From IMG/VR virus record IMGVR_UViG_3300007735_000663, positions 1-35,553 of that record: a stretch of DNA of 35,553 nt, one strand, 5' to 3'. Origin of the DNA: a virus. The position numbers and the translations under genes were made by a program. Under the pieces are notes generated by a model that did not search any database, was not told the origin of the DNA, and was given only the letters and a program-made list of their open reading frames with translations. Positions 1 through 35,553 of this stretch are shown piece by piece (the stretch's first letter is position 1; the number at the start of each line of letters is the position of its first letter).

Positions 1-123
1 CCTTCGCTACCGCCGACCTGCTCCTGCCCCAAGGCGTGGACATGGCCGCTCGCGCTGTCCATAACGGCATCAGCCTGCGCGTTGTTCGTCAGTACGACAT
101 CAACAACGACCGTATGCCCTGCC
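1..123. repeat. terminal overlap identical to 35431-35553
   Basis: The first 123 bases are repeated exactly as the last 123 bases. The coat gene reads through the join in frame (codon start at base 3 here, codon start at 35430 at the other end). This is what an assembler leaves when a circular or circularly permuted molecule is opened. A true direct terminal repeat is less likely because it would cut the coat gene in linear virion DNA. The unit length is therefore 35,430 bp. Confidence 0.95.
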
Positions 124-188
124 GTATCGACGTTCTGTACGGCTACAGCACCATCCGTCCCCAAATGGGCGTTCGGATGTGGGGCTGA
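1..188 (+). CDS. major coat protein, P22 gp5-like, 3' part
   Basis: This is the C-terminal end of the coat gene that begins at 34419. The reading frame starts at base 3 and ends at TGA 186-188. Joined across the circular junction the gene is 1,200 nt and encodes 399 residues, a little shorter than P22 gp5 (430). The segment reads in frame with the end of the window. The stop is followed 7 nt later by a UUCG-capped hairpin and then the ribosome binding site of the next virion gene. Confidence 0.93.
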   Translation, partial: FATADLLLPQGVDMAARAVHNGISLRVVRQYDINNDRMPCRIDVLYGYSTIRPQMGVRMWG

Positions 189-195
189 TTTTGAC

Positions 196-209
196 GCCCC
201 TTCGGGGGC
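196..209 (+). terminator. UUCG-capped hairpin after coat gene
   Basis: The sequence GCCCC-TTCG-GGGGC forms a 5-bp GC stem with a UUCG tetraloop, 7 nt after the coat stop. No T-run follows, so it is more likely a transcript-stabilising or attenuating hairpin than a full intrinsic terminator. It is the first of three similar hairpins in consecutive gene gaps. Confidence 0.55.
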
Positions 210-242
210 TTCAATTCGTAACTCTCTTGAAAGGAAATTATC

Positions 243-671
243 ATGGCTCTCCCTAATGGCGCAGGTGGCTATCAACTTGGCGATGGCAACCTTGGCGAAA
301 TCAGCTTTTACAACACCAGTGCCCCGGCTGTGCTGACCGGCGCAGCCGTCACCATCACCCCGGCCAACCTGGCCGCCGGTGTTTGCACGATGGATTCGGG
401 CGGCACGGACGCAGGCGCGTATGTGTTTCCCACTGGTGCGCTGATTGACGCTGCATTCCCCAGCCTCAAGGTTGGCTCGACGTTTGACTGCTCCTTCGTC
501 AACATTGGCGACAACGCAGCAAACGATGTGGTCTTCACTGCTGGCACGGGCAACACCCTCGTCGGTAACGACACGATCCAGGACTCGCTGACCAAAACCA
601 GCAACACCTCTGGCACGTTCCGTTTCCGCAAGACGGGTGACGCGGCGTATAGCATCTACCGCATCTCCTAA
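243..671 (+). CDS. small virion-type protein, possible head decoration
   Basis: This encodes 142 residues, starting at ATG 243 with a strong GAAAGGAA ribosome binding site at about 232-239. The sequence is Gly/Ala/Thr/Asn-rich with alternating hydrophobic positions and almost no charged helical stretches, as expected of a beta-rich virion protein. It ends in a Phe-Arg-Phe-Arg strand and Tyr-Ser-Ile-Tyr-Arg-Ile-Ser. It lies directly downstream of coat, where decoration or head-stabilising proteins are often found. I do not recognise a named family. The role is inferred from position and composition only. Confidence 0.75.
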   Translation: MALPNGAGGYQLGDGNLGEISFYNTSAPAVLTGAAVTITPANLAAGVCTMDSGGTDAGAYVFPTGALIDAAFPSLKVGSTFDCSFVNIGDNAANDVVFTAGTGNTLVGNDTIQDSLTKTSNTSGTFRFRKTGDAAYSIYRIS

Positions 672-678
672 GAACCAA

Positions 679-698
679 GAGGGGGCTTCGGCCCCCTC
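679..698 (+). terminator. UUCG-capped hairpin, 8-bp stem
   Basis: GAGGGGGC-TTCG-GCCCCCTC is a perfect 8-bp GC-rich stem with a UUCG loop, 7 nt after the stop of the preceding gene and 10 nt upstream of the next ribosome binding site. No T-run follows, so partial termination or 3'-end protection of the upstream message is more likely than complete termination. Confidence 0.65.
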
Positions 699-715
699 GT
701 CTGAAAGGAACCATC

Positions 716-952
716 ATGGCAAACAACAAACCAGTAGGCGTTGCATACGCTGACCCTGAGTTGACGAGCGCCACTTTTACGCCTGTCACCGTTGCTTCGT
801 TGCCTGCCGCATCGACAGCAATTGCCGGTATGCGTATGGCGGTGAACAACTCCAACGCTACCTTGACGGCTGGCATTGGAGCGATTGTTGCAGGCGGCGG
901 CTCCAGCGTGGTGCCGGTATTCTGCGACGGCACCAACTGGCGCATTGGCTGA
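716..952 (+). CDS. small virion-type protein of unknown function
   Basis: This encodes 78 residues, with AAAGGA at about 704-709 as a clear ribosome binding site. The product is Ala/Thr/Val-rich with predicted beta strands. It ends in a CDGTNW-type motif, a short pattern that recurs at the C-termini of phage fibre and capsid-associated proteins; a similar ending (SDGTNW) occurs in the fibre-like protein at 3455-4819. There is no signal peptide or membrane segment. Its place in the coat cluster suggests a minor structural protein. I cannot name a family. Confidence 0.7.
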   Translation: MANNKPVGVAYADPELTSATFTPVTVASLPAASTAIAGMRMAVNNSNATLTAGIGAIVAGGGSSVVPVFCDGTNWRIG

Positions 953-958
953 TTAAGT

Positions 959-974
959 GGGGACTTCGGTCCCC
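959..974 (+). terminator. UUCG-capped hairpin, 6-bp stem
   Basis: GGGGAC-TTCG-GTCCCC is a perfect 6-bp stem with a UUCG loop, 6 nt after the stop at 952. It repeats the design of the hairpins at 196 and 679. A GTG at 957 that would extend the next gene upstream lies at the foot of this stem, which argues against that start. Confidence 0.6.
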
Positions 975-986
975 GCTTCTGCACCT

Positions 987-1184
987 ATGGCAGCAATTTA
1001 TCTCACCCACCCCGTCCACGGCGCCAAAGTTGCGACGATGGACATCGAGGCTGATTTTGATGTTCAAAACGGCTGGTCGCGGTACAATTTTGACGAGCAA
1101 ATTGAGCAAGAACCCGAACTGACGCCGGTCGTGCGGCGCGGGCGGCGCAAGAAGGCCGAAGACGTAGCCGACGAAGGAGAGTGA
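987..1184 (+). CDS. conserved small phage protein with basic C-terminus
   Basis: This encodes 65 residues from ATG 987. The frame is open back to GTG 957, but that start sits in a hairpin. Neither start has a good Shine-Dalgarno sequence, so the start is uncertain. The protein opens with Met-Ala-Ala-Ile-Tyr-Leu-Thr-His-Pro, is acidic in the middle, and has a strongly basic patch (VRRGRRKK) before an acidic tail. It stops 1 nt before the gp4-like gene, whose AAGGAG lies inside this frame, so the two are probably translationally coupled. I know of no function. It may be a minor head protein. Confidence 0.65.
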   Translation: MAAIYLTHPVHGAKVATMDIEADFDVQNGWSRYNFDEQIEQEPELTPVVRRGRRKKAEDVADEGE

Positions 1185-1185
1185 C

Positions 1186-1917
1186 ATGGCGACCTACACC
1201 GCAAGCGATCAGATCAACCGGGCGCTGCGGCTGCTGGGTGTGCTCGCCGAGGGGGAAACGCCTTCGGCATCGGTGTCGCAAGATGCCCTGATGGCACTAA
1301 ACCAGATGATCGACTCGTGGAATACCGAGCGACTGTCTGTTTTCTGCACCATTGACCAGATCGTCAACTGGCCGGTTGGCTCAATTGAAGAAACCCTTGG
1401 CCCCACAGGCTCCTTGGTGCGCTTGAACGGCACGGCTGTGCGGCCTGTTTTGGTTGACGACGCCACGTATTTCAAAGACCCCGGCACCGGCGTGTCCTAC
1501 GGCATCAAGCTGATCAACCAGCAGCAGTACGACGGCATCGCGGTCAAGACCGTAACATCGACCTACCCCCAGGTCATGTTCGTCAACAACACGTACCCGG
1601 ACTTTACGATCAACCTGTATCCGCGTCCCACGCGCCTGCTGGAGTTCCACTTCATCAGTGTGCAGGAGTTGACGCAACCTGCGAACCTGTCCACGCAGAT
1701 TCTGTTCCCGCCAGGTTATCTGCGGGCGTTCACGTACAACTTGGCCTGCGAGATTGCACCCGAGTACGGCGTTGAGCCGTCGCCGCAAGTGCAGCGTATT
1801 GCAATGTACAGCAAGCGCAATCTCAAGCGCATCAACAACCCGGATGATGTGATGTCGATGCCGTACTCGCTGATTGCAACGCGCCAGCGGTACAACATCT
1901 ACGCCGGTAACTACTGA
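1186..1917 (+). CDS. head completion/tail accessory factor, P22 gp4-like
   Basis: This encodes 243 residues, with AAGGAG at 1174-1179. The N-terminal half is helical, opening with a SDQINRALRLLGVL-type start and then a conserved DALMALNQMIDSW stretch. This is the hallmark of the P22 tail accessory factor family. In P22, gp4 binds the underside of the portal after packaging and forms the platform for gp10 and the tailspikes. P22 gp4 is 166 residues; this longer version carries a beta-rich central part (about 60-160) with a NLYPRP segment. The stop overlaps the start of the gp10-like gene by one base, consistent with coupled translation of the two partners. Confidence 0.82.
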   Translation: MATYTASDQINRALRLLGVLAEGETPSASVSQDALMALNQMIDSWNTERLSVFCTIDQIVNWPVGSIEETLGPTGSLVRLNGTAVRPVLVDDATYFKDPGTGVSYGIKLINQQQYDGIAVKTVTSTYPQVMFVNNTYPDFTINLYPRPTRLLEFHFISVQELTQPANLSTQILFPPGYLRAFTYNLACEIAPEYGVEPSPQVQRIAMYSKRNLKRINNPDDVMSMPYSLIATRQRYNIYAGNY

Positions 1918-3452
1918 TGAAGACCCCGATCCTTGGCTCGACCTATGTGGCCCGCAGCGTCAATGCTGCGGACGCCCGCATGGTCAACCTGTATCCCGAG
2001 GTACTGCAAGAGGGCAAAGAGGCGGCGTACTTGCAGCGCTGCCCCGGCTTGCAGCTTCTTGCCAGCATCGGCATCGGACCAATCCGGGGGTTGTGGGCGT
2101 TCTCCAACAACGCCAGCGATGCTTTTGTTGTGTCGGGTACAAGCCTATACAAGATCAACACCAGTTACGCCGCCACGCTGATTGGCACGATTGCTGGCAC
2201 CGGCCCGGTCAGCATGGCCGACAACGGCACGCAGTTGTTTATTGCGGCCAACGGCCCGAGCTACATCTACAACAACACGACCAACGCTTTCTCGCAGATC
2301 ACCGACCCGGACTTCCCCGGCGCGGTGTCGGTGGGCTTTCTGGACGGCTATTTCGTCTTCAACGAGCCGAACAGCCAAAAAATCTGGATCACCAGCCTGC
2401 TTGACGGTTTGTCCGTAGACCCGCTGGACTTTGCCAGCGCCGAAGGCTCGCCCGACGGCGTGGTCGGCCTGATCATCGACCACCGCGAGGTGTGGGTCTT
2501 CGGCACCAACTCGGTTGAGGTCTGGTACGACGCCGGCACGCAAGATTTCCCGCTCCAGCGCATCCAAGGCGCATTCAACGAGATCGGCTGCGTCTCGGCC
2601 TACACCCTTGCCAAGATGGACAACGGCATCTTCTGGCTGGGCGCCGACGCCCGTGGCCGAGGCATTGTCTACCGGGCCAACGGCTACACCGGCCAGCGCA
2701 TCAGCACCCACGCGGTCGAGTGGCACATCCAGCAGTATGGCGACATCAGCGACGCGCTGGCGTACACCTACCAGCAAGACGGCCACAGCTTCTATGTGCT
2801 GATCTTCCCGAGCGCTAACACGACTTGGGTTTATGACGTTGCCACGCAAGCATGGCATGAGCGAGCTGGCTGGAGCAACGGTGAGTTCACCCGGCACCGC
2901 AGCAACTGCCAAATGTCGTTCAACAACGAAATCATTGTGGGCGACTACGAGAACGGCAACCTGTACACCTTCGACATGGAGACGTATGCCGACAACGGTC
3001 AGATTCAGAAGTGGCTGCGTAGCTGGCGAGCGCTTCCACCGGGTCAAAATAATTTACGTCGCACGGCTCATCACGCCATGCAAATTGACATTGAATCGGG
3101 CGTGGGGCTCAATGGCTCAATGATCGCTGAGTCCGTTTATCTTCAAGCGGAAAATGGCGATTATTTGGTAACTGAGTCTGGCGACTATTTGATTGAAGAA
3201 CAACAGTCTTTAGTGACTCAAGGCAGCGATCCTGAAGTCATGCTGCGTTGGTCGGATGATGGCGGTCACACTTGGTCGAACTATCACACTTCCAACGTCG
3301 GCAAAATTGGTGAGTTTTATCGTCGAGTCTGGTTTCGCAGGCTGGGTATGACGCTCAAGCTGCGTGACCGCGTGTATGAACTGTCGATGACCGATCCGGT
3401 CAAAACGGCCATCATGGGCGCCGAACTGATCATCAGCCCGACCAATGCTTAA
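1917..3452 (+). CDS. packaged DNA stabilisation protein, P22 gp10-like
   Basis: This encodes 511 residues (P22 gp10 has 472) and starts in the TGATG overlap with the gp4-like gene. The N-terminus has the family pattern in which residues near 10-30 read ARSVNAADARMVNLYPE. Repeated beta-propeller-like strands follow, with motifs such as VWVFGTNSVEVWYD and IFWLGADARGRG. In P22 this protein closes the portal channel below gp4 and holds the needle. Around residues 405-430 is an acidic repeat (ENGDYL then ESGDYL) within DNA of lower GC than its flanks, which looks like a recently exchanged module. The remaining C-terminal part is again family-like (WSDDGGHTWSNY). Confidence 0.86.
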   Translation: MKTPILGSTYVARSVNAADARMVNLYPEVLQEGKEAAYLQRCPGLQLLASIGIGPIRGLWAFSNNASDAFVVSGTSLYKINTSYAATLIGTIAGTGPVSMADNGTQLFIAANGPSYIYNNTTNAFSQITDPDFPGAVSVGFLDGYFVFNEPNSQKIWITSLLDGLSVDPLDFASAEGSPDGVVGLIIDHREVWVFGTNSVEVWYDAGTQDFPLQRIQGAFNEIGCVSAYTLAKMDNGIFWLGADARGRGIVYRANGYTGQRISTHAVEWHIQQYGDISDALAYTYQQDGHSFYVLIFPSANTTWVYDVATQAWHERAGWSNGEFTRHRSNCQMSFNNEIIVGDYENGNLYTFDMETYADNGQIQKWLRSWRALPPGQNNLRRTAHHAMQIDIESGVGLNGSMIAESVYLQAENGDYLVTESGDYLIEEQQSLVTQGSDPEVMLRWSDDGGHTWSNYHTSNVGKIGEFYRRVWFRRLGMTLKLRDRVYELSMTDPVKTAIMGAELIISPTNA

Positions 3453-3454
3453 GC

Positions 3455-4819
3455 ATGGCGAACGTCGATCTTACCAACATCACGCCCCCACGGGTGCCGC
3501 TGATCGATCAGCGCACTGGGCTGATCTCGCGTGAGTGGTATCGGTTTTTCCTCAATCTGTTCCAACTGACCGGCAGCGGTCAAAACACCACGTCGCTGAC
3601 AGACTTGCAGGTCGGGCCGCCGCCTACGCAGCAGGAAGATTTCACTGACATCATCATCGACATCCAAGGGCTTTTAACGCAGCCTGTGGCCGGCACCCCT
3701 GAGTTGCAGGCCGCGCTTGACGCCGTGCGGCAGGAGTTGCAGACGCTGCCGCCCAAGGCCGTCGATGAGTTGCAGCAGCAGATCAACACCCTGCGGCAAG
3801 AGGTGCAGACATCGCCTCGCCAAGAACTTGGCACGTTTGCTGCACTGCAACAAGACAACCTGCCGTGGACAATCTTTGACACCACGGCCAGCAGCGTACC
3901 TACTGCGATTGGCACCGTGGCGTGGGATGGCGGCACGACGCTGGGCGTCCAGATGACAGCTAACGTGCTGCTCAAGGTGGGTGAGGCCGAGTACATCTAC
4001 GCCAAGGCGTCAGCCACCATCACCAAGGGTCAGGTGTGCTACCACACTGGCGCGGTGGGGTCGTCCGGCGTCACTACGGTAGCGCCTGCGCCAATCGGCC
4101 TAGCAGACCCCAACGGGATCGTCGGCATCGCTGCCGAGTCGATTGCGCTTAACGACTTTGGCTTGATTCAGATCAGCGGCGACATAAAAGGGTTTGACAC
4201 AACCGGCAGCAGCGTCGGCGAGACGTGGGCCGACGGCGACCCGCTGTACTACAACCCGGCGTATGTCGGGTCGATGACCAACGTCAAGCCGTCAGCGCCC
4301 AACCAGAAAACCTACATGGGTGAGGTCATCAACGCCGGGTCGGGCGGCTCTGGTTCCATGCACATCCGCATCACCCCAGGCTCTGTACTGGGCGGCACCG
4401 ACAGCAACGTGCAGTTTGGTACGGTCAACAACGGCGACTTGATCCAGTACAACGGAACCTACTGGACAAATGTCACTGCGGCGTCTGTGATTGCTGGAGC
4501 GGGCGGCGCCCCTGTCACCAAAACCGCCAACTTTTCGGTGGCTGCCAATGAAACTTGGCTGATCAACAACAAGTCTGGCTCGTCCTGCACCGTGACGCTA
4601 CCCACCGCGTCCAGCTACACGGGCCGGGTGCTGCACTTTCAAAACTATCAAGCGCAGACTCTGGTGTCGGCGTCAAGCAACGTCGTGCCGCTGGCCGGTG
4701 GGGCGGCGACCACGGCCATTCTTGAAGCCGTGGCTGGGGCAAACGCCACCTTGGTTTCTGACGGAACAAATTGGATAATGACGCAGTACGACTCCAACAA
4801 CGCACTGCAATTGGAATAA
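3455..4819 (+). CDS. tail needle/fibre-like virion protein
   Basis: This encodes 454 residues, 2 nt after the gp10-like stop, with no good ribosome binding site, so it may depend on coupling. The N-terminus has a PPRVPLIDQRTGLISREWYRFF segment, a recurrent anchor-like motif in podovirus tail proteins. Residues about 80-125 are Gln/Leu-rich and helical, suggesting a trimeric coiled coil. The rest is beta-rich and Gly/Ser/Thr-rich, with a C-terminal domain ending near SDGTNW. In P22 the position after gp10 is occupied by the needle gp26. The same order and the helix-then-knob layout make a needle or central fibre plausible, but homology to gp26 is not visible. Confidence 0.72.
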   Translation: MANVDLTNITPPRVPLIDQRTGLISREWYRFFLNLFQLTGSGQNTTSLTDLQVGPPPTQQEDFTDIIIDIQGLLTQPVAGTPELQAALDAVRQELQTLPPKAVDELQQQINTLRQEVQTSPRQELGTFAALQQDNLPWTIFDTTASSVPTAIGTVAWDGGTTLGVQMTANVLLKVGEAEYIYAKASATITKGQVCYHTGAVGSSGVTTVAPAPIGLADPNGIVGIAAESIALNDFGLIQISGDIKGFDTTGSSVGETWADGDPLYYNPAYVGSMTNVKPSAPNQKTYMGEVINAGSGGSGSMHIRITPGSVLGGTDSNVQFGTVNNGDLIQYNGTYWTNVTAASVIAGAGGAPVTKTANFSVAANETWLINNKSGSSCTVTLPTASSYTGRVLHFQNYQAQTLVSASSNVVPLAGGAATTAILEAVAGANATLVSDGTNWIMTQYDSNNALQLE

Positions 4820-4829
4820 GGAGCCTCCC

Positions 4830-5165
4830 ATGACTGTCACAGTTCGCGTACTCGTCCCGGCCAAAACGGTCGAGAACAGCCAAACCACCCAGTACACCGC
4901 CACTGGCGTGACTACGATCATCGACAAGTTCACCGCAACCAATTACAGCGCGGCTGCGGCGACGATCAGCGTCAACCTCGTCACGGTGTCTGGCTCGGCT
5001 GGCAACAACAACTTGATCACCAAGACCAAGACGCTCCAGCCTGCCGAGGTCTACACGTTCCCCGAACTGGTCGGCCAGGTGCTTGGCTCCGGCGACTTCA
5101 TCAGTACAATCGCTGGAACTGCCAGCGCCATCAACATGCGCGTCAGCGGGCGCGAGGTGACTTAA
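4830..5165 (+). CDS. small beta-rich virion protein
   Basis: This encodes 111 residues, with AGGAGCC at about 4819-4825 as ribosome binding site. The composition is dominated by Thr, Val, Ser, Ala and Asn in alternating patterns. There are no Cys residues and no membrane segment, so a small beta-sandwich is likely. It follows the fibre-like gene, and its stop codon overlaps the start of the cupin-like gene by one base. Similar small proteins are common in podovirus structural clusters, but I do not know a function. A minor tail or capsid surface protein is the likeliest guess. Confidence 0.7.
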   Translation: MTVTVRVLVPAKTVENSQTTQYTATGVTTIIDKFTATNYSAAAATISVNLVTVSGSAGNNNLITKTKTLQPAEVYTFPELVGQVLGSGDFISTIAGTASAINMRVSGREVT

Positions 5166-5722
5166 TGGACTTGGCTTGCGAAACATCGTTTGATCTTGCG
5201 GTCGTCACACCTGACAAGGTGTTGGCGCTGCAAGACGAATTGTTTAAGATGCCGCAGGCCGACATCGTGACCGAGCATGTGTTTTTGCCAGGTGTTTACG
5301 AACGAAAGATTGTCGTTCCTCCGTGGACTGTATTGACGGGCGCAGAACACAAAGTAGCATATCGGGTAAGGTTGGAAAAAGGCACTATTGCGGTCACAAC
5401 CGACGAGGGTGTAAAGACTCTAACCGGGCCATGTGAATTTGACGCGCCTGCGGGCACTCAGCGAGCGGGGCGAGTGTTTGATGAAGAAGTGATCTGGGTG
5501 GACGTTTACGACAACCCAGACGATTGTCGAGACATTCCCACACTTGAGAACAGGCTGTATGTTGTGCCCGTGTGGGGTCTTGGTGACAGCCGCACAGAAG
5601 TGCAAAAAGCGATGATCGCGTATCGGTCAATGCTTTTGGATTTTGGTGTCGAAAAGACTGTAGCTACAGATGCTGCCATAAGCGCGTTTGAGCACAAACC
5701 GCTTGTTGTTGAAGTCGGATAA
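5165..5722 (+). CDS. cupin-like phage protein
   Basis: This encodes 185 residues, overlapping the previous stop by one base. The middle region (about 40-115) has the strand order of a cupin barrel: FLPGVYERKIVVPPWTVLTG, then a KGTIAV turn, then GPCEFDAPAGTQRAGRV. The second cupin motif G-P-x-x-F-x-A-P-A-G is recognisable, but the usual His-x-His metal ligands are not obvious, so it may be structural and not an enzyme. The C-terminal 40 residues are helical. Proteins of this type occur in other podovirus virion clusters; their role is not established to my knowledge. Confidence 0.72.
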   Translation: MDLACETSFDLAVVTPDKVLALQDELFKMPQADIVTEHVFLPGVYERKIVVPPWTVLTGAEHKVAYRVRLEKGTIAVTTDEGVKTLTGPCEFDAPAGTQRAGRVFDEEVIWVDVYDNPDDCRDIPTLENRLYVVPVWGLGDSRTEVQKAMIAYRSMLLDFGVEKTVATDAAISAFEHKPLVVEVG

Positions 5723-5733
5723 GGAGAATTATT

Positions 5734-6426
5734 ATGGCTGGATGGATGGCCGCCGCAGTAGTCGGCAGCGCGTTGATCGGATCGCAAGCGTCTAGGCGCG
5801 CGGCCAGTACGCAAGCTGAAGCCGCCCGCGAATCGGGCGATGTGCAGCGCGAAATCTTTGAGCGGCAAGTTGAACTAAGCAAGCCATACCGCGAGGCTGG
5901 CGAAACAGCGCTTAACAAACTGATTCCGCTGGCAACCGAGTACACGCCGTTTGGAACGCAACAGTTCCAAGCTGATCCTGGTTATGCCTTCAGATTGTCC
6001 GAGGGTCAGAAGGCGCTGGAGCGCTCGGCTGCGGCCCGAGGCGGTTTGATGTCAGGCGCTACTGGCAAAGCGCTGACGCGCTACGGCCAAGAGATGGGTT
6101 CGCAAGAATATCAGAACGCTTTTAACCGCTACCAAGCCGAGCGCCAAGCGCGGCTCAATCCGCTGCAATCGCTGGCCGGTGTAGGCCAGACCGCATCGCA
6201 ACAACTCGCAGGACAGGCGGGGCAGTTTGGCTCTAACCTTGCGGAAACCATCGGCGCAGGCGCCCAGGCTAGGGCGTCTGGCTACATGGGTACGGCAAGC
6301 GCGATTGGTGGCGGCTTGAACCAGTACCTGAACTACAGCCAGAACCAAGCGCAAAACGCGCTGCTGCAACAGGCTCTTAACAGCCGCCGTTACGACCCGT
6401 CTAACTTTACTGGCGTGGGGTACTGA
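5734..6426 (+). CDS. DNA ejection protein (P22 gp7-like role)
   Basis: This encodes 230 residues, with AAGGAG at about 5721-5726. A hydrophobic N-terminal segment (residues 2-17, with a GWMAAAVVGSALIG core) is followed by a long amphipathic helical region rich in Ala, Gln and Arg. The stretch around 80-130 (DPGYAFRLSEGQKALERSA, then SGATGKALTRYGQ) is a frequently seen signature of podovirus DNA transfer/ejection proteins. It is the first of three consecutive genes of this type, matching the P22 order 7-20-16. In P22 these proteins leave the virion with the DNA and help it cross the periplasm. Confidence 0.78.
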   Translation: MAGWMAAAVVGSALIGSQASRRAASTQAEAARESGDVQREIFERQVELSKPYREAGETALNKLIPLATEYTPFGTQQFQADPGYAFRLSEGQKALERSAAARGGLMSGATGKALTRYGQEMGSQEYQNAFNRYQAERQARLNPLQSLAGVGQTASQQLAGQAGQFGSNLAETIGAGAQARASGYMGTASAIGGGLNQYLNYSQNQAQNALLQQALNSRRYDPSNFTGVGY

Positions 6427-6428
6427 TC

Positions 6429-8381
6429 ATGGCACTTGTTAACCCTCAGATCGCAATGTCGTACCGGCCCACGGTCGAGTACCAGCCGCGCAACGCGCTG
6501 GCCGAGTACGCACAGATTCAAAGCATTGTTGGTGGTCAGCGTCAGGCTGAGATGGCCGACATGCAGATGGAAGCCTTGCGCCGCGAGCGAGATGCGCTGG
6601 GGCAAATTCAAGCGGCGATTGTCGCCAAAGGCGGGCCGCCCGATCTTGAGGCTGCTGCCGATGCAATGATCAAAACCGGCCGGCCCGAGTACTTGACTCA
6701 AGGCATGGCTATTCGTACAGCCCTTCGCAATCAACGCGAGGCTGAAGCATATCGCAGGGACTTTGGTGGTGGCGCTGCACCCGCAAACGCATTAGTAGCC
6801 CCCGCCGCCGCCGCCGCGCCCGCGCCTCAAGGCGAACTTGTCGCCGCGCCGATTCTGCCGTCTACAGTTACTGCGCGCGACATCCCGCCGGTCGGGGGTG
6901 CGGGCGCGCTACAAGCACAGCCTCTATATTCAATGAATGACCAAAGTTTGGCTAATTTGCCCGGCGATGTTCAAAACTCAATTCGAATAAAACTTGAGGA
7001 TGCGGCGCGTTTGCGTGCTGACACAACGGACCCACAAAGCGCAAGAGCAGCCAGCCGCCGCAGCCAAGCTGAAATGCTTGAAAATCAAGCCGCGCGGCTT
7101 TTGATGGCGAATAAACCAGGCATGGAAATTACTGGCGGGCCAGATAAAGATGCGATTGCTCAACAAAAATTTAACGCCCCGTTTTACCTCGCTCTTCCAG
7201 AAAATCAAAGGGCGGTAGTTGATAGAGAATTTGACCTTGCGCGTGACAAAGCGCTACTTGCACAAGCCACGCAAAGTCTGGGTTTTCAAGTTACCCCTGC
7301 TAACGCTCTCGCGCCTGCTGCTGCGCCGGTTGTCAACGCAATGGTTGCGCCTGCTGCCGTGCCCACTGCTGCCGTGCCCGTTGCCGCTGCTGCTGCCGCG
7401 CCAGACGCCAACGCCATTCGACTCAGGGCATTGGAAGCGCAATATCGTCGGATTGGGAACAACCCCGAACTGGCGAGTGAAAAAGCGCTGGTGCTCAAAC
7501 AGATTGAAGATGTCCAAGCGACTATTCGTGCTGAGAACATTAAAGCGCCCGAAACTAAGTTGATGCGCGACTTGAACATTCCGATCACTGAAGCTGGGTT
7601 TGCTCAGTTGCAACGGCTTAAAGAAAATCCGGGTGAACTTACGCGGCTGCTTGATAGGCTGAATTTGCCTCCTGCCGATAGGCGCAGAATTGAGTTGCAA
7701 GCAGTGCAAAAACTGACTACGCACGCGCCGCCGACACAACTAAGCGTCACCAACGTACGGGAAAAAGCTGAAGCCGGCGAATACGGAAAATTGCTTGTTG
7801 ATCAATACAAAGCTATTTCTAACGCCGCCACATTGGCTACCAAATCACTTCCGTCGTTTGAAACTCAAGCCAAAATTCTTGATGACGGATTTACTACTGG
7901 TTTTGGAACCGGAGCCATAAAAGCTGGCGCGTCTATTCTCAGTGCTTTGGGCGTGCCCGAAGCAGAAAAATTTGCTTCAAACGCAGAGACATTTCTTGCT
8001 GCTACACAAAACGCAGTGCTTCAAAAGCAACTTGAGCAAAAAGGTACTCAATCTACAAGCGACGCGGAGCGAATTACGCAAACCGGCGCGCAGTTGGGGA
8101 ACACTGTTCGCGGAAATCGTTTTATTATTGATGTTGCCAAAGCACAGCTTCAACGCGACATAGAGCATCGCAACTTTTACGCCGAGTGGCGTAGAGGGCC
8201 CGGAAAAGGCAGCTTTGATGGTGCTGAAGACGCTTGGTTCTCCGGCCCCGGCGGCAAATCGTTGTTTGACCGGCCAGAACTTAAGAAGTACGCGGCGCCA
8301 GCCGGAGCAGGAGCAGGAGCGCCTGCTGCCGCGCCGGGGTCAGTACGCAGTCAAGCTGATGCGATTTTGCAAAGGAAGTAA
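6429..8381 (+). CDS. large ejection/internal virion protein (P22 gp20-like position)
   Basis: This encodes 650 residues, starting 2 nt after the preceding stop. Two low-complexity Ala/Pro linkers (about residues 115-140 and 290-330) separate predicted coiled-coil segments. The second linker is encoded by near-perfect tandem CTGCTGCCGTGCCC units near 7350-7380. The C-terminal third is helical and ends in an RSQADAILQRK-type tail, a pattern seen in phage ejection proteins and lytic-transglycosylase-like virion proteins, although I see no catalytic motif here. DNA from roughly 6920 to 8200 is visibly richer in A/T than its flanks, suggesting module exchange. The function is assigned by position and architecture. 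Confidence 0.7.
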   Translation: MALVNPQIAMSYRPTVEYQPRNALAEYAQIQSIVGGQRQAEMADMQMEALRRERDALGQIQAAIVAKGGPPDLEAAADAMIKTGRPEYLTQGMAIRTALRNQREAEAYRRDFGGGAAPANALVAPAAAAAPAPQGELVAAPILPSTVTARDIPPVGGAGALQAQPLYSMNDQSLANLPGDVQNSIRIKLEDAARLRADTTDPQSARAASRRSQAEMLENQAARLLMANKPGMEITGGPDKDAIAQQKFNAPFYLALPENQRAVVDREFDLARDKALLAQATQSLGFQVTPANALAPAAAPVVNAMVAPAAVPTAAVPVAAAAAAPDANAIRLRALEAQYRRIGNNPELASEKALVLKQIEDVQATIRAENIKAPETKLMRDLNIPITEAGFAQLQRLKENPGELTRLLDRLNLPPADRRRIELQAVQKLTTHAPPTQLSVTNVREKAEAGEYGKLLVDQYKAISNAATLATKSLPSFETQAKILDDGFTTGFGTGAIKAGASILSALGVPEAEKFASNAETFLAATQNAVLQKQLEQKGTQSTSDAERITQTGAQLGNTVRGNRFIIDVAKAQLQRDIEHRNFYAEWRRGPGKGSFDGAEDAWFSGPGGKSLFDRPELKKYAAPAGAGAGAPAAAPGSVRSQADAILQRK

Positions 8382-8384
8382 ACG

Positions 8385-10103
8385 ATGGCTACCGCTGACG
8401 AATACGCTGCATGGATTGTAAAAAATCAATCGCTCAAGGGTACGCCTGATTTTGATACGGTCGCTAAGGCGTATCAAGAAGCAAAAGCGCTTGAGTCTCG
8501 CGCCGGCGTACCTGGCCCGCGCCAGCCGCCATCTACGTTAGACGTGGTTACCAGTGCGCCGTATAAAGCACTTGCAGGCGCAGCAGACCTGTTTTTGACC
8601 GCGCCGCAGAACGTAGCTAACCTCGCTAAGATGGCATATGGCACTGCGGTGACCGCTGCTGGCTACCCGGCTTTGGCGCCTGAAGTGACCGCGCCGCGCC
8701 AGCCGGTTACGGAAGCCTTTACGCGGGCGGGACTTATCAAGCCAACCGAAGGCATGACCACAGGTCAGCGCTTTATCGACGTTGGTCTGCAAGCCGCTAC
8801 TGGCGGCGCAATTTCGCCCGCAGCATCTTTGCGCGAAGTGGGCGCCAGCGCCCTTAAAGGTTTGGCCGCAGGCACCGCTGGTCAAGCAACTACAGAAGTG
8901 ACCGGCAGCCCCGTTGCGGGCATGGCTGTTTCGATGGCTACGCCAGCAGCTATGGTTTCGGCCGCGCAGGCTAGGCAAGCACGCTTACAGGCGCAGCAAC
9001 AGCAAAACGCCGTGCGTGACTTGACTGTTCGTCAAGGCCAAGCAGAAGGCTACGTTGTTACGCCAGGCAGCATTACACCCAGCGCGCAAAACGTGCTGAT
9101 TGAGCGTTTGGCTGGCAAGACCAGAACCCAACAAGAAGCAGCTTCGCAAAACCAGCAAGTCACTGATCGGCTGGCAAGGCGCGCGGTAGGTCTGGGTGAG
9201 AACGATCCGCTGACGCGCGCGAACATGCAACAAATCCGCAGAGATGAATACCAACGCGGGTATGCGCCGCTTAATCGCGCCGGAGCAATGCAAACGGACC
9301 AGCAATTTAACCAAGCGCTTGACAATGTGCTGGTGGCGTATACAGGGCCGGGGCGGTCTTTTCCCAACGCGATCCCCCAGCCGGTGCAAGATTTGGTCAA
9401 CAGCTATCGCGTCGGCCAATTTAATTCGGCTGACGCTGTGAGCGCCACTCGGACGCTGCGTGAGCAGGCAAACGCTAACATTCGTGCTGGCGGCGACAAC
9501 GCTTCTGTCGGCCTAGCCCAGCGCGCTATCAGCAACGCGTTGGAAGACCAGATCGAGCGTTCGCTTCAGGCAGCTAACAATCCCAACGCGCAGGCTATGC
9601 TTGACCAGTTTCGCGCGTCGCGGCAGCGTATGGCTGTTAGCCACGCCGTTGAAGATGCGATTATGGAAGGGGGCGGTTCCGTAAACGCCCGACAACTGGC
9701 AAACGATTTGCAAACGCGAAATCGCTACTTCAGCGGTGACTTGGATTTGATCGCTCGGTTTGCCAACATCGCGCGGCCTGTCATGGTGCCGCCGGGAACA
9801 ATGGGCACGCCTGGCGCCGGGTCGGTATTGGGCGCCGGGTTGGGAAGCGGCGCGGGGGCCGGCACAGCTATGCTTATGGGGCTTGGCCCTGGCGCGACGT
9901 CAACTGCTGCGATGTTGGGTGCTGCGGCACCAAGCGTAGTTTCCGCTGGCGCTCGGCGGTATCTGTTGTCGCCGATGGGCCAAGAAAGAGCGTTGCCGTC
10001 ATATGATCGTTACGCCAATCAGCCGCTAAACAACGCGCTGCTGTCTACGTTTATGGGCATTCCAACATACACTACGCAAACTCAAAACGCCCTTGCCCCT
10101 TGA
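8385..10103 (+). CDS. ejection protein (P22 gp16-like position)
   Basis: This encodes 572 residues, with AAAGGA at about 8371-8376 as ribosome binding site. The first 40 residues contain a conserved AAWIVKNQSLKGTPDF motif that often opens podovirus ejection proteins. A Gly/Ala-rich hydrophobic stretch at about 125-200 and another at about 460-530 could insert in membranes. The centre (about 200-450) is a long Gln/Arg/Ala helical region. This fits the third component of a P22-type ejectosome. The gene ends where the lysis cassette begins, with TGA overlapping a TTG codon that could extend the next gene. Confidence 0.74.
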   Translation: MATADEYAAWIVKNQSLKGTPDFDTVAKAYQEAKALESRAGVPGPRQPPSTLDVVTSAPYKALAGAADLFLTAPQNVANLAKMAYGTAVTAAGYPALAPEVTAPRQPVTEAFTRAGLIKPTEGMTTGQRFIDVGLQAATGGAISPAASLREVGASALKGLAAGTAGQATTEVTGSPVAGMAVSMATPAAMVSAAQARQARLQAQQQQNAVRDLTVRQGQAEGYVVTPGSITPSAQNVLIERLAGKTRTQQEAASQNQQVTDRLARRAVGLGENDPLTRANMQQIRRDEYQRGYAPLNRAGAMQTDQQFNQALDNVLVAYTGPGRSFPNAIPQPVQDLVNSYRVGQFNSADAVSATRTLREQANANIRAGGDNASVGLAQRAISNALEDQIERSLQAANNPNAQAMLDQFRASRQRMAVSHAVEDAIMEGGGSVNARQLANDLQTRNRYFSGDLDLIARFANIARPVMVPPGTMGTPGAGSVLGAGLGSGAGAGTAMLMGLGPGATSTAAMLGAAAPSVVSAGARRYLLSPMGQERALPSYDRYANQPLNNALLSTFMGIPTYTTQTQNALAP

Positions 10104-10105
10104 TC

Positions 10106-10327
10106 ATGGACTACCAAATACTTTTCAACATCGCCGTCGCCGTCGCTGGGTTTTTTGGGGGCTGGACGCTCAACCGCATCTACCAGGCCATCGACCGGCT
10201 TGACCAAGATGTGCGCCAGATGCCCGCGCAGTATGTTTCGCGGGACGACTATCGCAACGACATTCGCGACATCCGCGACATCCTTGGCAAGATTTTCGAC
10301 AAGCTGGACAACAAGGCTGATCGATGA
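10106..10327 (+). CDS. one-helix membrane protein of the lysis cassette
   Basis: This encodes 73 residues from ATG 10106; a TTG at 10100 could add two residues. One hydrophobic segment (about residues 4-20, LFNIAVAVAGFFGGWTL) is followed by a charged helical tail with repeated DIRDIRDILGKIFDKLD heptads, giving an N-out or N-in single-pass protein with a coiled coil. The stop overlaps the endolysin start by ATGA. Position and shape fit an i-spanin-like or accessory holin protein, but no outer-membrane partner is visible. The start lacks a clear ribosome binding site. Confidence 0.7.
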   Translation: MDYQILFNIAVAVAGFFGGWTLNRIYQAIDRLDQDVRQMPAQYVSRDDYRNDIRDIRDILGKIFDKLDNKADR

Positions 10328-10800
10328 ACTTTCTGACCGCCTTCGAGAAGCTGCTGAAGCACGAAGGTGGGTTCAGCAACCATAAAGATGACAAAGGCGG
10401 GGCTACCCGCTACGGAGTCACTGAGGCCGTGGCCCGCGAAGCAGGCTATCGTGGCGACATGCGCGAGTTGCCGCTCGATCTGGCGCAGCGCATCTACAAG
10501 GATAAGTACTGGGACGCTGTGCAGGCCGAATTGCTACCACCAGACGTGCGCTACATTGTCTTCGACGGCGCCGTCAACTCCGGCGTGGCTCAATCGGCCA
10601 AGTGGCTCCAGCGCGCTTGCGGCGCCAAGGACGATGGCATCATTGGCCCGCAAACTATCCGTGCGGCCAACTCGCTTTCCACCGACGGGATTAAGCGCAA
10701 GATGTTGGCCCAGCGCTTGCGCTTTATGGCAACGCTTGCCAACTGGCCCGCGTTCGGGCGGGGCTGGGCCAATCGTATCGCTGATTTAATGGAGACCTAA
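10324..10800 (+). CDS. endolysin, glycoside hydrolase 108-type muramidase
   Basis: This encodes 158 residues. The N-terminus carries the GH108 signature LLKHEGGFSNHKDDKGGATRYGVT; Glu14 in His-Glu-Gly-Gly is the expected catalytic residue. The C-terminal part (about 75-150) resembles the small peptidoglycan-binding domain paired with GH108, with a DGIIGPQTIRAAN-type motif. Its length is typical of the family. No signal peptide is visible, so export should depend on a holin, and a holin-like gene follows 1 nt after the stop. The protein would cleave peptidoglycan between MurNAc and GlcNAc at the end of infection. Confidence 0.9.
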   Translation: MNFLTAFEKLLKHEGGFSNHKDDKGGATRYGVTEAVAREAGYRGDMRELPLDLAQRIYKDKYWDAVQAELLPPDVRYIVFDGAVNSGVAQSAKWLQRACGAKDDGIIGPQTIRAANSLSTDGIKRKMLAQRLRFMATLANWPAFGRGWANRIADLMET

Positions 10801-10801
10801 C

Positions 10802-10984
10802 ATGAACGCAACCATCATTCAAGCCCTTGTGCGCCATCTGCTGACCACCGTTGGTGGCGGCTTTCTTGTGTCCTTCGGCCTTGCTGGGGCTACGCTAGAC
10901 GCCGTGGTGGGCGCCGTGTCCACGCTGGCCGGCGTGGCGTGGTCAGTCTACGACAAGCGCCGCCAGCAACCCAGTGTAAATTAA
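10802..10984 (+). CDS. holin-like small membrane protein
   Basis: This encodes 60 residues, with GGAGA at about 10790-10794 as ribosome binding site. Two hydrophobic stretches (about 14-30 and 32-48) with Gly and Ala, a short turn, and a basic C-terminus (YDKRRQQP) give the shape of a small class II holin. The N-terminal ALVRHLLTTVGG segment resembles the Pam3 gp28 family of putative holins, as far as I recall. It directly follows the endolysin. The last 42 nt overlap a convergent minus-strand gene, and a terminator-like hairpin begins 2 nt after the stop. Confidence 0.8.
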   Translation: MNATIIQALVRHLLTTVGGGFLVSFGLAGATLDAVVGAVSTLAGVAWSVYDKRRQQPSVN

Positions 10985-11131
10985 CAGCAGCATCGCCCAA
11001 GCTGCTTTTTTAAGCAGCCGGGGCAAACTGCTCGGCGGCAAGGGCGCTGCCGCCGGATACCGCGCGCCTACGCGTGCCACTCGCGCCGGGCAGTTGCGGC
11101 CTTGTGTGCAGTTGTAGTCGCAGCAGTTCAT
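10943..11131 (-). CDS. small Cys-rich protein with C-terminal membrane helix
   Basis: This encodes 62 residues. The N-terminus MNCCDYNCTQGRNCPARV contains four Cys residues in a pattern I have seen in other phage small-gene clusters. A hydrophobic segment follows at about 44-60 (WAMLLLIYTGLLAALVV). It is the last gene of the minus operon and starts in an ATGA overlap with the gene upstream. The 3' end runs antisense into the holin-like gene by 42 nt. The function is unknown. The Cys-containing end would be cytoplasmic or periplasmic depending on topology, which cannot be decided here. Confidence 0.66.
   Translation of the reverse strand: MNCCDYNCTQGRNCPARVARVGARYPAAAPLPPSSLPRLLKKAAWAMLLLIYTGLLAALVVD
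10987..11018 (+). terminator. terminator after the lysis cassette
   Basis: GCAGC (10987-10991) pairs with GCTGC (11001-11005), followed directly by six T residues, a plausible intrinsic terminator for the plus-strand late operon. The same GCTGCTT can instead pair with AAGCAGC at 11012-11018, forming a hairpin usable on either strand. The element lies inside the 3' end of a convergent minus-strand gene. Confidence 0.6.
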
Positions 11132-11307
11132 TTGCGAAGTACCTCCCGATAGGCATTTATAGCCGTCTTGAGGTCTTGTTGCAAGCGCGCAATCTCATCC
11201 TGCTGTTCCTGCATCTTCGCGTAAGCGTCGTGGGCAAATTTCGCCAGCGTCGCTGGCTGCCAACTTTGGAAGTCTGGCACGTTCTTCAGTGAAAAATCTG
11301 TGCTCAT
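11128..11307 (-). CDS. small coiled-coil protein
   Basis: This encodes 59 residues from ATG 11307, which forms an ATGA overlap with the stop of the upstream gene. A longer frame reaches back to 11334 but lacks that coupling. The sequence has a short N-terminal part with a PDFQSWQPATLAKFA motif, then a coiled-coil heptad region (KMQEQQDEIARLQQDLK). It shares 113 nt with the Cys-motif gene at 11195-11395 in another frame on the same strand. No function is known. Such proteins are common in phage accessory operons. Confidence 0.7.
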   Translation of the reverse strand: MSTDFSLKNVPDFQSWQPATLAKFAHDAYAKMQEQQDEIARLQQDLKTAINAYREVLRK

Positions 11308-11395
11308 TGCCGCACACTCTCGATCTCTGGACAAACCCGTCTTTCTGTCTCGTCAATTTTACTTCTGTCCAAACTCCGCAGATCGGGCATTTCAT
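11195..11395 (-). CDS. NrdR-like zinc-finger small protein
   Basis: This encodes 66 residues from ATG 11395, with GGAGG 7-8 nt upstream. The frame is open back to 11413. The first 42 residues carry Cys-Pro-x-Cys near the start and Arg-x-Cys-x4-His-Arg-Phe-Phe-Thr-x-Glu, the pattern of the zinc ribbon of the NrdR repressor and of its short phage relatives. NrdR regulates ribonucleotide reductase genes; this protein lacks the ATP-cone, so any DNA-binding role is speculative. The gene overlaps the upstream gene by 92 nt and the downstream gene by 113 nt, which is exceptional even here. The last 25 residues are probably non-conserved. Confidence 0.68.
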   Translation of the reverse strand: MKCPICGVWTEVKLTRQKDGFVQRSRVCGNEHRFFTEERARLPKLAASDAGEICPRRLREDAGTAG

Positions 11396-11492
11396 TGAGT
11401 GGCCTCCAGCCAAATTTACGCCAAGTTGCTTGAATGTCCGTCGCCGCTGCCGGCACGTACTTGAAGTTGGGGTCTAGGATACGTGATTTCAT
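11304..11492 (-). CDS. conserved small phage protein
   Basis: This encodes 62 residues. The first 35 residues open with MKSRILDPNFKYVPA and include ATWRKFGWRPL. They match a recurrent small phage protein that I recognise but cannot name functionally. The C-terminal 27 residues overlap the NrdR-like frame and are likely unconstrained. The start is in an ATGA overlap with the gene at 11489-11776, with GGTGG upstream. It is part of the tightly coupled minus operon. Confidence 0.7.
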   Translation of the reverse strand: MKSRILDPNFKYVPAAATDIQATWRKFGWRPLNEMPDLRSLDRSKIDETERRVCPEIESVRQ

Positions 11493-11776
11493 TCGGCCAC
11501 CTCATATGTCATGTCAAAGATGTCAGGCTTGCACGGGTAGTGCTCGCCCTTCACGCCGGTGATGATCCAGTCTCCTGGCGTTACTTCATGCCATCCCTCA
11601 AGCGTGGCAATAGCAGGCTTTTTAATGCAGCCGAAGATGTTGATGCTGTCCGGGTCTCCAGGTGCCCATCGAACCTTTCCCCAAGCATCAAACCAGCACA
11701 TGAGAACGTGAGGATGGTCGCCATCTTTAGACCACTGCGTGGCCTCGATGACCACGGGTTTCTTTCGAAATTTCAT
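11489..11776 (-). CDS. conserved phage protein with PGDWIITGVKGE motif
   Basis: This encodes 95 residues, with GGAGG 7 nt upstream of ATG 11776. The opening MKFRKKPVVIEA and the C-terminal PGDWIITGVKGEHYPCKPDIF belong to a small protein family found very widely in phages and prophages of proteobacteria, with no established biochemical role that I know of. The composition suggests a compact alpha/beta fold with no membrane segment. It lies mid-operon with ATGA overlaps on both sides. Confidence 0.85.
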   Translation of the reverse strand: MKFRKKPVVIEATQWSKDGDHPHVLMCWFDAWGKVRWAPGDPDSINIFGCIKKPAIATLEGWHEVTPGDWIITGVKGEHYPCKPDIFDMTYEVAE

Positions 11777-11955
11777 TTAACAGCCTCCTTCATAAGCTCA
11801 ATTCTCTCCCGCGCCGAGCGCAGCATGGTGTAGCGCTGGTGCAGCCGCTCTAGGAACACCACGCGCTTGGGGCCTTGGCGCTCCTGCGTCAGCAGCTCCA
11901 GCACCTCGTCTTCACTTAGCATGTTTAGCTTTTTGTTTAGCTCGCGCCAGTTCAT
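11773..11955 (-). CDS. small helical protein
   Basis: This encodes 60 residues that are charged and helical throughout (NWRELNKKLNMLSEDEVLELL, then RVVFLERLHQRYTMLRSARERI). GGAG lies 8 nt upstream of ATG 11955. It resembles short phage proteins that mimic the arrangement of helix-turn-helix or antirestriction peptides, but no specific family is recognised. The stop overlaps the next start as ATGA. Upstream it overlaps the 3' end of the 56-residue gene by 44 nt. Confidence 0.68.
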   Translation of the reverse strand: MNWRELNKKLNMLSEDEVLELLTQERQGPKRVVFLERLHQRYTMLRSARERIELMKEAVK

Positions 11956-12082
11956 TTTTCTTCTCCAGTTGATCCAACGATTTCTTTAGCCGCTCCATCA
12001 GGCGCAGGGCTTGGTTGTACTGCTTGACGGCGATGCGAAACTGCGCCTTCGTCGAGCGGATACGGTCTTGTAGTGTGTTCAT
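11912..12082 (-). CDS. small basic coiled-coil protein
   Basis: This encodes 56 residues, beginning MNTLQDRIRSTKAQF and ending in a Lys/Ala-rich tail. The start ATG at 12082 overlaps the helicase stop as ATGA, and GGAGAG lies 6 nt upstream within the helicase gene. It is helical and strongly basic (KSLDQLEKKNELARAKQK), so nucleic-acid contact is possible. Its close coupling to the helicase makes it a candidate partner. I know of no homologue. Confidence 0.62.
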   Translation of the reverse strand: MNTLQDRIRSTKAQFRIAVKQYNQALRLMERLKKSLDQLEKKNELARAKQKAKHAK

Positions 12083-13365
12083 TTCAGACTCTCCATTGCA
12101 ATGTCACTGATCGCCCGCTTGTCGTGCAGCGCGGCCCATATTTTCTCGTCAACCGTCTGGTTGGCGAGCATCACGTAGCACCAGACGTCGTGGCGCTGCC
12201 CGGATCGGTGCAGGCGCCCGTTGGCCTGCTCGAACAGTTCGAGGGACCAAGGCAGACTGAGCCAGACGATGTGGTGGCCGCCGTGCTGGAGGTTGAGTCC
12301 GTGTCCGGCTGACTTGGGGTGCAGGCATAGAAGGCGTACTCGTCCGGCGTTCCAGTCATCAATGCTGTCAACTGTTCGCGCGTGAGGGAAACGTCGTTGT
12401 AGTTCATGCAGTTCCTCTATGAAGTTGTAAAAGACGATAGTGTTGGCCTGCTGGTTCTCGGCCAGCAGTTCCTCCAGCCGGTCAAACTTGTGCCCGCTGA
12501 ACCAGACTGGCTCTGGCGCGTAGACAAAGCCTGCGGCCATCTGCGACAGCTTTTGCGTCACCACGGCGGCGTTGACGGCCACGGCGGTTGCGTCGGGAAA
12601 GCGCGTCACAAAGTCTTTTTTCATGTCCTCATAGGGCTTGCGGTCGGGCAAGTCCATCCGCACCTCGACCGTGTGCAGCGGCGGCAGCTTGTCCTTGTAC
12701 TCGCCCGGCTCCAGCACGAAGGTGGCCGGCTTGATCCGCTCCATGACCAACTCCAGCGAGCCTGGGCGCGGCTGCCAGTCGTTGAACTCGCGGTTGACAA
12801 GGTAGAAGTACTGCTGCTGGAACGCGCCCTTGCTGCGGCCGAGCAGGCGCTGGTCGATGATCTTGCACTGCCCGAAGACGTCCTCCAAGCCGTTGCTGGT
12901 GAACGAGCCGGTCAAACCCCAGCGGATGGGGAACTGGTCGATGACTTTGTTTAGCGCCTTAAACCGAGCGCCTGACGGGTTCTTCAGGCGTGTCAATTCG
13001 TCGAACACGATGCCGTCGAACGTGGTCAGGTTCTGCTCGGCCAGCCACTGGAGGTTGTCGTAGTTGGTCACCACGATCTCCGACCAGTAGTCCATCGCCG
13101 TCTTGCGCTGCTGGGGCGTGCCAACGGCCACGCGCAGCTTTAGCTCAGGCGCCCATTTGGGCTGCTCCTGCGGCCAGACGCTGGTGGCGACCCGCAGCGG
13201 GGCGACGACGAGGAACCGCCTGACGTGCCCGTCGCGGATCATGTCGCGCATGGCCGCGAGCGTGATCGCCGTCTTGCCGGCACCGACCGGCGCCAAAATC
13301 ATGGCGCGGTCGTGCTCGAACAGGAAGTCAGCCGCCTGCTCTTGATAGGGTCTTAATGAACTCAT
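12079..13365 (-). CDS. SNF2-type DEAD-like helicase
   Basis: This encodes 428 residues from ATG 13365. The frame is open to 13599, but that extension reads antisense-like over the nuclease gene. Visible motifs are RPYQEQAADFL (Q-like motif), Walker A GAGKT at residues 28-32, APLRVATSVWP (Ia), TNYDNL (Ib-like), DELT at 122-125 (Walker B), LTGSF (III), and a C-terminal domain with GHGLNLQHG and GRLHRSGQ (V and VI). This is a compact phage SNF2-like superfamily 2 translocase. The gene overlaps a VRR-NUC nuclease by 38 nt upstream, a common phage pairing suggesting joint work on branched or recombining DNA. Confidence 0.88.
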   Translation of the reverse strand: MSSLRPYQEQAADFLFEHDRAMILAPVGAGKTAITLAAMRDMIRDGHVRRFLVVAPLRVATSVWPQEQPKWAPELKLRVAVGTPQQRKTAMDYWSEIVVTNYDNLQWLAEQNLTTFDGIVFDELTRLKNPSGARFKALNKVIDQFPIRWGLTGSFTSNGLEDVFGQCKIIDQRLLGRSKGAFQQQYFYLVNREFNDWQPRPGSLELVMERIKPATFVLEPGEYKDKLPPLHTVEVRMDLPDRKPYEDMKKDFVTRFPDATAVAVNAAVVTQKLSQMAAGFVYAPEPVWFSGHKFDRLEELLAENQQANTIVFYNFIEELHELQRRFPHARTVDSIDDWNAGRVRLLCLHPKSAGHGLNLQHGGHHIVWLSLPWSLELFEQANGRLHRSGQRHDVWCYVMLANQTVDEKIWAALHDKRAISDIAMESLK

Positions 13366-13615
13366 CGACGTGCTCTTTTGACCACAGACAGGCGTAGTTT
13401 TGACGCAACAGTGCCATGTCGGACTGGAAGATTTTCTGTAACTCAGACAGCCGGCCACCGGGCGCTTTGAGTTCCACGAACCATGTGCTGCCGTCGGGCA
13501 GGCACACCACGCGGTCGGCCACGCCTCGGTGCGCGGGGCTGGTGAACTTGTACGCCATGCCGCCGACAGCCTTGACCTGGGCGACAAAGTACTTCTCAAT
13601 GGTGGACTCTTTCAA
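13328..13615 (-). CDS. VRR-NUC domain nuclease
   Basis: This encodes 95 residues. The frame allows GTG at 13621, but TTG at 13615 has GGAGG at 13626-13622 with a 6-nt spacer and forms a TTGA overlap with the previous stop, so TTG is preferred. Motifs are HRGVADRVV (catalytic Asp in G-V-x-D), then WFVELKAPGG with Glu-x-Lys, and a C-terminal Gln-rich helix (ELQKIFQ). This is the PD-(D/E)xK fold of stand-alone VRR-NUC proteins, which cleave branched DNA in characterised members. It is encoded next to an SNF2-type helicase. Confidence 0.88.
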   Translation of the reverse strand: MKESTIEKYFVAQVKAVGGMAYKFTSPAHRGVADRVVCLPDGSTWFVELKAPGGRLSELQKIFQSDMALLRQNYACLWSKEHVDEFIKTLSRAGG

Positions 13616-13809
13616 TTCCACCCTCCGGGCCAGTCATCAAACAGCATCCCGTCGGGCTTGATCTCGTCAAGCACCTTATCTACCGCCTCTAGCGCCCGCC
13701 TTGTTTTGATCTCGTCGATTGGAAAGGGCAGCGTTGCTAGGTGCAGGGCTTCTTGCGCCAGCTTCAGCGCATTGATCACTGATTCGCGGTCAGTAAGGGG
13801 CTGGCTCAT
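13612..13809 (-). CDS. small helical conserved phage protein
   Basis: This encodes 65 residues from ATG 13809, with AGGA 6-7 nt upstream; an ATG at 13830 is possible but lacks a ribosome binding site. The sequence is mainly helical, with an EALHLATLPFPIDEIKTRRALEAVDKVL-like core, and ends in Asp-Asp-Trp-Pro-Gly-Gly-Trp-Asn. It looks like the small hypothetical proteins common upstream of VRR-NUC genes. The function is unknown. The stop overlaps the nuclease start as TTGA. Confidence 0.68.
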   Translation of the reverse strand: MSQPLTDRESVINALKLAQEALHLATLPFPIDEIKTRRALEAVDKVLDEIKPDGMLFDDWPGGWN

Positions 13810-13900
13810 AGTCGTCCTTTGATGGGTCAAACTTGGCCGGCGCCGGCGGCTGGCCGGGCTTGTCCAGCGGGTTGGGGAAGGGCGGGAACGGCCAGGTCAT
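13790..13900 (-). CDS. 36-residue proline-rich peptide
   Basis: The ATG at 13900 overlaps the upstream stop as ATGA. The peptide begins MTWPFPPFPNPLDKPG and ends PAPY, with Pro at about a third of positions. Its 3' end overlaps the next gene by 20 nt. Small proline-rich peptides of this kind recur in phage accessory operons. I keep it because of the coupled start and gapless fit in the operon. No function can be proposed. Confidence 0.5.
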   Translation of the reverse strand: MTWPFPPFPNPLDKPGQPPAPAKFDPSKDDYEPAPY

Positions 13901-14064
13901 GCGATCACCTGCTCAAGTGCGGCGATCAACTCTTTAACCTGCTCTTTGGTCAGCGTGACGTGCATGCTCCCGTTAGCGGTAAAAGTGTGCAGCCAAACGC
14001 CATCTTGGCAGATGTCCACAATCACCGCGTCGCGGCTGTTGATGCTGATACGAATTGCTTCCAT
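13897..14064 (-). CDS. first gene of minus accessory operon, small protein
   Basis: This encodes 55 residues from ATG 14064, with GGAG 6 nt upstream. A frame extension to 14121 would run through the promoter and is rejected. The pattern is beta-beta-beta-alpha: RISINSRDAVIVDIC, then GVWLHTF, then a helix KEQVKELIAALEQV. It is probably a small soluble protein. It is the promoter-proximal gene, 30 nt downstream of a sigma70-like -10 box, and so may be an early regulator, but this is inference from position. Confidence 0.68.
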   Translation of the reverse strand: MEAIRISINSRDAVIVDICQDGVWLHTFTANGSMHVTLTKEQVKELIAALEQVIA

Positions 14065-14094
14065 ACGGTACTCCAGTTGATTGATTGGGCGCCC

Positions 14095-14123
14095 ATCATA
14101 GCGGGTAAAAAACTTTTGCACAA
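14095..14123 (-). promoter_or_regulatory. sigma70-like promoter of minus accessory operon
   Basis: On the minus strand TTGTGC (14123-14118) is followed after 17 nt by TATGAT (14100-14095). The predicted start near 14088 lies about 24 nt before the first gene. The -35 box overlaps that of the divergent promoter. Confidence 0.62.
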
Positions 14124-14146
14124 CTATTTTTTTTCTGTGCTATGAT
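14116..14146 (+). promoter_or_regulatory. extended -10 promoter of replication operon
   Basis: TTGCAC (14116-14121) is followed after 19 nt by TATGAT (14141-14146), with TGC immediately before it giving an extended -10. A T-tract (14127-14134) sits between the boxes. The start would be near 14153, 22 nt ahead of the GTG start at 14175. Confidence 0.62.
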
Positions 14147-14174
14147 GATGGCTCAACAACTAAAGGAGAGTTCA

Positions 14175-15281
14175 GTGCAGCACTCATCTATCGTCGGCGG
14201 TAGCACCGCCAAGCGCGTCATCAGTTGCCCCGGCTCTGTCAAGCTGGTGCAGCAGATGCCCCCGCAGCCTTCGAGCAAGTACGCCGACGAGGGCAGTATG
14301 CTACATGAGGCCATCAGCACCATCTTGTCTGATGGCACTGTGCGCGCAGGCATGTTCAAACACAAGGATCAACTACTGACACAGGAGTTATACGATGAGA
14401 AGATCATTCCTGCCTTGGACGCGCTCGACGAGGTCGATCCCCACGGTGAGTTGGTATACGAGGTGGAAACACGCGTTGGCTTCGGCGACCTTTTGCCTGG
14501 AGTGTTTGGTTCTACTGATCTTGTTGGGCGTATCGGTAACCGGGCTGTGGTACTTGATTGGAAGTTTGGTGACGGTGTTATTGTTGATGCTGTAGAGAAC
14601 GCGCAGCTTATGTTTTACGCGGCAGCCGCCATGCGTACTGAGGAGTTGCACTGGGCCTTCGATGGTGTCGAGGAGATCGAGTGCGTTATCGTGCAGCCGC
14701 CAGCGATCAGGCGCTGGACGACGACCGTGGGCCGCATCAAGCAGTTCGAGCAGGAGTTGGTCTCTGCGGTCAAGACGGCGCTGCGCGAGGACGCCCCGCT
14801 TGCCAAGGGCGACCACTGCCGTTGGTGCGCGGCCAAGCCCATCTGCCCGCAGATGACCGGCGCCGTGGACCGTGCGCTTAAGCAGCAGCTTGTCAATTTA
14901 GACGTTGACATGCTCGCAAATTACCTGAAGAATGCCGACCTCTTGGAAGACTGGATCAAAGACTTGCGTGCGTTGGCGTTCGGAATGCTTGAGAAGGGCG
15001 TTGCCGTGCCCGGCTATAAGCTGGTCAACAAGCAAGCGCGGCGGCAGTGGGTCGATGAGGACGCCGCAGCCAAGGCGCTGATCGCGCTGGACGTTGATCC
15101 GTTCAAGCAGGAAATCATTTCACCAGCAGTTGCGGAAAAGCTGCTGAAAAAGAGCAAGCTGGCGCTGCCCGACGATCTTGTCGTGGCGGTGTCATCTGGC
15201 ACGACGCTCGCCCCGGAGGATGACCCCCGGCCAGCGGTGCAGTCGTTTCTCGGGCTGTCACAAGCCCTTTCTAAACTGTAA
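14175..15281 (+). CDS. Cas4/RecB-like PD-(D/E)xK nuclease (DUF2800-like)
   Basis: This encodes 368 residues from GTG 14175, with AAGGAG 6 nt upstream. ATG codons at 14142-14150 lie in the promoter -10 and are rejected. The opening segment (Ser-Ser-Ile-Val-Gly-Gly-Ser-Thr-Ala-Lys-Arg) and the later KYADEGSMLHEA motif are typical of phage DUF2800 proteins. Catalytic positions visible are Asp115 and Asp-x-Lys at 128-130. Cys18 together with Cys215, Cys218 and Cys224 (C-x2-C-x5-C) could hold a 4Fe-4S cluster as in Cas4 and AddB. It probably resects DNA ends for recombination. The sequence over the catalytic core (about 14430-14620) is T-richer than its flanks. Confidence 0.85.
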   Translation: MQHSSIVGGSTAKRVISCPGSVKLVQQMPPQPSSKYADEGSMLHEAISTILSDGTVRAGMFKHKDQLLTQELYDEKIIPALDALDEVDPHGELVYEVETRVGFGDLLPGVFGSTDLVGRIGNRAVVLDWKFGDGVIVDAVENAQLMFYAAAAMRTEELHWAFDGVEEIECVIVQPPAIRRWTTTVGRIKQFEQELVSAVKTALREDAPLAKGDHCRWCAAKPICPQMTGAVDRALKQQLVNLDVDMLANYLKNADLLEDWIKDLRALAFGMLEKGVAVPGYKLVNKQARRQWVDEDAAAKALIALDVDPFKQEIISPAVAEKLLKKSKLALPDDLVVAVSSGTTLAPEDDPRPAVQSFLGLSQALSKL

Positions 15282-15291
15282 TGGAGTTCAC

Positions 15292-15930
15292 ATGTCAAAT
15301 CTCGTAAAGTTCTCTGGCGCTAACCTGCCTTCTGTTGCTTCCCTCTCTACCGCGCTTCGCACCATCGCCAACGATGTTAGCGCCTCGACCACGGCCATCA
15401 TCAAGATGGACCGCACGGGGCACTGGGTCTTCGGTGCTGATCAGACCGAGGCCGAGGATGACGCCCGCTGGGCGGTCAACCCCTTCTCGTTTGTCCACGG
15501 CTTCATTGCCTGGGGCGACGGCGAGGTGCTGGCCGAGAAGCTGGTGCCCGTCACCGAGCCGCTGCCTGAGTTAGAGGCCGCGCCTCCTGGCGCGAAGAAG
15601 GGCTGGGAGCCGCAGACGGGCCTGAGCCTCAAGTGCATCAGCGGCGAAGACGCCGGGCTAGAGGCACGGTTCACCACGACCTCGGTCGGTGGCCGCAAGG
15701 CTGTGCAGACGCTTGCCGTGGCTATCGCCGCGCAGGTGGAGAAGGACCAGTCCAAGCCGGTGCCCGTCGTCAAGCTGGGCAAGGACCACTACACCCATAA
15801 ATCGTATGGACGAATCTACACCCCGGTGTTCGAGGTGGTGGAGTGGGTGTCGATGGACGGCCAAGCTGCCGAGGCCGAGGTCGAGGCGGCGCCTGCTGCA
15901 CCGGCTGGCCGTCGTCGTCGTGCGGCCTGA
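15292..15930 (+). CDS. conserved replication-operon protein, possible ssDNA-binding
   Basis: This encodes 212 residues from ATG 15292, with GGAG at 15283-15286. An open frame extends back into the nuclease gene but is rejected. Recognisable conserved parts are SGANLPSVASLSTALRTI, TGHWVFGAD, and a C-terminal HKSYGRIYTPVFEVVEWV, ending in an Ala/Pro linker and a basic RRRRAA tail. The family accompanies DUF2800 nucleases and family A polymerases in other podoviruses. A ssDNA-binding or recombination-mediator role is plausible from context, but I cannot demonstrate an OB-fold, and the basic (not acidic) tail differs from T7 gp2.5 and SSB. Confidence 0.72.
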   Translation: MSNLVKFSGANLPSVASLSTALRTIANDVSASTTAIIKMDRTGHWVFGADQTEAEDDARWAVNPFSFVHGFIAWGDGEVLAEKLVPVTEPLPELEAAPPGAKKGWEPQTGLSLKCISGEDAGLEARFTTTSVGGRKAVQTLAVAIAAQVEKDQSKPVPVVKLGKDHYTHKSYGRIYTPVFEVVEWVSMDGQAAEAEVEAAPAAPAGRRRRAA

Positions 15931-15939
15931 TTGAGAATA

Positions 15940-15983
15940 GGGGCCGAAAGCGGATGCTGGCGACAGTGCAGCGAGTAGGCCCC
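15940..15983 (+). promoter_or_regulatory. structured leader before DNA polymerase
   Basis: GGGGCC (15940-15945) can pair with GGCCCC (15978-15983), enclosing an inner GCTG/CAGC stem. The polymerase ATG at 15991 follows after 7 nt and has no recognisable Shine-Dalgarno sequence. This suggests structure-dependent or coupled translation. It is a prediction by eye only. Confidence 0.35.
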
Positions 15984-15990
15984 GCCTCAT

Positions 15991-17904
15991 ATGATTCTCT
16001 GGATTGACTTCGAGACGCGCAGCCGAGTCGATCTCGGCGCCAAAGGCGTCTACAACTACGCGATGGACCTGAGCACCGACGTGCTTTGTATGTCCTACGC
16101 TTTCGACGACGATGAGGTCGTGACGTGGGTGCCGGGTAAAGCCATACCCGAGAGCATCTACGCCCACAAAGGCCCCATCTACGCCCACAACGCCGCCTTC
16201 GAGCGGCTGATTTTTAAATACGTCTTGCAGATACCGTTCAAACTGGAGCAGTTCGTCTGCACCGCCACGCAGGCCAGGGCCAACTGCGCGCCTGGCAGCC
16301 TAGAGGACGTCGGGCGCTTCGCATCGGCCAGCATGAAGAAGGACCACCGTGGCGCGCAACTGATCCGGCTGCTGTCGATCCCGCAGGCCGATGGCAGCTT
16401 CCGTGAGGACGCAGCGCTGCTGGCCGAGATGATCCAGTACTGCGAGCAGGACGTGCGGGCCATGCGCGAGATTAGCAAGGCCATGCGGCCCCTGAGTGCT
16501 GACGAGTTGCTGGACTATCACGTCAACGAGCGCATCAACGACCGTGGCGTGCTGGTGGACGTACCGCTTGCCAAGGCCGCGATGCGTTACGCTGCGGATG
16601 AGTTGAAAGAGATCGAGGAGCGCGTGGCCGAGCTAACTGAGGGTGAGATCACCTCGGTGCGCTCGCCGCGTATGCGCGAGTGGGTGCTGGAGCGCGTCGG
16701 CGAGCAGGCTAAGAAGCTGATGTTCGTCAACGGCAAGTATTCGATTGACAAAACTGTGCGAGCAAACCTGCTTGCGATGGAGAATCCTGATGAGATACCG
16801 CCCGCTGTTGCCGAGGTCATACAGTGCGCCGACGACCTATGGGCGTCGTCAGTTGCGAAGTTCAGCCGCATGGCAGACCTGGCAGACGACGAGGATAGTC
16901 GAGTCCGTGGAGCTTTTGTATTCGCTGGGGGTTCCGCAACAGGTCGTGCATCGAGCTATGGCCTACAGGTGCATAACTTCACTCGCAAGTGCGCTGCGGA
17001 ACCTGATGCAGTACGACAGTCTATGGTCCGAGGGCACGACATTGTCCCTCGATACGGAAAACGTGTCACAGATGTTCTTCGGGGAATGCTCCGGCCCGCA
17101 CTGATACCGGCCAAAGGCAAGCACTTCATCGTCGCCGACTGGTCGGCCATCGAGGGCCGCGTGAACCCGTGGCTGGCCGCCAGCAGCGCAGGCGAGGCCA
17201 AGCTGGACGTGTTCAGGCGCAAGCTGGACCCCTACAAGGTCAACGCCGCAGCGACCTACAGCGTGGCCTATGAGGACGTCACCAGCGAGCAGCGCCAGGT
17301 CGGCAAGGTGCAGGAGTTGGCGCTCGGCTTTGCCGGCGGCGTCGGGGCGTTCGCATCGATGGGGCGCAACTACGGCGTGCATATTGAGGAGGCGCAGGCT
17401 AGGCGCATCGTGGACGCTTGGCGCCGCGCTAACCCGTGGTCTGTGCCGTTCTGGCAGTCGCTCGAAGAAGCCTACACCCGCGCGATGCGAAACAAGGGTT
17501 ACGAGTTCAGCGCCGGCCGCGTGACGTACTGCTACGACGGTCAGCACCTGTGGTACATGCTGCCCTCTGGCCGCGTGTTATGCTACCCCTACGCTCGGCT
17601 GGAAAGCGATGGGGTGACTTACGCCAAAGCAGCTTGGAAACCAGCCGCAGACGCCACCGAATGGCCGCGCGCCCGCCTTTGGAAGGGCTTGGCCTGCGAG
17701 AACATCACCCAGGCCACCGCCAACGACATCCTGCGTCATGCACTGCGTCAGCTTGACGACGTAGTGCTGCACGTCCATGATGAGATCGTGATCGAGACCG
17801 ATCAACCCACCGACCTTGAGCGTATCATGAGCACCCCGCCCGCATGGGCCGAGGGTTTGCCATTGGCCGTCGAGATTAAGACCATGACAAGATACGGCAA
17901 GTAG
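15991..17904 (+). CDS. family A DNA polymerase with 3'-5' exonuclease
   Basis: This encodes 637 residues. The N-terminal exonuclease domain opens with Asp6-Phe-Glu8-Thr-Arg-Ser (Exo I), followed by an AHNAAFER-type Exo II. The polymerase domain shows motif A DWSAIEGR (Asp383), motif B RQVGKVQEL with Arg435 and Lys439, and motif C HVHDEI (His-Asp-Glu at 596-598). The length is typical of small phage Pol A enzymes without a 5' nuclease domain. It should replicate the phage genome together with the primase-helicase downstream. The start has no ribosome binding site, and a hairpin terminator separates it from the next gene. The part at about 16740-17100 has weaker codon bias than the rest. Confidence 0.93.
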   Translation: MILWIDFETRSRVDLGAKGVYNYAMDLSTDVLCMSYAFDDDEVVTWVPGKAIPESIYAHKGPIYAHNAAFERLIFKYVLQIPFKLEQFVCTATQARANCAPGSLEDVGRFASASMKKDHRGAQLIRLLSIPQADGSFREDAALLAEMIQYCEQDVRAMREISKAMRPLSADELLDYHVNERINDRGVLVDVPLAKAAMRYAADELKEIEERVAELTEGEITSVRSPRMREWVLERVGEQAKKLMFVNGKYSIDKTVRANLLAMENPDEIPPAVAEVIQCADDLWASSVAKFSRMADLADDEDSRVRGAFVFAGGSATGRASSYGLQVHNFTRKCAAEPDAVRQSMVRGHDIVPRYGKRVTDVLRGMLRPALIPAKGKHFIVADWSAIEGRVNPWLAASSAGEAKLDVFRRKLDPYKVNAAATYSVAYEDVTSEQRQVGKVQELALGFAGGVGAFASMGRNYGVHIEEAQARRIVDAWRRANPWSVPFWQSLEEAYTRAMRNKGYEFSAGRVTYCYDGQHLWYMLPSGRVLCYPYARLESDGVTYAKAAWKPAADATEWPRARLWKGLACENITQATANDILRHALRQLDDVVLHVHDEIVIETDQPTDLERIMSTPPAWAEGLPLAVEIKTMTRYGK

Positions 17905-17911
17905 AAACAAC

Positions 17912-17945
17912 AACGCCCGACAGGTAGTGGCCTGCCGGGCGTTTT
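17912..17945 (+). terminator. terminator-like hairpin between polymerase and helicase
   Basis: AACGCCCG (17912-17919) pairs with CGGGCGTT (17936-17943). An inner CAGG/CCTG stem adds four pairs after one mismatch, with a 6-nt loop and a short T-run (17942-17945). It begins 7 nt after the polymerase stop. It probably reduces read-through into the helicase gene, whose AAGGAG follows. Confidence 0.75.
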
Positions 17946-17963
17946 CACCAAAGGAGCAACACG

Positions 17964-20261
17964 ATGGATTTTCTGGAGTATATGACAAGTCTGGCACCAG
18001 AGGGAGAGACCTTCCTGGTTGTCAGACAAAAACCACAGTTAGCTAACGGCGAGGTGCAACTGCACCCCGACGGGGGCGTCAAGGCCACCTGGCCGGCGTT
18101 CCTGCCGACTAAGAACATGCCCGCCGGCCAGTCATGGTACGGCAATACCGCCTCGTTCATCCTCGACCGCTTCGCTGATGGCCGCGTCAGCGCCAGCGCC
18201 GCCAACTGCGAGTACGTGCTGTGTATGGTGCTGGACGATGTGGGCAGCAAGAGCAAGACCCCGCCCTTGGCCCCGACTTGGATCATGGAGACCAGCCCCG
18301 GCAACTATCAGTGGGGCTATGCGTTTACCGAGGAGCAACCGACCAAGGGCGAGTTCAGCGCGGCCATCGTGGCAATCGCTGAGGCCGGTTACACCGACGC
18401 CGGCGCGATCAACCCGGTGCGTAACTTCCGCCTGCCTGGGTCGGTCAACATCAAGCCGGGACGGGACGGGTTCGTCTCGCGTCTGGTCGAATTCACACCA
18501 GCTCGGCAATACACACTAGGTGCTATCTGCGAGGCGCTCGGCGTCACTCCCCGCGAGGAGAGCGGCGCCTTTCGCCCGATCCGCATCAGTGACGATGGCG
18601 CCGATGACGTGCTGGCGTGGCTCTCCGGGCAGGGTCTGGTGCTGCGTAAGCCCAACGCCGAGGGCTGGGCCGGCGTTGTCTGCCCCAACAGCGCCGCCCA
18701 CACCGACGGCAATCCAGAGGGGCGCTACAACCCCGCCATGAGGGCGTTTTGCTGCTACCACGGCCATTGCACCGAGTTGGACTCGGGCGCGTTCTTGCAG
18801 TGGGTGGGCGACAACGGCGGTCCCTCCCACGCGCCCGGCCTGCGCGATGAGTTGCTGGCCGACATGATGGCCGACGCCTTGGGCAAACTGCACCCGACCA
18901 AGGCGTTCCCCGACGAGGCCGCGCGGGTGATCGCCGAGGTCGAGCGCAAGGAACTTGGCCGCACCGAGCGCGCCGAGTGGTACAAGCGCTTTTGCTACGT
19001 CCAAGAGGGCGACCATTATTTTGACCTGCAAGACCGCCGCGAGATCAGCCGCTCGACCTTCAACGCCCTTTTCAGGCACATCGAGTGCCGCTCGCTGTTT
19101 GGCAAGCGCCCCAAGATCGAGGCGTCCTACTGCTTCGATGAGAACCGTCAGGACATGGGCGCCCGGACCCTGGTCGGCATCACCTACGCCGCCGGCGAGG
19201 GCGTGCTGGTCGCTCGAGACGGTGACGTCTACGGCAACCGCTGGCGAGACGCCCGGCCGGCGGTGACCGGGGCCGGCGGCGACATTACGCCCTGGCTGGC
19301 CCACTGCGAGACGCTTATCCCCGAGGCGTCCGAGCGCGAGCATATCTTCGACGTCATGGCCTATAAGCTCCAGCACCCCGAGGTCAAGATCAACCACGCC
19401 GTCCTCCACGGCGGCGATCAGGGCTGCGGCAAAGATACGATGTGGGCGCCGTTCATTTGGGCGGTCTGTGGGCCGCAGCTCAAGAATCGGGGCCTCCTCG
19501 ACAACGATACCCTTGGCTCGCAGTGGGGCTATGCCCTAGAGTCGGAAATCCTGATTCTGAACGAACTGAAAGAACCTGAGGCCAAGGACCGCCGCGCCCT
19601 TGCCAATAAGTTAAAACCCATCATCGCCGCGCCGCCTGAGATGCTCACCGTCAACCGCAAGGGCTTGCACCCGTATGACATGATGAACCGCATGTTCGTG
19701 CTGGCATTCAGCAATGACCCGGTGCCGATCTCGCTCGACTCTCAGGACCGCCGCTGGTTTGCCCTGTGGTCCTCAGCCCCTCGCATGGCCCCAGACGCCG
19801 CCCGGCGGCTTTGGAACTGGTACAAGAGCGGCGGGTATGAGGCGATCGCCGGCTGGCTGCACGCGCGTGACGTTTCCGCATTCAACCCTGCCGCAGCGCC
19901 GGCCTGGACCGAATTTAAGGCTAATTTGGTCGAACATGGCATGAGCATGGCCGAGTCTTACCTGGTCGAAATGATGCGCGGGCGGCGCGGGGAGTTTGCG
20001 CGCGGTGTAGTGGGTTCACCCTTCCACGGCCTGTGTGACCGTGTAGCGGCCAGCGCACCCTCTGGCGTGAAAGTGCCTCAAGCAGCGCTGTTGCATGCGC
20101 TTAAAGAGGCCGGTTGGATTGATTGTGGGCGCCTGAAGTCGCGCGCGCATGATGCGAAAAAGCACATCTTCTGCGCGCCTGACATGTTGCACCATAGCAA
20201 GTCGGACCTGCGCGACATGGTCGAGGATATGCCGGCATCGGTTCTGATGCGGGTCAAGTAA
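17964..20261 (+). CDS. primase/SF3-type helicase, DUF5906-like
   Basis: This encodes 765 residues, with AAGGAG at about 17950-17955. The N-terminal third has strand patterns and a LCMVLDDVGSKSK motif like those of the primase-polymerase part of D5-type replicases, then a Cys/His cluster (CCYHGHC, about residues 263-269). The C-terminal half is a superfamily 3 helicase core with Walker A GGDQGCGKDT at residues 483-492, Walker B ending in ILILNEL, and a sensor LAFSNDPVPISLDSQDRRWF. A winged-helix-like tail follows. It would prime and unwind DNA for the polymerase encoded upstream. It is the last gene of this operon. Confidence 0.88.
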   Translation: MDFLEYMTSLAPEGETFLVVRQKPQLANGEVQLHPDGGVKATWPAFLPTKNMPAGQSWYGNTASFILDRFADGRVSASAANCEYVLCMVLDDVGSKSKTPPLAPTWIMETSPGNYQWGYAFTEEQPTKGEFSAAIVAIAEAGYTDAGAINPVRNFRLPGSVNIKPGRDGFVSRLVEFTPARQYTLGAICEALGVTPREESGAFRPIRISDDGADDVLAWLSGQGLVLRKPNAEGWAGVVCPNSAAHTDGNPEGRYNPAMRAFCCYHGHCTELDSGAFLQWVGDNGGPSHAPGLRDELLADMMADALGKLHPTKAFPDEAARVIAEVERKELGRTERAEWYKRFCYVQEGDHYFDLQDRREISRSTFNALFRHIECRSLFGKRPKIEASYCFDENRQDMGARTLVGITYAAGEGVLVARDGDVYGNRWRDARPAVTGAGGDITPWLAHCETLIPEASEREHIFDVMAYKLQHPEVKINHAVLHGGDQGCGKDTMWAPFIWAVCGPQLKNRGLLDNDTLGSQWGYALESEILILNELKEPEAKDRRALANKLKPIIAAPPEMLTVNRKGLHPYDMMNRMFVLAFSNDPVPISLDSQDRRWFALWSSAPRMAPDAARRLWNWYKSGGYEAIAGWLHARDVSAFNPAAAPAWTEFKANLVEHGMSMAESYLVEMMRGRRGEFARGVVGSPFHGLCDRVAASAPSGVKVPQAALLHALKEAGWIDCGRLKSRAHDAKKHIFCAPDMLHHSKSDLRDMVEDMPASVLMRVK

Positions 20262-20286
20262 CCCCAACTAAACTTAGGTAAAGAAA

Positions 20287-20309
20287 AGGCCCGGCGCAAT
20301 GCCGGGCCT
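20287..20309 (-). terminator. terminator of the minus accessory operon
   Basis: AGGCCCGGC-GCAAT-GCCGGGCCT is a perfect 9-bp stem with a 5-nt loop. On the minus strand it is followed by TTTTCTT, giving a good intrinsic terminator for the genes reading leftward. On the plus strand it lacks T residues but may still block the convergent transcript. Confidence 0.78.
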
Positions 20310-20322
20310 GAAGGGCAACTGC

Positions 20323-20385
20323 TCAGAGATCGAAAAAGACCGCCAGCAGCGCGGCAATGATACCGCAGATTAGGATTGTTCCCAT
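20323..20385 (-). CDS. 20-residue membrane peptide
   Basis: ATG 20385 opens a frame for a peptide of about 20 residues, MGTILICGIIAALLAVFFDL, nearly all of it hydrophobic. A weak GGCGG lies upstream, and the start overlaps the end of the preceding gene by 16 nt. The terminator follows 14 nt after the stop. Its size and single helix suggest a membrane micropeptide. It could also be a chance frame, so confidence is limited. Confidence 0.42.
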   Translation of the reverse strand: MGTILICGIIAALLAVFFDL

Positions 20386-20585
20386 ACCGCCGCCTTTTCA
20401 ATGTCTTGAATCAGACCCTCGGACAGTAGCGGCAAAATGTCAACCCCTCCGACTTTGGCGCTTATGAGATAGGCTTCTGCCGGGTCTGAAGGGTCCGTCA
20501 GCGTAGCGCGCCGGCCGGCGTCATATTCCAGTTCGCAATCTAACTCGATCGTGCCGTGCCTGTATAGGTGCGTTATTGTTCGCAT
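20370..20585 (-). CDS. conserved small phage protein
   Basis: This encodes 71 residues, with GGAGGA 3-4 nt before ATG 20585, a strong signal. The sequence opens with basic and beta residues (MRTITHLYRHGTIELDCELEY) and contains SAKVGGVDILPLLSEGLIQDIEKAA, a pattern I recognise from a small phage protein family with no assigned function. It overlaps the 3' end of the upstream gene by 13 nt. It is probably soluble and acidic. Confidence 0.75.
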   Translation of the reverse strand: MRTITHLYRHGTIELDCELEYDAGRRATLTDPSDPAEAYLISAKVGGVDILPLLSEGLIQDIEKAAVWEQS

Positions 20586-20899
20586 AGTTCCTCCACTTCA
20601 GGAATTGACGGGTCTAACATAGGCGCCGGCCGATCGGCGTGGGTGTAGTCGGTCGGCAATAGGTGCACATGCGCGTTTAAAACCGCGTACTGGCGCAAAT
20701 ATTCGGCGGTATCCATGCCCGACTCGAAAACGGGATAGTAACGGCGCATGCTCTCATGTTTAGGATTGCTGCGGATTTTGGGAAACTTGCGCCCTTTGCG
20801 CCCATTGGACTTGTCAATCAGCGCCAACAGTTCGCGCGTGGTTTCGGCGTTTTCGGGCTGGACGGTCAGAGTCGCGCGATTGTGGGATATGGTGATCAT
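20573..20899 (-). CDS. small accessory protein, unknown
   Basis: This encodes 108 residues from ATG 20899, with GGAG 9 nt upstream. The longer frame to 21076 only reads through the neighbouring gene and is rejected. The product opens with MITISHNRATLTVQPENAET, has a basic loop (SNGRKGRKFPKIR) and a Tyr-rich centre (RRYYPVFESGMDTAEYL). No family is recognised. The basic loop could contact nucleic acid. Confidence 0.65.
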   Translation of the reverse strand: MITISHNRATLTVQPENAETTRELLALIDKSNGRKGRKFPKIRSNPKHESMRRYYPVFESGMDTAEYLRQYAVLNAHVHLLPTDYTHADRPAPMLDPSIPEVEELCEQ

Positions 20900-20903
20900 A
20901 GGG

Positions 20904-21131
20904 TTAGTCTCCGAAAACAATGCCATTGGAAAATACACGAGTGAGGTTTGCGACTGGCACCGTGCGAATGGTGCCGCCGTCCTCATGGGGTAGCCAAGTG
21001 CCGTGCCAGTCAACGCGGGCGAGCTTGCCGCCCAATTCGAGCGCGACAATGGTGCCGCGCGCGTTTGCGCCGTCATGCTGAGTGCGGCGCAGTGTGGCTT
21101 GATTAAATGCGACTGTATCGTTGACTCTCAT
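20904..21131 (-). CDS. small SH3-like accessory protein
   Basis: This encodes 75 residues from ATG 21131, with GGAG 9 nt upstream; the start overlaps the upstream stop as ATGA. The pattern is of short beta strands with VNDTVAFNQATLRR, GTIVALELGGKLARVDWHGTWLP and TVPVANLTRV. This resembles a KOW/SH3-like barrel seen in many small phage proteins. The function is unknown. The longer frame to 21311 is a shadow of neighbours. Confidence 0.68.
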   Translation of the reverse strand: MRVNDTVAFNQATLRRTQHDGANARGTIVALELGGKLARVDWHGTWLPHEDGGTIRTVPVANLTRVFSNGIVFGD

Positions 21132-21256
21132 GGTGTCATGCTCCAGAAGTAAACGAAAAAGGGACCGAAAAACAGCGCTGCGACCACTAGGGCAATGATT
21201 AGGTCGAATGCCGCGCTGGCGCGTCGGACGGGTTTGGGCTGATAGTGTTCTCTCAT
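21128..21256 (-). CDS. 42-residue single-pass membrane protein
   Basis: The basic N-terminus MREHYQPKPVRRAS is followed by one hydrophobic helix (AAFDLIIALVVAALFFGPFF) and a short tail. Positive-inside topology predicts a cytoplasmic N-terminus. It is joined by ATGA overlaps to genes on both sides, which supports expression. No homologue is recognised. Small membrane proteins like this often affect host physiology or superinfection, but there is no direct evidence here. Confidence 0.6.
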   Translation of the reverse strand: MREHYQPKPVRRASAAFDLIIALVVAALFFGPFFVYFWSMTP

Positions 21257-21396
21257 ACCGCAAGCCCTGAAACACGAAAGCACCGACCGTCTGACAGGCG
21301 CTCGACGTCAACGGTGCCGGCGCGCCGAATGGCCAGGATGCGGCAGCGCTCAGGCCGGCCGAATAGGTGCATGGTAAGGGTTTGATTCACTTGCAT
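21253..21396 (-). CDS. 47-residue accessory protein
   Basis: GAGGA lies 5 nt upstream of ATG 21396, a strong ribosome binding site. The product begins MQVNQTLTMHLFGRPERC and ends VERLSDGRCFRVSGLAV. It is probably a small beta-rich protein with two Cys residues. It overlaps the membrane-protein start as ATGA, so the two are co-translated. It resembles small phage proteins with a DGRxFRVSG ending. The function is unknown. Confidence 0.62.
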   Translation of the reverse strand: MQVNQTLTMHLFGRPERCRILAIRRAGTVDVERLSDGRCFRVSGLAV

Positions 21397-21462
21397 AGTG
21401 TCCTCTACTGTTACCGGACGGATTGTCCGCAGCAGGGGCCAGCAAGCCCCTGCTACTGAAAA

Positions 21463-21789
21463 TCAAGCGTTACAACACCCGCAGCATGGTGCATCCTCGC
21501 ACCGGCCGCGCCGGTTGCGGTAGTATTCCCGGCCACCGGCGCGCCATATGTCAGAAACCCCACGGGCCATAGATCGGGCCATATACCGGCCGGCCGCTAT
21601 GGCCGCATCCGGGTCCGTAGCGGCCAGTTCCGGGTCCATATCGGCCACGGCCGCTAGTGTCGGGTCCACGGTATCGGCGCCGGCCAGTTCGGCGCGCCCC
21701 TTACCGTGCCATATGATCAGATCACCCGGTCGGATGACGGCGCCGGTACGGATGCACCGACCGGGATATTTTGCGGTAATGGTTTTCAT
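21463..21789 (-). CDS. Cys-containing small protein, zinc-ribbon-like N-terminus
   Basis: This encodes 108 residues. The N-terminus MKTITAKYPGRCIRTGAVIRPGDLIIWHGKG follows a widespread pattern of a small beta domain with a Cys near residue 12, seen in phage and PARP-associated zinc-finger-like proteins; the second expected Cys is replaced here. The middle contains an imperfect repeat around DPTLAA and DPELAATDPDAA. The C-terminus has five Cys residues in CEDAPCCGCC. It starts in an ATGA overlap with the Cys-rich enzyme-like gene, suggesting related work. The DNA is dense in GGCCG motifs. Confidence 0.7.
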   Translation of the reverse strand: MKTITAKYPGRCIRTGAVIRPGDLIIWHGKGRAELAGADTVDPTLAAVADMDPELAATDPDAAIAAGRYMARSMARGVSDIWRAGGREYYRNRRGRCEDAPCCGCCNA

Positions 21790-22445
21790 GCTGATACCCT
21801 TATATCAATAACGCGTTTTTTCGTGCCGTGCGCGGGAAACCCGACGATCGTTGACCGTTGACGTTGGCACAGTTGGCAAGTGGCGCATGAGACGTCATCG
21901 CGTTGCGTGGCCGGGCAGACCACCACTTTGCGGCCGGCCGGCGTGGTGGTGTTTTCGGTTTGCGTTGACGGCAAAACCACCACCACCGGACCGGCGCCGG
22001 TATCGGCCAGTGTATCGGCATCGGTTAGATCATTGGCAGATAGGTTGACGGTAAAGCCCCATGCGTTTGCGTGCTTAACCCATGCAAGGGATTGTGTGTC
22101 CCGGTGGTGCGTGTAGGTGAATCCACGCCGGCCGATATTGGCGTGCACCAATTGCCCTAGTTTGACGGCATCGATTGTGCCGCCGGTTTGCGGCAAGTCA
22201 CCCGCTTGATTGTGGCGCCACAATTGACCCTCAGGCAGTGCCGCAATGGCTTGCGTGAACTGGCCCCAGGACGTGCCGCGCGTGCCGGCAGACACTGCCG
22301 CCCAGTGCAGGGCTAAGGGACCGGATGCAGCATAGCACCCGGCGCGCATCGCGCAATCGGCCGGGCAGGATTCTTTGGCAGTGGTGGATACAGGGATAGG
22401 CCCTGTTTTGACGTTAGCCGATTTAAGGGTGAGATGTACTTGCAT
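21786..22445 (-). CDS. Cys-rich conserved phage protein (DUF7227-like)
   Basis: This encodes 219 residues, with AAAGG 7 nt upstream of ATG 22445. An N-terminal Cys cluster has the form C-x3-C-x5-C-Y-A, followed by a Ser-Gly-Pro-Leu stretch. Further conserved parts are QLWRHNQAGDLP, GRRGFTYTHHRD and VNLSANDL, with a C-terminal cluster VCPATQRDDVSCATCQLC. The order of strands and the CYA motif recall Gp37/Gp68 (DUF5131) proteins, thought to be radical-SAM-like. Whether this family binds SAM or an iron-sulphur cluster is not shown. I believe it is conserved in other podoviruses with unknown function. Confidence 0.75.
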   Translation of the reverse strand: MQVHLTLKSANVKTGPIPVSTTAKESCPADCAMRAGCYAASGPLALHWAAVSAGTRGTSWGQFTQAIAALPEGQLWRHNQAGDLPQTGGTIDAVKLGQLVHANIGRRGFTYTHHRDTQSLAWVKHANAWGFTVNLSANDLTDADTLADTGAGPVVVVLPSTQTENTTTPAGRKVVVCPATQRDDVSCATCQLCQRQRSTIVGFPAHGTKKRVIDIRVSA

Positions 22446-22506
22446 GGTTTGCCTTTACTTAATTAGATTGAACAATGCGCGGCAGCTGGCCGCGCGGGTT
22501 TGAAGG

Positions 22507-22692
22507 TTAGACAATAAAGTCGGGGTGTTGAGTCAGCTTGAATGCTTGCGCCTGCTCCATCAGCGCGGCGCGGCTGCGGTTAGTTCGCGCAGCGCGTATC
22601 AAGGCGGACAGACTGCGCGCGGCAGTGTCAACCATGCCAGCGGCAAGATACAGACAGACTGATTTCAGTTCACGGGTTTCGGCTTTGGTCAT
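22507..22692 (-). CDS. first gene of second minus operon, small helical protein
   Basis: This encodes 61 residues, with GGAG 8 nt upstream of ATG 22692. It is Ala/Arg-rich and helical (TKAETRELKSVCLYLAAGM, then SLSALIRAARTNRSRAALMEQA). No motif is recognised, but similar short proteins head phage accessory operons. It lies about 45 nt downstream of a sigma70-like promoter. The 61-nt gap to the next gene holds a second ribosome binding site and no obvious regulatory element. Confidence 0.66.
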   Translation of the reverse strand: MTKAETRELKSVCLYLAAGMVDTAARSLSALIRAARTNRSRAALMEQAQAFKLTQHPDFIV

Positions 22693-22736
22693 GATGCGTG
22701 CTCCAGGTGTTGCATGGCGACTGTGCCATGCGCGCT

Positions 22737-22765
22737 AGTGTAAAGGAATTCCTTGCACAATGCAA
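22737..22765 (-). promoter_or_regulatory. sigma70-like promoter with palindromic spacer
   Basis: On the minus strand TTGCAT (22765-22760) and TACACT (22742-22737) are separated by exactly 17 nt. The spacer contains a perfect 12-bp palindrome AAGGAATTCCTT (22743-22754), and a second inverted repeat TTGCA-CAA-TGCAA (22753-22765) covers the -35. Both could be operators. Confidence 0.6.
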
Positions 22766-22883
22766 TAGCCAAGTAAAATAGTGGGGAATGGACAGTGTGT
22801 GGACTGTGCGTGGACTATGGAAACGTGGGGGGATTGTCCACGCTCGCACAGAGGGGAGAATATGGTCTGTGGACAATGTGGAC

Positions 22884-22921
22884 AATGAGTATGTAAGTCT
22901 AGAAATAGATTAAAAATATAC
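22884..22921. other. AT-rich core between iteron clusters
   Basis: This stretch of about 38 bp is strongly A/T-rich compared with the GC-rich genome and sits between the two oppositely oriented repeat clusters. It runs directly into the LexA-like box. In replication origins such a tract would be the unwinding element. That function is inferred. Confidence 0.45.
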
Positions 22922-22938
22922 TGTATGGGTATACAGTA
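22919..22938. promoter_or_regulatory. LexA (SOS) box
   Basis: TACTGTATGGGTATACAGTA is a 20-bp palindrome with perfect 8-bp arms around GGGT. It contains CTGT-N8-ACAG, the gammaproteobacterial and betaproteobacterial LexA consensus, and matches the ideal E. coli SOS box at all positions except three in the centre. It lies between the two divergent operons, next to the iterons. Host LexA binding is therefore likely. No phage-encoded LexA-like repressor is visible. Confidence 0.75.
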
Positions 22939-23202
22939 GTCTTCGCGCCAGCGTCAAGCGCAGCGCGCCCCAAAGGGGGTCGACCGACTTAAAATCGCAG
23001 TCCACATTGTCCACATTGTCCACAAATCCACGCCACGCCACGCAAGCCACGCAAGCCATGCGACTGTCAACCGATGGTCCACATTGTCCACATGGTCCAC
23101 ACGCCGCGCGGCCAGGCGGCAAAAAGGGAATCGGCTTTTTCGCCGAGGGGGTGGGGGAGGGCCCTGGGCCGAGAGGTCACGGCAGCGGAGGGATCACCAA
23201 AA

Positions 23203-23232
23203 CTTTTTTATTTTTTGCAAAAATGCTATATT
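23203..23232 (+). promoter_or_regulatory. extended -10 promoter of packaging operon
   Basis: TGC followed by TATATT (23224-23232) forms an extended -10, preceded by two T-tracts at 23204-23216. No good -35 is seen. The start predicted 7 nt beyond the -10 is base 23239, the A of the small terminase ATG. The TGCTAT core is shared with the promoter at 14138-14146. Confidence 0.58.
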
Positions 23233-23238
23233 CGGCCC

Positions 23239-23682
23239 ATGTTCGAGACCCTGCCATACGAGCCACGCCAACTGCGCGCAACCGAAGATCGGCTGGCACG
23301 CATCTACCGCGCTGCCAAGCTAGGACTCAAGGGCGACAATCTTGCCTTGGCCGCAGGCATGTTGCCCAAGGAATACGCCAGACTCAAGCAGTTCGACGAG
23401 ATCGCCGAATATGCTGAACTCAAAGGCCGCGCCGAGGGCGAGATGGAGATGAGCCATTTGCTGCACGATGCTGCGGCGCAAGGCGACGCCAAAGCGGCCT
23501 TAGCCATCTTGCAAAACGTCCACGGCTGGGTCGCCAAGCAGGCCATCAGTGTGGACGTAAACCAGTCGATCAGCATCACCGCCGCGCTGCAAGAGGCCGA
23601 GCGGCGCGTCGTTGAAGTGATCGAGAACAACCCAAGCCAAATGCTACAGCATGCAAACCACACGTTACAGCGCGCAGGATGA
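23239..23682 (+). CDS. terminase small subunit
   Basis: This encodes 147 residues from ATG 23239. The frame is open to 23074 through the repeat region, but the product is family-like only from here. There is no ribosome binding site, and the promoter places the transcript start at or next to the ATG, so the message may be leaderless. The N-terminal half has a helix-turn-helix-like pattern (LARIYRAAKLGLKGDNLALAAGM), followed by long helices (KAALAILQNVHGW) and a C-terminal helix. The protein would recognise packaging DNA and bring it to the large subunit, whose start overlaps this gene by 32 nt. Confidence 0.83.
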   Translation: MFETLPYEPRQLRATEDRLARIYRAAKLGLKGDNLALAAGMLPKEYARLKQFDEIAEYAELKGRAEGEMEMSHLLHDAAAQGDAKAALAILQNVHGWVAKQAISVDVNQSISITAALQEAERRVVEVIENNPSQMLQHANHTLQRAG

Positions 23683-25180
23683 GCAGGAGCTAATGGCTCG
23701 GCTGTGGAGCCCGGCCATCAAGGACAACCCGCTGGCGTTTGTAATGTTCGCGTATCCGTGGGGCGTCAAGGGCACGCCACTGGAGCACTTCACTGGCCCG
23801 CGCAAGTGGCAGCGCGAGGTGCTCACGGCTATGGCCGAGCATATTAAACAGAATGGCGGCAAAGTGGACTTCGACGTGCTGCGCCTGGCCGTGTCATCGG
23901 GACGCGGTATCGGCAAGTCGGCCTTAGTGTCATGGATTACGGACTGGATGCTGTCCACGCGCATCGGCTCGACGACCATCATCTCGGCCAACAGTGAGTC
24001 ACAGTTGCGCTCGATCACTTGGGCCGAGCTGACAAAGTGGCTGGCGATGTCAATCAACAGCCACTGGTTCGAGGTCAGCGCCACTAGATTGATGCCGGCC
24101 AAGTGGCTGACTGAGTTGGTTGAGCGCGACTTGAAGAAAGGCACGCGCTACTGGGGCGTTGAGGGCCGGCTGTGGTCGGCAGAAAACCCGGACGCCTACG
24201 CTGGCGTACACAACTTTGACGGCGTGATGGTGATATTTGACGAGGCGTCGGGTATTGACGACTCGATCTGGGCGGTGACGTCTGGATTCTTTACAGAGAA
24301 CACGCCAAATCGCTTTTGGCTGGCGTTTTCCAACCCACGTCGCAACACTGGCTACTTCTACGAGGCGTTCAACAGCAAGCGCGACTTTTGGGCGACCAAG
24401 ATCGTGGACGCTAGGACGGTCGAGGGCACCGACAAGGCGGTCTACGAGCAGATTATTGCGGAATACGGGCCAGACAGCAGCCAGGCGCACGTCGAGGTGT
24501 ACGGTCAGTTCCCCAACGAGGGCGACGATCAGTTCATCAGCATCGGCGTGGTGGACGCGGCCATGAAGCGCCAGCCGTACAAGGACGAGACGGCGCCGAT
24601 TGTGATTGGCGTAGACCCGGCGCGGTTCGGGGCAGACGCAACGGTCATTGCCGTGCGACAAGGGCGCGACATCATCAAGCTGATCCGGCACCGGGGCGAC
24701 GACACAATGACGGTCGTGGGCCATGTAATCGACGCGATTGAGGAATTTAAACCCACGCTGGTTAATATTGACGAGGGCGGGTTGGGCGCAGGCGTCGTGG
24801 ACCGGCTCAAAGAGCAGCGGTACAAGATCAGAGGGGTTAATTTTGGCAATAAGGCCAAAAATCCCATCATGTACGGCAACAAACGGGCTGAAATTTGGGG
24901 TGAAATGCGCGATTGGCTCAAGTCGGCGAGCGTTCCAAACGACAGATTCTTGAAATCTGACTTAATTTCGCCTAAGATGAAACCAGATTCCCGTGGTACG
25001 ATCTATCTGGAGTCCAAAAAGGACATGAAAGCCCGTGGTTTGGCAAGCCCCGACGCAGCAGATGCGATAGCGTTGACGTTTGCCTTTCCAGTGGCGCATC
25101 GTGAGGCGCGCGAAGGTAAGCAGCGCACCACGCGGTCGATGGGCTATGGCAGCGTATCAACCTCTTGGATGGGGGCGTAG
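23651..25180 (+). CDS. terminase large subunit
   Basis: This encodes 509 residues from ATG 23651. ATG 23693 (residue 15) has an AGGAG close by and is an alternative start. Walker A is SGRGIGKS (residues 83-90) and Walker B is VMVIFDE with Asp197-Glu198. The C-terminal nuclease has Asp322 in GVDPARFG, Asp374-Glu375 in NIDEGGLG, and a late Asp in SPDAADA. This is a complete ATPase-nuclease packaging motor, of the podovirus type with an AYPWGVKGTPLE N-terminus. It pumps DNA into the prohead through the portal encoded downstream and cuts it. The stop is immediately followed by the next ATG. Confidence 0.93.
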   Translation: MQTTRYSAQDEQELMARLWSPAIKDNPLAFVMFAYPWGVKGTPLEHFTGPRKWQREVLTAMAEHIKQNGGKVDFDVLRLAVSSGRGIGKSALVSWITDWMLSTRIGSTTIISANSESQLRSITWAELTKWLAMSINSHWFEVSATRLMPAKWLTELVERDLKKGTRYWGVEGRLWSAENPDAYAGVHNFDGVMVIFDEASGIDDSIWAVTSGFFTENTPNRFWLAFSNPRRNTGYFYEAFNSKRDFWATKIVDARTVEGTDKAVYEQIIAEYGPDSSQAHVEVYGQFPNEGDDQFISIGVVDAAMKRQPYKDETAPIVIGVDPARFGADATVIAVRQGRDIIKLIRHRGDDTMTVVGHVIDAIEEFKPTLVNIDEGGLGAGVVDRLKEQRYKIRGVNFGNKAKNPIMYGNKRAEIWGEMRDWLKSASVPNDRFLKSDLISPKMKPDSRGTIYLESKKDMKARGLASPDAADAIALTFAFPVAHREAREGKQRTTRSMGYGSVSTSWMGA

Positions 25181-25444
25181 ATGGCGACTAAAAAAGGCGT
25201 GTCTCTCAGCGTAGGACGGGGCGAAAAGCTGCCCGTCAGCAAGGGCGCTGGCCTGACCGCCAAAGGCCGCGAAAAATACAACGCGGCCACCGGCTCCAAC
25301 CTCAAACCACCCGCACCAAACCCCAAGACCAAAGCCGATGCTGGCCGCAAAGCCTCGTTTTGCGCAAGAATGTCTGGGGTTGTCAAGAACGCCAAAGGCG
25401 ACGCCGAGCGGGCCAAAGCATCCCTTAAACGATGGAAGTGCTAA
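25181..25444 (+). CDS. small basic conserved protein (DUF6321-like)
   Basis: This encodes 87 residues, starting directly after the terminase stop codon (TAG-ATG). It is rich in Lys, Ala and Gly, with conserved GAGLTAKGREKYNAATGSNL in the middle and a C-terminal SFCARMSGV...ERAKASLKRWKC. I associate this pattern with DUF6321, a small family often placed beside terminase genes. It is highly basic and so a likely DNA- or capsid-interacting protein. The exact role is not known. Confidence 0.8.
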   Translation: MATKKGVSLSVGRGEKLPVSKGAGLTAKGREKYNAATGSNLKPPAPNPKTKADAGRKASFCARMSGVVKNAKGDAERAKASLKRWKC

Positions 25445-25446
25445 TC

Positions 25447-25614
25447 ATGGCTACAAAACCCGGACTCTACGAGAATATCCACCGAAAGCAGGCCAGAATC
25501 GCGGCCGGCAGTGGCGAGAAGATGCGTAAGCCGGGCAGTAAGGGCGCCCCGACCGACAAGGCGTTCCGCGAGTCGGCCAAGACGGCCAAAAAACCAGCAA
25601 AATCTACTCGGTAA
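25447..25614 (+). CDS. small basic conserved phage protein
   Basis: This encodes 55 residues from ATG 25447, with GGAAG 8 nt upstream. The motif KPGLYENIHRKQARIAAGSG followed by EKMRKPGSKGAP is a recurrent phage protein pattern, found near portal and terminase genes, with no known function. It has a basic Lys/Ala tail. The 3' end overlaps the convergent HNH gene by 11 nt. Confidence 0.78.
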   Translation: MATKPGLYENIHRKQARIAAGSGEKMRKPGSKGAPTDKAFRESAKTAKKPAKSTR

Positions 25615-26185
25615 AACCGTGCGGCGTATGCTTACCATGCTCCAACGAATGGCAATTTGGGCACAGCACCTCCAAGTTGCTCAATTCGTTGTTGCGACGG
25701 TTTCTGTCTTTGTGATGGACGCCAAGAATGTGCGGCGCGGCGTTGTACCCGCACCGAACACAAGCAGTAAGCATGTCTCTTTTAGCCATGTTTTTCCGCA
25801 CGGTGGCAAAGTCAGGACGCCAGACTTCTTTGGCCGCTTTATTGACACAAGCCCGCGAGCAGTATTTTCGTTTGTGCGAGGGCGACCCCAAAAAAGCGCT
25901 GCTGCAATGTTGGCATGTGTACGACACGGTGCCCTTCTTGTGCATAGCCTTGTGATAGCATCCTGCCGAGCAATACTTGGCTTTATTTGCGCGGCTGGCA
26001 ATATGCGTAAATGTGGAGCCGCACTCTTGGCAAGCGCTGGTAACTTGCACCCGGCTGGAAAGTGCGAGACACTTGCGGCTACAGAACACTGCGGTGTCCT
26101 TGCGGTACTCAGGAACCGTAAAGACACATTGGCATTGCCCACATGTTTTTTCGTACCGAATTCGGGAGCGTTTCATGCCACTCAT
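25604..26185 (-). CDS. HNH endonuclease with three Cys-finger repeats
   Basis: This encodes 193 residues from ATG 26185, with GGAGGT 7 nt upstream. The frame is open to 26530 antisense to other genes, which is rejected. The N-terminal part has three Cys-x2-Cys...Tyr/Phe-Cys-Ser-x2-Cys repeats (about residues 15-38, 52-74, 87-112), like treble-clef zinc fingers. The C-terminal HNH domain reads CVRCGYNA...GVHHKDRNRRNNELSNLEVLCPNCH. It lies antisense in the late operon, overlapping 11 nt with each neighbour. This fits a free-standing homing endonuclease. The finger array may specify its target site. Confidence 0.87.
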   Translation of the reverse strand: MSGMKRSRIRYEKTCGQCQCVFTVPEYRKDTAVFCSRKCLALSSRVQVTSACQECGSTFTHIASRANKAKYCSAGCYHKAMHKKGTVSYTCQHCSSAFLGSPSHKRKYCSRACVNKAAKEVWRPDFATVRKNMAKRDMLTACVRCGYNAAPHILGVHHKDRNRRNNELSNLEVLCPNCHSLEHGKHTPHGFTE

Positions 26186-26336
26186 TAAAAGTACCTCCAA
26201 AGAAGCGTTTAGAAAAAACGTGGCTGCTGAAGCCAAAACAAAACCCATCAAGCAAGCAGTAGCTATAGCATACTCGGTAAAGCGAGCGGCTGCAAGCAAA
26301 TCTGCGGCTAAGCCCGCGTCTAGGAGCAAGAAATGA
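26175..26336 (+). CDS. small basic conserved phage protein (DUF6496-like)
   Basis: This encodes 53 residues from ATG 26175, with GGGAG upstream. The sequence MPLIKSTSKEAFRKNVAAEA, then KPIKQAVAIAYSVKRAA, matches a very common small Lys/Ala-rich phage family. The role is unknown. A longer frame from 25977 is antisense to the endonuclease and rejected. Its first 11 nt overlap the 5' end of the HNH gene on the other strand. Confidence 0.8.
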   Translation: MPLIKSTSKEAFRKNVAAEAKTKPIKQAVAIAYSVKRAAASKSAAKPASRSKK

Positions 26337-26518
26337 GCAAACACCTCGAACCCATCAGCAAACTCAACGCCCGCGAGCCAAAGATGTCTGGTGGCGGGAT
26401 GCCCGACCGCAACAAGGAGACGTACTCCAAGATGCCGGGCATGGGCTGCCACGGTAGCATCCCCAGCGGCACCAACGTCAAGGCGACGGTTGCCAAGGTT
26501 CTGAGCAAGATCAAGTAA
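26333..26518 (+). CDS. small conserved phage protein
   Basis: This encodes 61 residues starting in an ATGA overlap. It contains SKHLEPISKLNAREPKMSGGGMPDRN and a basic C-terminus (VKATVAKVLSKIK). Such short proteins sit between terminase and portal genes in podoviruses. Three nt separate it from the portal start, so the two are probably coupled. No function is known. Confidence 0.74.
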   Translation: MSKHLEPISKLNAREPKMSGGGMPDRNKETYSKMPGMGCHGSIPSGTNVKATVAKVLSKIK

Positions 26519-26521
26519 GCC

Positions 26522-28705
26522 ATGCCGCAAGACTATTCAGGCGTTGTTGCCGCTGGCGCGGTCAGCGAGGGCGGCTCGGCCAAAGACAAGAGCGACGCCG
26601 ACGTCCTCTCGACCGCCCGCAGCCGCCTGGATATGGCGATCTCCGCGTTGTCGGAATCGCGCGAAGATGAGTTGGACGACTTGCGGTTCTACGCTGGCTC
26701 GCCCGACAACCACTGGCAGTGGCCGGCCGATGTGCTGGCGACCCGTGGCGCAGTGCAGGGCCAGACGATTAACGCTAGGCCATGCCTGACGATTAACAAG
26801 CTGCCGCAGCACGTTCACCAGGTCACCAACGAGCAGCGCCTAAACCGCCCGCAGCCCAAGGTCATCCCGGTCGATGACAAAGCTGACGTCGAGGTGGCCG
26901 AGATATTCAACGGTGTCATCCGGCACATCGAGTACATCTCCGACGCCGACGTAGCCTACGACACCGCCTGTGAGAACCAAGTCGCCTATGGCGAGGGCTA
27001 CGTCCGTATCCTGACCGAGTACTGCGACGCAGACACGTTCAATCAGGACATCAAGATCGGGCGCATCAGGAACAGCTTTTCGGTCTACATGGACCCGCTC
27101 ATCCAAGACCCGTGCGGCTCGGACGCCCGCTGGTGCTTTATCACTGAAGACATCCCGCGTGACGAATACGAGCGCCAGTTCCCCAACGCATCGCCTCTGA
27201 GCACCTTGCAGACGCTGGGCGTCGGTGACCAAGGCTTTAGCCAGTGGATGAACGAGAACACGGTGCGAATTGCCGAGTACTTTTACATCGACAACACCAA
27301 AGAAACGCTTAACCTGTACCCCGGCAACCTGACTGCGTTTCAAGGATCGCCCGAAGACAAGATGCTGCGGTTGCAGTTTGGCAAGCCCCTGCGCTCGCGT
27401 CAGTCTGACCGCAAGAAAGTCAAGTGGCTCAAGATCAACGGCTACGAGGTGCTAGAGCGCTCCGACTGGGCTGGCTCGCACATCCCGGTGATCCGCTGCG
27501 TGGGCAACGAGTTCGAGGTTGAGGGCCGTCTGTACGTCAGCGGCCTAGTGCGTAACGCCAAAGACGCGCAGCGCATGTACAACTACTGGACGAGCCAAGA
27601 AGCTGAGATGCTGGCGCTGGCCCCCAAGGCGCCGTTCATAGGCTACGGCGGGCAGTTCGAGGGTTACGAGATGCAGTGGAAGACTGCAAACACCCAGAAC
27701 TGGCCGTATCTGGAGGTCAACCCTGACGTCACAGACGGCGCAGGATCGGCTTTGCCGCTGCCGCAGCGTGCAGCCCCACCGCTGCCCCAAACCGGCCTCA
27801 TACAGGCCAAAATGGGCGCTGCCGACGACATCAAGAGCGTCACCGGGCAGTACAACGCATCGCTCGGCCAAACGTCCAACGAGCGCAGCGGCAAAGCCAT
27901 CTTGGCCCGCCAGCGCGAGTCCGACACCGGCACCTATCACTACGTTGACAACTATGCTCGCATGATCCGCTATGTCGGGCGGCAGTTGGTCGATCTGATT
28001 CCGAAGATTTACGACACTGAGCGCATCGCCCGCATCATTCAAGAGGACGGCGAGTCGGGCATGGTCAAGATCAACCCGATGCAGCAAGAGCCGGTCAAGA
28101 AGATCAGGAACGAGCAGGGCATCGTAGTTGACAAAATTTACAACCCCGGCGTCGGCAAGTACGATGTGCGCGTCATCACCGGGCCAGGTTTTCAAACCAA
28201 GCGTCAGGAGTCGCTCGAAGCAATGGCTCAGTTGCTGCAAGGCAACCCGCAGCTTTGGACCGTGGCTGGCGACTTGTTCATCAAGAACATGGACTGGCCG
28301 GGCGCGCAGGAGATGGCAAAACGTTTTGCCAAGGTCATCGATCCGGCCATCATCGGGGACGACGAGGACAACCCAGCATTGGCGGCGGCCAAGCAGCAAA
28401 TCGAGGCAATGAACCAAGAGATGCAGCAGATGTCTGGGATGCTCCAGAACGTGCAGCAGTCGTTTGAAGCCCGTGATGTGCAAATCAAGGAGTTCAAGGC
28501 CGAGATTGAAGCCTACAATGCTGAAACCAAGCGGATTGCGGCAGTGCAGGCTGGCATGACCGAGCAGCAAATTCAAGACATCGCTATGGGCGTGGTGGCT
28601 GCGGCAATGGAAAGCAATGAGTTAGTATCGCCAAGCGAGGCCCGCGAGATGCCTGAGATGCAGCCCGAGCAGCCGCCGATGCCGATGGAAGGACAAATGC
28701 AATGA
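26522..28705 (+). CDS. portal protein, P22 gp1-like
   Basis: This encodes 727 residues, close to P22 gp1 (725). It has the family's early DDLRFYAGSPDNHWQWP motif, then TINKLPQHVHQVTNEQRLNRPQPKV at about residues 90-115 and NGVIRHIEYISDADVAYDTAC downstream. These are the signatures of the P22-type portal. The C-terminal part (about 600-690) is a Gln/Met-rich coiled coil, corresponding to the P22 barrel, and ends in a Pro/Met/Gln-rich tail. Twelve copies would form the ring through which terminase pumps DNA and to which the gp4-like factor binds. The stop overlaps the next gene as ATGA. Confidence 0.93.
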   Translation: MPQDYSGVVAAGAVSEGGSAKDKSDADVLSTARSRLDMAISALSESREDELDDLRFYAGSPDNHWQWPADVLATRGAVQGQTINARPCLTINKLPQHVHQVTNEQRLNRPQPKVIPVDDKADVEVAEIFNGVIRHIEYISDADVAYDTACENQVAYGEGYVRILTEYCDADTFNQDIKIGRIRNSFSVYMDPLIQDPCGSDARWCFITEDIPRDEYERQFPNASPLSTLQTLGVGDQGFSQWMNENTVRIAEYFYIDNTKETLNLYPGNLTAFQGSPEDKMLRLQFGKPLRSRQSDRKKVKWLKINGYEVLERSDWAGSHIPVIRCVGNEFEVEGRLYVSGLVRNAKDAQRMYNYWTSQEAEMLALAPKAPFIGYGGQFEGYEMQWKTANTQNWPYLEVNPDVTDGAGSALPLPQRAAPPLPQTGLIQAKMGAADDIKSVTGQYNASLGQTSNERSGKAILARQRESDTGTYHYVDNYARMIRYVGRQLVDLIPKIYDTERIARIIQEDGESGMVKINPMQQEPVKKIRNEQGIVVDKIYNPGVGKYDVRVITGPGFQTKRQESLEAMAQLLQGNPQLWTVAGDLFIKNMDWPGAQEMAKRFAKVIDPAIIGDDEDNPALAAAKQQIEAMNQEMQQMSGMLQNVQQSFEARDVQIKEFKAEIEAYNAETKRIAAVQAGMTEQQIQDIAMGVVAAAMESNELVSPSEAREMPEMQPEQPPMPMEGQMQ

Positions 28706-29064
28706 AATGCTGTGATTTCGTAGGCACACTGTTTCTGGCCCGAGATGTCACCCACTCGGTCCACCTAAACACGCGCAGCTTTTCCAAACACATGGCGCTC
28801 AACGAGTTCTACGACAACATTGTTGAACTGGCCGACAAGTTCGCCGAAGCCTACCAAGGCAGGCATGGTTTGATTGGACCCATCAGCCTGATGAGCGCCA
28901 AGAAGACCGGCAACGTGATCGAGTTTCTTGAGGACTCTTTGGGTGACATTGAGAAGATGCGATATGAGGTGGTGGACAAGTCCGACACCCCGTTGCAAAA
29001 TATAATCGACGAGATTGTGGGGCAGTACCTCAGTACACTCTACAAACTGAAATTCTTGGCATAA
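28702..29064 (+). CDS. conserved helical phage protein (DUF5856-like)
   Basis: This encodes 120 residues, ATGA-coupled to portal. The early part has DVTHSVHLNTRSFSKHMALNEFYDNIVELADKFAEAY, the arrangement of a four-helix ferritin- or Dps-like bundle with His/Glu residues. The C-terminus is a helical stretch ending in Leu-Lys-Phe-Leu-Ala. I associate it with DUF5856, common in podoviruses and of unknown function. It could act on host nucleoid or metal storage, but no such activity is shown. Confidence 0.75.
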   Translation: MKCCDFVGTLFLARDVTHSVHLNTRSFSKHMALNEFYDNIVELADKFAEAYQGRHGLIGPISLMSAKKTGNVIEFLEDSLGDIEKMRYEVVDKSDTPLQNIIDEIVGQYLSTLYKLKFLA

Positions 29065-29073
29065 GGAGCCAAC

Positions 29074-29382
29074 ATGGAACTGCTCAACCCGATGGGTAAG
29101 ACTGATTACCCCGCGTACTCCGCAACGGCAGGCGCTACCGCTGGTAATACGACTGCTTGGGCACCGGGCCCGCAGGGCGTGGTGGTCTGGTGCGATCAAG
29201 CCTGCTACGTCGAGGTGGGTGTTGGGGCCACGGCTACCAGCGCCAGCACTCCGATCCCTCCTTTCACCCCGATCCCGTTTGTAGTGCCGATCAACTCGAC
29301 CGGCGCTCCTTGGCGCGTCAGTGTGCTGCGGATCGGTAGCACCGATGGCACTGCGTACTGCAAACCCATCAACAAGCAATGA
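29074..29382 (+). CDS. small beta-rich virion-associated protein
   Basis: This encodes 102 residues, with AAGGAG at about 29062-29067. The sequence is Thr/Ala/Pro-rich, with GPQGVVVWCDQACYVEVGVGATATSAS and a proline-rich turn, and ends SVLRIGSTDGTAYCKPI. It looks like a small beta-sandwich found after portal in related phages. Two Cys residues are close together. The function is unknown. It overlaps the next gene by ATGA. Confidence 0.7.
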   Translation: MELLNPMGKTDYPAYSATAGATAGNTTAWAPGPQGVVVWCDQACYVEVGVGATATSASTPIPPFTPIPFVVPINSTGAPWRVSVLRIGSTDGTAYCKPINKQ

Positions 29383-29543
29383 GCTTCTTTGGCCCTGATC
29401 TTCGCAACGCAGTTGCCATTGGCCTTGGCGGCATCGCCACGTTGTTTTCTGGCCGAGCGGATGAGCAAGCTCAAAGCAACCTTCTCACTGAATCAGGCGA
29501 CAACCTCGTGCAAGAGGATGGTGGCTTGATCCTCTTGGAGTAA
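29379..29543 (+). CDS. 54-residue protein with acidic fibre-like repeat
   Basis: ATG 29379 overlaps the previous stop as ATGA. The first half has a hydrophobic Gly/Ala helix (NAVAIGLGGIATLFSG). The second half repeats Glu-x-Gly-x-x-Leu units (TESGDNLVQEDGGLILLE). The same unit appears inside the gp10-like protein at about residues 412-424 (ENGDYL, ESGDYL). It lies immediately upstream of the tailspike, and its GGAG doubles as the tailspike ribosome binding site. It may be a small tail-assembly or connector peptide. Confidence 0.6.
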   Translation: MSFFGPDLRNAVAIGLGGIATLFSGRADEQAQSNLLTESGDNLVQEDGGLILLE

Positions 29544-29547
29544 ATAA

Positions 29548-32148
29548 ATGGCCGTCACTCTTTCCCCTGTCGGCGGCGTCGCGGCCCAGTTTTTTACCAA
29601 CAGTGGCGCTGTCCTGACGGGCGGCAAACTGTTCACGTATGCCGCAGGCACGACTACGCCGCAGGCCAGTTTCACCAGTTCAAGTGGCACTACGGCTTGG
29701 ACAAACCCGATTGTGCTTGATGCTGCTGGGCGCATACCTAACAGCGGTGAAGTATGGATAACTGCCGGAATTTCATACAAGTTTGTGTTGAAAGACGCAA
29801 ATGATGTTTTGATTGCAACGTATGACGATGTTGTTGGAATTAACGGTCAAACTGCAAATGCTGTTCCGTACACCGCACCGTACACAAACGCGGTGGCTTC
29901 AACTGTTGCAACCAAGCTGAACGAGTCTGCCAGCATTGAAGATTTTGGAACTGGTTCGGCAGCAGTGGCGGCGTGGTTGGCAAATGGTCCCGCTACTGCA
30001 AAAGTGACGAGTCTGATCTCGTTGACTTCAAACGCTCAGATTCCGCACACAAAAACGCTCCAGTTTGAAAACGGTGGTGGTTTTGTAGTTCCTAGCGGGG
30101 TCACCTTAACAATTGATGCAGAAATTGACGCTGGCGATCACCAGATTTTTTTCTGCACAGGAACGGGTCAAGTTGTAGCAAGCGACAACAACTATGGAAC
30201 AACCGCTTACCCGGTGCGAAACACCCGAGTCAAAGCTATCTGGTTTGGCGTAATTCCTGACGCAGTATTCCCCACGGCAAATGGTGACACTCCTGCTGGC
30301 CCTGCTGCATTTGCTGCTGGGACTGTGCCAATCGGCCAAGTGCCAACGGGCACTGATTCAACTGCGGCGTTGAAGATGGCCGTTCAGTATGTGCAACTGA
30401 ATGCACCCAAAGCTGCGGCATTCACCTACTCGCTGTCCACACCTGTACTTAGCCTGCCATCTGGGACGATCTTTGTTCGTGGTCACAACGTCATGGGCAA
30501 CAGGTATTTGGTCAACGTGATGAATGGCCTGTATGCGATTGCTGATGCTGGTGGTAATGCACTCACGGCAACTATCGGTGGCGTAGCCAGCAACGTATAT
30601 CGAAACGCTGGCTACTACTACCATATCGAAGGTAACGAGTGCATGATTTTGTGGAAAGTTGATGCCGCCACAGACGTGTTTTTTGAAAGCGGGTTTACCG
30701 TCAACAAAATTACAGCCCGCGACTTCAGCGTTGCGCCTATCATTTCGACCAACAACTGGGGCGTGTTTTTCCGCAACAAGGCATTGACCAGCGCGGGTAG
30801 CAGCAACAACGCATACAACGCTCTTGGCCCCGCATTGTTTGAAAATGTGGATGTCAAACAGAACATCCTTGGCGGCGACAACTCGGCCAACTACAACGGC
30901 TACTTGGCCTATCCGTTGTTGCCAAATCAAGCCAAGCTGGCAAAAACGTTCTGGTTTGAGGGCTACTCTCGCGGTGACAACATCACCGTTCGCAACGGCT
31001 ATTACAACGCCTTCAACGTGTTTTGGCAAGGCGACAACCCTGAAGCAGTTGATTTGCGATTTGAGGACAACATTATTCAATTGCCAGACGCAGGCACTAA
31101 GGTCTGGGTGTTTACAGCGTTCTTTGGTGGGTTTGTTGCGTCTGGTAACTTCTTCGACATCAAGCACAACAATTGCACGTTGCTGGAAGAGCAACTGGCA
31201 ACAACGTACATTGGCACCAGCACTGTCAACTCATTTGATTGCACCTACAACTTCTTGCCTGGTCAGCGGTACGAATTCAAAACGACGCTGACAGGTTGGA
31301 AGACCTTTATTGGTGTTGGTGGGCGTTTCAACATGGCCGACATGAACATCGGCACTGGCGGCGCGATTACCGAAGGCACTGATGCATCGGTGGCCTACAA
31401 AGCAACGGCAAACTTTGTTGATTGCAAGGTGTCGGGCAAGTCCATCATCAAGTACACGGCTTGGTCGAACACATCTGCGCCTGGTCAATTAACTGGCACC
31501 CCAAAAATCAACTACAACAACTGTGAGCCTTTTATTCAACCGTGGCTTACCGGGTTTTATTGGGAAGACTCGATGGGTGGTCTTCAAGACTACAACAGCG
31601 CGGTGCAAAACTTCACTCAGGCGTTTGCTGGGTACGGAATTCAAAACAATTCGTATTTTAAAAATGCAATTACAATCCCGCCTCAATATGCAACCGATCT
31701 TGCAGTTTTAGCTCCAGTCACAACAACATGGATTGATCGGAAGAACAGTACCAACTATATATACGGAACTGGCGATTTTATAAGCTTGTGGCCTTACATC
31801 AAAATCACATCCATCAAGTTGTTTGCTCAAGCGCATCCGGGCACTGCGTTCGATAACGTGCGTTTGACCTTTGGCAACACGGCGGCTGGCGCTGTGGCGA
31901 CTTATGTCATCAACCACGCATCGACTGGCGCGCAAAAGAATGGTACTGAGTTGCTGGCTACTGGCACAGCGTTGATTGTGCCTACTACACTCAGTCAGTA
32001 CAACCAAGTGAAATGCGAACTGACGCTTGGTGGTGTTGTGCAAGCCACAACAGGTATTGGATACTTCCAGTTCACCTATCAAGTTGTCAGCGGTGGATCA
32101 GAGTTGTCTGGTTTGACTGGCGTAGTTGTGTCACAAAGTTTGATTTAA
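29548..32148 (+). CDS. tailspike with P22-like head-binding domain
   Basis: This encodes 866 residues. The first 110 residues match the phage tailspike head-binding domain: FFTNSGAVLTGGKLFTYAAGTTTPQASFT, then NPIVLDAAGRIPNSGEVWI and YKFVLKDANDVLIATYDDV. The following long region is Gly/Asn/Thr-rich, with features of a right-handed beta-helix and a VNKITARD segment near residue 385. The C-terminal 90 residues look like a beta-sandwich. From about base 29740 the DNA is poorer in GC than its neighbours, as expected for an exchanged receptor-binding module. It should attach to and perhaps degrade surface polysaccharide. No catalytic residues can be assigned by eye. Confidence 0.86.
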   Translation: MAVTLSPVGGVAAQFFTNSGAVLTGGKLFTYAAGTTTPQASFTSSSGTTAWTNPIVLDAAGRIPNSGEVWITAGISYKFVLKDANDVLIATYDDVVGINGQTANAVPYTAPYTNAVASTVATKLNESASIEDFGTGSAAVAAWLANGPATAKVTSLISLTSNAQIPHTKTLQFENGGGFVVPSGVTLTIDAEIDAGDHQIFFCTGTGQVVASDNNYGTTAYPVRNTRVKAIWFGVIPDAVFPTANGDTPAGPAAFAAGTVPIGQVPTGTDSTAALKMAVQYVQLNAPKAAAFTYSLSTPVLSLPSGTIFVRGHNVMGNRYLVNVMNGLYAIADAGGNALTATIGGVASNVYRNAGYYYHIEGNECMILWKVDAATDVFFESGFTVNKITARDFSVAPIISTNNWGVFFRNKALTSAGSSNNAYNALGPALFENVDVKQNILGGDNSANYNGYLAYPLLPNQAKLAKTFWFEGYSRGDNITVRNGYYNAFNVFWQGDNPEAVDLRFEDNIIQLPDAGTKVWVFTAFFGGFVASGNFFDIKHNNCTLLEEQLATTYIGTSTVNSFDCTYNFLPGQRYEFKTTLTGWKTFIGVGGRFNMADMNIGTGGAITEGTDASVAYKATANFVDCKVSGKSIIKYTAWSNTSAPGQLTGTPKINYNNCEPFIQPWLTGFYWEDSMGGLQDYNSAVQNFTQAFAGYGIQNNSYFKNAITIPPQYATDLAVLAPVTTTWIDRKNSTNYIYGTGDFISLWPYIKITSIKLFAQAHPGTAFDNVRLTFGNTAAGAVATYVINHASTGAQKNGTELLATGTALIVPTTLSQYNQVKCELTLGGVVQATTGIGYFQFTYQVVSGGSELSGLTGVVVSQSLI

Positions 32149-32157
32149 GGACTAATC

Positions 32158-32868
32158 ATGGCCGATAAAAAAATCTCCGCGTTGTCGCCCGCCTCGCTTC
32201 CGCTGGCAGGCACCGAAGTACTGCCGATTGTTCAGTCGAGCGCGACCGTAAAAGTTGCAGTTGACGATTTGACTGTCAAGAACATTCGGTCAAATGCCAC
32301 TACTGGTCTTTTGCAAATTGCGGGTCCGGGGACGGGTACTACTTGCGTGATGACAACACCAAATGCAAACTTTACGGCGGCCAGAACAGACGCGGCGCAA
32401 TCGTTTACTGGCGACCAAACGCTTGGCACAGGCAATCTAATCCAAGGCACCGCAGCCAAAGGTTTCAACTTCACCGCCAACACCGCAGCCGCAGGCATGA
32501 CTAGCCAGTTGATGAACTGGTACGAAGAAGGCACTTGGACGCCTTCTGTAACTTCCAGCGGCGGCAGCATCACAACCGTGGGCACAGTATCCGGCTCTTA
32601 CACCCGTGTTGGCCGCGTTGTTCATCTATTTTTCAGCGTTGAGATTACAACCAACGGCACCGGGTCTGGGAGCATTTTGATCGCTAACCGCCCGTTCACG
32701 TTTGCTGCAAATACCTCAATGGGTGTTTTCCGTGAACAAAATGTCAACGGAAAAATGGGTTCGGTCAACATTCCAAACACCAGTCAAATTCAACTCCAGT
32801 TTTATGACAATAGCTATCCTGGCTCGGATGGCTGCCGCCTCGTTGGGCAAATAACTTATTACACCTAA
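32158..32868 (+). CDS. tail fibre-like protein
   Basis: This encodes 236 residues, with AAGGA 7-8 nt upstream. The N-terminus MADKKISALSPASLPLAGTEVLPIVQ is a common opening of phage fibre-type proteins. Residues about 100-125 contain NWYEEGTWTPSVT, a C-terminal fibre-domain motif seen in many tail proteins. The last 90 residues are beta-rich. It lies directly after the tailspike, so it may be a second receptor-binding or accessory fibre. The gap after it holds a strong sigma70-like promoter. Confidence 0.8.
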   Translation: MADKKISALSPASLPLAGTEVLPIVQSSATVKVAVDDLTVKNIRSNATTGLLQIAGPGTGTTCVMTTPNANFTAARTDAAQSFTGDQTLGTGNLIQGTAAKGFNFTANTAAAGMTSQLMNWYEEGTWTPSVTSSGGSITTVGTVSGSYTRVGRVVHLFFSVEITTNGTGSGSILIANRPFTFAANTSMGVFREQNVNGKMGSVNIPNTSQIQLQFYDNSYPGSDGCRLVGQITYYT

Positions 32869-32874
32869 CAAAGA

Positions 32875-32903
32875 TTGACAAGCGCATTCTGAGCGCATAA
32901 TCT
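32875..32903 (+). promoter_or_regulatory. sigma70-like promoter before scaffold and coat
   Basis: A consensus TTGACA (32875-32880) is followed after exactly 17 nt by TAATCT (32898-32903). The -10 is weaker than the -35. It is the best -35 box I can see in the window and would raise transcription of the scaffold and coat genes, the proteins needed in greatest amount. Confidence 0.65.
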
Positions 32904-32949
32904 GAGAACTGTACCGGCCCAGCAGACCGGGCGCTCTAACGAGTAACCT

Positions 32950-33741
32950 ATGACTGAACAAGTCCAAGAAGCCTTAGCGGAAGTTGAATCCGCGCCAGCA
33001 CCCGAGGTGACGGCCACCACGGACAGTGCACAAAACGCGCCGGAAGTAGCTGAGAGTCAACCCGAGCAGACGCCCGAGGAGAAGAAATTCACCCAGGCTG
33101 AGATCGACGCGATGATCAGCAAGCGCCTTGCCAGAGAGCAGCGCAAATGGGAACGTGAGCAGCAGGCCAAAGTCACCCAACAGGTGATGAAGACGGAAGT
33201 CCCGCCCATCGATCAGTTTGAGTCCCCTGATGCCTACGCGGAAGCGCTGGCGGTCAGAAAGGCCGAAGAACTGCTCGCACAGCGTGAGTTCCAGAAGCAG
33301 CAGGCTGCGATTGAGGAGGCTTACCACGAACGTGAGGAAGAAGCTAGGGTTAAGTACGACGACTTCGAGCAAGTCGCCTACAACCCGCAGCTTCGAGTCA
33401 CCGACGTGATGGCCGAGACAATCAAGGCGTCCGACATGGGTCCAGACCTTGCCTACTGGCTGGGGACGAACCCGAAGGAAGCCGATCGCATTTCCCGTCT
33501 GTCACCTCTTTTGCAGGCCCGTGAGATTGGGAAGATTGAGGCCAAACTGGCCGCAAGTCCTCCTGTGAAACCAACTACGTCTGCGCCTGCGCCGATTACA
33601 CCTGTGACTGCACGAACCAGCGGCAACCCGTCTTATGATACGACTGACCCTCGCTCGACGAAGGCCATGAGTACCTCGGAGTGGATTGAAGCTGAACGTG
33701 CCCGGCAGATGAAAAAGTTGCAAGCGCAAATGAACCGCTAA
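32950..33741 (+). CDS. scaffolding protein
   Basis: This encodes 263 residues. The first 45 are Glu/Ala/Pro-rich and disordered. Then come KKFTQAEIDAMISKRLAREQRKW, a typical start of phage scaffold helices, and a long charged coiled coil (about 45-140). The C-terminal tail is Pro/Thr-rich, ending in a basic helix (MSTSEWIEAERARQMKKLQAQMNR) that could contact coat, as the P22 scaffold C-terminus does. Gene order before coat supports the call. Only the HNH gene separates it from coat. Confidence 0.83.
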   Translation: MTEQVQEALAEVESAPAPEVTATTDSAQNAPEVAESQPEQTPEEKKFTQAEIDAMISKRLAREQRKWEREQQAKVTQQVMKTEVPPIDQFESPDAYAEALAVRKAEELLAQREFQKQQAAIEEAYHEREEEARVKYDDFEQVAYNPQLRVTDVMAETIKASDMGPDLAYWLGTNPKEADRISRLSPLLQAREIGKIEAKLAASPPVKPTTSAPAPITPVTARTSGNPSYDTTDPRSTKAMSTSEWIEAERARQMKKLQAQMNR

Positions 33742-34358
33742 GTTAAGATTTTGAAGTCGGGAAAGTTCTCAGAAAGACACCGTTTTCTAACCGTAAATCT
33801 ATGAATGCCGGTAGCCAAAGCTGCTTCTGCAAAGGAGCGGTACTCAACCCCAAACACGCTGCACCTAGTGTTGCGATGGTGGGTGAGGCTACGCGCCTGT
33901 TTAGATTCGTCGCTGTGCGCGGCTCGCTTAATGTAAAGGCGCTTGCGGCCCAACAAAGCAGCCCGTTGTTTGGCTTTCGTCTCCTCGGACGTAACGCTAC
34001 CCAACCGCGCTTGACGAATCTTTTCTCGCGTCTCGGGCGTACGGGTGTAGTGCCCATGCAAATCTGCATGGCGCTCCCCGTGATGCTCTTGCGCGGTAAG
34101 GCATTCAAGATTTTCAATGCGGTTGTCAGTCTTGTCGCCGTTGATGTGGTGAACTTGCTTAAGAGGGTCAAAGCCCTCCAGCCAGCAAGCAGCCACAACT
34201 CGGTGCATGAGTCTCTGGCGGCCCAGCACGAGATAGCCCTTGTTGTGGGTTGTCGGCGTGTATGGTTGGAGCTTTCTGAGAGCTTTTCCGCAGCGCGAAA
34301 CAGCGTACAGGTGGTCAAAAAATCGATATTCGATACCGTCTACTTGGATGCTAATCAT
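33738..34358 (-). CDS. HNH homing endonuclease with NUMOD repeats
   Basis: This encodes 206 residues from ATG 34358, with GAGGT 5 nt upstream; GTG 34370 is less likely. The HNH_3-type core is LMHRVVAACWLEGFDPLKQVHHINGDKTDNRIENLECLT, with catalytic His residues. Two NUMOD3-like repeats follow (RTPETREKIRQARLG and TSEETKAKQRAALLG). A C-terminal intron-encoded-nuclease-repeat-like DNA-binding helix is visible (SFAEAALATGIHRFTVRKRC). It lies antisense between scaffold and coat, overlapping the scaffold stop by 4 nt. It is a free-standing homing nuclease, here adjacent to the coat gene. Confidence 0.88.
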   Translation of the reverse strand: MISIQVDGIEYRFFDHLYAVSRCGKALRKLQPYTPTTHNKGYLVLGRQRLMHRVVAACWLEGFDPLKQVHHINGDKTDNRIENLECLTAQEHHGERHADLHGHYTRTPETREKIRQARLGSVTSEETKAKQRAALLGRKRLYIKRAAHSDESKQARSLTHHRNTRCSVFGVEYRSFAEAALATGIHRFTVRKRCLSENFPDFKILT

Positions 34359-34418
34359 GTTGTACCTCACGGTGGCTAAGGAATCTTGATTCTAACTGAC
34401 TTTTGAAAGGAATGCAAA

Positions 34419-35553
34419 ATGGCGAATTCGATTCTTACAATCGACATGATCACAAGGAAGGCTTTGGAAATCCTTGAAAACAACCTTGTGCTCACCCGTA
34501 ACGTGAACCGTCAGTACGACGACAGCTTTGCTGTCGAAGGTGCCAAGATTGGTTCGACCCTGCGTATCCGTCTGCCCGACCGCGCTCTGGTCACCGACGG
34601 CGCCGCCCTGCAAGTTCAGGACGACAACGAGCAGTTCACCACCTTGACTGTTGCTTCGCAGAAGCACATCGGTGTGAACTTTACGTCTGCCGAACTGACC
34701 ATGCAGTTGGATGACTTCGCAGAGCGTGTTCTGAAGCCTCGTATCAGCCAGTTGGCCTCTAGCATCGACGCTGACGTTGCCAATGCATACAAGAGCATCG
34801 GCAACTCCGTCGGCACCCCCGGCACCACTCCCAGCACCTCGCTGGTTCTGCTGCAAGCCCAGCAGAAACTCAACGAGAACGCTGCTGTGATGTCGCCGCG
34901 CTACGCTACCGTCAACCCGGCTGCCAACGCTGGCCTGGTCGAAGGCATGAAAGGTCTGTTCAACCCGACCGACACCATCAGCAAGCAGTTCAAGAACGGC
35001 ATGATGGGAATGGGCGTGTTGGGCTTCGACGAGATCAACATGTCTCAGTCAATCAAGCAGCACACCACCGGCACCCGCGCCGCCACTGGCGCGACTACCG
35101 GCGCTGCTGTGACTGCTGAAGGCGCTACCACGCTGACGCTGACTGTTGGCTCTGGCGAAACCATCGCTGTTGGTGACGTGTTCACCATCGCCGATGTGTA
35201 CGCTGTGAACCCGCAGACCCGTGAGTCCACCGGCTCGCTGTTCCAGTTCGTGGCTCTGGCCTCCTCGACCGTCACCACGACTGCCACCGTGACCGTTGCG
35301 CCGATGTACTCGGCCAACCATGCGCTGGCTACCGTGAACGCTCTGCCGGCCAACAGCAAGGCTGTCGTGTTTGTGGGCGCTGCTTCGAGCCAGTACGCTC
35401 AGAATCTGGTGTACCACAAGGACGCAATCACCTTCGCTACCGCCGACCTGCTCCTGCCCCAAGGCGTGGACATGGCCGCTCGCGCTGTCCATAACGGCAT
35501 CAGCCTGCGCGTTGTTCGTCAGTACGACATCAACAACGACCGTATGCCCTGCC
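34419..35553 (+). CDS. major coat protein, P22 gp5-like, 5' part
   Basis: The gene begins at ATG 34419 with GAAAGGA 9 nt upstream and continues past the window end into base 1-188. The product starts MANSILTIDMITRKALEILEN and contains TRNVNRQYDDSFA and GSTLRIRLPDR, signature motifs of the P22 coat family. A central insertion (about residues 215-290), rich in Thr, Ala and Val, may be the surface domain. The 399-residue protein should have the HK97 fold. It would be the most abundant late product and follows the scaffold gene, separated from it by an HNH gene. Confidence 0.93.
   Translation, partial: MANSILTIDMITRKALEILENNLVLTRNVNRQYDDSFAVEGAKIGSTLRIRLPDRALVTDGAALQVQDDNEQFTTLTVASQKHIGVNFTSAELTMQLDDFAERVLKPRISQLASSIDADVANAYKSIGNSVGTPGTTPSTSLVLLQAQQKLNENAAVMSPRYATVNPAANAGLVEGMKGLFNPTDTISKQFKNGMMGMGVLGFDEINMSQSIKQHTTGTRAATGATTGAAVTAEGATTLTLTVGSGETIAVGDVFTIADVYAVNPQTRESTGSLFQFVALASSTVTTTATVTVAPMYSANHALATVNALPANSKAVVFVGAASSQYAQNLVYHKDAITFATADLLLPQGVDMAARAVHNGISLRVVRQYDINNDRMPC
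35431..35553. repeat. terminal overlap identical to 1-123
   Basis: This is the second copy of the 123-base sequence that opens the window. It lies inside the coat gene, and the coat frame continues into bases 124-188 without interruption. Confidence 0.95.

Follow-up and report, generated by a model that had tools for sequence, protein, structure and literature searches.

The window, our term for the whole 35,553-nucleotide stretch analysed here, is a complete IMG/VR virus record (IMGVR_UViG_3300007735_000663). It carries a podophage gene set that includes a P22-like portal, TerL, PolA, an exonuclease and a primase-helicase. Having a terminase, a P22-like portal and tail genes of its own, this freshwater phage is autonomous and not a satellite. 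The primase-helicase gene (17964–20261, plus strand) encodes a RepB_primase N terminus, a DUF5906 helicase and a predicted C-terminal winged helix, and its codons 725–734 (KSRAHDAKKH; 20136–20165, plus strand) form the predicted wing loop with the candidate specificity residues Lys725, Arg727 and Asp730. A SNF2/DEAD-like helicase gene lies on the opposite strand inside the replication region (12079–13599, minus strand). Small leftward accessory genes, a DUF7227 gene among them, fill the interval from 20262 to 22797 and show strong turnover among relatives. Beyond them, where the leftward genes give way to the rightward late genes, sits a repeat array that is followed by a putative small terminase gene (terS; 23239–23682, plus strand). 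This gene is named for its position before TerL, and its product matched no protein family. Immediately before terS, the segment 23141–23225 consists of a G-rich stretch, then GCAGCGGAGGG and a T/A-rich run, features that look similar in relatives whose arrays differ.

Within 307 bp (22797–23103), the hexamer GTCCAC occurs 11 times, against 0.23 expected from its rate in the remainder of the window (Poisson P ~2e-15), in agreement with the roughly eleven copies reported by a sequence-only reading of the locus. Minus-strand copies lie at 22799, 22810, 22869 and 22878, and plus-strand copies at 22836, 23000, 23009, 23018, 23077, 23086 and 23095. We also recovered the five exact copies of TTGTCCACA described in either orientation (22868 and 22877, minus; 23007, 23016 and 23084, plus), and adjacent copies are often spaced 9 bp apart, as expected from the partial 9-bp tandem already noted; the unit class is ATTGTCCAC. 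Left copies were said to read mostly opposite to right copies, and they do: four of five are on the minus strand, against six of six on the plus strand. The left iteron set (22797–22886, minus strand) presents its four minus-strand copies as GTGGAC and contains a lone plus-strand ATTGTCCAC at 22833–22841. On the right, both sets are on the plus strand and hold three tandem units each: set 1 (23000–23024) has 9-bp units with GTCCAC at 23000, 23009 and 23018, and set 2 (23074–23101) reads ATGGTCCAC, ATTGTCCAC, ATGGTCCAC. The core between the opposed sets (22887–22999) had been called AT-rich with an SOS box. A sequence match to the LexA box, TACTGTATGGGTATACAGTA, is indeed present at 22919–22938, and the AT-richness is found in the left half (~22887–22940), which is a candidate melting region. 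The array ends ~137 bp from the start of the putative terS, that is, just before it as had been observed, and it is unique: across the window there is no second array of this unit, and the other one-mismatch matches are scattered singles.

Two further sequence scans gave negative results. GC skew across the window shows no sign change at the array, nor the minimum that the sequence-only reading would have placed there; GC skew is weak origin evidence in a gene-dense phage. Matches in a sigma-70 promoter scan were no commoner than in shuffled sequences. Ahead of the right-arm unit groups, at 22984–22996 and 23060–23074, we noticed a CGACT[TG]AAAA[TC]CG-like motif, also seen by eye in several relatives, which may belong to a larger composite repeat.

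To place the array in its family context, we searched viral contigs with TerL and primase, which initially brought in ~160 related loci. Units were called by exact 9-mer counts in a fixed register, because the registers from automatic EM motif finding were unstable. Arrays of 9-bp units were found upstream of terS in ~190 relatives, at the same position as in the window. The suggestion that the 9-mers would be conserved at this place was thus right about the place and wrong about the sequence, as the units fall into many classes, including ATTGTCCAC, ATGACCCAA, ATGACCCAC, ATGACTCAC, ATAGCCCAC, ATTGCCTAC and ATTGCCAAT. Opposed units surround a core of 60–170 bp in 154 of 191 array regions, the core is AT-richer than its flanks in 152 of these 154, and of 272 pairs of same-strand neighbours, 142 have a spacing of exactly 9 bp. 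Of the 191 array regions, 30 have the LexA box pattern CTGTN8ACAG in the core, and these span different unit classes (~0.02 expected per 1.2 kb); judging by these matches, initiation or a promoter close by may respond to the SOS state of the host. One relative, a complete podophage with a primase 55% identical to that of the window (L171, MW202483.1, ~28050–28900), has a very different repeat (TGTTTACAT / ATGTAAACA) and the wing CFAPELSTKRH; its array is separated from the terS-like gene by a homing endonuclease.

We compared primase-helicases more than 80% identical to that of the window between phages of the ATTGTCCAC class and those of the ATGACCCAA/T class. Twelve alignment columns fully separate the two, and all fall within residues 725–751 of 765. 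In 85 scored loci, position 9 of the unit is C wherever residue 727 is Arg (51/51) and never C where it is another residue (34/34), Ser, Ala and Gly being paired with T or A. Lys725 and Asp730 associate more loosely with unit positions 5–7. There are 81 distinct wing/unit combinations, and the identical residue–base pairing recurs in distant clades. This natural variation implicates the C-terminal wing loop of the phage primase-helicase in reading the repeats and points to candidate DNA-reading residues of a probable self-loading primase-helicase.

The rules were then fixed in writing before new viral loci were fetched. The new set comprised 135 deduplicated loci, obtained from three more scans with distant primases together with two bacterial-bin loci that had already been inspected when the rules were written; 40 further new loci, without any unit in three exact copies, were left unscored. 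The Arg727–base 9 rule held in 133 of 135 loci. One exception (L280) is a parsing artefact, its array reading TGACCCACA/TGACTCACA. The sole real mismatch (L287) has an Arg727-type wing (KSRAHTTKKH) with a ATGACCCAA array on a 4.6-kb contig, and may be a recent recombinant, a case of relaxed specificity or a chimeric contig. The association of Asp730 with base 5 held in 122 of 135 loci and failed in 13, and is therefore a tendency and not a strict rule. Lys725 went with C at position 7 in 78 of 83 loci, and in the five failures the unit had been taken from the wrong strand (ATTGTGGAC, ATTGTGGGT). Of the unit positions, the register filter fixed 1–2, limited 3–6 and 8 and left 7 and 9 free, so the base-9 rule cannot be a product of the filter.

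AlphaFold models show a winged helix at the C terminus of the primase-helicase with good confidence (pLDDT ~80–93), in which residues 725–732 form the loop of the wing hairpin. In a first run on residues 547–765, the C-terminal domain folded well and the truncated helicase poorly, and structural matches were modest, to generic winged helices. The model of the helicase with the C-terminal domain matched the NrS-1 primase-polymerase (Z 22.3), to which the helicase part is structurally closest, followed by the SaPI5 primase-helicase (Z 16.4, with an aligned identity of ~10%) and PriRep1 with dsDNA (Z 12.4).

Could another protein read the array? The base-9 column test was run on TerS, TerL, portal, PolA, exonuclease, gp25181 and primase, and only primase residue 727 was error-free (0 of 81 loci misassigned); no column in the other six separates base 9. 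Five small leftward genes near the array, in the primase–array interval, were dismissed as binders, being present in only 26–70 of 205 loci. The primase C terminus and TerS, by contrast, are present in 205 of 205 loci and are the universal proteins of the interval that were tested; of the two, only the primase covaries with the unit. This observation also bears on whether the array is an operator, bound by a regulator that controls the leftward early genes or terS, with no role in replication and with the primase-helicase itself possibly as the regulator. The location between the leftward block and the rightward late genes and the LexA box in the core would suit such a function, but the covariation singles out the primase, and opposed sets around an AT-rich core are the layout of an origin (PMC6092414); we regard an operator as unlikely.

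The sequence-only reading had offered a terminase-binding site as its alternative, that is, a pac site at which the small terminase binds the array to start packaging. The array does lie directly upstream of the putative terS, a gene found at all 205 loci. No TerS column tracks the unit class, however: the best misassigns 16 of 75 loci, for which reason TerS was rejected as the unit reader, and the best TerL column makes 14 errors. Moreover, L004 and L005 differ in unit class although TerL is 97% identical to that of the window. These data argue against a packaging site, which we consider very improbable.

A similarly slim chance attaches to hitchhiking, in which recombination carries the 3′ end of the primase-helicase gene and the array along as near neighbours that do not interact. 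In its favour, the gene end and the array are just 2–5 kb apart (in relatives, the end of the primase gene lies 2.3–5.2 kb from TerL, and the gene–array distance is this minus terS) and the region is mosaic; that repeated recombination lies behind the linkage is improbable. On a tree built from the helicase part, leaving out the C terminus, 11 changes are counted for base 9 and 11 for residue 727. The two changed jointly in all five independent pairs on supported branches of the first helicase tree and, in an enlarged set of 187 rows, in 7 of 8 independent supported-branch pairs, with none opposite (p = 0.016). Some phages with identical helicase stretches carry different wings and matching different units (L095/L097 versus L107/L108/L111/L116), and L101 and L113, also with identical helicase stretches, differ in both wing and unit. 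In class-switching pairs, the DNA is ~90% identical until the last ~150 nt of the primase gene, where identity is ~40–80% per 30-nt bin. Further on identity rises again, and stretches of the DNA that separates gene from array remain 87–96% identical in these pairs, which argues against simple co-transfer as one block. TerS and TerL, equally close on the other side of the array, do not covary with it, and the same residue–base match appears in distant clades, centred on one residue of the predicted wing.

Least credible of all is the idea that the units are clustered DnaA boxes where the host protein initiates replication: the unit TTGTCCACA is, as had been pointed out, one base from the DnaA box TTATCCACA, but the DnaA box is a conserved sequence whereas the array unit varies across relatives, with units at the same place that are far from it (ATGACCCAA, ATTGCCAAT, ATGACTCAC), which argues strongly against DnaA, and the window holds zero perfect copies of TTATCCACA.

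We therefore favour, with a probability of about 0.85, the interpretation that 22797–23103 is a replication origin whose 9-bp iterons are read by the C-terminal winged helix of the phage primase-helicase. The candidate origin proposed from sequence alone is thus supported by its conserved place, its layout and its covariation with the primase-helicase, with DnaA set aside as the initiator by the variation of the unit. From this combination we infer that the domain binds the array directly, that hexamers load, that the core melts and that the array acts as an origin. Two helicase hexamers facing opposite ways are probably seated on the two opposed iteron sets, beside the AT-rich core; the core would then melt, the primase domain would prime and the phage family-A polymerase would extend the primers. 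The wing loop would largely set the choice of base, Arg727 specifying C9 and Ser, Ala or Gly specifying T or A, and Lys725 and Asp730 would loosely set unit positions 5–7. It is, on balance, probable that across this freshwater phage lineage the wing stretch of ~45 codons is an interchangeable cassette and that the distant array changes to match, giving many origins that would not cross-react and a readable code in which one residue selects one base (residue 727 for base 9, with further positions). Some points weigh against the origin reading: there is no switch of GC skew at the array, L287 is a mismatch and the proposed origin lies apart from the initiator gene.

The proposed origin would work like the SaPI/PICI Rep-ori and the P4 alpha-ori, but in an autonomous phage and with swappable specificity, and several known systems resemble it in part. 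The solved region of the NrS-1 primase-polymerase ends at its residue 718, and we know of no iteron array or wing code for NrS-1. Satellite phage P4 has an iteron origin. Its alpha protein fuses primase and initiating helicase in one protein (PMC7145576), a fusion shared by the window protein, which nevertheless matches no P4-family primase model: NCBIfam gave no match to the P4-family primase C-terminal model, and the Pfam matches are RepB_primase and DUF5906 only. There is also a likeness to the SaPI/PICI islands, whose Rep is a helicase, sometimes primase-fused, and whose origin has two iteron sets around an AT-rich region (PMC7581432, PMC6092414), as the window array does. In SaPI Rep and SCCmec Cch2, iterons are read by the C-terminal domain (PMC7581432); here, across the sequences compared, the unit class strongly covaries with the predicted C-terminal wing of the proposed initiator. 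The SaPI/PICI elements are satellite islands that need a helper, whereas this phage is autonomous, and their origin lies directly 3′ of rep, whereas here the primase gene ends at 20261 and the array starts at 22797, with accessory genes filling the gap. Because the phage is autonomous, its origin lies kilobases from the gene and beside terS, and identity is ~10%, we do not file the system as a SaPI-type member. For SCCmec Cch2, the C-terminal domain by itself binds the direct repeats of a putative origin in vitro (PMC7581432); that element, which is not a phage, differs in having a separate primase-polymerase and three iterons of 5 nt that lie directly downstream of the gene. In the literature searched, which was short on subscription journals, we found no description of residue–base covariation or wing-cassette swapping in such initiators.

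Together, these comparisons would extend a SaPI/PICI-like origin layout to the autonomous phages of a large family. The variation of wing and unit yields a protein–DNA code that is directly testable, and sequence alone could reveal origins and predict cross-recognition between coinfecting phages or satellites.
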